Virus record (IMG/VR): IMGVR_UViG_3300010885_020782
Location: 1-64,000 of that record
Length of the DNA: 64,000 nucleotides
DNA from: a virus
Direction: 5' to 3' (one strand)
In this document: positions 1-64,000 of the stretch, piece by piece
Position numbering within the stretch: position 1 is the first letter of the stretch
How the letters are laid out: every line of letters begins with the position of its first letter
Notes under the pieces: generated by a model
What the model was told of the DNA's origin: nothing
Databases searched by the model: none
What the model saw: only the letters and a program-made list of their open reading frames with translations
Program-made: the position numbers and the translations under genes

Positions 1-123
1 ACCACCAGCAGAAGAACCTCCTGCTGAAGAACCACCAGCAGAAGAACCTCCTGCTGAAGAACCACCAGCAGAAGAACCTCCTGCTGAAGAACCACCAGCA
101 GAAGAACCTCCTGCTGAAGAACC
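1..123 (+). repeat. 30-bp tandem repeat encoding PPAEE units
   Basis: Four essentially identical 30-bp units run head to tail from the window edge and probably continue to the left. Read in the frame of the gene that contains them, each unit encodes two PPAEE pentapeptides with alternating synonymous codons (cca cca gca / cct cct gct). The result is an extended, acidic, proline-rich linker. Such arrays readily change copy number by slippage or recombination. Confidence 0.95.
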
Positions 124-775
124 TACACAAGAAGAAGTTGTTGATACTGCTGTAGAAGATGCACTCGATGACGGAGAAATTACATCTGAGGATGCTGAAG
201 AGATTTTAGATGCACTAAATGCAGACGGAGAAATCACATCTGAAGAAGTTAATAATCTTTCAGATGCTCTTGCTGCTGATGGAAAGTTGACAGAGGCTGA
301 AAAAGACCTCATTGCAGATGCTCTTATTGAGTCAGTTGCTCCTGGGGATATTCTTACAAAAGAGCAGATTCAAGATGCTGGAATCGAGTATCAAGACTTA
401 CCAGCAGAGACCCCCGTTGAGGTTAGGCAAGATGAAAACGGTAATGAAGTTGTTATTACTGCTGAAGTTGCAGCAGCACTAGAGGTGCTTGCAAATCCTG
501 TAGAATTACTGTCTACTATGTTTGACGACCCTGCTAAAGCACTACTTGCTTTAGGCAGTATCGGTGCTGATATGTCAGATGAAGAAAGAAAAGAAGCAAC
601 TGACATGGTTGTTGCAACTGTTGTAGCAGCGGGTGCTGCTATGAATGCAGTCGGTGCAGCAGCAGGAGCGGCTGGGAGTTCTAGCGGAAGCGGCTCAGGT
701 AGCGGTGGTGGAAGTTCTGGTGGCGGAGGTTCATCAGGAGATAGCAAAGGCGTTAGAAGGAGACCAAAGCCATGA
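2..775 (+). CDS. Acidic repeat protein with EF-hand-like segments, 5' partial
   Basis: The reading frame is open from the left edge, so the true start lies outside the window; 257 residues are visible. The order is: PPAEE linker (residues 1-41), then three roughly 19-residue repeats with the pattern ADGEITSEE...L (about residues 55-105), an Ala/Glu-rich helical part, and a Gly/Ser-rich tail ending in a basic RRRPKP. The repeats resemble degenerate EF-hand or TerB-like acidic loops, with D and G at loop positions 5 and 6, I/L at 8 and often E at 12, but position 1 is usually Ala. Calcium binding is therefore only a guess. It overlaps the next gene by ATGA, so the two are probably translated together. 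Lying just before the terminase genes, it may be a virion or packaging-associated protein, but no family was recognised. Confidence 0.8.
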   Translation, partial: PPAEEPPAEEPPAEEPPAEEPPAEEPPAEEPPAEEPPAEEPTQEEVVDTAVEDALDDGEITSEDAEEILDALNADGEITSEEVNNLSDALAADGKLTEAEKDLIADALIESVAPGDILTKEQIQDAGIEYQDLPAETPVEVRQDENGNEVVITAEVAAALEVLANPVELLSTMFDDPAKALLALGSIGADMSDEERKEATDMVVATVVAAGAAMNAVGAAAGAAGSSSGSGSGSGGGSSGGGGSSGDSKGVRRRPKP

Positions 776-954
776 AGAAGTTATTTAAAGACATGATTGA
801 CCAACTATGGACACTACTAGGTATGTTTATTGCGTGGGTAGTTCTTGATGGTTCAGCAAAGACAATAGTGGGTTATGCAATTATTGGAACCCTTATTGCC
901 TGGGCTATTACATACTCAATAAGAAATCCAAAAGAAGACGACGCCGAGGACTAA
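772..954 (+). CDS. Small two-helix membrane protein
   Basis: A 60-residue protein with two predicted hydrophobic segments (about residues 13-25 and 31-48) separated by a short DGSAK turn, and a charged C-terminus rich in Asp and Glu. Its ATG overlaps the stop of the preceding gene (ATGA), which suggests coupled translation. The topology resembles a small phage membrane protein. A holin-like role is conceivable because no other lysis gene is visible, but nothing specific supports it. No family was recognised. Confidence 0.7.
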   Translation: MKKLFKDMIDQLWTLLGMFIAWVVLDGSAKTIVGYAIIGTLIAWAITYSIRNPKEDDAED

Positions 955-1011
955 TACCGTCTGTTTTTAAGTTATTCTATATATAGTGAATCAACTATAT
1001 ATGGAGAGATA

Positions 1012-1485
1012 ATGGACGAGCAATTAACCGAGCAATACAAGACACTCATCGAGCCATTACTTCCGCTGGCTAAAAAAGCATATGGCTCAAGGACGCAAAA
1101 TACTCCCGCCCATGAGGCTAGTCGAGAATATACACGATTATTAATTGAATTCCAATCTAAAGGTGGAAGCCTTCCTTCTCTAGCCAAGGCTCTCGATGTT
1201 GCATATCCAGGTCTACGCCGTCGTGTAATTATGGAAACAGTTTCAATTTCAGATATCAAACCAAAGCGTCGTGCTCATAGGTCAGAACTTCCAGCAGCCA
1301 TTGAAAGAGTTAAGACTGCAAAAGAAACTGGCGCTACCGAATATCACAGACAACTTGCTATTGAATATCAAAATGGTTTTTCACTTCAAGATTTAGCAAA
1401 AGGTTTAGGACTTAAATCTGCAACACCTCTCTACTATGGTGCACAGCGTGCTCTACAAAGGACTAATTCGTGGCTGACTCAATGA
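1012..1485 (+). CDS. HTH protein, candidate small terminase subunit
   Basis: A 157-residue basic protein preceded by a good ribosome site (GGAGAG six bases before ATG). Two helix-turn-helix-like segments are visible: SLPSLAKALDVAYPGLRRRV near residues 55-72, and SLQDLAKGLGLKSATPLYYG near residues 125-145. The central region is rich in Lys and Arg. It overlaps the start of the large terminase by 16 bases. Small terminases are DNA-binding proteins usually encoded directly upstream of the large subunit, so this is the best candidate. The assignment rests on position and HTH character rather than a recognised family. It could instead be a transcription factor. Confidence 0.55.
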   Translation: MDEQLTEQYKTLIEPLLPLAKKAYGSRTQNTPAHEASREYTRLLIEFQSKGGSLPSLAKALDVAYPGLRRRVIMETVSISDIKPKRRAHRSELPAAIERVKTAKETGATEYHRQLAIEYQNGFSLQDLAKGLGLKSATPLYYGAQRALQRTNSWLTQ

Positions 1486-2882
1486 TGGAAATTATTGCCA
1501 AACTTCCACCAGAAGAACGGGCAATAGCACTATCAGGATTAGACCCCGACCAACTTCTATGGGATTGGAGTATGTGGGGTCGCCCAGAACAATTACCACC
1601 TGATGGCAATTGGAATATTTGGATTTATCTTGCTGGTCGCGGTGCTGGAAAAACTCGTAGCGCTGCCGAATGGGTAAGAGAACAAGCAAAATATACAACT
1701 GAAGGTCAACGTCGTTTTGCGCTTGTTGCTCGTACTGCTGCTGACGTTCGTGACGTTATTGTTGAAGGTGAGTCAGGGATTATGAATGTGACTCCACCAA
1801 GTGAGCGTCCACTCTACGAACCATCAAAACGTCGCTTGACTTGGCCTAATGGAAATACTGCAACTTGTTTTACTGCTGATGAACCAGACTCACTTCGTGG
1901 ACCTCAGTTCACACACGCTTGGGGTGATGAGGTCGCTGCTTGGCGACAAACTCCAGATGCTGCTGGTATGACTGCGTTTGATAACTTGCGTGTGGGCACT
2001 CGTCTTGGAGCAAACCCACAAATTATGGTTACTACAACACCAAAACGTGTGCCTCTTCTCTACTCGCTGCTTGATGAAGCAAAGAAAAGTGGCAAAGTTG
2101 TTGTTAGTCGTGGAAGCACGATGGATAACCAAGGAAACCTTAGCGAAACTTATCTAGAAACAATTACTGGCGTTTATGCTGGAACTCGTCTTGCTGCTCA
2201 AGAACTTTATGGAGAAATGCTTGATTCAGTTGAAGGTGCTCTTTGGACTTTAGAAATGTTGGAATCAACTCGTATTTCACAGTTTCCACTACAAACACCA
2301 CTTCGTGTAATTGGTGTTGACCCATCAGTTGCTGAAAATCCACGGGATGAATGTGGAATTGTTGTTTGCGCTTCAACAGCAGAAAGAGATTTGTATAAGC
2401 GTCAAGCCTGGGTATTAGAAGATGCAACTATTCATGGCTCGCCTGAAGTATGGGCAAACAAAGTTGTTGAGATGGCTAGACGTTGGGGTGCTCCAGTCGT
2501 GGCTGAAGTAAACCAAGGTGGCGCACTTGTGCGTAATGCTATTAACTCTATTGACCCAAACATTAAAGTATTTGAAGTTCACTCTAAGCACGGCAAGGCT
2601 CTTCGTGCAGAGCCTATTGTTCTTGCTTATGAACAACAGCGTGTTCATCACGTTGGGTATATTGCAGAGTTAGAAGACCAGATGACATCTTGGATTCCAG
2701 GGGAAACAAGTAAGTCTCCTGACCGTGTTGATGCACTTGTTCACGCAATGACTGCGTTACTTATTAAACCACCACAAGGATTTATAGGCGGTAAATTAAC
2801 AGCAAAATCCCCCGCTGCTAGACGCATTCCAAATTGGAGAGGCGGCAACGGGGGAGGCGCTAGAGTTTTTAACCCTCGCTAA
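1470..2882 (+). CDS. terL: Terminase large subunit
   Basis: The 470-residue packaging motor threads genomic DNA into the procapsid and cuts concatemers. The ATPase domain shows Walker A AGRGAGKT (residues 55-62), Walker B ending WGDE (D153-E154) and a VTTTPKR coupling motif near 187-193. The RNase H-like nuclease domain starts with GVDPSVAENPRDECG (D284, E294) and ends with a third acidic motif in DRVDALVHAM near residue 415. The length is typical. The start is GTG at 1470 inside the preceding gene. The protein ends one base before the convergent HNH gene, leaving no room for a terminator between them. This is a confident family assignment. Confidence 0.97.
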   Translation: MADSMMEIIAKLPPEERAIALSGLDPDQLLWDWSMWGRPEQLPPDGNWNIWIYLAGRGAGKTRSAAEWVREQAKYTTEGQRRFALVARTAADVRDVIVEGESGIMNVTPPSERPLYEPSKRRLTWPNGNTATCFTADEPDSLRGPQFTHAWGDEVAAWRQTPDAAGMTAFDNLRVGTRLGANPQIMVTTTPKRVPLLYSLLDEAKKSGKVVVSRGSTMDNQGNLSETYLETITGVYAGTRLAAQELYGEMLDSVEGALWTLEMLESTRISQFPLQTPLRVIGVDPSVAENPRDECGIVVCASTAERDLYKRQAWVLEDATIHGSPEVWANKVVEMARRWGAPVVAEVNQGGALVRNAINSIDPNIKVFEVHSKHGKALRAEPIVLAYEQQRVHHVGYIAELEDQMTSWIPGETSKSPDRVDALVHAMTALLIKPPQGFIGGKLTAKSPAARRIPNWRGGNGGGARVFNPR

Positions 2883-3554
2883 TTACTTTACTGGAAATAC
2901 AGATATTGCTTTCTTAGGGCAACCTGTGTTGTATTTCTTTAGAGCATCTAGTTCTTTTTGGTCAACTGTTAAAGACCAACGAACTTTTATTGACACCCAG
3001 TTTGCAACATAAGTGCAAGCATATTCTTTTACTGTTGGCATCCACTCCGCTGGGTCTTGGTCAGATTTAGAACGATTTGATGAACCTGTAACAGCAATTA
3101 GATGACGAGGGTCAACCATATCGTTTGCATATTGTTGTCTTTTTAAGTCTGTCCAAGCAGATGCACCAGAGTCCCAAGATTCTGCAAGTGGCACCATGTG
3201 GTCAACATCTAACTTACCAGCATCAGTAACTTCAACATTGTCATAAATGCTTAGCCACTTTCCACCAGTCAATACACAGCCTTTATCAATTGTAGGTTTT
3301 ACAAGGGCCTCATCAATAATTACAGATTTGCGTGAATCGCAGCCAACTTGACCAGCACGAGAAATAGTAATCCAGTGCTTGAACTTTGTCCGAACATAAC
3401 CTGTGCGTGACTCAGTAGCAACTTTTAAAACTTTTATAGCAGCATCAGTAGAAGCATAAGTTGTTGCTTTGTCAGCCGCATTGGCTGGAGCAATTGAGAC
3501 TAGGCTTACTGCTAATACAGCATAAATAAACTTTTTCATCTTTTTTCCAATCAT
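2883..3554 (-). CDS. Signal-peptide HNH nuclease (GmrSD/DUF1524-like)
   Basis: A 223-residue protein with a clear N-terminal signal peptide: KKMKK, a hydrophobic core, then an APANA-A cleavage site near residue 27. The HNH core is visible as LDVDHMVPL (H119) and SSNRSKSDQDPAEWMP (N160), as in the C-terminal nuclease of GmrSD/DUF1524 proteins that actinobacteria often secrete. Four cysteines (72, 93, 180, 216) could form disulfides, consistent with export. The start at 3554 overlaps the primase stop (ATGA); an in-frame ATG at 3539 (MKKFIY) would also give a good signal peptide. A secreted nuclease is unusual cargo for a phage. It could degrade DNA outside the cell, or be a bacterial gene picked up by the phage. 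Confidence 0.85.
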   Translation of the reverse strand: MIGKKMKKFIYAVLAVSLVSIAPANAADKATTYASTDAAIKVLKVATESRTGYVRTKFKHWITISRAGQVGCDSRKSVIIDEALVKPTIDKGCVLTGGKWLSIYDNVEVTDAGKLDVDHMVPLAESWDSGASAWTDLKRQQYANDMVDPRHLIAVTGSSNRSKSDQDPAEWMPTVKEYACTYVANWVSIKVRWSLTVDQKELDALKKYNTGCPKKAISVFPVK

Positions 3555-6172
3555 CTAAATCGAGCAGCAATGCTCCAGTCTACATCCATAGGCACACCGC
3601 TAGGTATAGCACGAGGAACTAAAGAGCGACCTTTAACTATTGCATTAGCGCCAACTCCTTCAACTTGATACTGCTTTTCCACTAATCTACGGTGGAAAGC
3701 AATCTGTGTCATAGGGCGCTCACCGCGGTCATCACTCCATGCACGATATACAGTATAAAGAATCTTAAGTTGAACATTGACTCCTTCATTTTCATTAGTT
3801 TCTTCTGACATAAAGATACCAATTCTATCTTCGTTCTTACGGTAAACATCAGATGCTTCGCTAACTACACGACAAGTCCCAAGACCATCACGAGAACCAG
3901 AGCCAAGAACTTTAATAGCACCTTCAATCGCCCATGAAAGAACACCAGGAAGACCACCTTCAGGGTCAAAAATATATTCTTTTAATCCAGGGTCAGGATT
4001 TTCTGGAACTTTTAAGAAAGGAATTGGTCGTATACGACGCCACATTGCATCATCAGTGATGATAGGTCGGTGGTTAGTTGACACCCACAACTTTGCACGA
4101 GATTCAAATGTAAACGGCTTTTCTCCAGGAGAACGAGCAGATATTTCAGATGAACCAGTTAACTTCTTAACAGAGTTTTCTTTCAAACGCTCTGAGTCTG
4201 GAAGTTCATCAACCCATACAAGACGACGACCACGAAGTTCAGCCCAGTGATAAAGGTCTTGACCAGAGGACCTGCCATCATTTTGAGCAAGAATACTTGA
4301 GTCAAGTGGCCATGCATATTCTTTTGTACCAAGACATTTAACAATTGCCTCTACAAAAGTATTTTTACCAGAGCCTGGAGGACCATAAACCAAGAACATA
4401 ACATCGTAACGACGAGAACCAGTAAGAGAGTATCCAGCAGCACGCTGTAGCCAATCTTGATATTCCTTATCTCCATCAGTTGCAAAGTCTAAAAATTCTT
4501 CCCAACGAACATTGCGTTGACCTTTTACATACCCAACAGGCGCACGCTTTGTAATGTATAGGTCTGGTCTATTTCGCAAAAGTTCACCAGTGCGAAGGTC
4601 AATAACACCATTTCTTACGCCAAGTAGGTATTCATCCTTATCCCAGTCTTGGACAGGAAGAGTTACACGAGGGTCAGAGTTAGCCGCATCAATACCTGAA
4701 CGAAGACGAGCAATTGACTTACTTAAATTTGCCCATCGGATTGCTTCAGTTTGCTTATCCGCATCCGCATACTGAGTAGATTGCTTTGCAATAAGTGAAG
4801 GAATTCGTTTTGCTAATTCTCTAATTTCTAGTGCTTCAGGGTCTGGTCTCCAATATGTATCATCCCAATGAAACCAGCCGATACCAGGTGTGTAACGAAT
4901 AGAGTCTTCATATGTGTCAACTAAGCGACGTCCATTACCAATATCGGTGAATGAACGCATACCTTTTTGACCACCATCTTGAGGATTTACAGCATCAACA
5001 TCTCCAGGCAGGTCGTGAAGAGTATTTATAATAACCTCACCATAAGCAACGTCATCATTTTCTTGATACATAGGAACATCAGGTGGTCTAACAACGCCAG
5101 TCATTGGTTGAAGTTCTGTTCTCATCGAGTAGTCATCAGAGTTTTGCTTAATAATCTTTGCCTGAGACTCTTCTTGACTTTTATTAGCCCAGTTAAGTAA
5201 TCCAGGCCAAGACTGTTCACTAGTAAAATCACTCTTAGGATTTTTAAGAACAAATTCAATAGCACGACGAGTGTGCATTGTTACGCTATTAGGTCCTTCT
5301 AATGGCATAGGAGGTTTAACTTTTTCGTGATTAAAACGAATCATTAAAGTCTCAACAGCAAGTTTTCCTGCTTCAGTATCAATAGGGAATTTATTGGCTA
5401 GAGCGCAAGCAATTTGATAGAGACCGACAGCACGCTCGCCTTCTACAAGACCTTCTCCAAGCATCTTGTCAACATCAAGTTTTTTCTTATCAAACTCTAG
5501 GTCACCAAAAATTGACTCCCAATCTCCAGTGCCAACTTTTGTTCCAGAGCGAGAGTTACGCTTACGAATAAACTCTAAAAGTTGTTCTGGTGCTTCCGCC
5601 ATTTGCATCTCATGCGGACCCTTGCCCTCAACCCACTCATAACTAATTCCAGTAAAGTGTCGTGAAGGAGCAATAAGCACATAACCGTTGTGTTTAATAT
5701 CAATACCTTTTAGTCCAGCCTTATTTAGATTCCCGATAAGTTCTTCATCAGGGCTGCACTTGTAATACAAATGTCGTCCACGAACATTTTTACCGTTGTT
5801 CATGTATTGACCAGTTAATGCTTCAACTGTTGGTGGCAACGCGCCTTCAACTAAAGATTGGAATTTCTCAAATGACTCGACACCGCCAGAACGCGGGTCA
5901 ATATCAATTACAAGAAAACCAGATGGACGACAGTAAACGCCAACGTTGTAGTCAGGGTCTGAGTGCCACCAACTAGAAATCTTTGTTAGGTCTGATGTTG
6001 CAGCAGCATTCCATTGATTTATTGCAGGGTGCTTACCAATGTCTTTTGGTTCAGGATGAGAATTACCACAGGTGCATTTACCACTATTAATTCCATAGCA
6101 AGGAAGAATTTTCCAATTTTGGTATCCATACCATTCCGCAGAAGCGGCTAATTTATTAACGTCTTGGCTCAT
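3551..6172 (-). CDS. PrimPol-SF3 replicative primase-helicase
   Basis: An 873-residue fusion for replication initiation. The N-terminal part (about residues 10-210) is a bifunctional primase/polymerase domain with the catalytic DID in FLVIDIDPR (90-92) and GRHLYY / GIDIKHNGYVLIAPS motifs. The C-terminal part is a D5/P4-type superfamily 3 helicase: a D5_N-like region near 400-560, Walker A GPPGSGKNTF (about 597-606), Walker B RRLVWVDEL, sensor LWVSTNHRP and an arginine RRIRPIPF. Cys residues near the N-terminus (C25, C33, C35) are unusual additions. The gene overlaps both neighbours by ATGA. Family A polymerase lies 30 kb away in a separate cassette. Confidence 0.93.
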   Translation of the reverse strand: MSQDVNKLAASAEWYGYQNWKILPCYGINSGKCTCGNSHPEPKDIGKHPAINQWNAAATSDLTKISSWWHSDPDYNVGVYCRPSGFLVIDIDPRSGGVESFEKFQSLVEGALPPTVEALTGQYMNNGKNVRGRHLYYKCSPDEELIGNLNKAGLKGIDIKHNGYVLIAPSRHFTGISYEWVEGKGPHEMQMAEAPEQLLEFIRKRNSRSGTKVGTGDWESIFGDLEFDKKKLDVDKMLGEGLVEGERAVGLYQIACALANKFPIDTEAGKLAVETLMIRFNHEKVKPPMPLEGPNSVTMHTRRAIEFVLKNPKSDFTSEQSWPGLLNWANKSQEESQAKIIKQNSDDYSMRTELQPMTGVVRPPDVPMYQENDDVAYGEVIINTLHDLPGDVDAVNPQDGGQKGMRSFTDIGNGRRLVDTYEDSIRYTPGIGWFHWDDTYWRPDPEALEIRELAKRIPSLIAKQSTQYADADKQTEAIRWANLSKSIARLRSGIDAANSDPRVTLPVQDWDKDEYLLGVRNGVIDLRTGELLRNRPDLYITKRAPVGYVKGQRNVRWEEFLDFATDGDKEYQDWLQRAAGYSLTGSRRYDVMFLVYGPPGSGKNTFVEAIVKCLGTKEYAWPLDSSILAQNDGRSSGQDLYHWAELRGRRLVWVDELPDSERLKENSVKKLTGSSEISARSPGEKPFTFESRAKLWVSTNHRPIITDDAMWRRIRPIPFLKVPENPDPGLKEYIFDPEGGLPGVLSWAIEGAIKVLGSGSRDGLGTCRVVSEASDVYRKNEDRIGIFMSEETNENEGVNVQLKILYTVYRAWSDDRGERPMTQIAFHRRLVEKQYQVEGVGANAIVKGRSLVPRAIPSGVPMDVDWSIAARFR

Positions 6173-6393
6173 TCAGCACCACCAATAGAAACAGATTCTT
6201 GATTCAGTGAAAGCGAGTTAAACCAAGCATCCGCATCGTTAACAAGAATGTATACACGCTCTCTTCCCGTTTCTGTGGTGGTTTTAATGCCAGATAACTC
6301 TCCAGACCATATGGCTCTTGTAACTACTCGGGGCGGTATTCCGTATCTCATAGCAGTCGCTCTTACGCTAAGCCGTTTACTTGTCTGAAGCAT
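6169..6393 (-). CDS. Small excisionase-like winged HTH protein
   Basis: A 74-residue protein with a MerR/Xis-type DNA-binding pattern: LSVRATAMRYGIPPRVVTRAI is helix-turn-helix, followed by a wing-like GIKTTTETGRERVYILVNDADAWFNSL. Proteins of this type bind DNA as excisionases or as small regulators. No integrase was found in the window, so a regulator or replication-accessory role fits better than excision. It is preceded by an AAGGG ribosome site and heads the primase operon, overlapping it by ATGA. The intergenic region just upstream carries several inverted repeats that it might bind. Confidence 0.75.
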   Translation of the reverse strand: MLQTSKRLSVRATAMRYGIPPRVVTRAIWSGELSGIKTTTETGRERVYILVNDADAWFNSLSLNQESVSIGGAE

Positions 6394-6597
6394 TTATATG
6401 TTTACCCTTCTTCGCTTTACGGTTAAGGCCCAGAGTTTGACGAATTTGTGTCATTTCGTCAATATGAACCACTATACATCTTGAAGCCTTTTTAGGGGGC
6501 TTTGACTACAAAATTAGTCAACATTTAAGAATAGATAACAAAATGTTATGAAATAATTAGTTTCTAACTACCTACTATCTATTGTATTGGTGTACCT
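6394..6597. promoter_or_regulatory. Divergent intergenic region with three inverted repeats
   Basis: This 204-bp non-coding stretch separates the leftward primase operon from the rightward block. It holds a perfect 8-bp inverted repeat TTGACGAA/TTCGTCAA (6437-6444 and 6455-6462), a perfect 7-bp repeat TTGACTA/TAGTCAA (6502-6508 and 6515-6521) and a 7-bp repeat AACATTT/AAATGTT (6520-6526 and 6541-6547). The first two arms share a TTGAC start. The region must hold divergent promoters. An operator for the adjacent HTH protein or a replication origin for the adjacent primase are the two leading readings. Confidence 0.6.
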
Positions 6598-6942
6598 ATG
6601 TCTGAAGCAAATATGGTCTTTACTTCCGTTGTTGCCATCATTGGCGGGGTATCCCTTCTTATAGGGTTTTTATATTCTATGTATAAAATTGCAAAAAGGG
6701 TAGAAATGGCTATAGGGGTAGATGAAGAAGGGCGAACTCTATCAGAGAGAATGCATAAAGTTGAACATCAACTTTGGCCTAACGGAGGCTCCTCGCTAGC
6801 AGACCAAGTATCTAAAATTGAAATTAGTAATGAAAGAATTGCATCAGAGGTCGGCATTATGAAAGACCTAGTTATAGCAATGGTTGAGCCAAAGCCGTTA
6901 AAGGCTGTAAGAGCAGTTGGCTCAAAGAGAAAAAACTCTTAA
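6598..6942 (+). CDS. Membrane-anchored small protein with coiled coil
   Basis: A 114-residue protein with one N-terminal hydrophobic helix (about residues 8-27, VVAIIGGVSLLIGFLYSMY), a region with heptad character (about 45-90) and a basic C-terminus. This resembles the small membrane proteins (DUF2746-like) that occur in actinophages, sometimes near lysis genes. A holin or spanin-like role cannot be shown. No strong ribosome site is visible upstream, so the start is by position. It is the first gene of the rightward block after the divergent region. Confidence 0.7.
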   Translation: MSEANMVFTSVVAIIGGVSLLIGFLYSMYKIAKRVEMAIGVDEEGRTLSERMHKVEHQLWPNGGSSLADQVSKIEISNERIASEVGIMKDLVIAMVEPKPLKAVRAVGSKRKNS

Positions 6943-6997
6943 TTTTTAAAAAATAAAAATCTAACATATCTTCTCAAAAAAGCACTTTACCTGTTAT

Positions 6998-7047
6998 TGT
7001 TGTGGGTGTGGAATCTGGCTGACTTATCAGCAGGGTTCCCAACAACA
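6998..7047 (+). promoter_or_regulatory. Structured leader upstream of the HTH gene
   Basis: The 121-bp gap before the gene at 7064 can fold as two nested stems. The outer stem is TGTTGTGGG (6998-7006) against CCCAACAACA (7038-7047) with one bulged base; the inner hairpin is GCTGA/TCAGC (7018-7022 and 7027-7031) with a CTTA loop. The outer stem lies 16 bases before the start codon, just ahead of the ribosome site AGAGAGG. It may be an attenuator, an operator or a protein-binding site; no known riboswitch class was recognised. Confidence 0.35.
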
Positions 7048-7063
7048 TAGAGAGGTATGTAAT

Positions 7064-7372
7064 ATGAGTCTGGCAGAGAAGTTAAATAAGATAACCCCTT
7101 CCGCTCCAGGTCTTCCTTGCGGAATTGCAAAAATCCTTGCAGGTCTTGCAACAGAAGATAGAAAAGCCCTTGAAACCGTAATGGGTGTTCGCTCAGTTCC
7201 TGGTGGAATTTCTAATAGACAGGTCCACGAAATCCTTCTTGATGAAGGCTATGACATTGCTTTTGCATCAATTCGTTTACACCGCTCGCAGCAGTGCCGA
7301 TGCTATATCGGTAAGAATAGTGCTCGTCGTGTAGCAATCCAAAAAACTAAAACAAAAAGTGACGGTAACTAA
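7064..7372 (+). CDS. Small HTH DNA-binding protein
   Basis: A 102-residue protein in which EDRKALETVMGV is followed by SNRQVHEILLDEGYDIAFAS and then LHRSQQCRCY. This is the layout of actinophage helix-turn-helix proteins in which a 'which residue pattern fits which helper' helix is followed by an xHR...C.C tail. The C-terminus is basic. It has a good ribosome site (AGAGAGG) and ends two bases before the metallophosphoesterase, so the two form one unit. It could bind DNA as a regulator or terminase-like protein; the exact function is unknown. Confidence 0.65.
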   Translation: MSLAEKLNKITPSAPGLPCGIAKILAGLATEDRKALETVMGVRSVPGGISNRQVHEILLDEGYDIAFASIRLHRSQQCRCYIGKNSARRVAIQKTKTKSDGN

Positions 7373-7374
7373 TA

Positions 7375-8586
7375 GTGGCTGAAGATACAGAGTCATTAGC
7401 GGAGCGTTTAGCAAGGCTTGTTAGCCCAGGACCAAATGGCTCTGACTTAAAGGCTCTCAATATTCCTGAAGCGTGGCGTCCTCGTATGGATGTCGGACCA
7501 GAAGGTGGCTTTGTTGTTTCAACACCACGGCCTGGAAGTGAAATGCCAGATGCAGCAAATATCTTGGCAGAGTTTAAGTTAGACCCATCCGCATGGGCAA
7601 TTACTTCTTTGCGAAGAGGGCAGTGGCAAACATTTAAAGGCGAGTGGCTTGAATCCATGCGTGTCAATGTTGTTCCTGTAGGTGTATTAAAAGAGAATGA
7701 TTTAGATTTAGAAAAACTTGTTGACGAAATTTCTAAGTGGAGACCAAAGGCAAAACAGAAAACTACATCAGGAGAATTGGCTTTTGTTTTTGCACCTAGC
7801 GACCAACAACTTGGTAAAAAAGGTAGTGGGGGAGGAACAATTGATTCAGTTGCCCGCATCTTGGAAACCACTGAAGGTGGAGTGCATCGCCTTCACGAGT
7901 TGAGAAAAATAGGGCGCAATATTGGAACCACAGTAATTGCTCTTCTAGGAGACCATGTTGAAGGTAACGTATCTCAAAATGGAAGATTGCAAGGACAAGC
8001 AGGTTCTGACTTAGGTCTCACCGAGCAGACACGAGTCGGGCGTCGTCTTTTGATGTCGCAGATTAAAGCCTTTGCTGAAATATCAGACAAAATTATTGTC
8101 CCAGTTGTAAATGGAAATCACGATGAAGTAACTCGTCAGATAATAGCAGACCCAGCAGATGGATGGAACGTAGAAATTGCAAGTGCTGTTCAAGATGCTT
8201 GTGCAGAAAATCCACACTTGGCTCATGTTGAGTTTAGGTTTCCAGAAAGTGACCATCAAACTCTTGCTGTAAATATCAATGGAACAATGCTTGGTCTATT
8301 CCATGGTCATCAATCTAAAGACCCTGTTAAGTATTTATCTGGTCAAGCGGCGGGACAAACTGCACTTGGTAATTGCGATGTTTGGCTATCAGGCCACTTC
8401 CACCACTTTAAAACTATGGATATTGGACCACGTTTTTGGGCACAATGCCCAACCCTAGACCCAGGCTCGGCTTGGTTTAGAGACCGCACTGGGCTGGAAT
8501 CTCCAGCAGGAATTCTTAGTATGGTAATTGGCGAAGGCTGGGACCCACGAAGAGATATAAGTATCATCAGAGCAAGCAGAAATTAA
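7375..8586 (+). CDS. Calcineurin-like metallophosphoesterase
   Basis: A 403-residue protein whose C-terminal 270 residues form a metallophosphoesterase domain. Metal-site motifs in order: SDQQLGK (about 142-148, in place of DxH), GDHVEG (192-197), NGNHDE (246-251), FHGH (about 312-315) and SGHFHH (about 338-343). The first 130 residues are an unrecognised N-terminal region. Relatives in phages are annotated as DNA-repair exonuclease-like phosphoesterases, but the substrate cannot be read from sequence. The start is GTG at 7375. It is the last gene before the fibre block. Confidence 0.88.
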   Translation: MAEDTESLAERLARLVSPGPNGSDLKALNIPEAWRPRMDVGPEGGFVVSTPRPGSEMPDAANILAEFKLDPSAWAITSLRRGQWQTFKGEWLESMRVNVVPVGVLKENDLDLEKLVDEISKWRPKAKQKTTSGELAFVFAPSDQQLGKKGSGGGTIDSVARILETTEGGVHRLHELRKIGRNIGTTVIALLGDHVEGNVSQNGRLQGQAGSDLGLTEQTRVGRRLLMSQIKAFAEISDKIIVPVVNGNHDEVTRQIIADPADGWNVEIASAVQDACAENPHLAHVEFRFPESDHQTLAVNINGTMLGLFHGHQSKDPVKYLSGQAAGQTALGNCDVWLSGHFHHFKTMDIGPRFWAQCPTLDPGSAWFRDRTGLESPAGILSMVIGEGWDPRRDISIIRASRN

Positions 8587-8601
8587 TAAAACTAAAAACA
8601 G

Positions 8602-8635
8602 TTGTCAAAACCTAAAGTAAGGGTTGGCAAAACCC
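8602..8635 (+). promoter_or_regulatory. Direct repeat and hairpin upstream of the first fibre gene
   Basis: TTGTCAAAACC (8602-8612) recurs as TTGGCAAAACC (8624-8634) 22 bp downstream, about two helical turns. The second copy sits in a small hairpin GGGTT-GGCAA-AACCC (8621-8635). The following AT-rich tract cgtaaaatagga resembles the tract upstream of the fibre gene at 17276 (cgtaaaagagaaaatagga). A late promoter or activator site is plausible, but canonical -35 and -10 boxes at correct spacing are not clear. Confidence 0.35.
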
Positions 8636-8640
8636 CGTAA

Positions 8641-12459
<3,819 letters not shown>

Positions 12460-12462
12460 TAA

Positions 12463-14391
12463 ATGGCTATTGATTTTCCATCAAGTCCTCAAGTAAATGA
12501 CACTTATCAATTTGGTTTGCAAACTTGGAAGTGGGATGGAACAACTTGGAATATTGTTGTTAGTCAACTTACTGGGCCGACTGGTGCGACTGGTGCACAA
12601 GGTCCGACGGGTGCCTCATCTACTATTGCTGGTCCGACAGGACCTACTGGTCGTTACGGAAAGTTTGCCTTAGAATCATCAACACCTCCATCTAATGCTG
12701 CATCTGGTGATGCTTGGTTTGATTCTGCAACAGGACAGTTATATGTTTATTACGATAACTACTGGGTTGAATCTGCATCAAGTATTGGTGGAGTAACAGG
12801 TCCAACTGGACCAACGGGACCAACGGGACCAACAGGACCGACAGGCTCTACAGGTTCACAAGGTGTAATTGGATTAACTGGACCAACAGGCTGGACTGGC
12901 CCTCGTGGGTATGAAGCAAAAATTGCTGGAACATATGCAACTTCAGCAGCACTTATTGCTGCTCTCCCAACTGGACCATCTATTCCAACACATTCATATT
13001 TAGTTGATGGTCAAGTTTATTCTTGGTCTACAACATCTTTTACTTGGGAAAATTTAGGAAGTATTAAAGGACCTCAAGGAGTAACTGGTCCATTAGGACC
13101 AACTGGACCGCAAGGAATTACAGGACCTACAGGTTCACTTGGACCTACAGGTTCACAAGGCGCTGGTCTTACTATTGCTGGAAGTTTTAATACATATCCA
13201 GAACTTCTTGCTGCACTTCCATATGGACCAACAATGCCTGGACAAGGTTATTTAGTTCAAGGAACTTTGTATGTTTGGAATGCTTCTGAAGTTTGGGCAA
13301 ACGTAGGTGTTATTCAAGGTCCAACTGGTATTCAAGGTATTCAGGGAGTTACAGGTCCAACGGGTGCGACTGGTGCAACAGGTCTATCAATTACTGGGCC
13401 ACAAGGAATTACTGGGCCGACTGGTGCAACAGGTATTCGTGGTTTCCAGGGTGCTACTGGAAATATTGGTCCAACTGGTGTTCAAGGTCCCACTGGTCCG
13501 CAAGGTATTACTGGACCAACTGGTGCACAAGGTATTACAGGACCTATTGGGTTAACAGGACCGACTGGTATTGGTATTGCAATTAAAGGCTACTACCCAA
13601 GTTACCCTGCTTTGGCTGCTGCTAAACCTACAGGTGCTGTAGGTGATGGTTATATTATTGTAAACAACCTTTGGATTTGGAATGCTGCTGTAGCAGACTG
13701 GCAGAACGCAGGTCCTGTTGTGGGTCCGCAAGGCCCAACTGGGGTTCAAGGAATTACTGGACCTACTGGACAATCAATTACTGGGCCGACTGGTGCGACT
13801 GGTGCTGCCTCAACTGTTGCGGGACCTACGGGTCCGCAAGGTATTACAGGACCAACTGGAGCGACTGGGCAGTCTGTTACAGGACCTGCTGGTCCGACGG
13901 GTGCAACAGGTGCAGCAAGCACAGTTGTGGGACCGACTGGACCTGCTGGTCCATCTGTGACTGGTCCGACGGGTGCAACAGGTGCAGCAAGCACAGTTGT
14001 GGGACCAACTGGTGCGACAGGTGCTACGGGAGCGACTGGTGTTGGTGCGACTGGACCGACAGGAACTCCTTTCTATGAACTCACTGGAAACGTATATACA
14101 ACTCCAATTACTCTTGCTCCAGCAGATGCATTTAAATTAGTTCGTATGAATGTCGCTATTGCACACACAATAACAATTCCACCAGATGGTCAGAGCGGAT
14201 ATACCTTCCCTGTGGGAACACAGATTGTTCTTATTCAATACAACTCTGGACAAACAACTATTGCTCCAGGTGCAGGAGTTATTCTTAACTCTGAAGGTGG
14301 AAAAAGAAAACTTTCTCAGACATACGCTACAGGCTCTCTTCTAAAGATTGCTGCTAATGAATGGTTACTTGCTGGAAGTTTGGTGGGTTAA
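12463..14391 (+). CDS. Collagen-like tail fibre protein 2
   Basis: A 642-residue Gly-X-Y fibre that starts three bases after the previous gene. The N-terminal module ([16 protein letters not shown]...WKWDGTTW) is a short Trp-rich beta unit shared with the fibre gene at 15511. Four inserts follow: one FALESSTPP...YVYYDNYW type and three GSY/GTY...LYVWN...W..vG types. After the last collagen stretch, the C-terminal 110 residues ([17 protein letters not shown]...LLAGSLVG) form a different cap from that of fibre 1. The shared body with a distinct tip suggests alternative receptor-binding heads. Confidence 0.88.
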
Positions 14392-14394
14392 TCA

Positions 14395-15306
14395 ATGCTT
14401 AAAGCCCTCCATGGGATTTGGTCTTCTCGTATCCGTCTAAATGCCCCGTCTTCATATACTCTTCAAACAAGTAGTTTTGGAAGCACAGAAATATCATCAG
14501 TAGAGTTTTTAAATAATCAATTTATTGCTGTGGGGAACTCAGGTAAGTTAGCAACCTCTCCTGAAGCAATCACATGGACTCAACAAACAAGTAGTTTTGG
14601 AACATCTACCATCTGGGACGTTGCTTATGGTGCTGGTGTTTATGTTGCAGTTGGCGCTTCTGGAAAACTTGCTACCTCGGCAGATGGAAATAGTTGGACA
14701 CAAAGAACGAGTAGTTTTGGAACTTCAACAATTCTTCATGTAATTTATTCTGGCTCTCTTTTTGTTGCTGTTGGTGTTTCTGGAAAGTTAGCAACTTCTA
14801 TAGATGGACTTACTTGGACACAGCGAACAAGTAGTTTTGGAACTTCAATTATTTATGGAATTACTTATTCAGGGTCTTTATATGTTGCAGTAGGTGATGC
14901 AGGTAAACTAGCAACTTCACCAGATGCAACAACTTGGACTCAAAGAGCAAGTAGTTTTACCACAAGCATTATTTATTCAGTTTCTTATGGTTTAAATTAT
15001 TATGTTGCTTGCGGGGGAGATGGAAAAATTGCAATTTCATCAGATGGCTCTACATGGACTCAGAAGACGCAGACGGTTGGAGCGCTCACTTTGAGAGATG
15101 TAGATTTTGGTGCTGCAACATTTTTTATTGGCGGAGTAAACGGAACAACAATATATTCAACAGATGCTAATAACTGGGTACAAGTTGAGTCAAACTTTAC
15201 TGGTTCAAATGTCAACACTGTCTCATACGGATTTCCAACAGGGATACCAAAGTTTGTTGCAGCAGGTCAATTAGGGCTTTTGGGCACATCGCTCATTACT
15301 AACTAG
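14395..15306 (+). CDS. Seven-repeat beta-propeller virion protein
   Basis: The 303-residue protein consists of seven tandem repeats of about 40 residues (from about residue 21) with the pattern TSSFGTS.I..V.Y....YVAVG.SGKLATS.DG.TWTQ. The SxDGxTW element is an Asp-box-like turn, as in sialidase/BNR blades. Seven blades is a classic propeller number. The final repeat lacks the terminal DGxxW strand, and the first 20 residues could supply it to close the ring. It starts three bases after fibre 2 and lies between fibre genes, so a receptor-binding or fibre-associated role is likely. No catalytic residues are evident. Confidence 0.8.
   Translation: MLKALHGIWSSRIRLNAPSSYTLQTSSFGSTEISSVEFLNNQFIAVGNSGKLATSPEAITWTQQTSSFGTSTIWDVAYGAGVYVAVGASGKLATSADGNSWTQRTSSFGTSTILHVIYSGSLFVAVGVSGKLATSIDGLTWTQRTSSFGTSIIYGITYSGSLYVAVGDAGKLATSPDATTWTQRASSFTTSIIYSVSYGLNYYVACGGDGKIAISSDGSTWTQKTQTVGALTLRDVDFGAATFFIGGVNGTTIYSTDANNWVQVESNFTGSNVNTVSYGFPTGIPKFVAAGQLGLLGTSLITN
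14455..15300 (+). repeat. 120-bp coding repeat (propeller blades)
   Basis: Seven 120-bp units encode the 40-residue blades. Copies two to four are the most alike, sharing runs such as agtagttttggaac and gttgctgttgg. The outer copies have diverged, which suggests local duplication of the central blades. Confidence 0.8.
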
Positions 15307-15315
15307 GAGAGTGAA

Positions 15316-15471
15316 ATGGCGTATACTTATACAATAACAAGAGAACTGATTTGTGAAGTAAAATTAGATGATGTAGTTGTTGATAGTTCTGGCCCATGGG
15401 AGTCAGAGGCTTCAGCCATCAACTGGGCATCCGCATATACAAACCAATTAAATCTTGGTCTTGAATCCTAA
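15316..15471 (+). CDS. Small hypothetical protein (51 aa)
   Basis: This short gene has an AGGAGAG ribosome site six bases before ATG and fills the gap between the propeller gene and the third fibre gene. The product begins MAYTYTITREL, has a short beta-rich N-terminal half and ends with SAINWASAYTNQLNLGLES. The pattern resembles small phage proteins in which a beta-hairpin precedes an amphipathic helix. No function is assignable; its place suggests a fibre chaperone or minor tail component. Confidence 0.65.
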   Translation: MAYTYTITRELICEVKLDDVVVDSSGPWESEASAINWASAYTNQLNLGLES

Positions 15472-15510
15472 CCGTACAATTAGAACTATCTATTCTTGAG
15501 GAGAGTGTAA

Positions 15511-17199
15511 ATGGCAGCGATTGATTTTCCTAATTCGCCTTCCCTAAATCAAGAATTTAGTTCTGGAACAAATACTTGGCGTTGGAATGGCAGTGTTTGG
15601 CAAGTTGTAAAGATTGCTCCAATTGGTCCTACAGGTCCGACGGGTGCTCGTGGTCTTCAGGGAATTACTGGGCCAACGGGTGCTACGGGTGCAGTTGGTG
15701 CTGGTCTTACACTTCTTGGTTCATATGCCACGCTTAATCAACTGATTGCTGCTGACCCTGTCGGAAGTATCGGTGAGGCGTACCTTGTACAAGGTGACTT
15801 ATATGTTTGGGATGTTGTAGGCGCACAATGGCTTAATGCAGGAAACATTCTTGGTCCTACAGGACCTACAGGTTCTACTGGCCCAATATCTACAGTTCCA
15901 GGACCGACTGGCCCTACTGGAAGCACTGGTCCACAAGGAACATCTATTAATGTTCGAGGAAGTGTTGCAACTCCTCAAAATCTTCCACCTACAGGCAATG
16001 CTCGAAACGACGCATTTGTTGTTGACTCAGATGGTGATATGTATGTCTGGAGTGGCACTGCGTGGAGTAGCGTTGGACAGATTGTCGGTCCAACGGGACC
16101 AACGGGACCAACTGGCCCTACTGGAAATATTGGCCCCAAAGGCAAGGACTACGTTTCAACTGATGGAACTGGTATTCCTACAGAAACTTATATTGGTTTA
16201 GGCTCACCTACAGGACCAACCTCTGGTGATATTTGGTTTGATATTGATGACCTTGGTGCCAATGCTGCAATCTATTCTGGAACTACAGCACCAGACCCAG
16301 CAGAGTTTCAATTTTGGGCGTCTGAAGAAAATGTAATTGAAGAACTTATCTACTCCGACCCAAACCCTCCAGCAGGAACACGCTTTGAGGGAGATTTGTG
16401 GATTGATGAAGATGATATTGATTTAGATTATCTTGCTATTCAACCCACAGCACCAGATGAAGATGTAACTGTTCTCTGGGTTGACACCAGTGGTCAAGAT
16501 GAAATTTTGGAAGGTCCCCAAGGACCAACGGGACCTACGGGTCCGCAAGGTATTGCTGGGCCAGCAGGACAAAGTTTTGTTCCTGGACCAACTGGACCGC
16601 AGGGCGTGCCTGGAGCAACCAACGAAGTTGATTTTATTTTAGGAAGCCACTTAGAAAATATTTCTAGGGCTCATTTAGGAACTAACTGCGCTATCAATAT
16701 TAGACCTGATTTTGGCTCAAACCCAGCAGCAATTCTTATATCGCCAAAGGTATTGACAATTAATAGTATTTCTATGTTTTGTTTTAATGGCTCTGGCTTC
16801 TTGGACTTACCTGGAGCAACATACGCTAGATATCTTCTTTACACAATAAATTTACAGACTGGCGGTATGACTCTTGTTGCACGAACCAATAGTGATACAA
16901 GTTTGATGACCGAGACAGGTGCTTGGTATACCCGTTCATTTAGTATTTTTGGCGGGTATCCATCATCTTATACTTTAGTCCCTGGTCAAGCCTATGCTGT
17001 TGTTTTCTCAACAGATACATCCGCCACAACTTTACTTTTGGCTGGTATGGACCTAGGTAAACCTGCGTTTGCAAACACTATTGGGCTAGGAATTCCAGGA
17101 AATACCATTTCGGGAACAATCTCCAGAGGAGACTCTTTACTAACACCAACTTTACTTTCTACATATGCCAACCTTGTCCCCTGGGTCAGGGTATTTTAG
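15511..17199 (+). CDS. Collagen-like tail fibre protein 3
   Basis: A 562-residue fibre with the same Trp-rich N-terminal module as fibre 2 ([13 protein letters not shown]...WRWNGSVWQ). It carries two LYVWD/MYVWS-type inserts and shorter collagen stretches. From about residue 205 an acidic, non-collagen region contains two copies of a GDIWFDIDD / GDLWIDEDD motif. After a last collagen piece, the C-terminal 190 residues (from [15 protein letters not shown]) form a predicted beta-sandwich with alternating hydrophobic strands, probably the receptor-binding tip. The AGGAGAG ribosome site supports the start. Confidence 0.86.
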
Positions 17200-17275
17200 G
17201 GCATATGCGGAAGTCGTAAAAGAGAAAATAGGATAATATATAGATGCTACTTGTTGACGAGTGTAGGAGCAATCA
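17200..17275 (+). promoter_or_regulatory. Candidate promoter upstream of fibre 4
   Basis: This 76-bp gap contains an AT-rich run, aataggataatatatag, with a TAATAT-like -10 element. It also carries the cgtaaaag..aaaatagga tract that resembles the tract upstream of the first fibre gene. No clear -35 box at standard spacing is seen. GGAGCAATCA before ATG is the ribosome site. Confidence 0.3.
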
Positions 17276-17815
17276 ATGTCATTAAAACGCTGGACAGGTA
17301 CCCAATGGGTAGTTGTTGCTGGTTCACGTCCGGGTGCTCAAGGAGCCCCTGGCCCAACGGGCCCTGCTGGCTCAACTGGAACCGCAGGAGCAGTAGGTGC
17401 AACAGGACCAACAGGCGCTGCTGGTGTTGCAGGTACTCGTGGAAGTAAAATTAATGTTGGCGCTGTTGCACCAGAGTCGGCAGGTATTTCTGGTGCCTTA
17501 CAAGCAGATGTCTACCTAAACTCTGCAAACGGAAACTTTTATGCGTATAGTTCATCCAACAGCACATGGGTGTTGCAAGGTAATATCAAAGGAGCAAATG
17601 GTGCGGCAGGGGCAACTGGTCCTACAGGCGCTATTGGTGCACAAGGTATTCCTGGAGCAAACGGAACTACAGCAGACACAAATAGAATTAGTTTGTTAGA
17701 AATGAACACTTTGCTATCACTCGGCCTCTTTGGAGACCAAGCAGTAAGTTCAACTACAAACATTACAAATATTGGCTCAAACTCCAGTGCCCTAATCGCT
17801 CTGGCCCTACTGTAA
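17276..17815 (+). CDS. Short collagen-like fibre protein 4
   Basis: A 179-residue protein starting LKRWTGTQWVVVAGS, a Trp-rich cap, followed by two Gly-X-Y stretches (about residues 22-60 and 112-138). Between them lies one compact insert (about 60-110, ending STWVLQGNIKG) related to the inserts of the longer fibres. The C-terminal 40 residues are a leucine/serine-rich helix instead of a globular tip. It could be a short collar or side fibre, or a connector for the longer fibres. Confidence 0.8.
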   Translation: MSLKRWTGTQWVVVAGSRPGAQGAPGPTGPAGSTGTAGAVGATGPTGAAGVAGTRGSKINVGAVAPESAGISGALQADVYLNSANGNFYAYSSSNSTWVLQGNIKGANGAAGATGPTGAIGAQGIPGANGTTADTNRISLLEMNTLLSLGLFGDQAVSSTTNITNIGSNSSALIALALL

Positions 17816-17837
17816 ACGATGGCGAGGATATAAAAAT

Positions 17838-20800
17838 ATGTCAAGAAGAGTAATCAGAGGTACGACTTATACCTTTAATCCATCAACTAAAACTATTGTC
17901 ATCCCTCGTGTTGTGCAGCAAGAGCGTCTTATGCTCATTACCAACATCACTAGGGGTACAATTATTTATAACTTTGCCGAATCAACTTTGGCTGCACAAT
18001 CATTTGTATATAGCAATGACCCAGTTGACCCGTCAACAACAGTAGTTTTAAACTCCTCTCTTTCTACATCAGGGATGTTGTCCACAGACAAACTTGCAAT
18101 TATGGTGGACGAGTTAAATGAGACAGTAACTTTCTCCGACACTCTTCTTGATGCTGTAGATAAACTTCGCGTTGCCCCTCCACAGTCTTTGATGGATACA
18201 GACTTTGAATACTCTGTTCAGCCATCTAAGTGGGAAGCACTTTTATTGATGAATAACTACCCTTCATTCTTTGCAAAGGGTACTGGCGGTAACTCATTTG
18301 AAAACGTTACTATTGAAGGAAACGGTCAAGGACCTCGTTCTTTAGTTACTATAACAACTTTAGCATTCCACAATTTATTGCCAGGAAGCATTGTTTCAAT
18401 TCAAGATACAACTAATTTTCGTGCTGAAGGAACATTCCTTGTTAACAGCGTTCCAACACCAACAACATTTACATACTTTGCTCGTGGACTAGTTTCTGGT
18501 TCAATCGCTATTGCTAACTACTCAACCGTATATGGTGGAGATACATTTGATAATGCTCATATTCCTGGTGGTGTAGCAAGTACATCAACACTTAATGGTT
18601 TTGGAGCAACAACAAGCGGTGGAAATCCTTCAATAATCACACTTTCATTTACAAACCCTCATGGTTTGTTCCCAGGTACACCTATTGTTGTTAACAACAC
18701 TAGCGGTATGAATGGTAACTGGATTGTTAAGACAGTTCCAGACCCACGCTCATTTACATTTGAAATTTCTGACCAAGTTGTTACAGCAGTTTCAACATCG
18801 TCATCATCAGTTGTCTATACAAAGCCAGAAGGTTATGTACAGCATCGCCCAACAGACGGCGGCGTGTCTCTTACAACTCTTAGCAACGCAATGGGTTCAC
18901 AGACAATTCGTCAGACTCGTCGTTATTTCCGATATCAGTCAGGTAAGTCAATCCAGTTCTCAACTGGTGCAAAGTTTACTCCTTCATTTGACATTGTTCG
19001 TCTTTTTGCAAGTGATGTTGGCTCCGCTGGAGTTAAGACAGTTACTGTAGAAACTCTTCAAGACCATGGTCTACAACCAGGAGCAACAATTCTTGTAGAA
19101 GGTATTGAAACTGTTGCTTTAAATAATCCTTACAATGGCACATTTACTGTCTTTACTGTTACAGACACAAATACTTTTTCATATCAAGTAACTCTATCTT
19201 CTGCTCTACCTCTAACAGATTTAACTCCTGGAGGAACTAATCGTTCAATTACAGTTTCTAACTGGATTGGAGCAACTACTCGTACAGGTATGTTTGATGA
19301 CCAGAATGGTTTCTATTTTGAGTATGATGGTCAATATATGTATGCAGTTCGTCGCTACTCAAATACGGAGTTGGCGGGAAAAATTGCCGTTAATCAACGT
19401 TCAGGACAAGTTATTGGAACAGGAACAATTTTTAGAAAGCAACTAACAGTTGGCGATAAAGTTGTTATTCGTGGTCAAACCTATCTTGTAAATAATATTC
19501 ACAGCGATACAGAGTTATATATTAACCCAACTTATCGCGGTGAAAACTTAACTAATGGTCGTATCCTAAAAACTCAAGAAATTCGTATTCGTCAAGACCA
19601 ATGGAACTTTGATAAGATGGATGGAACAGGTCCTTCAGGATACGTTCTAGACCCTCGTAAGATGCAGATGGTTTACATTGACTATACTTGGTACGGCGCT
19701 GGGTTTATTCGTTGGGGATTCAGGACAATTCGCGGTGATGTGGTTTATTGCCATCGTATGGCTAACAACAACATTAACAATGCCGCATATCAGCGCTCAG
19801 GTAACCTACCTGCTCGCTATGAAGTATTTAATGAGCCACGCAGTGCACGTTTGACTTCAGGTGAAACAAATGCTGTTGGCTCAACGCTGCAACCAAATGC
19901 AACAACTATGTATGTTGACAATGTTACTGGCTGGGCACCAAGCGGATATCTTTTTGTAAAAAATGACTCTGCTTGCGAAATGATGTCTTATAGTCAAATT
20001 GGAGCGTATAGTTCTACTGCAAAGGGCTTCCCTGTAACAGTTGCTCGTCGTCAGACATACTCAATTTACTTCCCTGGTCAAACAGTTATTTTGGCAGCAG
20101 GAAGTTCATCTACAGCCTTATCATTTAACCCAGACACCACTCTAGGTGGAAATGGCGCTGCTCAGGTATCTGTTCAGACCGTCACACAAACCTGCGCCCC
20201 TCAAATCTCCCACTGGGGTTCATCTGTAATTATGGATGGTCGTTTTGATGATGACTCAAACTACACATTTACTGCTGGTATGCAGAAGACATTGACAGTT
20301 ACTACAGGTGTAGCAAGACCTCTAGTTGCCGTTCGTCTTGCTCCTTCAGTAGATAACGCGATTGCTAAAAACTTTGGTAACCGTGAACTTGTTAACCGTA
20401 TGCAGATGAAACTATCTTCGATGGGTATTTCTGCTAACGGACAGTTCCTCATCAGAGGTATCCTAAATCCAACAACAATTTCATATAACAACCACGCTGC
20501 GGGTTCATTTGATGTTACTGGATATACAGTTGTTACCGCAGTTGCGCCGTTTGCATCAGTTGCAAATACTGCGTTTCAGTCATATATCAACCTAAGTAGC
20601 GTTCAAAACTTAGCAGTTGGTATGCAGGTAAGAGGAGCAGGTACTACTGGAAGAGTTGTCACTGGAGCAGTTATTACCGGTATTTTTGGAACAACTATTC
20701 AGTTGTCACAGCCGATTACTGCTGGTGCTACCTTGAGTGGAGAAACAATCAACTTCACTGGAACTCCTGCATACAACGGATTACCTATTGACTGGCAGCG

Positions 20801-21158
20801 TGACCGTGTTGGTTCAGGTTCTTTGGCTCAGGTGCTTTACTTTGACAATTCTGGTCCATATGGAGGATTAGTTCCTGGAAGTGCTGGTACAACTTTCCCT
20901 GCTACTGGCTCGCTTTCAGGTGGTGACGAAGTGTTCTCGTTCTATACAGAAAACTCTGGTTCCACAGCGTTCAACGTTACTAACTATGAATTGAAGACAA
21001 TTCGAGAACTTGGTAACTCAATTCTCAGCGGTAACGGTAACCCTGCTAGCCCAAGTTACCCAAACTCTCCTGACGTGCTAGTTATTACGGCTGCCAACAT
21101 TGGTACTGCTTCGGCTAACATCTCTGCCCGTGTCTCTTGGACTGAGGCTCAGGCATAA
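17838..21158 (+). CDS. Large modular virion protein
   Basis: The 1,106-residue protein resembles large structural proteins of cyanophage-like myoviruses and siphoviruses (SLMDTDFEYSVQPSKWEAL near residues 115-133). Three HGL-type beta modules are visible near residues 168-221, 265-314 and 399-453 (e.g. NPHGLFPGTPIVVNN, QDHGLQPGATILVEG). A G-M-x-V module follows near 912-974. The C-terminus NSPDVLVITAANIGTAS...ISARVSWTEAQA is typical of this family. A large middle part (about 480-700) with W-, Y- and R-rich strands is probably the conserved core. It is likely a tail or baseplate-attached protein; its exact place is not determinable. Confidence 0.8.
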   Translation: MSRRVIRGTTYTFNPSTKTIVIPRVVQQERLMLITNITRGTIIYNFAESTLAAQSFVYSNDPVDPSTTVVLNSSLSTSGMLSTDKLAIMVDELNETVTFSDTLLDAVDKLRVAPPQSLMDTDFEYSVQPSKWEALLLMNNYPSFFAKGTGGNSFENVTIEGNGQGPRSLVTITTLAFHNLLPGSIVSIQDTTNFRAEGTFLVNSVPTPTTFTYFARGLVSGSIAIANYSTVYGGDTFDNAHIPGGVASTSTLNGFGATTSGGNPSIITLSFTNPHGLFPGTPIVVNNTSGMNGNWIVKTVPDPRSFTFEISDQVVTAVSTSSSSVVYTKPEGYVQHRPTDGGVSLTTLSNAMGSQTIRQTRRYFRYQSGKSIQFSTGAKFTPSFDIVRLFASDVGSAGVKTVTVETLQDHGLQPGATILVEGIETVALNNPYNGTFTVFTVTDTNTFSYQVTLSSALPLTDLTPGGTNRSITVSNWIGATTRTGMFDDQNGFYFEYDGQYMYAVRRYSNTELAGKIAVNQRSGQVIGTGTIFRKQLTVGDKVVIRGQTYLVNNIHSDTELYINPTYRGENLTNGRILKTQEIRIRQDQWNFDKMDGTGPSGYVLDPRKMQMVYIDYTWYGAGFIRWGFRTIRGDVVYCHRMANNNINNAAYQRSGNLPARYEVFNEPRSARLTSGETNAVGSTLQPNATTMYVDNVTGWAPSGYLFVKNDSACEMMSYSQIGAYSSTAKGFPVTVARRQTYSIYFPGQTVILAAGSSSTALSFNPDTTLGGNGAAQVSVQTVTQTCAPQISHWGSSVIMDGRFDDDSNYTFTAGMQKTLTVTTGVARPLVAVRLAPSVDNAIAKNFGNRELVNRMQMKLSSMGISANGQFLIRGILNPTTISYNNHAAGSFDVTGYTVVTAVAPFASVANTAFQSYINLSSVQNLAVGMQVRGAGTTGRVVTGAVITGIFGTTIQLSQPITAGATLSGETINFTGTPAYNGLPIDWQRDRVGSGSLAQVLYFDNSGPYGGLVPGSAGTTFPATGSLSGGDEVFSFYTENSGSTAFNVTNYELKTIRELGNSILSGNGNPASPSYPNSPDVLVITAANIGTASANISARVSWTEAQA

Positions 21159-21227
21159 AATGGTAAACTACAAAAACACCCATAGCAAAAAAACTGCTAG
21201 AATTTACAATCAAGGAATGGAGAAATA

Positions 21228-21566
21228 ATGCCTAGTTATGACAGCCTGTCTACCCAAATTGATGCGGTTAAGGCAGAAATTACCACTAGCCTCGCTGCTA
21301 GTACTTATACTGCTCAGGACCTAGTTTTCGTTTCTAAGGCATTAGAAACTCTAGGCTCACTCCTAGGAGTGAATGATATTGTTGCTGCTACTACGGCCTC
21401 TGTTGCTCTCGTGAATAACGCTGGCACTACTCAGGTAAGTTCAGTTAACACGGCTGGTACTACGCAAGTTGCGGCAGTGAACTCAGCGGGAAACACAAAA
21501 ATAGCAACAATCACTGCAACAGCAAATGATTTAACCATCAACTCATACATGGGAGTGTTAGCATAA
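21228..21566 (+). CDS. Small tail-associated protein with helical repeats
   Basis: A 112-residue protein: a helical N-terminal half (IDAVKAEITTSLAAS...VFVSKALETLGSLLG) is followed by three repeats of VNTAGTTQVAAVNSAG type that suggest a coiled or beta-helical trimeric stalk. It ends NDLTINSYMGVLA. The stop overlaps the next ATG (TAATG). GGAGAAATA is the ribosome site. Small proteins of this design accompany large structural proteins in aquatic phages; function is unknown. Confidence 0.7.
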   Translation: MPSYDSLSTQIDAVKAEITTSLAASTYTAQDLVFVSKALETLGSLLGVNDIVAATTASVALVNNAGTTQVSSVNTAGTTQVAAVNSAGNTKIATITATANDLTINSYMGVLA

Positions 21567-21901
21567 TGGCAACTACAGCAAAGAAACTTTTCGCGGGTGT
21601 GGCTACTACCTCTGGTGTCACTGCTTATAACGGCGTGCCATCAGGTGGAAACACAATCGTTACAAATATCGTCGTAGCAAATAAAACAGCATCTGTTACT
21701 ACTATAACTGTCCAGTTTGGAACTGGCGGCTATAACTCAGCAACAGCATTTAACTTTTGTAGTGGTCTACAAGTTCCAGCCAACGGAACTGTAAACTTTG
21801 ATATTCGTCAGGTTATGAACCCAAACGATGTCATCTATGTTGGTGCTTCATCCAATAACGCGCTTGATGTACTTATTTCAGGCGTAGAAGTCACCGCGTA
21901 A
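21566..21901 (+). CDS. Small beta-sandwich tail protein
   Basis: The 111-residue protein is almost entirely beta-strand in character (NTIVTNIVVANKTASVTTITVQFG...VPANGTVNFDIRQVMNPNDVIYVGASSNNALDVLISGVEV). It matches a small family common next to fibre genes in marine and freshwater phages. Translation is coupled to the previous gene by TAATG. A structural, capsid-decoration or tail role is plausible. Confidence 0.72.
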   Translation: MATTAKKLFAGVATTSGVTAYNGVPSGGNTIVTNIVVANKTASVTTITVQFGTGGYNSATAFNFCSGLQVPANGTVNFDIRQVMNPNDVIYVGASSNNALDVLISGVEVTA

Positions 21902-21929
21902 TAAAACAGAAACGAGAGGCTAAAGAACA

Positions 21930-24900
21930 ATGGCTATTTCAGGTAGCAAAGATTTAATTGTATTTCCTAATGACAACTCTGGACGCTTCTCGATTAAAGA
22001 AGTCCAGTACAACTCAAACGGCACATTTACCGTACCAACTGGCATCACAGCAGTAGAAGTTATTGCTGTAGGTGGTGGCGGTGGTGGTGGCGGTGGCGCT
22101 GACATTATTGCTGGTGGTGGTGGTGGCGGAGGACAGGTTGTCCAGCGTCAAGTTCCTGTTACTCCAGGCACAACATACAACGTTTCAATTGGTGCAGGTG
22201 GACATGGTGGTCAAGGTGCAGTAACAGCCATTACTGACTACATCAACACTATGCCTGGCGGCGTAGGTGGAACAACAGTATTTGGTGGCTCAACCCCTGT
22301 AAACCTTTTGATGAACCCTTCTTTTAACAAGGGAACTTCTCTCTGGGAAGCAAATAATATTCAGCAAGTTCAGAAGACTGCTACTGGTACTTCAGGTCTG
22401 TTTACAATTGATATTCGTCCAGATAATACTGGAATTTTAGTTGGTATGACAGTAACTGGTACAGGTATTGGTTCCAACGCAGTTGTGACTCAAATTGCAA
22501 CAAACGTAATTACACTATCTGTTATCAACTCAGGTACCGTATCTGGAACACTTACATTCCTTCTACAGTCTTGCACAATCACACCAACAAGCATTATTTA
22601 CAACGACAACATTAACCTTTCTGCATCTCTGGGAACAAATCAATCAAATAACTTGATTCAGGCTCAGTACGCTCAGTTAGAAGACGTTGCTCTTACTGGT
22701 TCTTCATTCTTCGTACTTGATAACTTGGCTTCTATTACTGCTCAGGTATCTTCAAACCCTTATCCAAAACTTGCTGAAATGGTTTCACCAGCAGCGATTG
22801 GTACATCTTCAGGTGCTAACGCACTTATCTGTACTAACTCAACAACTGGTGCTCGTCTAGTAGGTCTTTCAACTTCAGGCTCAGGTGCTCTATCTGGCGG
22901 AACAACTGGTTTTGCTTATGACCCTAACGCAACCTACACAGTTTCAATGTATGTTTACCACACAAGCCCTACACCACAGAACCTTGTTGTTCAGTTGCGT
23001 ATTGGTGATGGTTCTAACTACCCAACAAATAACCAGGGAACTTCTTCTGGTACAGGAACTGTTTACTCATCTGGTTCTCCAGCATCTGGTGGATATAACG
23101 TAACTCAGGTTACTATTACAGCACCACTATCTGGTTACGGTGGAACAATTGCTAAGACAATTTCTGGTCTACAAGGAAACAACTTTATTGCTGTAGACAA
23201 TGCTGACGGTCTCTTCGTAGGTCAGGCAGTTTCTGGTACTGGTATTGGTGCAGCAGCAACTGTTGTAAACATTGCTGGAACAACAATTACACTTTCTGCT
23301 AACAACTCTGGAGCAGTAAGCGGAACAGGTACTTTTGCACACACAGGTATTGTTTCTGGTGCATGGCGCCGTGTTTCTGCAACATTTACTGGTCTTCCAG
23401 CATATGCAGCAGGTCTAACTGCTAAGTGGGCCTATATTGGACTTCTTGTTCCTGCTAACGTAACTATGTTGTTTGATAACGTTCAGGTTGAACTTGGAAA
23501 CTCTGCTACAGCATATCGTCCACCAACCTACAACAGTGGTGTTGGTCTTAAAATGATTTCAACTGTAACTACTGGTGCAAACATGGAAGTTTCACATGAT
23601 TTCATCAAAGCAACACCAGGACAGATTTACACAGGCTCATTCTATGCTTGGGCATGGAAAGAATATAGAACTACTAATGCCTACCTTGAGTTCTATGATG
23701 TTGACCAGAATTTTATTTCTCGTACATCAGGAACCGCATCTCTTCTAGGAACAACTGGAACAAAGATGGGCTCTACAAGCAACCTTCAGGCAACACCTGG
23801 GCGTCGTTATACAGTAAGTGGTACAGCACCAGGAAACGCAGTTTATATGCGTCTTGGAGCAACATTTGCTTTTGCTGCTAACAACGCCACTGGTGGTTCT
23901 GAGCCTGAGTTCTACTTAGCATATGCTCAATTAGAAGCAGCAGGAGGAGTTACATTCTACAAGGATGGAAATACTTCTGGATATACATGGGCTGGCGAAG
24001 CACATTACTCTGCAACAATTACTTCACCTCTTCTTGTAGCCAAGGGCGGTGGTGGTGGTGGAACTTACAACACTAACCTTCGTTTCTGGCAGTTCGGTCT
24101 TCCAGGCGCTAACGCAGGTGGACACGGAATCACAAACTCATCTACAACACCTACATATGGTGGTGGTGGTGCTGGTGCTGGTGGTCCTGGTGGAAACGCT
24201 ATTTCTTACTCAGCAGTAGAAAGCGCTAGCGGTACAACTTCTGGCTATGGAACATCTGGCTCAACAATGCTTCAGAATGTTCAGCAGCAGGGTAATCAAG
24301 GCGGATACGCAGTTTCTTCAACTAGCGCATCAATCCCTACTTACGGTGGAGATGGTGGTCCAGGAGTTCTTGTTAATGGAACTGGAACACTTGCTGTTAC
24401 ACAACTTGGTGGCGGTGGCGGTGGAGGCGGATGGAATGCCTTTGCACAGGGTTCAAACAACAACCCAGGTCGCGGTCAAGCAGGTGGCGGTAAGGGTGGA
24501 CACACTTACATTGCATACTTAACTGGTCAGGGTGGCGGTCTTATTACAGATTACTACGCTCGCGGTCTTGATGCTGCTCCTAATACAGGTTCTGGTGGTG
24601 GTGGTGCAGGTTCAAACGGTGGTGTTTCACCTTTGACACTTCAAACACACTCAGCATCGCAGTTTATTAACTTCGAGACATCGGGTGCTCCTAACCAAGA
24701 TATGACCCGCTGGGCTCCTGTATATAACGCTACAACAGCGCTTCTTACTGGTTCTACTAAGTACGGTACTAACGCACTTCGTACAACAATTCAGGATGCT
24801 GGAAATGCCAAGGTAATTACATCTTGGACAGATTTCCCAATCTTGCCTCGTACACAGTTGTTCTTCTCAGGCTTCTCATTCCGTTTGTCTACTGGTTCAA

Positions 24901-25244
24901 ACCCAGGAACACCAAACCTAGGAACAAAGGTTGCTCGTCCTACTATTCAGTGGTATGACATCAACAAGGTCCTTATTCGTGAAGACCGTCCATCAGTTAA
25001 CGCAGCACTTGTTGCATCAACATATTCTGATACAGTTGCAGGAACAATTTCAACATGGCAGCCACCTTTGGCTCCAGCCAACTGTGCATACTTCCAAGTT
25101 GCAGTTGAAATGTTGAATATGTCTGCTGGTGACGTTTGCGATATTGACTTCAACACAACTCAGTATTACCCATACGTTCCTACAGGTGGAAATGGTGCTG
25201 ACGGTACTGTTATCATTCGTTACACCGAGAAGTTCACAGCGTAA
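21930..25244 (+). CDS. Glycine-rich adhesin with carbohydrate-binding-like modules
   Basis: The 1,104-residue protein opens with a short cap, then a poly-Gly block (about residues 50-135, runs of nine and seven Gly). The block is interrupted by beta modules (about 135-690) and resumes near 690-915 with many GGGG runs. The inserted region holds two CBM4/9-like sandwiches (e.g. TYTVSMYVYH...GAWRRVSATF...VQVELGNSATAY), and the related SWTDFPILPRTQLFFSG fold lies near the C-terminus. Two copies of the GIGSNAVV...SGTLTF module occur near 151-211 and 404-470. Glycine-rich sandwiches form the tip of T4-like gp38 adhesins, so this is probably a receptor-binding tip protein. Confidence 0.82.
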   Translation: MAISGSKDLIVFPNDNSGRFSIKEVQYNSNGTFTVPTGITAVEVIAVGGGGGGGGGADIIAGGGGGGGQVVQRQVPVTPGTTYNVSIGAGGHGGQGAVTAITDYINTMPGGVGGTTVFGGSTPVNLLMNPSFNKGTSLWEANNIQQVQKTATGTSGLFTIDIRPDNTGILVGMTVTGTGIGSNAVVTQIATNVITLSVINSGTVSGTLTFLLQSCTITPTSIIYNDNINLSASLGTNQSNNLIQAQYAQLEDVALTGSSFFVLDNLASITAQVSSNPYPKLAEMVSPAAIGTSSGANALICTNSTTGARLVGLSTSGSGALSGGTTGFAYDPNATYTVSMYVYHTSPTPQNLVVQLRIGDGSNYPTNNQGTSSGTGTVYSSGSPASGGYNVTQVTITAPLSGYGGTIAKTISGLQGNNFIAVDNADGLFVGQAVSGTGIGAAATVVNIAGTTITLSANNSGAVSGTGTFAHTGIVSGAWRRVSATFTGLPAYAAGLTAKWAYIGLLVPANVTMLFDNVQVELGNSATAYRPPTYNSGVGLKMISTVTTGANMEVSHDFIKATPGQIYTGSFYAWAWKEYRTTNAYLEFYDVDQNFISRTSGTASLLGTTGTKMGSTSNLQATPGRRYTVSGTAPGNAVYMRLGATFAFAANNATGGSEPEFYLAYAQLEAAGGVTFYKDGNTSGYTWAGEAHYSATITSPLLVAKGGGGGGTYNTNLRFWQFGLPGANAGGHGITNSSTTPTYGGGGAGAGGPGGNAISYSAVESASGTTSGYGTSGSTMLQNVQQQGNQGGYAVSSTSASIPTYGGDGGPGVLVNGTGTLAVTQLGGGGGGGGWNAFAQGSNNNPGRGQAGGGKGGHTYIAYLTGQGGGLITDYYARGLDAAPNTGSGGGGAGSNGGVSPLTLQTHSASQFINFETSGAPNQDMTRWAPVYNATTALLTGSTKYGTNALRTTIQDAGNAKVITSWTDFPILPRTQLFFSGFSFRLSTGSNPGTPNLGTKVARPTIQWYDINKVLIREDRPSVNAALVASTYSDTVAGTISTWQPPLAPANCAYFQVAVEMLNMSAGDVCDIDFNTTQYYPYVPTGGNGADGTVIIRYTEKFTA

Positions 25245-25261
25245 GGTATAGGAGATAAATA

Positions 25262-25552
25262 ATGAAAAAATTTGCTCTAATAGCGGCTGGCAAGGTTCAA
25301 AACATTGTCGTTGCTGAAAGCGAAGACCTAATTGGCCCAGAAGCAGCAATGTATGTTGTTGTAGATATTACTGATGAAGTACTTGCTCCATCAGTTGGCT
25401 GGACACATAACTTCAAGGAGAAAACATTTGCTCCTGAACTTCCAAAAGGAGTTCCTGCCTGGGAAGTCTTAGTTGCGGAAGAAGCAGCACCTGCTGCAAA
25501 GGCTACTTCTACAAAGAAGAAGTCTTCTGATGAAACACCTGCGGAGGAATAA
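25262..25552 (+). CDS. Small fibre-associated protein, possible chaperone
   Basis: A 96-residue protein with an N-terminal KKFALIAAGKVQNIVVAES strand pair, a VGWTHNFKEKTFAPE turn and an Ala/Lys/Glu-rich tail. The layout (F-A-L-I..G-K-V, then G-x-x-x-x...F.P) is that of short proteins or domains encoded next to tail fibres in many phages. A fibre assembly role is plausible but unproven. GGAGATAAATA is the ribosome site. Confidence 0.6.
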   Translation: MKKFALIAAGKVQNIVVAESEDLIGPEAAMYVVVDITDEVLAPSVGWTHNFKEKTFAPELPKGVPAWEVLVAEEAAPAAKATSTKKKSSDETPAEE

Positions 25553-25555
25553 ATA

Positions 25556-25942
25556 ATGCCAATTACAATGTCACCACAGGTGCTAACCGCATCAACTGAT
25601 GCTTATATTACACAAGGTATCACAGCGCGTCTTCAGACTCTTTCTGGTGCTAGTGCTAATGGACCAATCACAATAAGCGTTATTGACTATCCAGTAACAG
25701 TTTTATCAAGCCAGACTGCTACATCAACCATTACATTTTCAAATGTTCCTAGCAACTTTGCAAATACTTGGTATGTTGAAACATCAAACCGTGGCTCAAA
25801 TACAGTTAACTTCTCAAACGTTACTTGGGATGGTGGAGGAACACCTACTCTTGCAACAAGCGGAAAGTCTGTACTAGAGTTCTACAGCCGTGATGGTGGA
25901 ACCACTATCTATGGTCGCGTTCGTTTTGCAAATATTGCATAA
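25556..25942 (+). CDS. Small beta-rich virion protein
   Basis: A 128-residue protein with alternating hydrophobic strands (PITISVIDYPVTVLSS...STITFSNVPSNF...WYVETSN) and a C-terminal GTTIYGRVRFANIA strand. It is the last gene of the fibre block and is followed by the strong terminator at 25957. It could be a small head or tail decoration protein. No family was recognised with confidence. Confidence 0.65.
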   Translation: MPITMSPQVLTASTDAYITQGITARLQTLSGASANGPITISVIDYPVTVLSSQTATSTITFSNVPSNFANTWYVETSNRGSNTVNFSNVTWDGGGTPTLATSGKSVLEFYSRDGGTTIYGRVRFANIA

Positions 25943-25956
25943 TAATTAAGTAGCCT

Positions 25957-25990
25957 AAACCCCGTGCCTCCTGGTGCGGGGTTTTTGCTT
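25957..25990 (+). terminator. Rho-independent terminator of the fibre operon
   Basis: AAACCCCGTGCC (25957-25968) pairs along all 12 bases with GGTGCGGGGTTT (25973-25984), counting two G-T wobbles, around a TCCT loop. A T-rich tail follows. It ends the long fibre block and insulates the glycosyltransferase gene downstream. Confidence 0.9.
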
Positions 25991-25996
25991 TGTTTG

Positions 25997-26011
25997 GGGT
26001 AGACTACCCGC
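25997..26011 (+). promoter_or_regulatory. Palindrome and possible leaderless promoter
   Basis: GGGTAG-A-CTACCC (25997-26009) is a perfect 6-bp palindrome two bases before the ATG at 26012, where a ribosome site would be expected. It contains TAGACT (26000-26005), a TANNNT-type -10 hexamer placed so that transcription would start at or near the ATG. Leaderless transcripts are common in actinobacteria. No clear -35 element is seen, since that area is the preceding terminator. Confidence 0.35.
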
Positions 26012-27100
26012 ATGGCTAAAGTAAAAGTTGCTGTATACACCATTGCCCTTAATGAAGAGAAGCACGTTGAACGCTGGTATAACTCAGTAAAAGATGACGC
26101 TGACTATCTCTTAATTGCCGATACAGGCTCTACTGACCGCACTATTGAGATTGCTAAATCTTTAGGTATCAATGTTGTTTCTATTACAGTCAAACCATGG
26201 CGCTTTGATGTAGGAAGAAATGCATCACTTGCTTTTGTTCCAACAGATATTGATTACTGTCTTCCACTAGATATGGACGAGATTATGTTGCCTGGTTGGA
26301 AAGATGAACTACAAAAAGCCTTTGACAATCATGCCACACGTCCGCGTTATGACTATGTGTGGAACTTTAATGAAGATGGTACCCCAGGGACAACCTTTAA
26401 GGGAGATAAACTTCATGCTCGCCACGGATATCGTTGGAAAAACCCTGTTCACGAAATTTTAGTACCTGACCGCATTCAAGAAATTCAATATCATACAAAC
26501 GCTGTAATGGAGCATCACGCTGACAACACTAAGTCACGAGCCCAATATTTAGATTTGTTAAAACTATCTATTGATGAAGACCCGTATGACGATAGAAATA
26601 CTTTTTACTATGCACGAGAGTGCTACTTCTATCGTCAATACGAAGAAGCAACAATATATTTTAAAAAGCATCTTAGTATGCCAAATGCCACATGGGATAT
26701 GGAACGCGCCGCATCTATGCGTTACATAGGAATTATGAATCAAGACGAGTGCGAGCATTGGTTTAATATGGCAATTAAAGAGGCTCCAGGACGCCGTGAG
26801 CCGTATGTAGAGTTGGCTAAGTATTATTACAACACCTCTAAGTGGAAAGAGTGCTACGAGAATGCCATAACAGCACTAGCAATCAAAGAGCGTCCGCAAG
26901 AGTATCTTTGTGAAGCCGATGCCTGGGGCTACTTGCCACATGACTTTGCTTCAATTGCTTGTTATAGGTTAGGCAACTATGCTCAGGCAGTAACTCACGC
27001 ACAAGATGCTATAAAGATGGCTCTTCCAAACGAAATGGAACGACTTCTTAAAAACTTAGAGTTCTGTGAACAAGCGATGAAAGAGGCAGACAGTGACTGA
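26012..27100 (+). CDS. Family 2 glycosyltransferase with TPR-like tail
   Basis: The 362-residue protein has a GT-A fold N-terminal domain: KVAVYTIALNEEKHVERWY, the nucleotide-sugar motif IADTGSTDRT (about residues 33-42) and the DxD-type metal motif PLDMDEIMLPGW (about 88-99). The C-terminal half (about 190-355) has paired helices with TPR character (YEEATIYFKKHL, KECYENAITALAI, YAQAVTHAQDAI). It probably transfers a sugar to a protein or glycan, possibly a phage fibre or the host envelope. The donor and acceptor are unknown. The methyltransferase start overlaps its end by 8 bases. Confidence 0.85.
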   Translation: MAKVKVAVYTIALNEEKHVERWYNSVKDDADYLLIADTGSTDRTIEIAKSLGINVVSITVKPWRFDVGRNASLAFVPTDIDYCLPLDMDEIMLPGWKDELQKAFDNHATRPRYDYVWNFNEDGTPGTTFKGDKLHARHGYRWKNPVHEILVPDRIQEIQYHTNAVMEHHADNTKSRAQYLDLLKLSIDEDPYDDRNTFYYARECYFYRQYEEATIYFKKHLSMPNATWDMERAASMRYIGIMNQDECEHWFNMAIKEAPGRREPYVELAKYYYNTSKWKECYENAITALAIKERPQEYLCEADAWGYLPHDFASIACYRLGNYAQAVTHAQDAIKMALPNEMERLLKNLEFCEQAMKEADSD

Positions 27101-27677
27101 ACTACCTAATTGGTTTTTAGCAGTAGATGGGCCAGGAATTTTTGAGCGTCATCTATCTTCAAAAAGAATGGAAGAAATTCATTGTTTGCAGGTTGGAGCC
27201 TATAAAGGTGATGCATCTGTATGGCTTATTGAAAACATACTATTTCACCCAAAATCTACATTAACTGATGTAGATACCTGGGGAGGCTCTAACGAGGTTG
27301 CTCACGACTCTCTTGATTGGAATGAAGTAGAGCAAGCCTATAATGCTCAGACAGGTTCCTATGTTGAGTCTGGTCGAATTATTAAAAAGAAAATGACTAG
27401 CGATGAGTTTTTTGCAACTAAAGATTCAAAAAGTCTATACGATTTTATTTATATAGATGGTGACCATGAAGCAGTTCCTGTTTTAAAAGACGGTATGAAT
27501 GCTGTAGAGGCTCTTAAAGTAGGCGGTATTTTGGCTTTTGATGATTACCAATGGGATGCAGGAAAAGGTCCAGCCTACCGACCAAGAGCAGCAGTTGATG
27601 CAATAATGCTCTGCTACTCAAATCGTTTTAAAGTATTAGAGATAGGACTACAAGTTTGGTTAGTTAAGATTTCTTAA
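27093..27677 (+). CDS. Class I SAM-dependent methyltransferase
   Basis: A 194-residue Rossmann methyltransferase of the Methyltransf_24 type: HCLQVGAYKGDASVWLIEN is the SAM-binding strand-loop (about residues 25-43), DVDTW the acidic loop, and YDFIYIDGDHEAVPVLKDGM with GGILAFDDYQW the family signature. The start is GTG at 27093 inside the glycosyltransferase gene, so the pair is coupled and may act on the same substrate, for example a methylated sugar. Its 3' end overlaps the convergent whiB-like gene by 14 bases. Confidence 0.85.
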   Translation: MTELPNWFLAVDGPGIFERHLSSKRMEEIHCLQVGAYKGDASVWLIENILFHPKSTLTDVDTWGGSNEVAHDSLDWNEVEQAYNAQTGSYVESGRIIKKKMTSDEFFATKDSKSLYDFIYIDGDHEAVPVLKDGMNAVEALKVGGILAFDDYQWDAGKGPAYRPRAAVDAIMLCYSNRFKVLEIGLQVWLVKIS

Positions 27678-28185
27678 CTCGTTTACTTTTTTTCTCTAGT
27701 TTTTCTTTTTCTTTTAGTTGCTTAGCAAGTTTATCTTCGCGCTCTAACTTATAAGCATCTACCGCGTTAGCACTTGTTCGACTGCGCCAAGCAAATCCAC
27801 ACTCCGTGCAAGTAACAATTTTTGCTGTGGTCCAGCGACCAGTAGTAGATAGTTGTTCAATAGATACTTCCAGTTTTCCTGGACGCGCTGTGCAATGAGG
27901 ACAGTTCGGGTAGCGACGTCTGCGTGTCTCTTCACCTAAGTAAGATACAGATAGCGCTCTACGAATCTCTACTTCGTCTTTGCCGCCCCATACACCCCAG
28001 ATTTGACGATGCTCTAGAGCCCACTGAAGACATTGTTTACGGACAGGGCAGGTAAAACACATATTCTTTGCCGCATATTTTTCTGAGAAGTCCTTTGAAA
28101 AAAACCAGTCAATATACTCCCTATTTTTAGGTAGTGCACACACTGCTTCTCTTTGCCACTCAAGGCTATTTGCTGGCTTCCACAT
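27664..28185 (-). CDS. whiB: WhiB-family regulator with C-terminal zinc ribbon
   Basis: WhiB proteins are actinobacterial iron-sulfur transcription regulators. The four cluster cysteines are present as C16, C43-x2-C46 and C52 (counting from ATG at 28185), followed by the GVWGG turn and a basic RRALS helix. Beyond the normal domain is an extra zinc-ribbon-like part, CPHC...CTECG, and a Lys/Glu-rich tail. The usual WhiB length is about 80-120 residues; this protein has about 173. A TTG start at 28194 would add three residues. No ribosome site precedes the ATG; a TATTAT box eight bases upstream suggests a leaderless transcript. Phage WhiB proteins can reprogram host transcription. Confidence 0.9.
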   Translation of the reverse strand: MWKPANSLEWQREAVCALPKNREYIDWFFSKDFSEKYAAKNMCFTCPVRKQCLQWALEHRQIWGVWGGKDEVEIRRALSVSYLGEETRRRRYPNCPHCTARPGKLEVSIEQLSTTGRWTTAKIVTCTECGFAWRSRTSANAVDAYKLEREDKLAKQLKEKEKLEKKSKRVKKS

Positions 28186-28245
28186 AATAAACAATAATAC
28201 ACTAAACAGTCTAAAAATTATGTAACTAAAGCAAACTAATTTTTA

Positions 28246-28584
28246 TTAAATTTCTACCCAAGTAATTGGCTGAATATCTTGAACTATATCACCATATTCA
28301 GTTTCGCCAGTCTCATCGCAAGCGTATAAATCCGTATCTTCTTCAAACGTGCCTATCCAACCGCAAACAACTTTTGAAAGTTCAAGTCGTTTAAAAGCAT
28401 CTCCTAGAGAATCAACAACTCCATCGCGTTGAATTGTGGAGGCCAATGCTTTTCTAATAAGTTCATGCTCGATGTCAATGTGGTCAATAGTAAAATAGAT
28501 AAGAGAGTCGCTTCTTTCTTGGGACAGCCCGCAACCCGACCATTCAGACCACAGGTGCTCCCCGTGGCGTGTGTCTTTTGCCAT
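28246..28584 (-). CDS. Hypothetical acidic protein
   Basis: A 112-residue acidic protein (MAKDTRHGEHLWSEWSGCG...) with a helical middle (EHELIRKALASTIQRDG) and C-terminal beta strands (KVVCGWIGTFEEDTDLYACDETG). Three or four cysteines are scattered without a clear metal motif. It sits between two cysteine-rich small genes in a block of short early-type genes. No family was recognised. Confidence 0.6.
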   Translation of the reverse strand: MAKDTRHGEHLWSEWSGCGLSQERSDSLIYFTIDHIDIEHELIRKALASTIQRDGVVDSLGDAFKRLELSKVVCGWIGTFEEDTDLYACDETGETEYGDIVQDIQPITWVEI

Positions 28585-28599
28585 TACTAGACTCCGAAT

Positions 28600-28893
28600 C
28601 TACTCGTCGTCTATAGTATCAAATTCGTATTCAAAATCCTTGGCTGAGTCATCAGTAAGAAAGTAAACTTTTTGTGGGTCTTTTAATTCATATATTCCTG
28701 CAATAGTTATAGCACCACACATACAGCAGACATCAACATTTCCTGACTCAAAAATTTCAGGAGTTTTTACTCCAACAAGACGCATCATAATGTTGCCTTC
28801 TTCGTTAACGCTCTGTGGTTCCCAGTTTGCGTTATCTTGAAGCCAGCATATTTCGCACATAGCCATAGGACTAAGTACAGGCTCTGCTGCCAT
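28600..28893 (-). CDS. Small zinc-binding-type protein
   Basis: A 97-residue protein with two cysteine pairs, MCEICW near residue 13 and CCMCG near residue 56, spaced as in a treble-clef or zinc-ribbon site. Conserved flanking text (WEPQSVNEEG, GIYELKDPQKVYFL) matches a small uncharacterised family common in actinophages. The ribosome site AGAGAGG is good. It may bind nucleic acid or protein; function is unknown. Confidence 0.68.
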   Translation of the reverse strand: MAAEPVLSPMAMCEICWLQDNANWEPQSVNEEGNIMMRLVGVKTPEIFESGNVDVCCMCGAITIAGIYELKDPQKVYFLTDDSAKDFEYEFDTIDDE

Positions 28894-28952
28894 TTCAAAC
28901 CTCTCTTTCTAGAGGTATGGTTTACAGCATAATTCTATCTCTATTTTGTATC

Positions 28953-29216
28953 CTATAGAGAAATATTAATGTGCCTTGCTCGTCTTATTTGAACTCTTTC
29001 TCTAGGCGTAAGTCCACCCCAGATGCCAAATGCTTCGTGAACAATTCCCCACTCAGCGCACTCTGTCCTATAAATACAAGAGGAGCAAAGTTTTCTTGCT
29101 TCTTTGTGGTCGTAAGAAGATGTTTCTGGGTCTTCATCTATATCTTGTATATAAAAAACGTCAAGTCCAACTTCTGCACAGGTTGGATTTTCAAATTCCC
29201 AAGGTTTGCGGGACAC
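28953..29216 (-). CDS. whiB: WhiB-family regulator, compact
   Basis: An 87-residue WhiB domain with all four cluster cysteines (C13, C44-x2-C47, C53) and the GIWGG turn (64-68), followed by the basic TPRERVQIRRARH helix. The start is GTG at 29216 with GAAAGG upstream. It is a second WhiB protein in the same cluster, without the zinc-ribbon extension of the one at 27664. Two WhiB proteins could act at different stages or on different sigma factors. Confidence 0.93.
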   Translation of the reverse strand: MSRKPWEFENPTCAEVGLDVFYIQDIDEDPETSSYDHKEARKLCSSCIYRTECAEWGIVHEAFGIWGGLTPRERVQIRRARHINISL

Positions 29217-29235
29217 GGGAAACCTTTCTTAAAAG

Positions 29236-29559
29236 TTAGTTGTTGGATTTTTTATTATGTTCTAGCGAGCCCACCTCATACCCGCATCCTGCATATCCCG
29301 CAATATCAATCCATGTGTCAGGTTGGTAGCCAGACTTAGATGCATAGCGTGCCACCTTAAGCCCAACCATCATCATTGCCACATCTTCATTACTAATTGG
29401 CACTCCTAAAATTACTGACCAAATCTGAGCAGTTCTTTCAAAATTATCTTCGGGAGAACCGTACTGTTTGTTTCTATCACCAGAAATAATCTTTGCTGCT
29501 TCTCTTAACGCTTCAACACGAAGAGGGTTTTGCTGGGTTGTCTCATTATCTGTATTCAT
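29236..29559 (-). CDS. DUF6378-like protein
   Basis: The 107-residue protein contains LREAAKIISGDRNKQYGSPEDNFERTAQIWSV, MMMVGLKVARYASK and PDTWIDIAGYAG, the conserved blocks of a phage family annotated as DUF6378. The all-helical pattern is reminiscent of MazG-type nucleotide pyrophosphatases, so a nucleotide-pool role is possible but not shown. Its start lies 14 bases inside the preceding gene. Confidence 0.72.
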   Translation of the reverse strand: MNTDNETTQQNPLRVEALREAAKIISGDRNKQYGSPEDNFERTAQIWSVILGVPISNEDVAMMMVGLKVARYASKSGYQPDTWIDIAGYAGCGYEVGSLEHNKKSNN

Positions 29560-29746
29560 CTTTAATCCTCGCTATGACTTGGGCAGTGTATGTCTTGTTA
29601 TCTGTGCCATCTTCTACAATAATCTCGTAGGTTAGATTATGAGACGTTGTTGGGCCAGTGTATGCATTAATTTTTTCCTCAGCAATACTGACAATCTCGT
29701 TGTGGTTCTTAGCGTTTACAGAAAACTTATATGTAGTTGTTGGCAT
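29546..29746 (-). CDS. Small hypothetical protein (66 aa)
   Basis: A short beta-alpha-beta protein (TTTYKFSVNAKNHNEIVSIAEEKINAYTG...TYEIIVEDGTDNKTYTAQVIARIKDEYR). It overlaps the downstream gene and starts two bases after the KOW-domain gene ends, so it lies in the same operon. The fold pattern resembles small dsRBD- or ferredoxin-like proteins. No family was recognised. Confidence 0.6.
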   Translation of the reverse strand: MPTTTYKFSVNAKNHNEIVSIAEEKINAYTGPTTSHNLTYEIIVEDGTDNKTYTAQVIARIKDEYR

Positions 29747-29748
29747 TG

Positions 29749-30168
29749 TTATACCAACTTTTCCAAGTTTTCTGGTTTAAAGTGAATTCCATCTAGCACT
29801 GGAGTCTTGCCATCATCTGTCTTAACAATGACATCTCCATAACGAACTCCGACAACTCGTCCTCTACGTCCGTTGTATGCCTTACCTTGCTCTCCGTCAA
29901 AAGCATTGCTACGGACTCGAACAGTGTCTGCTACTTTAATAAATCCTGCCTGAGCAACAATCCACGACTCGTTTGGGTTGTCCTCCACTATTGAGTGACC
30001 TAAAGCCAACTTACTAAAGATGTTGATAATGTCTTTAGCATTTTTATCTGTTGGCTGTTTTAGTTGTTCCCAAGTAGCAAGAAGTTTTAAAACCGAATCT
30101 CCAACAACCTTTTTAGTTTTATTCTCGGTGAGTTGACTTCTCACCCAATCATTATCTACTTCAGCCAT
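29749..30168 (-). CDS. Protein with C-terminal KOW/SH3-like domain
   Basis: A 139-residue protein. The N-terminal half is helical (DNDWVRSQLTENKTKKVVGDSVLKLLATW). The C-terminal half reads ADTVRVRSNAF...GRRGRVVGVRYGDVIVKTDDG, the pattern of a KOW/SH3-like barrel found in NusG and ribosomal proteins. It may bind nucleic acid or RNA polymerase, but the target is unknown. The ribosome site AGGAGACGAAC is strong. Confidence 0.65.
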   Translation of the reverse strand: MAEVDNDWVRSQLTENKTKKVVGDSVLKLLATWEQLKQPTDKNAKDIINIFSKLALGHSIVEDNPNESWIVAQAGFIKVADTVRVRSNAFDGEQGKAYNGRRGRVVGVRYGDVIVKTDDGKTPVLDGIHFKPENLEKLV

Positions 30169-30187
30169 GTTCGTCTCCTATATCTGC

Positions 30188-31213
30188 TTAGTTAGTAGCG
30201 TAGTCTTTTTCAAACAATGTTTCAACCACAGAATTTTTAAATGTTTCCCAGGTTGGAATATTGTTTTTATATGATTCTTTTTGAGTATTAGCGTGAACTA
30301 GTCGTTCTTCTTTAGACATCTCTTCAATAACAAAAGGAAGAACTCCCCACTCTGGTCCCATACCGACAGTAAGTCTCCAGTCAGTAACTACAGGAACACC
30401 AACAAACAATGCTTGAGCAAGGCTTGGTAGCCACCACGAAGCACCATCACGATACGTTGAAATAAGAGCACCAGTTGCATTATTTAGTTTTACTAGAATA
30501 TCTTGATTAGTTTCGGCTCTGCCGTCACGGTATTGCACAGTTTCTTGAGTCAAATGTTTTTTTGTTTTTTTAAACCAATCTGTCTTCGGGTCATCAATGC
30601 ACCAATATCCGCCCTCAGCAAGCCCTCTAGGGCCTCTTTCAATACTAAGAAGAGCAGAGTCTGGAACTAAAGCAAAGACATTGCTGGGGTCAATGTTCGG
30701 GATGTATTTAAAAATAGACTCTGGTTTTGTCCAAGGGTAGCCAGGAATTATTGTTTTAGGCCACATCTCTGTGTAAAGTTTTGAAAGACCAGCAAACACT
30801 TTTTCAAAGTTTTTTGGTTCAAGCGTGTCATTAAATTCTTTACGCTTTATATAAAAATCTTTTACAAGTTCTTTAGGGTTTTTATATACACCTCTAAGCC
30901 CATTCCATACTTTGTGTGGCTCAGGAGCATCAACAAAAATACATAAGTTACCTAGTTCGTAAGCAATGTTTACTACGGATAACGCACCGTAAAGCCTGTG
31001 AGATGTTAGTCCCATCGGGGAAGACATACCGACAAGCACCGCATCAAATTGAGATAAGTAGTCCTTATCCATTTTAATTGATGGGTCTGACCAAGTTACG
31101 TCACATCCAGATTGGGTTAGAGCAAGATAAACAATTCCAGCAAAAGAAGGAAGACTCTCGCTTGCAGTTTTAGAGGCTTGTGGAGATGTGCAGCCTGTCA
31201 TAAAAACTTTCAT
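30188..31213 (-). CDS. Putative GT-B-type glycosyltransferase
   Basis: The 341-residue protein starts KVFMTGCTSPQASKTASES and ends with ALISTYRDGASWWLPSLAQALFVGVPVVTDW, the pattern of a GT-B C-terminal sugar-nucleotide site (E/D-G-x-x-x-W-L-P..A-L..G.PVV). The middle is a Rossmann-like region (VLVGMSSPMGLT, LCIFVDAPEPHKVW). It is embedded in the early or replication cluster between the KOW protein and the ssDNA-binding protein, so DNA or nucleotide modification is possible. The assignment is moderate. Confidence 0.6.
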   Translation of the reverse strand: MKVFMTGCTSPQASKTASESLPSFAGIVYLALTQSGCDVTWSDPSIKMDKDYLSQFDAVLVGMSSPMGLTSHRLYGALSVVNIAYELGNLCIFVDAPEPHKVWNGLRGVYKNPKELVKDFYIKRKEFNDTLEPKNFEKVFAGLSKLYTEMWPKTIIPGYPWTKPESIFKYIPNIDPSNVFALVPDSALLSIERGPRGLAEGGYWCIDDPKTDWFKKTKKHLTQETVQYRDGRAETNQDILVKLNNATGALISTYRDGASWWLPSLAQALFVGVPVVTDWRLTVGMGPEWGVLPFVIEEMSKEERLVHANTQKESYKNNIPTWETFKNSVVETLFEKDYATN

Positions 31214-31279
31214 TAATCCTCTTTCCTAATTGCCAAGAACCACCCAACGATAAACGTTGGGCGGTTCCTAGCATCATTA

Positions 31280-31816
31280 TTAGAACGGTGCTGCTGGTGC
31301 TTGTGTGGCTGAAGCAGGCGCTGGCGCTGGCGCTGGAGCAGGTGCTGGCGCTGGCGCTGGAGCAGGTGCTGGAGCAGCAGCCATTGCTGGTGCTGCTGGT
31401 GCCTGACCAGAAACTACTGGATAGTAGTTCTTGATTTCGTTCTTCTTTGTGCCATTCCATGTGCGAGTTCCGACCTGTGCTCGGAAACGACGACCATTAA
31501 TGGCTTGCTCAATCTGAGCGTTTGACGGAGATTGCAAAAAGAAATCACGAGGGATTCCTAGTGCGTGCATCTTCTTAAAGAAGATACCCATTGCTGCATT
31601 GTTTTCAGGGGAAACCACTAAGTTATCCCAAACAAGGCGCTTATTGTGTGGCCCACCTTCGACCTGTGTTTTCACAGAGAACATAGTTTTTCCACTCTGT
31701 GTAACTTTTGCAGTTGCTTCAACTACAACGACGTCGTAATCGCCGTCTGGTAGTGGTTCATAACTGCTTGACTCACCAGCATCGCGGACCAAGTCCGCCC
31801 AATTTAGTGTACTCAT
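31280..31816 (-). CDS. DUF669-type single-strand DNA-binding protein
   Basis: A 178-residue protein with LPDGDYDVVVVEATAKVTQSGKTMFSVK and a central beta-rich domain, as in the DUF669 family of phage ssDNA-binding proteins. The C-terminal 45 residues are an Ala-Pro tail ending -APF. Bacterial SSB ends with an acidic tip and -PF; here the acidic residues are missing. It is encoded just after the Sak4-like ATPase (six bases), matching the usual SSB-recombinase pairing. Confidence 0.72.
   Translation of the reverse strand: MSTLNWADLVRDAGESSSYEPLPDGDYDVVVVEATAKVTQSGKTMFSVKTQVEGGPHNKRLVWDNLVVSPENNAAMGIFFKKMHALGIPRDFFLQSPSNAQIEQAINGRRFRAQVGTRTWNGTKKNEIKNYYPVVSGQAPAAPAMAAAPAPAPAPAPAPAPAPAPAPASATQAPAAPF
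31321..31380 (-). repeat. 24-bp repeat encoding the Ala-Pro tail
   Basis: The 24-bp unit ctggcgctggcgctggagcaggtg occurs twice exactly (31321-31344 and 31345-31368) and continues in degenerate form. It encodes the alternating Ala-Pro linker of the ssDNA-binding protein. Slippage would change linker length in frame. Confidence 0.88.
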
Positions 31817-31822
31817 GGCTTC

Positions 31823-32596
31823 CTATTCCTTAGTTGTTTTTTCTGTTGTCTGCTTCTCACCAAAAATAGTGTTAAGCATAACCTCGATGGAGAGTTTATC
31901 TTGTTCAACAATTGAACCAAGACGACCCTGAACACGTTCTCCTGCTTCGTATTCATTTGTTCGTTCAACATACATACGACGAACTTTGTATGGCCCCTGC
32001 ATTGGGTCTGGGTTTGGAACCGTCTCCACTGTCAGTGCGCCGAGAATGTCATAAAAATATGGAGCCTGAATTGCAAGTTGTCCCTGCAAATATGGCTTAT
32101 GACGACCATCTTGTGCTGTTCTAGACATTGCTGTAAGAACAACAGCCTCAAGAGGGTTTGTAGCGTGCATTGTTAAGTCACGCAAGTCGCGTAGAAGACC
32201 ACCCATGTGACGAAGTAACTCGCCCCACTGTTGCATCTTCATTTGTTCGTTACCTGCGATGCTGTCCATACACTTCACTTGTAGTTCAGAGATTGAGTCA
32301 ATAATCAAACTCTTGAAGTGATGGCGACCAAGTTGTAGCCATTGATAAGTCTTAATGACTGTGTCGTAATCACGAACTGTGACTACACAAGTATCCCAAG
32401 TTCCATCTGCAATAGGTGGTTCCTCCCGCAGTGGGTCCCAATACTTGACAACGATAGGGAGGAAGCGGTGTCCACCCTCAACGTCAAGCATGAGTCGTGG
32501 GTATGGTGCAGTTACAGCAAAGGAGGATTTACCAACCTTTGATTCCCCATAAACCATAACCGTCAAAGAGCGTTGAATTTCGCTCATATATGTCAC
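31823..32596 (-). CDS. Sak4-like RecA-fold ATPase
   Basis: The 257-residue ATPase has Walker A GESKVGKSSF (about residues 16-25), LMLDVEGGHRF, and Walker B FKSLIIDSISEL (about 94-105). Then LTAMSRTAQDGRHKP corresponds to the sensor/L1 region. Sak4-type proteins are single-strand annealing recombinases of phages. The start overlaps the stop of the RecB-like nuclease (ATGA). An internal ATG at 32587 is also possible. Confidence 0.83.
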   Translation of the reverse strand: MTYMSEIQRSLTVMVYGESKVGKSSFAVTAPYPRLMLDVEGGHRFLPIVVKYWDPLREEPPIADGTWDTCVVTVRDYDTVIKTYQWLQLGRHHFKSLIIDSISELQVKCMDSIAGNEQMKMQQWGELLRHMGGLLRDLRDLTMHATNPLEAVVLTAMSRTAQDGRHKPYLQGQLAIQAPYFYDILGALTVETVPNPDPMQGPYKVRRMYVERTNEYEAGERVQGRLGSIVEQDKLSIEVMLNTIFGEKQTTEKTTKE

Positions 32597-33522
32597 TCGC
32601 TTCCTTTTGTTTCGTTTGTTCCGTAATATGCATAAGGGTCTGTCTCCTCATACATTTCGCTAAGTGCTTGTTCAGCGGCGCTTCCGTCGTCAAACATTGG
32701 GCATATAGCGAAAAATTGGCACTTCCATTTGCAGTCACGACTTGCTTTTGGATAAGCAAGAAATGCGTGGTCTTCACCAGCATCTAGTCCTGTGCGAACT
32801 CTCATTAAATCTGCAATCGTTCCGTGGATTCTATTCCAGAAAGAACGCATAGTAAAGATGTTGTGTCTAATTTCTACTTGGTCATAGAACGGCGGCTTAG
32901 CAGCAGCAGTGCGACGAACCTTTTTTAGTAATGTAAAAATTCCGCCATCGCTGCGCTCTTTTTCATCAACCTTAGTTGATTCAAGAAGCATATAAGTCAT
33001 AACTTGCTCATTCATATGAGCCATATTAGAAAACTCTGCAAGAGAGCCTCCAACAGTCTTAAAGTCACGGAACATACGCACACCATCAGCCTTACGACGA
33101 ACACGCATATCTAACTTACCTTGAAGTTCTACTTCACCATTAAATAGTGGAGCAACAATTGTTTCTTCTGTTGAAATCATTTCCAGTTCTGCATCAATGC
33201 CTTCTTCTTCAACCCATTGTTCGTAGCCTTCCAGCATAATGCGACCAAGTTCGGCTTCAGTTTCTAGGTTTGCTACATCACGAAAATCTGCAAGAAGAAG
33301 TTGTTTGTCAGTCTCAACTAGGTCCGAGTGTGCCTTGAGTAGCGGAATACCTTTTGCATAGTGGTCATCAAGTGCTTGGTGGATACGACTACCAAGTGCC
33401 AGTGCGCCAGTCATATCTTGTTGCTTAGGCTTTAGACGGCGATAGTAAGTAAGCCACCAGCGACGGCGACAATCTTTAAATGTTTGTAGTTCTGAGTTTG
33501 AAAGTCTTACGATTCCACTCAT
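32593..33522 (-). CDS. RecB/Cas4-like PD-(D/E)XK nuclease
   Basis: The 309-residue nuclease starts LSNSELQTFKDCRRRWW, a RecB-family signature, with GSRIHQALDDHY (catalytic H), GKLDMRVRRKADG and FRDFKTVGG (D and K of the active site). Cysteines at the N-terminus and the C-terminal KWKCQFFAIC could hold a 4Fe-4S cluster, as in Cas4 and AddB. It overlaps both neighbours by ATGA. It probably resects DNA for recombination with the Sak4-like and SSB proteins. Confidence 0.87.
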   Translation of the reverse strand: MSGIVRLSNSELQTFKDCRRRWWLTYYRRLKPKQQDMTGALALGSRIHQALDDHYAKGIPLLKAHSDLVETDKQLLLADFRDVANLETEAELGRIMLEGYEQWVEEEGIDAELEMISTEETIVAPLFNGEVELQGKLDMRVRRKADGVRMFRDFKTVGGSLAEFSNMAHMNEQVMTYMLLESTKVDEKERSDGGIFTLLKKVRRTAAAKPPFYDQVEIRHNIFTMRSFWNRIHGTIADLMRVRTGLDAGEDHAFLAYPKASRDCKWKCQFFAICPMFDDGSAAEQALSEMYEETDPYAYYGTNETKGSE

Positions 33523-35321
33523 AGTTTCCCTGCCTTATCGTCTTGTAGAAGTTTGAGCAGTTGGTTTTTATCTCTAACAATTTGCTCAAAGTTGTCGGCT
33601 TTAGTTTCAAGAACTTGAATAACTCGCTCCTCGATAGTTCCGTCTGTAACGTAGTCAGTAATAACAATTGAGTCGTGTATCTCACTACCAATACGATGGA
33701 CTCTATCAAGAACTTGTTTGTAATCAACAAGAGACCAAGGTCGTTGAAGCATAATCAATCTACGAGCAGCAGTCAAGGTAATACCAACGCCACCTGCCTG
33801 TGCCGTAAAAAGAATCCATTTAATCTTTCCTGCTTGGAAGTCATCAACTGCTTGCTGACGCTCATCTTCATCTTGGTCACCAGTAATTAGTCCGTGAGCA
33901 ATTTTCTTCTTTGTAAGTTCTGCACTAAGAAGATTAATAAGTTGCTTAGATACAGCCGAAACAGCAACAGAATCGTCTCCAAAGTCTCCATTGTCAATGT
34001 CATCCATAAGAGCATCAATCTTGCAAGAAGGAGCATTTAGGATAGTTTTCTGCTCTCCAGTAGTCTCATCAACTTCTAAAGTAGCGTATGAACTAGCAAA
34101 CTGCAACAATCTAATTGTTTGTGTGAGAACGCTAGGTGCAGTAACAACATCGCCATCATCACCAAGTTCAGCAATCATTAAGTCACGCATCTGCTCATAT
34201 GCCTTCTTTTGTTTTGTAGACATCTCAACATCTCTGCGTTCAGTAAGAACTGGTGGCAGATGTGGAAGCACAACTTTTTTTAACATACGACGCATATAAG
34301 GATTGACGCTCTTATAGAACTCATCCTGCATATGTGCTTTAACTCCAAGAACCATCATTCCGCCAAAGGCGTTGAGCATCGTGTCAACCATACGGTCAAT
34401 CCACTTTGTTTTTGAAGGCCAGTCTTTAGGAGATAGCCAGTGAAGAATTGCCCACAAGTCAACAACATTGTTAGCAATAGGTGTTCCAGTAAGTGCAAAA
34501 CGAATATCTGCATCTCCTGTAGCAGCCCAAAGAGCACGGCTCTGCTTTGACTTAGGGTCTTTAGAGCGGTGAATCTCATCAGCAATTACAGCCTTGAAAT
34601 CAATCGCATTAAGTTCTCGTAGGTGAACTTCACAACGAGCCTCGGTTGTCTTTTCATCTTGACCGCCACAAGCCTTGCAACGAGTTAAAGCAATAGAGCC
34701 ATAGCCTGATAGTCGTGAATGTGAGCGAAGCGATTCCCAGTTAATAATAAATATTTGTGCTGGTTCTTCAAATTGGTTTTTGCGTTGAACCGCTGACCCT
34801 TTGATAACTTGTGTTATTACCCCTGGCCACCAGATATTAAACTCACGAGCCCAGTTCTTCTTGAGGGTATTAGGGCAGACAATCAAAATAGGAAAAACAT
34901 CTTCACCCTTATCGTGCAACTCTTTAAGAGCACGAATGGCTTGAGCGGTCTTTCCAAGCCCTGGTTCATCGGCTAAGAGTGCTCGTCTGGCTGTGCTGAG
35001 AAAGGCTACTCCAGCCCTTTGGTGAGGGAATAGAACAGGGTCACCTTCATACGACTCTAACTCTCTAAGGGCGTTAGAAGGGTTTATACGGGTTTCTAGA
35101 AGGCTTCCAGCCCAAGTTGCTAAAGATGGCTGAATCTCTAAATCATTGCGAAATGTAGAGCGTAAAGCGAGACAGGTAGTCCAACTTAAAGGAGCACGCC
35201 AAATCTGTTCTTTAGGGCTCCAAGAGGCCCCTGGGAGGCTCTTACAGAGTTCTTTATAACGCCAGTCAGCGTTTATGACGATATGTTCTCCAGCGGAGTC
35301 AATATCTACTGAAACTGTCAT
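33519..35321 (-). CDS. SNF2-type DNA helicase/translocase
   Basis: The 600-residue superfamily 2 enzyme has FPHQRAGVAFL (Q motif), ADEPGLGKT (motif I), VIADEIHRSKD (motif II), ALTGTPIANN (III), and in the second RecA lobe ILFTAQAGGVGITLTAARR (V) and RPWSLVDYKQVLDRVHRIG (VI). A 90-residue N-terminal HARP-like region precedes it. The ATG at 35321 is chosen over 35339 because TTAGGAG lies just upstream of it. It probably remodels forks or joints in recombination-dependent replication. Confidence 0.9.
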   Translation of the reverse strand: MTVSVDIDSAGEHIVINADWRYKELCKSLPGASWSPKEQIWRAPLSWTTCLALRSTFRNDLEIQPSLATWAGSLLETRINPSNALRELESYEGDPVLFPHQRAGVAFLSTARRALLADEPGLGKTAQAIRALKELHDKGEDVFPILIVCPNTLKKNWAREFNIWWPGVITQVIKGSAVQRKNQFEEPAQIFIINWESLRSHSRLSGYGSIALTRCKACGGQDEKTTEARCEVHLRELNAIDFKAVIADEIHRSKDPKSKQSRALWAATGDADIRFALTGTPIANNVVDLWAILHWLSPKDWPSKTKWIDRMVDTMLNAFGGMMVLGVKAHMQDEFYKSVNPYMRRMLKKVVLPHLPPVLTERRDVEMSTKQKKAYEQMRDLMIAELGDDGDVVTAPSVLTQTIRLLQFASSYATLEVDETTGEQKTILNAPSCKIDALMDDIDNGDFGDDSVAVSAVSKQLINLLSAELTKKKIAHGLITGDQDEDERQQAVDDFQAGKIKWILFTAQAGGVGITLTAARRLIMLQRPWSLVDYKQVLDRVHRIGSEIHDSIVITDYVTDGTIEERVIQVLETKADNFEQIVRDKNQLLKLLQDDKAGKL

Positions 35322-35339
35322 TTTTACTCCTAATGTCAT

Positions 35340-35394
35340 TAAGTATATATACTAGCAGAAATATTTAAGTTTTTTGTTTTTTCTTGCTAGTAAC
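35340..35394 (-). promoter_or_regulatory. Inverted repeat and AT-rich promoter candidate
   Basis: The 55-bp gap between the RuvC-like gene and the SNF2 gene contains a perfect 8-bp inverted repeat, TACTAGCA (35350-35357) against TGCTAGTA (35385-35392), with a 27-base A/T-rich spacer. On the minus strand it is followed by TATATATACT. This could be a terminator-like stem, an operator, or an internal promoter (TATATA) for the helicase-nuclease-recombinase genes. Confidence 0.4.
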
Positions 35395-35877
35395 CTACTC
35401 TAGCAGAACTCTTGGCTTCCAACCTAACTTAGTCAGTTTTAAAAGGGCGTGTCGGATGGCATCTAGAGCATGACCTTCTCCGCCCCTATGCCAAGTTCCT
35501 ACCTTACGAAGTGCTTCGTTTGGGAAAAGTGCTTTGGCATCGGCAGGAGTCTGAAAACTAATGTCTTCTGGAACATATCCGTTAATGCGACATAGGTGTT
35601 TAAGAACCCCTATCTGCTCTAGTGAGTAGGGCGCTTGAGAGTTACGAACAGTTTGGGCATTGATAGTAAATCGCTCGCAAGAGATAGCAAACTTTTCATA
35701 TTGTCTCCAAGCAGTAAGACAAGTTGTTACGTTGTCAGCAAACTGTTCTGGCTGAGCCTCAAAAGAAAGTTCTAACTTTGGCAAATCTTCTTGATTACCA
35801 GACCAAGAGATAAGAGCAACACCACTGGCTTTTCCAGGGTCTACAGCAAGAACAGTTATCAATATTTGTCGCCCCAA
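35395..35877 (-). CDS. RuvC-like Holliday junction resolvase
   Basis: The 160-residue RNase H-fold nuclease has TVLAVDPGKASGVAL (D13), the middle acidic residue in FAISCERFTI, and the C-terminal GEGHALDAIRHAL (H and D). That is the RuvC active-site layout. It resolves branched DNA before packaging. The first 19 bases overlap the polymerase gene. The size is close to typical RuvC. Confidence 0.85.
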   Translation of the reverse strand: MGRQILITVLAVDPGKASGVALISWSGNQEDLPKLELSFEAQPEQFADNVTTCLTAWRQYEKFAISCERFTINAQTVRNSQAPYSLEQIGVLKHLCRINGYVPEDISFQTPADAKALFPNEALRKVGTWHRGGEGHALDAIRHALLKLTKLGWKPRVLLE

Positions 35878-37679
35878 GTCTCTAGTGGCCCATCAATTCC
35901 CGCAGTAAGTGGAACATCCCAGCCGTCAGTCGTTGTCATACATTCTTGCACGATGCGTTTAATTTCTTCTGCTTGGTCACGAGGTGCTTGTAGAACAATT
36001 TCATCGTGAACAGGAACAATAAGATTTTCAGTAAGGTCTGCTTGGTCTAACTTAATCAGGTTACTCTTAAAAACTTCTGCTGCTCCACCCTGAATTAAGT
36101 AGTTAATAAGTGTGTAGACACGGTTCTCGTCGCAAGGAATCTTACGACCAGTCCATGTGTGAATGTAGCCTTGACCCTCATCGCGTTCACGACGAGCACC
36201 AATGTTTTCAATTTCTTTCTGGAACTTAATCATTCCTGGATATCGCTGGTCAAAAGCATCAGATACAGCCTTCATCTGAGACTCTGCAACGCCAGCAGTA
36301 AGTGCTTGCTTGGCAACACCAGCCCCGTAAAGACGACCATAGACCATTCCCTTGATAAGAGTTCTGCGCTTATCAGAGCGAGTCATATCAGGTTCTTGGT
36401 AAACCTCACGACCAATTTCAGTAAACGGGTCAGAGCCAGTTGCATCAGCACGGTTGAATAGCGTGATGAGATTCGGGTCCTTAGATAGAGATGCAAACAT
36501 ACGAAACTCAACTTGGTCTAAGTCCGAGGTGATAATGACGTGGTCTTTATCTTTAGGGATAAATGCACGACGCACTGTGTCATCACCCTTTGGCAAAGTT
36601 TGTAGCGCAGGGTCGGTAATAGACATACGAGAAGTTCTAGCACCAAGAGTCTTCACTGACGGGTGAAGGATGCCGTCAACATTTTTGTTGAGGAAGTTGA
36701 GGAAGTATGTGTTAGCCAACTTATCTGCTTTACGTTGCTTTAGAACAGTCTCAGCAAGGTTTTTAACTTCTTCATTGCCAGTAATTGTGAGCATTTTAAG
36801 TTGGTCTTTAGATGCAGACTTTTGACCAGATGGAGTTGTCTCGGTAATTTCTGCACCAAGATTTTCTAATAAACGAACTAGTTGAAGATTGCTAGTAATG
36901 CTTGTTCCGTTATAGGTCTTTGCAGCCCACTCTTTAACCTGCTCTGTGTAGGTAAGAAGTTCTTCATACTTCTTTTTTGAGTATTCAAGGTCAACACGAG
37001 CGCCATTGATTTCCATACGAGTAACAATTTTTCTAGCAGCCATTTCAATCTCATACGCCTTGTGATAAGACTTACCAGGACCACACTTCTCGTAAAACTT
37101 TTCCCAGAGGCGCATTGTAAGAATTGTGTCGAGTGCGCCATAAGACCAGTAAGGTTCAAAGTTAGTTGGAACAGTTCCCCAAGTCCAACCATTTTTAGTT
37201 AAGTCAATATCAAGTTTGTCTTGTAGATACGCTGCTTGTGGGTCAATCAAAAGTGCAGAAAGGGGCTTCAAGCCACCAGGTCCTAGCGGGTCAATGAGGT
37301 GCGCCATAATCATTGTGTCATGTGCACGTTGCCAAGGCATTTCCCAACGGGACTTAACTGCAAACCATCGTGCTTCAAATGCAATGTTATGGCAAACAAG
37401 TGGTCCATCAAATTTATTCATTGCTTCATAAAAAACACCGCTCCACTCTTCCCAAGGAATAGACCAGCCGTGCATACCATCACCAACTTGAACAAGACGT
37501 AAATCGCCATGCCAAGGAGATAAAGCGTGGTCACGAGGCATTCCAGGACGTTCGCCAGTTTCTGTATCTATAGCAATTGCATTGTGTGGGCGACGCTCGC
37601 TAAGCCAAGAAATAAATTGATTGGCTTTTTCTACAGAGTCAACAAGAGTTACTTCAATACCTGAAAGACCTTCATTCAT
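35859..37679 (-). CDS. polA: Family A DNA polymerase
   Basis: The 606-residue replicative polymerase has an N-terminal 3'-5' exonuclease (DTET 38-41, CHNIAFE 96-102, YGALD 180-184) and a polymerase domain. Motif A is DLDQVEFR (386-393), motif B KGMVYGRLYG (443-452) and motif C VPVHDE (555-560). The motif B residue that decides dNTP selectivity is Tyr, as in T7 polymerase, not Phe as in E. coli Pol I. There is no 5'-3' exonuclease domain. It overlaps the glycosyltransferase gene upstream by 8 bases. Confidence 0.95.
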   Translation of the reverse strand: MNEGLSGIEVTLVDSVEKANQFISWLSERRPHNAIAIDTETGERPGMPRDHALSPWHGDLRLVQVGDGMHGWSIPWEEWSGVFYEAMNKFDGPLVCHNIAFEARWFAVKSRWEMPWQRAHDTMIMAHLIDPLGPGGLKPLSALLIDPQAAYLQDKLDIDLTKNGWTWGTVPTNFEPYWSYGALDTILTMRLWEKFYEKCGPGKSYHKAYEIEMAARKIVTRMEINGARVDLEYSKKKYEELLTYTEQVKEWAAKTYNGTSITSNLQLVRLLENLGAEITETTPSGQKSASKDQLKMLTITGNEEVKNLAETVLKQRKADKLANTYFLNFLNKNVDGILHPSVKTLGARTSRMSITDPALQTLPKGDDTVRRAFIPKDKDHVIITSDLDQVEFRMFASLSKDPNLITLFNRADATGSDPFTEIGREVYQEPDMTRSDKRRTLIKGMVYGRLYGAGVAKQALTAGVAESQMKAVSDAFDQRYPGMIKFQKEIENIGARRERDEGQGYIHTWTGRKIPCDENRVYTLINYLIQGGAAEVFKSNLIKLDQADLTENLIVPVHDEIVLQAPRDQAEEIKRIVQECMTTTDGWDVPLTAGIDGPLETWGDKY

Positions 37680-38505
37680 CTACAGGCTCCTCTTTATTTT
37701 TTTCTAATGTGGCAGTGTCCAAGGCTAGAGGACCACCATTAAATCTATAGTATCCAGTATGAATTAGGGATACGGTAGGGTCTATCCATGTAAATTCTCC
37801 TAGGTGCAACCATCTTCTAGTAAAGAAGTAGTCCTCGCTTAAATACTCCCTAGTTTGTTCTTCAATAGCAGTATCAAAAAATAAATGAACTTTTTTATCT
37901 TTATACAAAAACCAATCGTTATCATAATATTTTTGCATTTTTTCAAAAACTTCTCTTTTAATAAGAACAAAGCCAGTGCCAAGTCCAGTCACTTCTAAAA
38001 GCCCATTGTCTAATTCAATTTTTCCTCCAAGTGTGACTGATTTTTCAACACTATACTGAGGAATATTTACAACATAACTAGAAGAAGAATACATAAGCCC
38101 TTCAACAGAGTCTATTGAATCTTTATTCTTTAAAATAGTCTCCCAATTAATTTGCTTAATTGGATATGCTCCACCGACAATTTCTTTTTTTCTAAGAATA
38201 AGTTTAATAATATCTATAGGCTCAAAAGATATGTCAGCATCAATAAACATTAAATGAGTGCCATCAGTTTCTTTTAAAAAATGGTCAGCAAGTAAGTTTC
38301 TGGCCCTTGTTATTAAACTTTCATTAGAAAGTTGTTGAATACTAACTTGTAACCTAAGAGATGCTGCTAAATTTATAAATTTAAATATTGACATTGCATA
38401 GTCAGAACCGCACATTCCGCCATAACAAGGAGTTGCTATATGTAATTTTACCTTTTGTAGGTAATCTAAATCTTCTTGTGTAATTTCAAAAGTGTCGTTT
38501 GTCAT
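37672..38505 (-). CDS. Glycosyltransferase-like protein (GT-A)
   Basis: A 277-residue protein with HIATPCYGGMCGSDYAMS, the phage/cyanophage GT signature NESLITRARNLLADHFL (about residues 60-76) and the metal motif HLMFIDADISFEP (about 83-95), then GTGFVLIKREVFEKM and EDYFFTRRW. These match GT-A-fold proteins of cyanophage-like viruses. It is translationally coupled to the DNA polymerase, suggesting a role in DNA or nucleotide modification, but an envelope or capsid glycan is equally possible. Confidence 0.75.
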   Translation of the reverse strand: MTNDTFEITQEDLDYLQKVKLHIATPCYGGMCGSDYAMSIFKFINLAASLRLQVSIQQLSNESLITRARNLLADHFLKETDGTHLMFIDADISFEPIDIIKLILRKKEIVGGAYPIKQINWETILKNKDSIDSVEGLMYSSSSYVVNIPQYSVEKSVTLGGKIELDNGLLEVTGLGTGFVLIKREVFEKMQKYYDNDWFLYKDKKVHLFFDTAIEEQTREYLSEDYFFTRRWLHLGEFTWIDPTVSLIHTGYYRFNGGPLALDTATLEKNKEEPVDE

Positions 38506-38525
38506 TTATTTTCCTTCTATTGGTT

Positions 38526-38996
38526 TTACGGAATCATTTCAATGCGGTAAAGCGAGTCTATCCTCTCATCAAGGGTTGCTGCACGCTCTAGTAGCCTCTG
38601 AGCAACGTTAGTAAGGTATCTTGCACCACCTTGGTCATATTTGTAAAGAGCGTCTAGAACAGGACGAGGGTCTTCACTTACCTGAGCCCAGTGACGATAC
38701 TTTTCAGGAAAAACAATTGGAAGAGTTCTAATAGGATTACATTCTTCGCAAGGAAGAGCGTCCTTAGATAAAACATCTGAAGTTTCTTCAGTTAGTGCAT
38801 ATCTTTTTACCAACGGACAAGCAGCACCATGAAAAACTAAAGATACACCAATACGAGAAAGAATGTAAGAACCGTTCTCTGTTCTGTAAAGTTCAAACTC
38901 AATCCATCGAGTAGAGCCGCGACGCCAAGAAGAAGACTCACCTAGTAAGCGACCTTTAAATTGAAGGGTTCTAGAGCCGTCTTTAACTTCAAACAT
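38526..38996 (-). CDS. Hypothetical protein (156 aa)
   Basis: A 156-residue protein: an N-terminal beta-rich part (SRTLQFKGRLLGESSSWRRGSTRWIEFELYR), a Cys pair in DALPCEECNPIR, and a helical C-terminus (RPVLDALYKYDQGGARYLTNVAQRLLERAATLDERI). It lies between the replication cassette and the tail operon on the same strand. The CxxC and basic strands suggest a nucleic-acid-binding role, but no family was recognised. Confidence 0.6.
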   Translation of the reverse strand: MFEVKDGSRTLQFKGRLLGESSSWRRGSTRWIEFELYRTENGSYILSRIGVSLVFHGAACPLVKRYALTEETSDVLSKDALPCEECNPIRTLPIVFPEKYRHWAQVSEDPRPVLDALYKYDQGGARYLTNVAQRLLERAATLDERIDSLYRIEMIP

Positions 38997-39020
38997 TACG
39001 AACTCCTTCTGTCATTACTG

Positions 39021-40793
39021 TCATTTGTTTTCTAATGCTTCTAGTCTAGCGGATAATTCTTGCACTGCCTTAACTAAGGGAGCAATAAATTCGTCATATG
39101 CCAAGGCTTGCTGTGAGTCAGGGTCATTAATATCTCCAATAGACCAGCCAGCAAAATCCATATCAGGAGTGTTACTTAGTTCATCTAGAACTTCTTTGAC
39201 TTCCTGAGCAATAAATCCGTAGTGTCTTCTTCTTCCAGGAATTTCTATGACTGAATCTGGATTAATATTCCCTTCTTCGTCTTTTTCTATATTTGATAGG
39301 TCAACCCTACCTTTATTGATAAGGAAAGATACAGGTCTAATTTTTTTAATAAAATTTAATCCTAAAGTTGCATTTTGTATGTCATTTTTTGTTCTAACAT
39401 CTGATGTTGTCAAAAAAGAACCTGCTCTAGCAACGCCCCAACGATAACTAGAACTACCTAAATCATATGCTGTATCAAATGCTGTAGGGTTTCCACTTGT
39501 ATTTAAAAACCCTGGAGCAATGTTTCCTTGAGAATACATTTGGTTAGAAGAGCCTTGAATTCCATACCCATTTGTTTGGAAACCTCTCAGGGCTGAAATT
39601 GTTCTATCCGTAATAATTGCGTACGGGCTAAATCCGCTACTTGGATATAAAATAGTTGAAGAGCCAACGTTCGAGATAGTTCCTCCAGAAGAAAATCTCC
39701 AACCATCGGTTGCAGAGCCAACATATCCACTAGTGGCATTGATAGTTCCAGTAATTGTTGCGCTCGACGCAGTCAATGCACCAGCAGCCGTAACCTTGAA
39801 AGTTCCATTGCCATTATCAATAGCACGGCTGGTAATTGTTCCAGCACTTATATTGTCCGCATTTAAGTTTGAAACTGTAATTACAGCAGCATTGATTGTT
39901 CCAGCATTAATTTTGCTAGCGCTAAGACTCCCAATCTGAGTATTGGTGATAGTTCCATCAACCAGACTCCCGCCAGAGATGACGTTAGTTCCAGAAAAAG
40001 ATGATGCAGTTACAGCGCCAGTAAAAGATGCTGACCCATCGCTAGAAATATTTACTGTTGTTGTTCCAGAAGCATTAATTGCTCTAATACCACTAGTATC
40101 AAAAATAACTCTACTGTTAGGACCAGCACTTGTTCTAATAGTTGAACCAGTAATTGTTTTGGCATCTAGTGCTGTAGAAGCAATCATTGTTGCCGTGATA
40201 GTTCCAGCATTAATACGAGCGGCATCAAGAAAACCAGTAGTAATTTTTCCTGCATCTAAGTTTGCAACTACAGCATTTCCTATAGTATTTGCTTGCCAAG
40301 ATGTGCCACCCAAGCCAGTCCACTGACCACTAATAATGTTTCCACTGGTGTATTGCCACCATATATCTCCAGCAGTATTTGCTGTTGTTCCAGGTGCAGC
40401 CAGAGAGTATGTAATTTTATTCTTGCCGTTTGCTGTTGTAATAGCAGTATTTGCAGCAGCAAAGGCTGTTACAGAAAGGTCAAAAGCAGCGGGGTCACCA
40501 ACATCAATAAATGCTCCGTTGTTGTCGTCATAGACTGATACTGAGCCGTCATTTGGGTTAACAACTAATTGACCGTCTTTAGGGTCTGTAATGTCTCCAG
40601 GAGAACCAACAACTACTGTTCCAAAGTTAACTTGTTCAGGAGTGATAACTTCAGCACCGATTGCTTCAGTTGTAACAGACTTTGCTCCAAGTCTGCTTCG
40701 AGCAGGACGACGTTCTAGATAACGTATTCTGCGTTGAACATCAGAAAGGTTGTTACCTAGATTTTTATTGGCACTGCGGCGTCTACTTGGCAT
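39021..40793 (-). CDS. Tail fibre with S74 intramolecular chaperone
   Basis: The 590-residue fibre has a beta-rich N-terminus, then several GTI-repeat segments (SKINAGTINAAVITVSNLNADNISAGTITS, about residues 200-350) that suggest a triple beta-helix. The C-terminal 126 residues are the Peptidase_S74 self-cleaving chaperone: TTSDVRTKNDIQNATLG with the catalytic Ser near residue 464, HYGFIAQEVKEVL and YDEFIAPLVKAVQEL. The chaperone trimerises the fibre and is then cleaved off. ATG at 40793 is preferred over 40847 because TAGGAGAA precedes it and it does not overlap the minor tail gene. Confidence 0.9.
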   Translation of the reverse strand: MPSRRRSANKNLGNNLSDVQRRIRYLERRPARSRLGAKSVTTEAIGAEVITPEQVNFGTVVVGSPGDITDPKDGQLVVNPNDGSVSVYDDNNGAFIDVGDPAAFDLSVTAFAAANTAITTANGKNKITYSLAAPGTTANTAGDIWWQYTSGNIISGQWTGLGGTSWQANTIGNAVVANLDAGKITTGFLDAARINAGTITATMIASTALDAKTITGSTIRTSAGPNSRVIFDTSGIRAINASGTTTVNISSDGSASFTGAVTASSFSGTNVISGGSLVDGTITNTQIGSLSASKINAGTINAAVITVSNLNADNISAGTITSRAIDNGNGTFKVTAAGALTASSATITGTINATSGYVGSATDGWRFSSGGTISNVGSSTILYPSSGFSPYAIITDRTISALRGFQTNGYGIQGSSNQMYSQGNIAPGFLNTSGNPTAFDTAYDLGSSSYRWGVARAGSFLTTSDVRTKNDIQNATLGLNFIKKIRPVSFLINKGRVDLSNIEKDEEGNINPDSVIEIPGRRRHYGFIAQEVKEVLDELSNTPDMDFAGWSIGDINDPDSQQALAYDEFIAPLVKAVQELSARLEALENK

Positions 40794-40801
40794 TATTTCT
40801 C

Positions 40802-43801
40802 CTATACCGTAATCTTCAATGTAGAGATGCGACGGTCTTCTTTCCATTCACTAATAAGTTCAAGGTCAACTTTTTCAGGGAAAGCAACACCATCTGGAAC
40901 ATTTACTTTATAACCAACTATTTTACGCACAATTACGTCCCCTCTAGGCTCTAAGTCACTAGCAAGACGCATACGAACAAACTCATCATCAATAATAAGT
41001 GAGCACCAATCTCCAGGTAAAAAGTCTCCAACATACGGCCCAATTGAACCGTTAATTGCAATTGTAAAATTGCCCTCTGGCGGACGTGCTTCGTCAACAA
41101 AATCTTTAGCATATGAATAAAGAGCACTCTCTCCATAGGCTGTTGTCTGCGTATCATTTTTTGTTTCAACTTGGTCAAGGACTGGCCATCCTTTATCCAT
41201 TAAATCTGTAGATGCTGCTGCTGCATATGGCTGACTTGGGTCCCCATCAATATTGTCAGCGTTTCCAGCAACCCACATACGAGTAGCAGAGTTTTCTGCC
41301 GTCTCTGTTATCCCAAACTCAAGAACATTCCCTGGATATTCAAAGACATACTGGTCTGCGCCAAGAACACTAATAGGGTGCACCGAGCCAATATTTCCAG
41401 TAGATGCGCTTCCAGGAACATTTGCCTTAATTGCACTAAATGTGAATGTTGTTGTAGTTGGTGTTCCCGTTACCACCTGAGTTCCATCAAAAGATGTACC
41501 TACATCACTAACTACAATTTCTTGTCCTATAACTAACCCGTGGGCAGCGGCTGTAGTCAATGTTGCTACATTAGAAACAAGAGTTTTGTAGGTAACAGAT
41601 ATTCTATTAGGAGGTGGAATAAAGGGAACAAAGGTAAGTGTTTTAGAAAATTGACCAATATTTTTATCAAAATCACAGTCAATACGATACTCAAAACCAT
41701 TTACATCTTTTGAAAATTCTTCAAGAATTTCTCCAAATGATTTTAAATCAGAGCCTCTAAATATTTGCTGAGAGACCCCAATGTACTTACCGCTCAAGTC
41801 TTGAGTAACATCTATGCCAATATCTGAATTTCCAGAGTAGGCTCCAAAAGTTCCAGCAACTGCTCTTCCACCCCATTTAACTGTGCCGCCATAGACTGCC
41901 TCAGCCTGAGCGTTGACTATTGAAGTTGAGTTAAATTTAAAAGTTCTAGTGTTAACAATTGTTGATACGGTTTTGACGCCATCATAGTCAGAGCCTACAT
42001 TTTCAATAACAACTTTTTTACCCTGTGTAAGACCGTGATTAGTTGACGTAGTGATAAGGCCAGATTTGTATGAGACAGAGCCATAATCTGTTACGTTAAT
42101 TACTCCAGCCATGCTGTTTGTCTGTTGAGCCTGATAATACAAAGTTGAAGGTGCATTTAAGGGGACAACAAATGTAATTGTTCCACTTGCTGTTCCGTTA
42201 TTAGTTACTCCAGTCGAGTAAACTTTTCCAGCAGCATATCCTCCTCCAGAACTTTGAATCCAAAAGTTATAACCAGGGGAATTAATAGTAAGAGTGTATG
42301 TATTTCCACGAATAAAATATAAATTAGGATTATTAGTTGCTGTAGCAGAACCTTGAATTGTAGAGGCATAAGCAAGGTTATTACTATTTGTGAAGGCGTA
42401 TGTAGTCTGCTCTCCCACTTTAGTTACTGCGGTAGAGGCAACATCACGAGAAGTTTTAGCAAAACTAAACTGTGTAGTAGAAGGAACTGCAATCACTGTC
42501 TGAGGACCATTAAGAACTGATTCATAGAAGAAGGTGAGTGTTCCAGTCACAGTTCCAACGTTCTCTACTCCTAAAGTAAGAATAAGTCCGTTAATAGATT
42601 GAATAGTTGCGTTAGAGCCAATACCTGCACCAGTCACACCCATACCAACTAGAAGACCACTATTCGAACCTACAATAGTAACTGTTACCGCTCCTGAACT
42701 TCCAGAAGCAGCGGTTTTTGTTACAGAGATTGTATTAGTAATATTTGAAATAGATACAGCATCTCCCACAGCCAAACCATGAGCAGATGATGTTGTCATT
42801 GTTGCTATGTTATTTAAGACTTGCTTAGTTGTAATTTTTAGTGTTGTTGTCTGTATTTCAGCGGATGTAATGTTGTATGTAGTTAGTGGAGTTAGGGCAG
42901 TGCTAGCAAAACTTGATGTTACTCCAGCAGGTTTGACTACAAAACTTGTTGTTGTTGGTATTGCTGTTATAACTTGATATCCATTAAGTAGTGCATCAAC
43001 ATCAACTAATTCTACTTGCTGACCTAAAAGTAGGTCGTGAGGTAGGGCGGTAGTAAGAGTTGCAGTCCCTGTAGCCATCACTTTATTTGTTAGAGAATAT
43101 AGCAATTCGTTTGCTGGTTTTATTGTTTCGTTAGCAAAAGCAAGATTAGAAAAGTCATCTGACATATACCCAATTAAGTCACGGGCTAGGTCATATGTGT
43201 CAACAATTGTTCGTGCAAGACCAGTTGTTGATGGACTAGAGGCTAAAGTAACTCCGCTTACACCAAAAGTAAAACTTGCCGGGGATGGGACCGTAGAAAT
43301 TGTCTTATCTCCGTTGAGAGCGGGGTTTAAGTTACGAACTCTTACTTTTTCTCCTGGTTTAAATCCATGGTCTACCTCTGTATATATAGTCGCTATTGAG
43401 CCGTTAGCCTCATAGCGTGAGCAATAATATTGCTCTGAGCCGTAATAAAGGGTCTGCCACAATGCACGATGATATAAATAACTTACAAACTCATTGGCAT
43501 CAACACTAAGAGTTTTATTTGTTGGAGAATATTGACGTCCCCAGATAATGCCACCCCAAACGCAAACGCCATCTCTAAGAACATAAAGGGCAGTTTTTCC
43601 AGGCATTGTGTTGTCATAAAGTTCCAAATGTGTTGTTGCCTCAATAAGTGGAATAGTTCCAGAAAAAGAACCAGCCTTACTTAAAGCACGTTCATAGGAT
43701 ACACCTATAAAAGGAATTTCTGCAAGAACTTCGTTGGTCAACAAATCAGCAACGTAGTAGCGATACTCAGGGGGAGTTATCGAGTGATAATCAATTGCCA
43801 T
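40802..43801 (-). CDS. Large modular minor tail protein
   Basis: The 999-residue protein begins with a conserved tail domain (EVLAEIPFIGVSYERALSKAGSF...GGIIWGRQYSP) and ends with one (LEPRGDVIVRKIVGYKVNVPDGVAFPEKVDLELI), typical of actinophage minor tail proteins. Between them are five HGL-type beta modules (about residues 130-190, 242-304, 324-467, 575-643, 737-803). The third is split by an inserted GIGSNATI module (about 367-424). A cupredoxin-like module (about 485-574) lacks its usual His and Cys copper ligands. It follows Dit in the operon, so it likely sits at the tail tip. Confidence 0.85.
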   Translation of the reverse strand: MAIDYHSITPPEYRYYVADLLTNEVLAEIPFIGVSYERALSKAGSFSGTIPLIEATTHLELYDNTMPGKTALYVLRDGVCVWGGIIWGRQYSPTNKTLSVDANEFVSYLYHRALWQTLYYGSEQYYCSRYEANGSIATIYTEVDHGFKPGEKVRVRNLNPALNGDKTISTVPSPASFTFGVSGVTLASSPSTTGLARTIVDTYDLARDLIGYMSDDFSNLAFANETIKPANELLYSLTNKVMATGTATLTTALPHDLLLGQQVELVDVDALLNGYQVITAIPTTTSFVVKPAGVTSSFASTALTPLTTYNITSAEIQTTTLKITTKQVLNNIATMTTSSAHGLAVGDAVSISNITNTISVTKTAASGSSGAVTVTIVGSNSGLLVGMGVTGAGIGSNATIQSINGLILTLGVENVGTVTGTLTFFYESVLNGPQTVIAVPSTTQFSFAKTSRDVASTAVTKVGEQTTYAFTNSNNLAYASTIQGSATATNNPNLYFIRGNTYTLTINSPGYNFWIQSSGGGYAAGKVYSTGVTNNGTASGTITFVVPLNAPSTLYYQAQQTNSMAGVINVTDYGSVSYKSGLITTSTNHGLTQGKKVVIENVGSDYDGVKTVSTIVNTRTFKFNSTSIVNAQAEAVYGGTVKWGGRAVAGTFGAYSGNSDIGIDVTQDLSGKYIGVSQQIFRGSDLKSFGEILEEFSKDVNGFEYRIDCDFDKNIGQFSKTLTFVPFIPPPNRISVTYKTLVSNVATLTTAAAHGLVIGQEIVVSDVGTSFDGTQVVTGTPTTTTFTFSAIKANVPGSASTGNIGSVHPISVLGADQYVFEYPGNVLEFGITETAENSATRMWVAGNADNIDGDPSQPYAAAASTDLMDKGWPVLDQVETKNDTQTTAYGESALYSYAKDFVDEARPPEGNFTIAINGSIGPYVGDFLPGDWCSLIIDDEFVRMRLASDLEPRGDVIVRKIVGYKVNVPDGVAFPEKVDLELISEWKEDRRISTLKITV

Positions 43802-43828
43802 GTCGTCTTTTCCTCGTGTCGTTTAGTA

Positions 43829-44974
43829 TTACGCTAGCCAGCCAGAGCGGTATTCCACAGATAGTTTAGCAGTCGAGTTAGCACTCCCGTTGTCGTAGAA
43901 ACTAATAACATTTTCTCCTGGAGATAGTGTCACCCAGTCGTTGTATACCTCTAACTTCATACGAGCGCCGTAATACTCTCCATTAAGAGCAGTCTCTCGA
44001 TTGTATGTGTCAATTTCAAGAATGTCTGGACCAAAAGTATATGTTCCAGAGACTGAAACTACGTTGACAGTATCAGTAGCAGTTCCAATAAAAGTAAATG
44101 TATTACTTGTTCTTGCTGTGATATATCTGTCGCCATCTATACCCGTTCCTAAACTAAATACTTCTACAGAATCGCCTATTTGCAGGATATGAGCAGCAGA
44201 TGTAGTCAGGGTAACAACGCCACCAGTGATAGATTTAGAGATAATTGAGCCAGATACTATTGTTCTTAGTGGCTCAACAATTGTTATTGATTCACCATTT
44301 GTTTCATTAAGAATAATTGCTGGACCAGTGATTGGACCTGTAACTCTAAAGTAAGCACTGACAGGGTAGTCACCTTGATTTGTTAACACGGATTTACCGC
44401 TTCTTAGTGGAGTTGTTGATTTTGCAAGAATTTCTTCAACATCATATCCATCTTGATTAAGTTCATTCCAAGAATACTTTATAGGGTCAGCAGCACGAAG
44501 ACCGATGGAAAAATCAATTCGACCACGAGCACTGACTGTCTCAAAGTTTGGTTCTCCACTAAGGCGAACCCAAGATGCTTTAAGTGGGTTTTCATTTGTT
44601 TTTAACCAGCCTCCTTGCCTTACTAAGTTAATTTGAGCAACTAAACGTCTTCGAGCCTCTGCCATCAATGACGGGTCAGTACACAGGATAGAACCTTCTA
44701 AGGTCAAATCACGAGCGTTGTAGCGACCTTTTACATCATATGAGCCATCTGCCCATCCACGTTTAATATCTGGCATATCAGGTGCTGGAGGACTCCACCA
44801 ACCTTTAATATCGGTGACTACCCAAAGAACACCATAGTCATCAACAGTATTTAATACAAAATCATTGAGGATAATGTCTTCCTGCAACTTCATACCAGTC
44901 AGGTGCGGCTGTGGAAGTGGAGTCAGCGCTTGCTGAGTAATCCTATTTTTCTGTGCTTGATTAAGTTGTGCCAT
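43829..44974 (-). CDS. Distal tail (Dit-like) protein
   Basis: The 381-residue protein has the layout of siphovirus Dit/phage tail family proteins: LQEDIILNDFVLNT..DYGVLWVVTDIKGWW, SYDVKGRYNARDLTLEGSI and LRAADPIKYSW near residue 165. After residue 240 a HGL-type beta module (VTLTTSAAHILQIGDSVEV...SNTFTFIG) is inserted before the C-terminal sandwich ending KLSVEYRSGWLA. Dit links the tail tube to the tip and fibres. It follows the tape measure gene directly (TAATG-like overlap). Confidence 0.85.
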   Translation of the reverse strand: MAQLNQAQKNRITQQALTPLPQPHLTGMKLQEDIILNDFVLNTVDDYGVLWVVTDIKGWWSPPAPDMPDIKRGWADGSYDVKGRYNARDLTLEGSILCTDPSLMAEARRRLVAQINLVRQGGWLKTNENPLKASWVRLSGEPNFETVSARGRIDFSIGLRAADPIKYSWNELNQDGYDVEEILAKSTTPLRSGKSVLTNQGDYPVSAYFRVTGPITGPAIILNETNGESITIVEPLRTIVSGSIISKSITGGVVTLTTSAAHILQIGDSVEVFSLGTGIDGDRYITARTSNTFTFIGTATDTVNVVSVSGTYTFGPDILEIDTYNRETALNGEYYGARMKLEVYNDWVTLSPGENVISFYDNGSANSTAKLSVEYRSGWLA

Positions 44975-47900
44975 TATGCTGCTCCCTTACGCATTGCATA
45001 TGAAAGTTGACGAGAAACGATTGCCGCAAGTTCACGTTCATCCATACCAGCAGAAGGATTAACAACAATAGTGACACCTCTACCAGTGCCGCCCATATAG
45101 TCAATCATTGCCTTATCGCGCTTAGAAAGCCCATCTGGGTCAAGAGGCTCTACACGCTCTGGCTTTCCTGCTTCTCCGATACGAGCCAAAGTTCCGCCTA
45201 TAGAAGGTTGAACTACTCCACCTTTAGCAAAAGGTTGAACATATGGTGCTTGGATTGTAAATCCTTTACCAGCAATATTTAAAAATCTAGTTACAGCATT
45301 ATCTGGAATGTTAAGTTCAAGTTTAAAACTATTCCACCAGCCAATCATTTTATTTATGACAGCCTTAAATCCATCGCCAAGCGGTCCAAATATATTAACT
45401 TGTTTAATTATGCTAGTTATTGGATTGATAAAAAATGCTTTAAAGAAATCTAAGAACCCTGATAAAAGAAGTTTTACACCCTTAATTGGGTCAGTAAATA
45501 TGTACCACAGACCAGCAACAACCTTAATTACTCCTGAAATAATATCTGAAAGTGTGTCTATAGCATTAACAAGAATAACTTTAAATAGAGGGACTATGTA
45601 CTTACCAACAAAGTCACCCATTGTTTTAAAGATATCACCTAGCCCCTTAATTTCAGGAGCAACCATTTTGACGGCATCCATAATTTGTTTAAAGGATGCT
45701 TGAATTTCTTTAAATACACCATCTATTAAATCTTTTATTGCTTTTCTTAAAGTTTCACTATTTTGATACATCAAAACAAATATTGCAACTAAAGCAGCAA
45801 CAGCGGCTACGATTGCAATAATTGGTCCCATGCCAGCGCCAAATATAGGAGCCAGAGCCATCTGAGCCCTACCAGCAATACCAGAAGTATAGGTTAGTTG
45901 TGCCCATGCCTGAGAAAGTTTTGCCGGGGCAGAAGCAACTGCCTCAACTCCACCTTTAAGTTTTAAGAAGTTTCCATAAACTACTTTGCCAAAGAAGTCT
46001 GCTCCTTGACCGATAGTCTTCATTGCTAAGATAAATGGCAAAATTACTGCTGTTGCTTTGAGCAGACCTTGACCAAAGTCTGTATTTAAAAAGTCAGTTA
46101 TAAACTTTAAAGCAGTTCTTAAAGTATTAAAGAAAATAGTTACAGCACCGCTATCAGTGACAGTTTTAACAAATCTAATAAACTCTGCAATAAACTTTCC
46201 AAATGCTGGAAGGCTGTCTGCAAGTGTCTTTCCTAGAGATTCAATATCAGGCATTGCTCCCTTTAGCGCATCAAGAAATCCTGACATACCCGTACTTGCA
46301 CCAATTTTTATAATAATTCCTAAAAGTCCACCAACAACATCTAAAACCTTACCAGCGTTAATTGCACCTTGAAGAAAGAACTCTTTAAGAGGTGTTCCAT
46401 CAATTTCTGTAAGATTCTTTAATTTAGTTGCAGCATTTGTGAGGTAGTCAAGGAGATAGAAACCGCCGCTTCCTTCTCCAACGTTTGCCTTGATTAAGGT
46501 TCCAATTGCGCCAAATGTTTCTCGAAAAAGTTTTCCAAGTCTGCGAACAACCTCTGCTGCTGTCTCTAGAGTTTTACTAAGTTTTCCAGACTTAGTATCT
46601 GCCTCAAGGGTTGCCTTCCAAGCACCAGTAATATTTTTAGTCCAAGTAGCAAACTCGATAACAAGAGGTCGTGCTGCATCTGCAATAAGAAGGAAAGAAT
46701 CAATAAGATTGGCAATAGTGTCACCAAAAATAAGCAAAGCCTCGTTGTTGGTCTTCCAAATTCTTTCAATACGTTCTATGTTGTCTGCTCTTGTAAGGAC
46801 ATCAGCAATTTTATTTGCTACATCTCCAAGAACACTGCCCGTTTCAGCAAAAAGAGGTTTTAAGCGTGGAAGAAGTTTTGTTACAAGTTTATCTATCGCT
46901 TCTTCAAGTTTAGGAAATAGTTCATCACCAATAGCAGCCTGTAAATCTTTAAATGCACCTTTAAGACTAACAATATATTTAACAAATTCTTGAGCAGATG
47001 CTGGAAGATTGGACAATGCATCTTGAAAAGCATCAAAACCTGGACCCATCTTTAGGTTTGCTAGGTCATCCATTTGAATTTTTAAATCTTCAGTGGCACG
47101 AGCCAATTTAATTTCATTATCTTCTCGTGTTTGTGTTGTGTTGACAGATGCTTGTTCAGCAGCATACTGAGCATCCATAACACTCTTTTGACCTTTAATC
47201 TGGTCTTCTATTGTGCCACTGCCCATCTGAGCATTTTTTGCTTCTGTCTTTTTAAGGTCATTGTTTTTATCAATAGCACGGCGATAATTAAGGTCCGCCT
47301 GTGAAAATGCAAGTTCTGCTTCTTTACGAGCACGAGAGTTTGGTGGAAGGTCTGAAACACGAGCAAGAGTTTCACGAGCCTTTTCTAGTTCAAGAGCAGC
47401 CTTCTGCTCATTGATGGCAGCATCTTCTGAATCAAAAGCAAGTTGTTGAAGTTGCTCCATAGCATCTGCACGAGCCTTGTTAAGTGCAGTCTGAGCCTGT
47501 TCTTCATCATAAAGAGCCTTTTCATTTGATTTGGCAGCGTCTTTATATGAACGTGCTAAGTCTTCCGTGGCTCTGTCAACTGCTAGTTGCGCTTTTACTA
47601 TTGCTCTTGCATTTGATATAGATTTCTTTTGATTCTTTAAACCAGCACCGATTGCTTCGGTTACCCCGTTAAATGCAATTTTTACAGTTGCTAATAGTCC
47701 AATTAAGCCAGCAAAACCATTAGCAAGTACAGCAAGGGCTGGTCCTGCTGCTGCAACTACGCTAACCAAAGAAATTAAACCGCTGCCTAAAGCACCAACT
47801 ATCCCCACTACAGCAGTAATTGCTGGAGCAAGAACATAGCCAGCCCTTGTTAGGCTAGAAAATGCATCTGCTGCTGCCAACGATTGAGCCTGTAGAGCAG

Positions 47901-48084
47901 ACGTAAAAAACATATTATTATTTTTTGGCATAGCATTTGACATACCAGCACTAATTGTTTTACCTAAACGAGAACCAACCCGCTCACCAACTTGGTCAAC
48001 ACCTTTAAAACCATTTTCAATGTCTTTTTTGACACCAGAAGTGATGGCGTGGACAACGACATATGCGTCACCGACTACAGCCAC
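44974..48084 (-). CDS. Tape measure protein
   Basis: The 1,036-residue protein has the usual tape measure architecture: an N-terminal hydrophobic segment (about 82-137, YVLAPAITAVVGIVGALG...), a long charged coiled coil (about 145-350, e.g. RKEAELAFSQADLNYRRAID), a long alpha-helical part and another hydrophobic segment near 750-775 (GPIIAIVAAVAALVAIFVLM). A C-terminal FAKGGVVQPSIGGTLARIGEAGKPERVEPL follows. Tail length scales with this protein (about 0.15 nm per residue), implying a tail of roughly 150 nm. The start is GTG at 48084. Confidence 0.95.
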   Translation of the reverse strand: MAVVGDAYVVVHAITSGVKKDIENGFKGVDQVGERVGSRLGKTISAGMSNAMPKNNNMFFTSALQAQSLAAADAFSSLTRAGYVLAPAITAVVGIVGALGSGLISLVSVVAAAGPALAVLANGFAGLIGLLATVKIAFNGVTEAIGAGLKNQKKSISNARAIVKAQLAVDRATEDLARSYKDAAKSNEKALYDEEQAQTALNKARADAMEQLQQLAFDSEDAAINEQKAALELEKARETLARVSDLPPNSRARKEAELAFSQADLNYRRAIDKNNDLKKTEAKNAQMGSGTIEDQIKGQKSVMDAQYAAEQASVNTTQTREDNEIKLARATEDLKIQMDDLANLKMGPGFDAFQDALSNLPASAQEFVKYIVSLKGAFKDLQAAIGDELFPKLEEAIDKLVTKLLPRLKPLFAETGSVLGDVANKIADVLTRADNIERIERIWKTNNEALLIFGDTIANLIDSFLLIADAARPLVIEFATWTKNITGAWKATLEADTKSGKLSKTLETAAEVVRRLGKLFRETFGAIGTLIKANVGEGSGGFYLLDYLTNAATKLKNLTEIDGTPLKEFFLQGAINAGKVLDVVGGLLGIIIKIGASTGMSGFLDALKGAMPDIESLGKTLADSLPAFGKFIAEFIRFVKTVTDSGAVTIFFNTLRTALKFITDFLNTDFGQGLLKATAVILPFILAMKTIGQGADFFGKVVYGNFLKLKGGVEAVASAPAKLSQAWAQLTYTSGIAGRAQMALAPIFGAGMGPIIAIVAAVAALVAIFVLMYQNSETLRKAIKDLIDGVFKEIQASFKQIMDAVKMVAPEIKGLGDIFKTMGDFVGKYIVPLFKVILVNAIDTLSDIISGVIKVVAGLWYIFTDPIKGVKLLLSGFLDFFKAFFINPITSIIKQVNIFGPLGDGFKAVINKMIGWWNSFKLELNIPDNAVTRFLNIAGKGFTIQAPYVQPFAKGGVVQPSIGGTLARIGEAGKPERVEPLDPDGLSKRDKAMIDYMGGTGRGVTIVVNPSAGMDERELAAIVSRQLSYAMRKGAA

Positions 48085-48106
48085 ACCATCACCACCAATC
48101 TACTAC

Positions 48107-48849
48107 TTAGCCCAGCGGGGCATCAATATCCATACCAAAAGGTTTAACAGATTTTTCATCAGGATTTGTTGGAGCAAAGTAAGGTTTGATAGGAGCCTTT
48201 GTAGGGTCAAAAGGCTGCAAGTCGTCTTCTTCGTCTCCAACAAGGCCTTCTTGTAAAACCTCGTTAGACATATTATAATCGTTTTTTCCAGACCCATATT
48301 TATACTTATGGTCATAAAAGTCCCGATAAATAATACTTCTAACTCTATCTTTTGCTTCAAGTTGTTCAGCATTTGATGAACTGGTCAAATCTTCTTCAAA
48401 GAGATAGTGAATTACATCAAGCATTTCACTAGATTCCATAGAAGAGAGTTGTAGGCCGCTCATCAGTGCCTTACCGTTAACGTAGGGCCAGAGGTCTACT
48501 GCCCACTCTGTAAGTCCTCTGACCCCTGTGTAGGGCGCGAGGAATACTGCTCCACCAACCAAGTAACAATCTCGCCAAGGGTGTCAACCGTGACAATTCG
48601 TTCTGGGTCATTAATTAAAGTATCAAAGTTCTTCTTACTTTCTGGCTGAAGAGTGTTAGCAAAAAAAGTATTGATAACATCTACTGCCATAGAAGAATCT
48701 TCTTTCATTGACTGAGAAACCATATCCAACATTACTTTGCCTTGGATATTTGGATAGCAATGAAACTCTTCTCCATGAATCTTAAAAGAGAGCGGTTCAG
48801 AAGTATTTTCTCCACCTGAACCAAAATCTTTAAATCTTCCTGTTGTCAT
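48107..48849 (-). CDS. Tail assembly chaperone GT, frameshift product
   Basis: The second chaperone frame (48107-48562, 151 codons: WAVDLWPYVNGKALMSGL...) overlaps the end of the first and sits in the -1 frame. Its only possible independent start is a TTG without a convincing ribosome site, so it is read as the C-terminal part of a GT-type fusion made by -1 frameshifting, as in lambda and most siphoviruses. The fused product would have about 247 residues. The acidic tail (EEDDLQPFDPTKAPIKP) resembles T domains that bind the tape measure. The exact slip codon is inferred, not proven. Confidence 0.8.
48485..48535 (-). promoter_or_regulatory. Candidate programmed -1 frameshift signal
   Basis: Read on the minus strand, the first chaperone frame passes CGC-CCT-ACA-CAG-GGG-TCA before its TAG stop (48498-48496). 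CCCT (48535-48532) and GGGG (48526-48523) both allow -1 re-pairing of the P-site tRNA. Downstream, GGGTCAGAGG (48525-48516) can pair with CCTCTGGCCC (48494-48485) over 10 bases with one G-T wobble, enclosing the stop codon in the loop. No canonical X-XXY-YYZ heptamer is present. Confidence 0.6.
48496..48849 (-). CDS. Tail assembly chaperone G
   Basis: The 117-residue protein (MTTGRFKDFGSGGENTSEPL...) precedes the tape measure gene in the classic chaperone position. LSFKIHGEEFHCYPNIQGKVMLDMVSQSM and FFANTLQPESKKNFDTLINDP are typical of actinophage tail assembly chaperones, which coat the tape measure before tube polymerisation. Its 3' end overlaps the next frame over 67 bases, the layout expected for a frameshifted pair. 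Confidence 0.88.
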   Translation of the reverse strand: MTTGRFKDFGSGGENTSEPLSFKIHGEEFHCYPNIQGKVMLDMVSQSMKEDSSMAVDVINTFFANTLQPESKKNFDTLINDPERIVTVDTLGEIVTWLVEQYSSRPTQGSEDLQSGQ

Positions 48850-48901
48850 ATTTTTCTTCCTTCACTTGTGTCTTTTGTTTTCTGCTTTTGCAGTAAACGC
48901 T

Positions 48902-49288
48902 TTATTTTATTAACCCTAAGTTATCTGTTAAATAACGGTTAGGCTTGGTTCCTGGATGCATGACCGCATGGGCATACATGACTTTTCCACGACTAGTAAA
49001 CTTCAAGACTTGAGCCCTATCAGGCTTAATCATGTGCGGTTTACTTCCTTCGTGATGAAGGAGTGCGTAGTTCATAGCCGAACCAATTCTAATGTATTGA
49101 CCTCTAGTATCTCTAGAGTGGCGCATATGAATTGATGCTCTTAGGGCACCAGTTCTTACACCAACTTGCGCTTTAGCGGCACGAACAATTAAGTTACCTC
49201 TAAGCGCTAAATATCTTCCAACTTTTCCAGAAGGCTCGTTAAAGAAAAATTCATACTCTGCTTTACGAAGAACTACTTTTGTTGCCAT
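48902..49288 (-). CDS. HK97 gp10-like tail completion protein
   Basis: The 128-residue protein contains RGNLIVRAAKAQVGVRTGALRASIHMRHS, GSAMNYALLHHEGSKPHMI and HAVMHPGTKPNRYLTDNL, the HK97-gp10/neck family pattern (G-x-L-x-x-S-I ... Y-A-x-x-x-H-x-G-x-x-P-H). These proteins join tail to head. It overlaps the preceding gene by one base and lies between the terminator and chaperone genes as in other siphoviruses. Confidence 0.88.
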   Translation of the reverse strand: MATKVVLRKAEYEFFFNEPSGKVGRYLALRGNLIVRAAKAQVGVRTGALRASIHMRHSRDTRGQYIRIGSAMNYALLHHEGSKPHMIKPDRAQVLKFTSRGKVMYAHAVMHPGTKPNRYLTDNLGLIK

Positions 49289-49794
49289 TATGGGACACCA
49301 GCAGTCATAGTAAGGACAGCAGTTTGAAATCCGCCTTCAGCAGTTCTTACCTCAACTGTAGCGATAACGCCAAGACCAAAACCAGTTTCTTCCCATGCAT
49401 CAAATTTTGCTGCACCTTCCATCATCACCCAAGCATCGTATGCAGATAGACGAGAACCTGCCTCGATAGTTTCGGCTGAGGGTGGGCGACCATTTTGTCC
49501 TACTGTAGGGACTTGACGTGAAACAGAAATATTTATTGTTGCACTTCGTGGGTCCGCGCAACGGCGAGGCTGTGTTGCTTCATCCCCTGGAGAACCAACA
49601 TACATCTGAAGGAAAGATACTACAAGTTGTTCGCAATCAACAACTGGCTCACCTAAAGTCCAGTAGCGTCGGGCTGGAAGTGGCATACCGTAAGAAGCGT
49701 AGGTCGAAACAACTTTATCAAGTACAGCCTGTAAAAAGTTAGCAAGATGCTTTGCATCGTCGTCTACCTGTGAAAGGTCTGGTAACCCACTCAT
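49288..49794 (-). CDS. Tail terminator-like protein
   Basis: A 168-residue protein with the actinophage pattern RYWTLGEPVVDCEQLVVSFLQMYVG and PRRCADPRSATINISVSRQVP. Members are encoded after the head-tail connector and are modelled as tail terminators, which stop tube polymerisation and join it to the neck. Its stop overlaps the next ATG. The identification is from family resemblance and gene order. Confidence 0.78.
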   Translation of the reverse strand: MSGLPDLSQVDDDAKHLANFLQAVLDKVVSTYASYGMPLPARRYWTLGEPVVDCEQLVVSFLQMYVGSPGDEATQPRRCADPRSATINISVSRQVPTVGQNGRPPSAETIEAGSRLSAYDAWVMMEGAAKFDAWEETGFGLGVIATVEVRTAEGGFQTAVLTMTAGVP

Positions 49795-49821
49795 ATGTCT
49801 CTCCTTCTTAAACTTTTATAC

Positions 49822-50961
49822 TTAGAAAGTATAGATGGTCTCTGTTCGTGTTCCGAGTTGAATAGAGATGTTTGCTGTAAGAAGGTTGATAACTTCGTCA
49901 ACGGCAGGGTTGCCTAGACTTGGTCGAGTACAGTAGATATCAAAACTTCCTGGCTCACGAGGTCCAAGAATAGCAAGAATATCGCTGTAATCTACGGATA
50001 AGGCAATCTTTCCAGTAGCACGATTGAGAGTTGCTGCTCCAGGAACACTTACTGTTTTAGAATTTGTATAGTCTGAAACTGTTAAAGACACTGCCCAAGC
50101 GTTGTCTTGAAGTAGGAAATCTCCACTAACTTCATCAAGGAAGATTTCTGTATCTCCGCCTGTAGGCAGCACTTTGAGGTCAAATGCTGTTTCAGTAAAT
50201 AAGTATGGCTTAGGTGTCATACGACGAGCACGAGGCTGGTCAGGGGAGAATACTCGTGAACGAGCACGAGCATTGTCTGGGTTAGTAGTTTTTAAAAATA
50301 AGTCAACTGAATATAAGCCAGTTTTGCCTTGGTCAATAAAATCTTGTTGGTCAAGGATTGTGTAAGAAACACCTTGACGGGACACTGAAGTTACACGCTG
50401 CGGAAGAGCGCAGGTATCGTCGCCTTCATACAACTTAACTAGTTCAAGAGCAAGCATACGAGCAGCATTTTTACCTGCTGTAGGTGGCTCTGTTCCATAT
50501 GTGTATGTAATTTCTACGTTAGATGGAGTCCAACTTGCCCCTGGAATTGCAAGCATTGTTGAGTGCTCAACTAAGTAATATTCTTTAGGGTCCACCACAT
50601 TACCGTTTGTATCTCTTACGGTGTGGATTTTAATTACTTTGCGCCCACGCAAACGGACACGAGTTGCAGCAGATGAACCATCTCCTGCAAAGTCGCTATC
50701 GTTATATCTACCAAAAACGTTCACTTGAACGTTCTGAACTTGCCCCTGCACAAGTACCGGAGAGAAGTTAAGGCTTGATGCCCCCACTCTCAGGTAGGGA
50801 GAAAAAGACGATATGTAGCGCTCTGTAACTGTAGTTGTTCCAGAGTATTTACGACCTGACATTGCCCACATTAAGTAAGAGGCTGTTTTTACAGCATCAT
50901 AGGCGTATTCAGAATTAGCATAAGACCCTAGGTCTTCTGCGTTAGTCCAAAGATGGCTCAT
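49822..50961 (-). CDS. Head-to-tail connector protein
   Basis: The 379-residue protein has an N-terminal helical adaptor region (LGSYANSEYAYDAVKTASYLMWAMSGRKY) followed by a large beta-rich part with LRGRKVIKIHTVRDTNGNVVDPKEYYLVEHSTMLAI and YTYGTEPPTAGKNAARMLALELVKLYEG. This arrangement is typical of actinophage adaptor/connector proteins. C-terminal beta repeats follow. It is expressed after the major tail gene, separated from it by a strong hairpin. Confidence 0.78.
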   Translation of the reverse strand: MSHLWTNAEDLGSYANSEYAYDAVKTASYLMWAMSGRKYSGTTTVTERYISSFSPYLRVGASSLNFSPVLVQGQVQNVQVNVFGRYNDSDFAGDGSSAATRVRLRGRKVIKIHTVRDTNGNVVDPKEYYLVEHSTMLAIPGASWTPSNVEITYTYGTEPPTAGKNAARMLALELVKLYEGDDTCALPQRVTSVSRQGVSYTILDQQDFIDQGKTGLYSVDLFLKTTNPDNARARSRVFSPDQPRARRMTPKPYLFTETAFDLKVLPTGGDTEIFLDEVSGDFLLQDNAWAVSLTVSDYTNSKTVSVPGAATLNRATGKIALSVDYSDILAILGPREPGSFDIYCTRPSLGNPAVDEVINLLTANISIQLGTRTETIYTF

Positions 50962-50981
50962 GTCTCTCCTACTTTAATGAG

Positions 50982-51032
50982 AAAAGCGGACGACTTCCTT
51001 GTGTAAAAATACACGACTGGAATGTCGTCCGC
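50982..51032 (-). terminator. Three-tier hairpin after the major tail gene
   Basis: On the minus strand, GCGGACGAC (51032-51024) pairs perfectly with GTCGTCCGC (50994-50986), enclosing a second stem TTCC/GGAA and a third, GTGTA/TACAC, around an A/T loop. A T tract (50985-50982) follows. This is a strong rho-independent terminator or attenuator placed to lower transcription into the connector gene relative to the highly needed major tail gene. Confidence 0.85.
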
Positions 51033-51047
51033 CCTCCTTTTTACTTA

Positions 51048-52091
51048 TTAGACTGTTGGGTCCTGTGATGAAGCAATGATGAAGTCAACAGGTGAATCAG
51101 CGTTATAAGTGATTCCACCAGGAACGTTATAACCTGTTGTAGATGACTGATAAGCAAAACTATTTACAGGTAAATAACCACGCTGGCGAACTGCTGTTCC
51201 AACTGGTGATACTGCTGCTGAAGCAACATCTGTTGCTGTCTTAGCATATGTAAATGTGTTGTTGGTCTTATTAGTAATTAGATAAGTACCATTGAATGTA
51301 GAATCTACACCAGCAACAGTAACGGTCTGGCCAATATCAAAGCCATGCGCTGCTGAAGTAGTAAGAGTTGCTACGTTAGAAGTCAAAGACTTGTTGCTAA
51401 CTGATACTGACTTAGCGTCAAACCAGTCGTAGAAGCCCTTGAGACCTGTTGGAGCCCATGAACCGCGAGCGTATGAGTATGGACGCTGCGCTGCAACTGG
51501 GAACTCCCAACGACCATCTGGACCTGTTCCAAAGAACTGGTTTCCAAGGCCGTAACCTTCAAATGTGTTTGCAAGCATTCCGTTTTCAATTACACGGTCA
51601 CCTGACTGGCGTAACTTGACGTATGGGAATACCCAGTAGAAGTATGGATTTGTTGTTGCACGCTTTCCATCTTTTACTGCAAATGACCAAACTTCTAGAG
51701 CAACACCGTTTCCTGCTGGATTATCGCCAACTGCTGGTGCGGCCCAGCCGACTGACTGATTGTCAGGTGTTCCAAGTGTTCCAAAGTTCTTACGAAGTAG
51801 CAAGCCACCTGAAAGAAGTGATGTTAATTCTGGGTCTGGTTCGCAAATTGCGAGTTCCATTGTGATGCGCTTGAGTGTGTCTGGTGCCTTGTATGAAACG
51901 CAAATTGTTCCATCGGCTGACTTCTCAACAATTTCGTCACCCTCTTCGTATTCTGGGGTAAATGAAGCGCGAAGGAACGCCGAGGTTGTGTAACTGTCAC
52001 CATCGTTAGTGAGTAGGTTACCCGAGGCGTCGAGTCGTGTGACTCGAATCGCCACACCTTGGACGGAAGCCGCGTAGTCCTGAGTGGCCAT
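51048..52091 (-). CDS. Major tail protein with C-terminal beta module
   Basis: The 347-residue tube protein has the actinophage major tail pattern: VQGVAIRVTRLDASGN, YSEEGDEIVEK-like acidic loop, DTLKRITMELAICEPDPELTSLLSGG and NPYFYWVFPYVKLRQSGDRVIENG. A C-terminal HGL-type Ig-like module (about residues 235-315, VATLTTSAAHGFDIGQTVTVAG...NNTFTYAKT) decorates the tube, as Ig-like domains do in lambda gpV. It lies before the connector, an unusual order, because most siphoviruses place it after the neck genes. Confidence 0.88.
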   Translation of the reverse strand: MATQDYAASVQGVAIRVTRLDASGNLLTNDGDSYTTSAFLRASFTPEYEEGDEIVEKSADGTICVSYKAPDTLKRITMELAICEPDPELTSLLSGGLLLRKNFGTLGTPDNQSVGWAAPAVGDNPAGNGVALEVWSFAVKDGKRATTNPYFYWVFPYVKLRQSGDRVIENGMLANTFEGYGLGNQFFGTGPDGRWEFPVAAQRPYSYARGSWAPTGLKGFYDWFDAKSVSVSNKSLTSNVATLTTSAAHGFDIGQTVTVAGVDSTFNGTYLITNKTNNTFTYAKTATDVASAAVSPVGTAVRQRGYLPVNSFAYQSSTTGYNVPGGITYNADSPVDFIIASSQDPTV

Positions 52092-52116
52092 TCTGTATCT
52101 CCTTAGTTAGTTTTTA

Positions 52117-52998
52117 CTATGCAAGCGCAGGTACTGCTACCCGCACTGCAAAATGGATAGATGGGTCAAAGTAGACCGCAGCAGCACGGACGCCCTTGAT
52201 AATCATGTCATTAATTCTAGCATTTATGCCCTGAGCGAGATTCTCATTTACAATCTCTGACTTACTTAGGTGAACCTCTAATGCTCCTGTAGCAAACATC
52301 CAACGATTTGTAAGCGACGCTGCTGCGTTGGCATTACCTATTGGACCTGCTCCTGTGTATCCAGAACCGATTACTACATCAGTTCCAAGACGAGTCATAA
52401 CTCTTCCAGGCTTTGATTCCGTTCCTGGAATGTAGACAAGTTTTGCTCCAAGAATTGAAGCAACATCTCTTGTCATGTGAATGACTCCAGATGTACCAGT
52501 TGGTGAATCAGCGATGGATTGCTCCAAATGGAACAAAGCATCTGATGCTGAATATGCACCTGCAACTGGAATAGTTGATGCCCCTGTTTTACTTAAAAAT
52601 CTATTTGTATTACTTGCCGCTAGTGCAGCACTTCCAGCCCACAACTCACGCTCTACGGCTTTTTGAGTTGCTGCTTCTAACTTCTTTAGTGCTTCATCAA
52701 AACGGTCTTCCCCAAGAACGCCAAGAGCACTACGAGAAACTTCTGATTCAATAAAGAATGGGTTGTAATCTTCGTAAATTGCCAAACTAGTAGCATCAAA
52801 TAAAGTTCCACCAGAAACGGTGTCATCATTTTCAGTTAATAGTCTTACTGTTGCACGAGAATTAAACTTGTGAGAAAAGCCACGAACCCAGGTCTCGTCG
52901 TTTGCACGAGCCCCGTGTTCAGTCACATTGGCAACGCTCAAGAGTCCGCAAGGAGCAGGGACTAATTTAGGGGCCTCAAAGACTCCATCAAATGCCAT
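52117..52998 (-). CDS. Second capsid-like protein
   Basis: The 293-residue protein contains ERELWAGSAALAAS, ALFHLEQSIADSPTGTSGVIHMTRDVASILG and TRLGTDVVIGSGYTGAGP. In actinophages, proteins of this type are encoded directly after the major capsid gene and have been annotated as capsid or capsid-pentamer proteins. The pattern of N-terminal arm, long spine helix (FDEALKKLEAATQKAVEREL) and A-domain-like strands is compatible with the HK97 fold. It may form pentons or be another structural subunit; the exact role is inference. Confidence 0.7.
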   Translation of the reverse strand: MAFDGVFEAPKLVPAPCGLLSVANVTEHGARANDETWVRGFSHKFNSRATVRLLTENDDTVSGGTLFDATSLAIYEDYNPFFIESEVSRSALGVLGEDRFDEALKKLEAATQKAVERELWAGSAALAASNTNRFLSKTGASTIPVAGAYSASDALFHLEQSIADSPTGTSGVIHMTRDVASILGAKLVYIPGTESKPGRVMTRLGTDVVIGSGYTGAGPIGNANAAASLTNRWMFATGALEVHLSKSEIVNENLAQGINARINDMIIKGVRAAAVYFDPSIHFAVRVAVPALA

Positions 52999-53061
52999 AT
53001 TTCTACTCCTTCAACTCTTGAGCGTTACCTAGTGAATTAATTTTTAACTATCGGGTACGGT

Positions 53062-55131
53062 TTAGTACTCAACAGCCGCAGCAGTTGCTCCACCAGTTGT
53101 GTCGCGGAGGGCAGCAGCCACACCGTTAACAGAGATGGTAGATGTAATGGCGAGAGACTCGACACCAACAAATGCGATGTTTTCGAATGTTTCAACGAAC
53201 ATCTTGTAGTCGTTAGTTCCGACTAGAGATGAATCGCGGATGATTCCGAGGTCAAGAGTACCGCCATCAAGGAACAAGAATGAACCTTCTGCGAATAGGT
53301 ACCATGTGAATGAATCTGCGAACTCGACAAGTGCGCCTGTGCTCTGTGCACCAAAGACTGTTGCGTCAAGAGCGGTAGTTAGGTTAACTCCGCGAGCCTT
53401 AACGTAGCCATTGATTTCTGACTGAGCAACAGCAAGACTGCTGTCACCAGGCATATTGAGAGTAAGGTCTGCTTGCATTGCGTCAAGAACCCAGCCAGGG
53501 ATGATTGCACGAAGTGGTGCATCAGTCTCTAGACGGTGACGTGAACGGTAAGCAGCAGCAGCGCGGCCAATCTGGACGAGGAAGTCACGACCAAAGCCGA
53601 TAAGGCTTGTAGTTGTAACTGCTGTTGAAGCAGTACCAATCTTTGAAAGAAGGTTCTGCTCTGCTTCACGAGCGTGCTGGATAAGACCCAACTCGTTGTG
53701 ACGAGCGATTAGTTCTGGGTAAGCACGAGTCATCAAGTTACCAAACTGCAACTGTAAAGTTACAGCATCTGTTGCAACAGTGTTTTCCTGTGCAGCAGAA
53801 ACAGTAAGTGATGTCTTGGTGTCTGTGCCAGGAGTAATATCCTTAGCGTTTGTCCAGATTCCTACAGCGTCTCCATATGATGAAAGAACTGGTGGTGTTA
53901 CGAAGCGGATACCGCCACGGTCAGCCTGGAATGTTGGAAGTGAATCGCGTACTGGACGTGCAGTGGTACCAAGACCAAAGATGTCGTACTTGATTGTGTA
54001 TGGTGCTGCGTGACCACCTGAAGCAACAAGTGCTTCTGGGCCAGTTACAGCCTGGATTTTTGCCCAGTTAGATTCAGCATCCTGAGTAAGGGTGCGTGAT
54101 TCTGGGAATGAAGTAGTGACAGATGCAACAATGTGCTGCTCTCCATCTCCACCGTTTACACGACGTAGGCCGTGTAGGCGCTTTGACATTGCTTCCGCAA
54201 CAGCGCTCATGTCGTTCATTGGGCTGCCGGCTGTATATCCAGGAATATCTGCGCCCGCTGTGATTGCCACAGGTGCGGCAGAAGACTGGGAGATAAGACG
54301 ACGGTCAGCCGGGACCTCAATGTTGAGGTTGTCTGCATTTTCGGCAGCGGCGGTCACAGGTGCCTCCATAGTTTCTTGAACCAAAGTTGGTTCACTTGCT
54401 TCTGATTTGGTTGATGCTTCTGAACCATCAACTGCGTCTGCAACTGCTGCGTCTGCTGCTGCATCATCTGATGCTGCTGCTTCCTCTGCTGTTGCTTCTG
54501 CTGCTGGTGCTTCTTCTGCTACTGGAGCGGCAACTTCTGCTGCTACTTCAGTGGTTGCTTCAGCAACGGGCGCTGCTTCTGCGTTTTCAGTCGAGAACTC
54601 TAAGTTCTTCTCTGCATTAGTTGATGATGATTCGGTCATGGAATATTCCTTCTTGTCCTTTTTCTCCGTGTCTTCTTCAGCAGGAGTTTCTTTTGCTTCT
54701 TCTTCGGGAGTTCCTTCTTCAACAACAGGAGCATCAGCAACAGGTGCTTCTTCTTCCATTGGTGCAGCAGCAACTTCTTCTTTAGGCATTTCTTCTACTG
54801 GAGCAGCAGGTGCTTCTGCATCTGCTGGTGCGGCATCAGGATTTTCTTCATCCATTGACTTATCCGCTGCTTCGCCATCTTGTCCGTGTACGCGGTTAGC
54901 GGCCTCGGCTGCTCGCTGTGCGAGTTCTTTGGCCGCAGTTTCGCGGCGCATGACTTCGTTTCTAACTCCGTCAAGCATATCGGCAAGCGACGTCATCGCG
55001 TCAACTGTTGCAAGAGAAGGTTCTTCTTTCTCAACCGTTTCAAACTCTTTGATGATTGAACTCTGTAGTTCGCTGACTTGTGAGTCATCGAGGTCTGAGA
55101 GTTGGTCCATCATTGTTTTGATTTGGTCCAT
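53062..55131 (-). CDS. Scaffold-major capsid protein fusion
   Basis: The 689-residue protein combines a helical N-terminus (residues 1-85), a long acidic Ala/Pro/Glu-rich region (about 85-290) and an HK97-type major capsid domain (about 310-689). The capsid part contains PLRAIIPGWVLDAMQADLTLNMPG, EINGYVKARGVNLTT and TGALVEFADSFTWYLFAEGSFLFLDGGTLDLG, characteristic of actinophage capsids. The disordered acidic N-terminal part is probably a scaffold/delta domain removed by the phage protease. An internal in-frame ATG at 54639 with AGAAGG upstream could make a 525-residue product. Confidence 0.9.
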   Translation of the reverse strand: MDQIKTMMDQLSDLDDSQVSELQSSIIKEFETVEKEEPSLATVDAMTSLADMLDGVRNEVMRRETAAKELAQRAAEAANRVHGQDGEAADKSMDEENPDAAPADAEAPAAPVEEMPKEEVAAAPMEEEAPVADAPVVEEGTPEEEAKETPAEEDTEKKDKKEYSMTESSSTNAEKNLEFSTENAEAAPVAEATTEVAAEVAAPVAEEAPAAEATAEEAAASDDAAADAAVADAVDGSEASTKSEASEPTLVQETMEAPVTAAAENADNLNIEVPADRRLISQSSAAPVAITAGADIPGYTAGSPMNDMSAVAEAMSKRLHGLRRVNGGDGEQHIVASVTTSFPESRTLTQDAESNWAKIQAVTGPEALVASGGHAAPYTIKYDIFGLGTTARPVRDSLPTFQADRGGIRFVTPPVLSSYGDAVGIWTNAKDITPGTDTKTSLTVSAAQENTVATDAVTLQLQFGNLMTRAYPELIARHNELGLIQHAREAEQNLLSKIGTASTAVTTTSLIGFGRDFLVQIGRAAAAYRSRHRLETDAPLRAIIPGWVLDAMQADLTLNMPGDSSLAVAQSEINGYVKARGVNLTTALDATVFGAQSTGALVEFADSFTWYLFAEGSFLFLDGGTLDLGIIRDSSLVGTNDYKMFVETFENIAFVGVESLAITSTISVNGVAAALRDTTGGATAAAVEY
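54639..54653 (-). promoter_or_regulatory. Internal ribosome site within the scaffold-capsid gene
   Basis: AAGAAGGAATATTCC immediately precedes ATG (54639-54637) inside the capsid gene, with eight bases between AGAAGG and ATG. Start there gives MTESSSTNAEKNLEF..., a cleaner capsid N-terminus after the first acidic section. In-frame internal starts of this kind let one gene make scaffold-bearing and short capsid forms. Confidence 0.5.
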
Positions 55132-55301
55132 ACTGTCCCTCCTCTGGGCCAGTCACGACAGGCTAATAATTCCTGTCTCGCTGTCAGTCGAGGCCGAGGG
55201 ACTCCAATACGCAATAAATGCGTGGAGGCACTCCACCTAGTACTGAATATTACATTAGTTTTATTAGTGTGATTTTTGGTTTTGTACGATTTTTATAGAA
55301 C
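55132..55301 (-). promoter_or_regulatory. Structured leader of the capsid gene
   Basis: The 170-bp gap between the protease polyprotein and the capsid gene has several hairpins. GTGGAG-TGC-CTCCAC (55236-55222) is a perfect 6-bp stem, ACGCA/TGCGT (5 bp) follows, and GACAGG...CCTGTC (55177-55157) is a third stem. An unusually strong GAGGAGGG ribosome site lies just before ATG. It probably holds a promoter and an RNA element for high capsid expression. Confidence 0.5.
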
Positions 55302-58300
55302 TTAGGTAAGTAAGCGAAGGAGTTTTGACATCTGGCTAGAAATCTCTCCCTGGTTGAAATAGTCCCCACCAGACATAAAAGTCTTTAGCCCTTGCGTAGC
55401 CTCAGCCGCGTCCTTATCACCAATTTTGTCTTTTACACGGGAAATCATATCTCGCATAAGGTCTTGTAGTACGGGTGGGACATCAGAAAAACGAATTTTT
55501 TGAGCATCTTTTCCAAAGGCAAAAGGTAAGTTTGCAATGGTCTTGCCAAGCATTCCAGCCGTAATTCGAACGTTTTCTAAAGATTGAGCATTTAGTGCCC
55601 CAGAGTCAAGACGGTCAACCATGCCAAGAAGTTCGCCAGCAGCCTTAGCAGATGCTAGATAATCACCAGTGTCACCTAGTTGTTCTATTTTCTCAATTTT
55701 GGCAAGGGCTTCAGCAGAACCATTTGGTCCTAAGTCAGCCTTAAGTCTTGCCAGCACAGTGCGGAATTTTCCTGAAGTATCTCTAGGCTGAGTCTTTCCA
55801 GGAACATACTTTCCACCAACCTTGCGCTCTACTTGACGCTTAGCCTTAAGTTCTTGTTTTAGAGCCTTAAGTTCTTCATCTGAGAGGTCTTTAATATCTT
55901 TATCAGTAATTTTAACTACTGGCTTTTCAACTCCAACAGGTGCAGGGGTTGCTGGTTGAGTAGGAACTTCTGCTTCTGGTGCTGCCGCAGTAATTGGTCC
56001 GCCAACTACCCAGGCATCGCAGGTGCGAGATGATGCACACTTAAAATCAAATGCTTCGCAGTATCCAAGTTCTGCTGTATCAATTGCATCCCAAGCATTT
56101 GCCTTACTTGAATCTCCTGCTTCTAAACCAGCAGAGATACAGTCCAACATTTTTGGTGTACGGATAAACATTACACAGTTTCCACATACAGATTTTTTAG
56201 CCTCTTGAATATCTACAGACCAACGAGTTGCTTTGGCTTGCCAAAACTTATCATTAGGTTCTTGTGGATTAAGAGGACCATAGCCACCATTGTCAATTGC
56301 CTTTTGGCGATTGGCTAAGTTGATAGAAATATCTCCCGTTGCAGGAGGGCAAGCGTCAGCAGAATCTGCTGATACTGGTGCCTGACCCCCCTCAACGAAA
56401 GGGAGTTCTTTAACATCTCCTGATGCTAAAACTGCTTCTACAATTGCAATTCTTTCACGCAAACTTGCAGTTACAGTAGTGTCTGATGCTTCTTTCCATG
56501 CTTCAGGAATAATATCTTTGCGGTCTAGAGCGCGAGCCATTTTAACAATATGGCGACGAACTAGTCCACGCTTTCCTGGCTTAGCGCGGCCAAAAGCGTG
56601 AATTGCATTACGCAAATCGCTTTCGTTACGAATAGGGAAAGAGCCATCCTTAAGTGCCTTTCCTTCTTCAGCCAATTTAATACGTTCACGACGTGGGATT
56701 ATTGCTAACTCAGTTGTGTCGTCGTCCAGCATCTGAGTCATGTAAAAAGAATCTGCATCCTTGATACTTTTAAAACGCTTTGAAAGTTCTCCTGCTTTTA
56801 CAGCAGCAGTCATTGATTCCATACGAGCCTTTGCATCATTAGCAGCAGCAACTAGTGGTTCAGTTGTTACTGACTCAACGCGGTCTAGGCGAGCCTGAAT
56901 ATCTGCAAGAGGGTCATGCTTTAGTTGAGCAAGAACACTTGCACCTGCTGCAACAAGAGCCATTACCTGGCCTGATGCAACGCGAGCGCGAGCAATTGGG
57001 AATCCTGGAACGTTTACTTGGCAAACAGCAACAAGTTCAAGACCACCCTTAATTGGACGCCAATCACCTGATGGTGCTGATGCACGAAGTGAACGAATCT
57101 GTTCTGGAGTTGTCCCTGGGCGTAGTGCACCAGAAACATAAATTCCGTATGCGTCTTCACCTGCATGAACATCTGCAATTGCTGAAGCAGTGTCGTCATA
57201 GTGACGAACAGCCTCTGATGCTGATGCTTCAAGTGAAGCGTGTCCACCAGCAAGAGTTAGTTGACCAACAGGCACATCGGCGCCTTCTTCAGTCTTTACA
57301 ACTCCTGTATGGAAGTAGGCGTAGTTGCTACGACTACGAGGTGGCTTTGTTCCAAAAGCCATTCCAATGTGGTCAACGTGCCATGCGGCAATGTGACCAT
57401 AAACTTTTCCATCATCAGTTACTGTCAGAGCAGTTGGCTTTGTCAACTTAGGGTTGTCGAACCACTCTTTTGGTGGAGTTACTGGAATCATTCCAGCAAC
57501 TAGTCCACAAGCGACAAGTGCTGATGCGTCGAGAGGGTTTACACCTTCGACATATACACCGTCAGATAGCATTGCTTTTTCCTCCTGCTCTGGGGCCTTT
57601 GCTTCAGCAATCTTAATGGTGCATTCCTGAAACGCTGGCTTTGGGACAATAGTTACAGCCATAACTCTTGCCTTTGTTATCTTCATTTTACCTGCTCCGA
57701 CCTTGGTGTCAGCGCCAGGTTCTGAAGCATTTGTTTCTTCATCTGCTTCAAAATTATCCATATCAGCGGATACGCCACGGATAAACCCACCGCGAACTAG
57801 TCTTTCCGCTTCTTTTCCGTGCTCTCCAGTATCAAACCAGCCACGAGCATTTCCAATACCGTTTTCTGTTCTTTCCATCTCGGTAATCTTGCCCACAACA
57901 ACTGACCCAGAATGTCCCTCGCCAGTAGCAATTTGCCACATCAAAGGAAGAGGAAGTTCACGCATTGTGATTACTCCACTATCAAATTTACGTCCATCTC
58001 CAGACTCAACTCCTTCTGGAATCACTAGAGGAATAAAGAATGGTGCGCCTTTTTCCCCAGTAGGAGCAGACTCTGTCTGCTGTGCACGCCATTCGGCAGA
58101 TGCAATAACTGAATCCTTTGAAATGATAAAGTCATTGCTATACAAGCGTTTTCCACTTGCAGTGACTTTATCAATTTGACGATGTTCTTTATCGCCAGTC
58201 CACATACCTGTTGCTTCGTGATGACGAAGAGCACAATAGCCTTTAGCACGAGGACCCATGTATTTAGAAAGTTGACGAACGCAGCGTGTCCAGTCTCCTG

Positions 58301-60974
58301 GAGTATTCCAACGAATCTTTGCTGCACCTTTTCCGTGTAGCCAATAGTCACGAAGGTCTTCTGCATTACCACGGTTCTTATCAATACCGCCCGCAGCCAT
58401 CATTGAAACAATTGCTGAAGCAGTTGCTGCTTCTGGACCATCAATCTGTCCCAAAACATCTGCCAAAGTTGGGTTATCTAAAACAACAACTGGTGGTGGT
58501 GTAGGGCTGTTTAGGTCATTAAGAATTGCTTCATCCTTAACCCATTTACTTTCTTTACGCTTAAAAGTTGTAGGAACTTCTGATTGAGAATTTTTTGGAA
58601 CAAGAGCAATAAGGTCCATTACAGCCTGTGCATCATCTGGTGCAACAATAGCCATATAGACAGGTGGAACATCAGAAGTATCTGGAGTAAGTTCAACGTT
58701 TTCTCCAGATGCAATAATTGCTGAAGCAGTCTTTGGCTTATCAACAATAGTTCCAGAAGAAGTCATCATCTTGCCAGCAGGAACTACAACACCTTTACGT
58801 CCATAGTAGACAGTTCCATCAGCAGCCTTATACTCTCTAATTCCGTCATAATTTTTGTCATATTTTTCTTTAGAAGTTCCAAGTTCACCAGTATCTCTAA
58901 GAGCACCATAAGACTCTCCTGGTTTAACTACAGCACCAGCATACTTATATCCTTCTTTAGGAATTTCTACATAGACACCCTTGATAGGGGTTCCTTCTTT
59001 ATCTGTTTCAACAGGATTTCCGTTAATCATTGCTGTATAAATTGGAGCCTGTGGTGTACCAGTTTGAACTACTCCATTAGGAAGTGTCTTACTTGTAGAT
59101 ACAGTCTTTGCTGGAGCGGCAGGCTGAGCAGTTGGCTTAGAAAAACCTTTTGCTGGTTGCTGATATGCAGGACTAGTCATAGAAGGCATTGCTTCTTTGT
59201 TTTTAATAAAATTGCCAACACTAGATGTCTTATCTTTATATGCCTCAACTGAATTTGGATTAATACCAGCAAGGTCAGGGCGATACCAGATAGCGTTTGG
59301 ATAACTTACTTCACCTGTAGGAGAAACAACTTTCTTTTCAAGAAAGTTTCTTAGCAATGGATTGTTATAAGCATTAGGTGTCTGATAAGCATTTTTTGCA
59401 GTAAGTGGTGCAGGAGGAGTTGCTGGAGCCTGAGTCCCCGCTTTAAGACTTGCAGCACGCTCTCCACCAACAAAATTAGGGTAGTCAGCAACAACGGTAG
59501 ATGTTTGCTGAGGTGTCATAGAAGACATACGCTCTGGAAGACGAGCACCTGCTTTATCGGCAGGAGGTTTTGTTTCGCCAAGAATATTACGAGTTAATGC
59601 TTTTGCTTGCTCTGGAGTTGGAGCAGATGCTTCTGGTGCTTCTACAAATCCTTCGGCTTCTTGAGTAAGGTTTCCTGGAACATCAACAGTTACGCCATTA
59701 TCTAATTCAACTCTGACAGTCTGAGTATCAGCATTCATTCCAACAATCTTGCCTGTGTATTTAGACTTTCCACCAATAACAACTTGTGAACCAGCCTTAG
59801 CAAACATACCTAGTTTGTTGCGAACCTGTCCGCTAGCGTTCTGTGAGCGTTCTGCTGGGGTATATTTTCCATCGCCTTTTTGAATATCTCCAGTAGGTGC
59901 ATCCCCTTGTGTAGGAGCAGCAACTGGTGCGCCAACAGCAAACATAGCCTCTTCATACTCTGGGTCATCGCCCATAGATAGACGATAAATTTCTTCCCAG
60001 TCAATATCATCTACTGCTTCTGATACAAGCCCTGACTCTTCAGGATTTACTTGAGTGACACCAACATACTTATATGGGTCAACATCAAACATTCCAGAGA
60101 TTGCAATAGCAGATTCAATATCTACAGGAACGTGCATCTTTTCTACAACATCTGAAGCGTCATCTAATGATTTGTCGTATGTGAGGAAGTCATGGTTAAG
60201 GTTTCCAAGGTCTTCCCACATTCCGTCATCCCAAACAGCAACTTCTCCTGTTGGTTCACACTTATAAAGACGGTCAATACCTGTACCATCTAAACGAATA
60301 CGAATAAAAAATTCTGGAGCAAGTTCTGCTGGTAAAGTGCGAGCAAGTTCAAAAGCATTTAATTCTACTGCTGTAGGGTCATTCTGCTCGGACATGATGT
60401 ATCGGTATGAAGCAGTAATAGAGTTTGATTGCGCTTTTTTGTTTTCACGTTCAACAATTGCTGATGCCCAGCGTTTTGCGGCATCCCCGCCCCAAAGAGC
60501 CCAGGCAATACGACCATTAGATGGATAAGACTTCTGACCTGGCTTGTAACCAGTGCCTTTCTTATCCACTTCGTGGCGTGGGAAATATTTTGCAATATGA
60601 CGAATCTTTTTAATGCCAATCTGTCCACCCTTAGCAAGAGTGCGAGCAGTATTCATACCAACTGGTGTGCCACCGCGGTGATGTTCTTTATGCCAATCTA
60701 AAGCACGCTGTGCTTCAGCCTTAACAGCATCTGGAATCGTATACATACGGTCATTGCTTGAGAAGACTTTAATATCTAAATCTGTTGTTGCAGATAATGC
60801 TAGTTCGTAAGGCACTGAGTCAGGCTTATCTTGGTGCCCTTCTGGAACGAATGAAGCCAGCACTGTAGAAGCAGTGCTTATGTTAGATACAAGATTCTGT
60901 TTTTCGTTAACAAAAACAGCCGTGTTATCAATTACAAATAGAACTTCATCGCCTTTGCGACCTACGAACTTCAT
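55302..60974 (-). CDS. Giant capsid maturation protease polyprotein
   Basis: The 1,890-residue polyprotein is far longer than ordinary prohead proteases (about 200-300). In order: an N-terminal sheet; the helical TIPDAVKAEAQRALDWHKEHHRGG domain (about 76-180); a KOW-like barrel (about 395-430); a long Pro/Ala/Thr linker; a GDWTRCVRQLSKYMGPRAKGYC domain (about 870-930); the U35-type protease (about 960-1140, with FDSGVITMRELPLPL, GEGHSGSVVVG and VSADMDNF carrying the likely His and Ser); YGHIAAWHVDHIGM (about 1150-1370); a DUF6582-like helix block; a six-cysteine domain (about 1570-1660); and a helical C-terminus. It precedes the capsid gene and probably contributes virion-internal proteins after autocleavage. 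Confidence 0.88.
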   Translation of the reverse strand: MKFVGRKGDEVLFVIDNTAVFVNEKQNLVSNISTASTVLASFVPEGHQDKPDSVPYELALSATTDLDIKVFSSNDRMYTIPDAVKAEAQRALDWHKEHHRGGTPVGMNTARTLAKGGQIGIKKIRHIAKYFPRHEVDKKGTGYKPGQKSYPSNGRIAWALWGGDAAKRWASAIVERENKKAQSNSITASYRYIMSEQNDPTAVELNAFELARTLPAELAPEFFIRIRLDGTGIDRLYKCEPTGEVAVWDDGMWEDLGNLNHDFLTYDKSLDDASDVVEKMHVPVDIESAIAISGMFDVDPYKYVGVTQVNPEESGLVSEAVDDIDWEEIYRLSMGDDPEYEEAMFAVGAPVAAPTQGDAPTGDIQKGDGKYTPAERSQNASGQVRNKLGMFAKAGSQVVIGGKSKYTGKIVGMNADTQTVRVELDNGVTVDVPGNLTQEAEGFVEAPEASAPTPEQAKALTRNILGETKPPADKAGARLPERMSSMTPQQTSTVVADYPNFVGGERAASLKAGTQAPATPPAPLTAKNAYQTPNAYNNPLLRNFLEKKVVSPTGEVSYPNAIWYRPDLAGINPNSVEAYKDKTSSVGNFIKNKEAMPSMTSPAYQQPAKGFSKPTAQPAAPAKTVSTSKTLPNGVVQTGTPQAPIYTAMINGNPVETDKEGTPIKGVYVEIPKEGYKYAGAVVKPGESYGALRDTGELGTSKEKYDKNYDGIREYKAADGTVYYGRKGVVVPAGKMMTSSGTIVDKPKTASAIIASGENVELTPDTSDVPPVYMAIVAPDDAQAVMDLIALVPKNSQSEVPTTFKRKESKWVKDEAILNDLNSPTPPPVVVLDNPTLADVLGQIDGPEAATASAIVSMMAAGGIDKNRGNAEDLRDYWLHGKGAAKIRWNTPGDWTRCVRQLSKYMGPRAKGYCALRHHEATGMWTGDKEHRQIDKVTASGKRLYSNDFIISKDSVIASAEWRAQQTESAPTGEKGAPFFIPLVIPEGVESGDGRKFDSGVITMRELPLPLMWQIATGEGHSGSVVVGKITEMERTENGIGNARGWFDTGEHGKEAERLVRGGFIRGVSADMDNFEADEETNASEPGADTKVGAGKMKITKARVMAVTIVPKPAFQECTIKIAEAKAPEQEEKAMLSDGVYVEGVNPLDASALVACGLVAGMIPVTPPKEWFDNPKLTKPTALTVTDDGKVYGHIAAWHVDHIGMAFGTKPPRSRSNYAYFHTGVVKTEEGADVPVGQLTLAGGHASLEASASEAVRHYDDTASAIADVHAGEDAYGIYVSGALRPGTTPEQIRSLRASAPSGDWRPIKGGLELVAVCQVNVPGFPIARARVASGQVMALVAAGASVLAQLKHDPLADIQARLDRVESVTTEPLVAAANDAKARMESMTAAVKAGELSKRFKSIKDADSFYMTQMLDDDTTELAIIPRRERIKLAEEGKALKDGSFPIRNESDLRNAIHAFGRAKPGKRGLVRRHIVKMARALDRKDIIPEAWKEASDTTVTASLRERIAIVEAVLASGDVKELPFVEGGQAPVSADSADACPPATGDISINLANRQKAIDNGGYGPLNPQEPNDKFWQAKATRWSVDIQEAKKSVCGNCVMFIRTPKMLDCISAGLEAGDSSKANAWDAIDTAELGYCEAFDFKCASSRTCDAWVVGGPITAAAPEAEVPTQPATPAPVGVEKPVVKITDKDIKDLSDEELKALKQELKAKRQVERKVGGKYVPGKTQPRDTSGKFRTVLARLKADLGPNGSAEALAKIEKIEQLGDTGDYLASAKAAGELLGMVDRLDSGALNAQSLENVRITAGMLGKTIANLPFAFGKDAQKIRFSDVPPVLQDLMRDMISRVKDKIGDKDAAEATQGLKTFMSGGDYFNQGEISSQMSKLLRLLT

Positions 60975-60976
60975 TT

Positions 60977-61267
60977 TTAACCTACCTTATATTCTTTTAT
61001 GTATTCTTTTAAAGCATCAATGCCAATGGCATCTCCAGCCTTTTCCGATTCGTCATAAACAGAAATAAACTTTGAATCTATAAAATAAATTTCGTCATTT
61101 TCATCTTCTTCTGGAGTCGGTCCTGTCATCTCATTCCAGTTACCGTCTTCACGATAAAAAAGACCTTCGTCAGACCTATAGAAAATAGTGACAACTTCAT
61201 CTAGTTCAGGGTCCAACTGAGCCCATAGTGAATCTACATATTGTGGTTTGTCAGGTGTAAACGCCAT
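60977..61267 (-). CDS. Small acidic protein
   Basis: A 96-residue strongly acidic protein (FTPDKPQYVDSLWAQLDPELDEVVTIFYRSDEG...TPEEDENDEIYFIDSKF). It overlaps the preceding small gene at TAATG and ends two bases before the protease polyprotein start. Its position suggests a virion-associated or assembly protein. No family was recognised. Confidence 0.65.
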   Translation of the reverse strand: MAFTPDKPQYVDSLWAQLDPELDEVVTIFYRSDEGLFYREDGNWNEMTGPTPEEDENDEIYFIDSKFISVYDESEKAGDAIGIDALKEYIKEYKVG

Positions 61268-61443
61268 TACTTCATCTCCTTAAGGTCTTCTTCAGTTGGC
61301 TCTGGTTCGCCTTCAGTTTCAGCAAGTTGTCCAACTGCTTCATCATCGGCGCCATAAGCAGGTTCCCACTCCTCTTTAAGCGATTCAATTCGCTCTGGAG
61401 TCAGTTCTGCATCTGTGTATAACTTTTCAAACTCGATAGTCAT
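61267..61443 (-). CDS. Small acidic hypothetical protein (58 aa)
   Basis: A short gene with a good ribosome site (AGGAGAGATAAA) fits in the gap between two larger genes. The product begins MTIEFEKLYTDAELTPERIE and ends ...EPEPTEEDLKEMK. It is nearly all helical and acidic. Both ends touch neighbours (TAATG overlap with the next gene), so it is translated as part of the same operon. Function is unknown. Confidence 0.65.
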   Translation of the reverse strand: MTIEFEKLYTDAELTPERIESLKEEWEPAYGADDEAVGQLAETEGEPEPTEEDLKEMK

Positions 61444-61453
61444 TTTATCTCTC

Positions 61454-64000
61454 CTATTCCTTGTTCTCGTCAGCGATTTCTTTACCAGTTTTGCCGTATT
61501 TACCTACGCCAGAACCTGGTTTCTTGCCTTCAAGAATGTATTCAAGAATCTGACTAGCACCGCCAGCAGCCTTGAAAATCATTTCTCTATCATTTCTTAG
61601 GGCCTTTAGCCATGATTGAACATATGCAGCAGTGTGCTTTGTGTCAAGGTCAAGACCGAGTTTAGCACCAATCATTGCAGCAGCAATTTCTGCCATAAGT
61701 TCTTCTGTTGCTCTATTTGGACCAGAAGGATTGCCCATAGATGTTTCAGTTTTAATTCTGTCAAATAAATCTGAACGGTCTAAGCGGTCTTTATGACCTG
61801 AACTGTGTGAAAGTTCGTGAAGAAGTGTCTTAATATATCCTGCTTGGTCTTCTCCATACTGACCACGCTCAGGCATAGTAATTCCATCAGACTCCCAGTT
61901 GTAATGAGGAGCGCTTCCAGGTGCCATCGAGACAAACTCAATTTCAGGATGGTCCTTGTAGAGTTTAAGAATTTCTGCTTCTGCCTCTGACATAGGAACT
62001 GGAACTAGTTCTGGAATTTCAGGAAGAATTAAATTATCAAACTGGTCTACGTTGTAAACCTGTAGGAATGAAGAAGATGATTTTCTAAAGTATGCAACTT
62101 CAGTAGTATCTTTTCCAGCAGCATCTTTTTTAAATACTGGCCCACCTGGCTGATAAAGAAGAATGTCAGTTGGCTTAGCGCCATCCTTCAACACTCCTCC
62201 CATTTCGGAGGCTTGCTTCTTACCTAACCAGCGATTGCTTGAGAAGCCACCGCGGTCTTGAGCATATGCCAAGATGAATAAGTTAATGCCGTTATATTGC
62301 TTCTTTGTTAAAGGATTAAATGGAAGGCTGCCAAGCATTGCTTTCCACTTTGCTTCCCAAGGAAGAACGCCATTTTCAATATCAGCAAATATGTCATCAA
62401 GAAGTTGTTGCTTTATATCTTCAACTTTCTTTTCTTTCCATGCTTTCTTGTCGTCGTCAGAGAACTTAGTTTTCTTTACGACTTCTTTTTGCTCTGGCAA
62501 ATCTTCTTCAGAAGGTGTAGCCTGGTTTAAACGAGTTCCTTCAGATGAAGAAGGAGTTTCGGTTGACTCTTCGTATTCTAATTTAGGAGGTCTTTGATTT
62601 CTAGGTCCTTCAAATGCCTTTGGAATCTCTCCATTAGGGCCAACAGGGAATACGTTGTTTGCTTGCCACTTACGAATAACTCCATTTGGATGCTCTTCTG
62701 AAGGTGGGAATTGAACAAAGATAAAGTCTAGATATACAACACCATCACGAACATCTCCACCATGCTTTTGGTCGCCAGAGAAGTTAATAACTGTTCCAAC
62801 CTGGTTTCCAACCTTGTCACGGAAGTTCTGAGAAACGTGAACTACTCGTGTAGCCTCTGCAAATCCAACTTCATCTGCTGGCTTTAATTGATTACCCATA
62901 CGGTCTTCATAACGACCAGCATTGGCACGAGCCTGTGGATTAAGTTTTACAGCAGCATCAACAATTACGCGGTCACTGTAGCGAGAACTTCTCTTTCCAT
63001 AACCACGGCCTTTTCTCTTGCTCTTTTCAGCATCTTCTGGCGCGGCTGCTCTCTTGTTTGCTTCCTCTGTTGTCTGGTCTTCAATGCCAGGACGACGTGG
63101 GTTTGTGATGTCAGAGCCTTTGTCAAATTTACGCTCGTAAATGTTTCCGTCTCGTGGGTCACGAACGCGGAATAGCAACTTACCTTTTTCAGTTGGATGT
63201 TGATAAATCTCAACAATTTCTTCATAAACTTTATTAACATTGTGCTTAATAAAGTCACCAACCTGTAGGTCTTTTGCATCTGTATTAGGGAGCAAACCTG
63301 TAGAATCAAGAATAGCATCGTTACTGATACGAATTGCATCCAACTCTGCTTGACGCTCTGGACTAACCTTGCGTGGTTTAGAAGACTTCTTTCCTAAATC
63401 TTCAGGAACTTCTGCTGAAGAATATGCATCTGCTGAACGACTAATGAACTCGCGTCCACTTGATTCTGCTTCTGAGCGAGAGGTGTGAACTGTCTTTTGG
63501 ACATCAATAACATCTCCATCTGAATCTATAAGAGCAGAGTCTGATGTGTATTCAGGCTTATCTTTATCTGGAGATGATGGAGTAATTTGAATGTCTCCAG
63601 TAAATCCACCAGGCAAATCTGAGATTTCAACACGCTGAGGAGCACTGTCAGCGTTGGCTGGAACTGTTCCACGAGATACAGGAGTATCTTCTTGCTTAGT
63701 GGCTTCTTCGCCTTGCTCCTTGGCTTTCTGTGCCTCTGTAGAACGAACATGGTCTTGAATAAGAGCCTTACCTTCAGCCTCAGCGCCTTCACGAGTGCGA
63801 TATGAGTCTTCTACCTGATATGCAACATCCCCGTTGTCATCAAAGAATGTAGCAACCATCTTGTATCTACCATCTTCTGATGGCTCAACCTTAACAGTTG
63901 CACTTCCTGTAGAAACTGGAACGTATTGATTAGATGACTCACCGTCAGTGGCACTGTCATTAATTGGAGAATCTGTCGTATCTTCTGGAAGAAGCAAGTC
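61454..64000 (-). CDS. ardC: ArdC-like antirestriction protein, 5' partial
   Basis: The frame runs off the right edge; at least 848 residues are visible. The C-terminal third is an ArdC-type module: an ssDNA-binding N-terminal region (KAWKEKKVEDIKQQLLDDIF...GVLPWEAKWK; FNPLTKKQYNGINLFIL; RWLGKKQASEMGG) followed by the zincin motif YIKTLLHELSHSSGHKDRL with the glutamate and histidines of HExxH. Upstream are two related beta-rich repeats (YKMVATFFDDNGDVAYQVED and ...DSALIDSDGDVIDVQ) and an SH3-like VGDFIKHNVNKVYEEIVEIY domain. ArdC proteins protect incoming DNA from restriction. Here the gene opens the virion operon, so the protein may be packaged and ejected with DNA. Confidence 0.85.
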   Translation of the reverse strand, partial: DLLLPEDTTDSPINDSATDGESSNQYVPVSTGSATVKVEPSEDGRYKMVATFFDDNGDVAYQVEDSYRTREGAEAEGKALIQDHVRSTEAQKAKEQGEEATKQEDTPVSRGTVPANADSAPQRVEISDLPGGFTGDIQITPSSPDKDKPEYTSDSALIDSDGDVIDVQKTVHTSRSEAESSGREFISRSADAYSSAEVPEDLGKKSSKPRKVSPERQAELDAIRISNDAILDSTGLLPNTDAKDLQVGDFIKHNVNKVYEEIVEIYQHPTEKGKLLFRVRDPRDGNIYERKFDKGSDITNPRRPGIEDQTTEEANKRAAAPEDAEKSKRKGRGYGKRSSRYSDRVIVDAAVKLNPQARANAGRYEDRMGNQLKPADEVGFAEATRVVHVSQNFRDKVGNQVGTVINFSGDQKHGGDVRDGVVYLDFIFVQFPPSEEHPNGVIRKWQANNVFPVGPNGEIPKAFEGPRNQRPPKLEYEESTETPSSSEGTRLNQATPSEEDLPEQKEVVKKTKFSDDDKKAWKEKKVEDIKQQLLDDIFADIENGVLPWEAKWKAMLGSLPFNPLTKKQYNGINLFILAYAQDRGGFSSNRWLGKKQASEMGGVLKDGAKPTDILLYQPGGPVFKKDAAGKDTTEVAYFRKSSSSFLQVYNVDQFDNLILPEIPELVPVPMSEAEAEILKLYKDHPEIEFVSMAPGSAPHYNWESDGITMPERGQYGEDQAGYIKTLLHELSHSSGHKDRLDRSDLFDRIKTETSMGNPSGPNRATEELMAEIAAAMIGAKLGLDLDTKHTAAYVQSWLKALRNDREMIFKAAGGASQILEYILEGKKPGSGVGKYGKTGKEIADENKE

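Follow-up and report, generated by a model that had tools for sequence, protein, structure and literature searches.

A GM β-module nested in a phage minor tail protein, and its filled and empty sites in other virion proteins

Ig-like domains of the Big_1, Big_2, I-set and FN3 types are found on phage virions (Fraser et al. 2006, reviewed in PMC9022992), and they sometimes sit between the strands of a host domain, as in the YSD1 tail tube protein (PMC9022992). The "evolved" Dit of the 936 lactococcal phages carries the carbohydrate-binding insertion BppA (PMC6669499). Passages of a study of phage protein domains describe their ongoing gain and loss, with receptor-binding and baseplate proteins among those affected (Smug et al. 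2023, PMC10684548); a term search of its text returned no passage on nested insertion of a module like the one described here. Accessory β-domains that occur promiscuously on phages, and mosaicism at the domain level, are already known (PMC9022992, PMC10684548).

The module in the present phage is named GM from its G-M-x-V-T-G-x-G-I core. Like the phage Ig-like domains, GM is a small β-domain that occurs in many unrelated virion proteins and is dispensable in relatives. Unlike them, since they are mostly C-terminal, GM appears to lie in a turn of its host and to be related to FCCH-like barrels. As with the evolved Dit and BppA, a domain within a tail-tip protein is present or absent among relatives; BppA, however, is a carbohydrate-binding module of one protein family, whereas GM is a different small β-domain of many families, and its binding is putative. 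Compared with domain mosaicism as those passages present it, one specific module is tracked here through filled and empty sites. The GM family, its intercalation into host turns and its recurrent gain and loss appear to be new, as judged on the non-subscription literature.

The window, that is, the whole stretch of DNA analysed, is 64,000 nucleotides long and covers positions 1 to 64,000 of IMG/VR record IMGVR_UViG_3300010885_020782 (127,375 bases). It encodes a 999-aa minor tail protein with an array of five FCCH/HGL-like β-modules (aa 133-188, 242-300, 329-457, 576-632 and 742-798, the third being split), and the neighbouring genes are a Dit-like gene and a tape-measure gene (Table 1). The nearest isolated relatives of the protein belong to Actinomycetia phage DSL-LC01 and Microbacterium phages. 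The Microbacterium phage homologues (L019-L023) have far longer FCCH-like arrays, in proteins of 1241-1450 aa versus 659 aa in DSL-LC01, showing that array length is strongly variable in this family. FCCH-like modules are also present in the Dit, so identified by SPP1_Dit and phrog_33 matches, and in the major tail protein, so that at least four virion proteins of the phage share one module type. Three such modules lie within a phrog_5838 structural protein at 18339-19205 of the window.

Table 1. Modules of the minor tail protein and related features in the window.
Feature	Position	Strand	Evidence
Minor tail protein (Tal/hub-like), 999 aa	40802..43801	minus	ORF; phrog_1885 match E 8.6e-30
FCCH/HGL-like module 1, uninterrupted	43238..43408	minus	HMM 66.9 bits
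FCCH/HGL-like module 2, uninterrupted	42896..43078	minus	HMM 69.3 bits
FCCH/HGL-like module 3, N-terminal half, aa ~328-356, ...ATMTTSSAHGLAVGDAVSISNITN	42734..42820	minus	Alignment with uninterrupted modules and homologues; HMM
Inserted GM module, aa ~357-428, TISVTKTAASG...GLLVGMGVTGAGIGSNATIQSINGLILTL...GTVTGTLTFFYES	42518..42733	minus	GM profile; AlphaFold2
FCCH/HGL-like module 3, C-terminal half, aa ~429-462, VLNGPQTVIAVPSTTQFSFAKTSRDVASTAVTKV	42416..42517	minus	Alignment; HMM
FCCH/HGL-like module 4, uninterrupted	41897..42076	minus	HMM 69.3 bits
FCCH/HGL-like module 5, uninterrupted	41411..41581	minus	HMM 73.6 bits
Additional β-rich module of ~100 aa, aa ~474-572, between modules 3 and 4	42086..42382	minus	Presence/absence; tblastn to cyanophages; phrog_677
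FCCH/HGL-like module inside distal tail protein (Dit) 43829-44974	44063..44230	minus	HMM 53.8 bits
FCCH/HGL-like module in major tail protein 51048-52091	51213..51386	minus	HMM 66.9 bits; phrog_792 for protein
Second GM copy, Gly-rich/CBM-like protein 21930-25244, between WEANNIQQ and CTITPTS	22365..22571	plus	94.9 bits, E 3.6e-28
Third GM copy, protein 21930-25244, loop before SGAWRRVSATF of CBM_4_9-like domain	23145..23345	plus	85.2 bits, E 4.2e-25
Fourth GM-like copy, divergent, near C-terminus of structural protein 17838-21158	20556..20759	plus	26.4 bits, E 8.1e-7

In module 3, the β2 region (AVSISNIT) and LNGPQTVIAV are held apart by about 72 residues. The first-pass annotation had described the third HGL-type module as interrupted between VSISNI and LNGPQTVIAV by a complete module, after which the host resumes, and the order VSISNIT, ~72 aa, LNGPQTVIAV was found as stated, the boundaries being accurate to about 3 residues. 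Profile scores agree with both halves of that description. The host profile was built from uninterrupted modules only: relatives supplied modules 1, 2, 4 and 5, and also module 3 where its site is empty, and the modules of the Dit and the major tail protein were added. The neighbouring complete modules 1, 2, 4 and 5 are put at 74-81 bits, and at 66.9-73.6 bits as HMM matches in Table 1. The intact module 3 region scores 24.7 bits, and removal of 72 aa from residue 355 raises this to 62.4 bits, the top result of 1,832 in-silico deletions (median 26.6 bits). The eight best deletions each remove exactly 72 aa and start at residues 352-359. The insert itself is matched by a GM profile at 82 bits (E 3.9e-24, 42518-42730), and at 54.3 bits by a GM profile built without the tail-protein copies.

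The insert recurs in frame in contigs from other metagenomes, where it is 100% identical (L009) or 87-89% identical (L010-L013), and its dN/dS of 0.04-0.19 shows, at the codon level, purifying selection. Because of these in-frame copies and dN/dS values the insert is not an assembly error, and both chance and assembly error are excluded as sources of the nesting. The splitting of module 3 by a complete ~72-aa GM module is thus confirmed.

AlphaFold2 was run on aa 305-470 with 22 homologues and gave a mean pLDDT of 82.6. The insert blocks reach pLDDT ~92-97 and the host core ~76-92; by this check, proposed with the original observation, the insert is predicted with confidence to fold as a separate unit. 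DSSP strands E44-62 and E116-137 continue from the host into the insert, which places the insert in the model atop a prolonged host hairpin. From the same DSSP assignment the N- and C-terminal strands of the insert appear to be adjacent. Strands that run unbroken over the boundary, and a pTM of 0.62, would also suit two modules in tandem linked by a long loop, or a single fold with two lobes, instead of a nested domain. We consider this very unlikely, for the host halves score as one module only after they are rejoined, homologues have the host uninterrupted, and hosts with other folds also carry this insert. A single continuous fold had been named as the outcome that would speak against nesting; strands do cross the boundary, yet the host halves and the insert are separately conserved and separately scored modules.

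GM is defined by the core T-I-T-[VL]...G[LI]xxG[MQ]xVxGxGI...VxSIxGTTITL...VSGTxTF, about 65-75 aa long, and the tail-protein insert conforms to it (alignment A5). Among 20 GM copies, Pfam gave no match of weight, with one weak match to Big_1 (E 0.025). In PHROG the copies matched phrog_10467 (19 of 20), phrog_5838 (11 of 20) and phrog_6005 (9 of 20), which are whole-protein clusters that contain GM and do not define it as a module. The only plausible PDB match of the A5 profile was 9n71, the tail tube of phage Mystique (E 0.0055), also the top Foldseek match; polyubiquitin, which gave the best PDB matches of that profile, was rejected as an artefact of summed repeats. The whole tail protein had no match in a PDB sequence search or in NCBIfam.

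The host modules resemble known families below threshold. With E1_FCCH (PF16190, curated cut-off 29.5 bits) the whole protein scores 18.6 bits and the rejoined module 17.2 bits; with the endosialidase β-barrel (PF12195, cut-off 35 bits) the host module scores 13.9 bits, and 3 of 17 modules match weakly. Foldseek matches of the host module to UBA6/UBA1 and endosialidases were of low significance, with prob up to 0.85; those to UBA6/UBA1 had prob 0.28-0.85 and E 0.14-0.3. This sub-threshold likeness belongs to the host modules, and GM matches neither family directly.

The GM and FCCH-like profiles align with an hhalign score of 27.6 (P 2.4e-5); none of 300 column shuffles scored above 15.6. By this profile comparison GM and its FCCH-like host module are distantly related. 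Such a relationship would also follow if the insert were a diverged duplicate of a neighbouring FCCH-like module from the same array, but this origin is disfavoured and extremely improbable: the insert is far nearer to GM elsewhere (53% to the copy at ~22368 in the same phage; E 3.8e-16 with the non-tail GM profile), and alone it scores -1.3 bits with the FCCH-like profile.

A profile search of the record found three more GM copies beyond the tail-protein insert. The two in protein 21930-25244 are kept in nine relatives. The later of them sits in the same loop as the GM of another locus, L118, in which GM excision lifts the CBM_4_9 match from 28.4 to 40.2 bits. Excision of this later copy from protein 21930-25244 gave no CBM_4_9 gain in Pfam (24.1 to 21.9 bits), so nesting in this protein is argued only from the L118 parallel and the conserved flanks. 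In a second AlphaFold2 model, of protein 21930-25244, both GM copies are confidently predicted, the one at 22365-22571 with pLDDT mostly of 79-95, and share the same six-strand order; their surroundings are poor, with pLDDT 57 overall and the host domain badly modelled. Foldseek aligned this model with the CBM4/CBM16 folds 2zez and 1ulo (prob 0.92-0.98). The targets have about 143-152 residues and the alignments 196-245 columns, which is compatible with a CBM-like host that holds a large insertion. As for the divergent copy in protein 17838-21158, the aligned cyanophage homologues of S-RSM4, S-RIM32 and Sf-FP1 have a short loop where it sits.

The uninterrupted version of module 3, which the first-pass annotation had suggested seeking in metagenomes, does exist. 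An alignment-based scan covered 80 relatives of the tail protein; 46 of 64 homologues are empty at the module 3 site and 18 are filled. In L027, L030, L032, L034, L035 and L036 the β2 strand is followed immediately by S/T-N-L/F-NG; a short loop is all that DSL-LC01 and the outgroups show at the site. The insert is carried by the clade around the window, throughout which it is fixed, and by L024, L026, L031, L033, L037-L043, L046 and L047. All outgroups are empty.

When the variable region is left out of the tail-protein tree, two changes are enough to explain the pattern: the insert would have been gained where a 25-member clade (support 100/100) begins and cleanly lost in seven members. Several independent gains are also possible. 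This history leaves room for a single ancient insertion at the tail site, inherited vertically since and later lost in one subclade, with no recent move there. We give that account a lesser but substantial likelihood, and it can hold together with the explanation preferred below. The AU test on the insert tree does not reject one clade of tail-site inserts (p 0.25). The account covers the tail site only, and other host proteins require at least two to four changes. Moreover, the window and L031 are 59% identical in the host module and 31% in the insert; insert identity falls more than host identity between subclades, though within subclades the two are equally conserved. This steeper divergence hints at exchange. 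If the L024 insert is constrained to group with the inserts found in its host clade, the tree is worse by 6.5 log units (p 0.043). A recent copying of the tail-site insert from the phage's own copy at ~22368 is not claimed, because the insert tree pairs the tail-site insert with the orthologous insert of L026 and one origin is not rejected.

The first-pass annotation had gone further and read the nesting as direct evidence that the module moves as a unit. The movement stands, but a single nesting does not prove it, because all of the window clade carries the insert, perhaps by vertical inheritance, and the tail-protein relatives offer no close filled/empty pair for the module 3 site. The evidence that GM moves as a unit comes from other hosts and homologues, namely 19 host-context clusters together with clean presence and absence in three kinds of protein, two unrelated ones from podoviruses and a structural protein of the cyanophage type.

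The sample comprised 97 viral loci and three cyanophage loci. It holds 113 GM copies in 19 host-context clusters, cyanophage tail fibres included; clusters were joined by flank similarity, and truly unrelated hosts are therefore somewhat fewer than 19. One module is thus seen in many unrelated virion proteins and is missing in close relatives.

In a podoviral head/neck protein family (phrog_2941), GM takes the place of a Gly/Pro turn, KQGN-PGG-QQSSQTGPW. Site 1 either holds GM or is empty, site 2 either holds a second β-module or is empty, and each of the four resulting states occurs, in 67, 31, 19 and 10 of 128 distinct rows, one row being unclear at site 2. An unrooted tree of the family requires 7 GM changes, of which at least 4 are forced by well-supported branches, and the closest filled/empty pairs have DNA flanks 80-83% identical. 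The module at site 2 (L234:1501-2487, L129:1501-2709) reads ISTTGTVGSI...GLAPGDIITATNGTG...GGVYTVDTVVSNTSITF, and 13 changes of its presence are counted on the tree. Podovirus ctfne034 (L128:1195-2181), with an empty GM site, carries near its N-terminus a further insertion that is FCCH/GM-like, INTSTGVITTSADPSTLLMPGDFIGPSTI...

The SU10 head-tail adaptor (PF24175) has GM in 41 members and lacks it in 56, with at least 2 changes on an unrooted tree. The filled L303 and the empty L387 are 89% identical outside the site, which reads SLAIY-PSGGGS-YIYLL in L387 and SLAVF-PNNS[GM]QGD-YLYLL in L303. GM excision joins the SU10_adaptor Pfam match from two stretches into one.

Unrooted counts are blind to gain versus loss. 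The host proteins might therefore have been filled ancestrally, with GM deleted in many lineages. Loss as the common event is nonetheless unlikely, as all tail-protein outgroups and the cyanophage homologues of the 17838-21158 protein are empty, and repeated deletions that leave an intact turn would still require equally many earlier GM insertions.

The reading we prefer, and regard as highly probable, is that GM is an autonomously folding β-domain, inserted in the β2-β3 turn of FCCH-like barrel 3 and gained or lost as one in-frame cassette. GM is probably a portable β-domain that replaces β-hairpin turns, a mode inferred from predicted secondary structure and from the turn-like, Gly/Pro-rich empty sites. 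In such a process, a GM of ~65-72 aa would enter the β2-β3 turn of the third FCCH-like barrel of the tail-tip protein. Its end strands, lying side by side, would let it take the place of the hairpin turn and leave the host undisturbed; the host strands would pass into the end strands of GM, and the host fold would close below it. The same single in-frame cassette would be gained and lost in many unrelated virion proteins.

The filled/empty DNA pairs of phrog_2941 showed no convincing target-site duplication and nothing beyond the module itself, and in filled/empty DNA pairs no mobility enzyme was seen with GM, which does not qualify as a self-mobile genetic element. Because neither enzyme nor target duplication was seen, GM likely spreads when co-infecting phages recombine, not through a dedicated enzyme. 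A probe of bacterial and archaeal genomes with one sequence, a weak test, found no GM relative.

A broader reading, to which we assign an even chance, is that GM represents an unnamed family of turn-replacing β-domains in circulation among tailed phages of fresh and marine waters, where it would serve as an evolvable system of surface decoration. With the same balance of likelihood, ~70 residues with adjacent end strands would replace the turn of almost any exposed β-hairpin; a single cassette would thereby move among unrelated phages, entering the proteins of tail tips and fibres, head-tail adaptors and further structural proteins, and occasionally a distant cousin of itself. More tentatively, and somewhat below an even chance, GM could decorate the virion exterior and add weak binding to the host surface or to glycans, in line with the surface projection and adhesion that have been put forward for Ig-like domains (PMC9022992) and for the carbohydrate-binding inserts that Dit can carry (PMC6669499).

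Arguments for domain nesting usually start from one structure; in the present case several protein families offer both filled and vacant versions of a site. With flanks up to 89% identical, the filled and vacant sites make the entry of new domains into intact folds directly testable. GM is a candidate natural insertion-tolerant cassette. It is missing from domain databases, and it may explain some of the unannotated insertions in head-tail adaptors and tail proteins.

Two further features of the window were observed. The β-rich module of ~100 aa at 42086-42382 reads YFIRGNTYTLTI...NFWIQ...GTITFVVPLNAPSTLYYQ and by eye has a cupredoxin-like look; among tail-protein relatives it is found in the window clade and L024/L026 only, and it is common to cyanophage baseplate and tail-fibre proteins. 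At 8701-17199 the window contains a run of several long collagen-like proteins with GPTG/GATG repeats.
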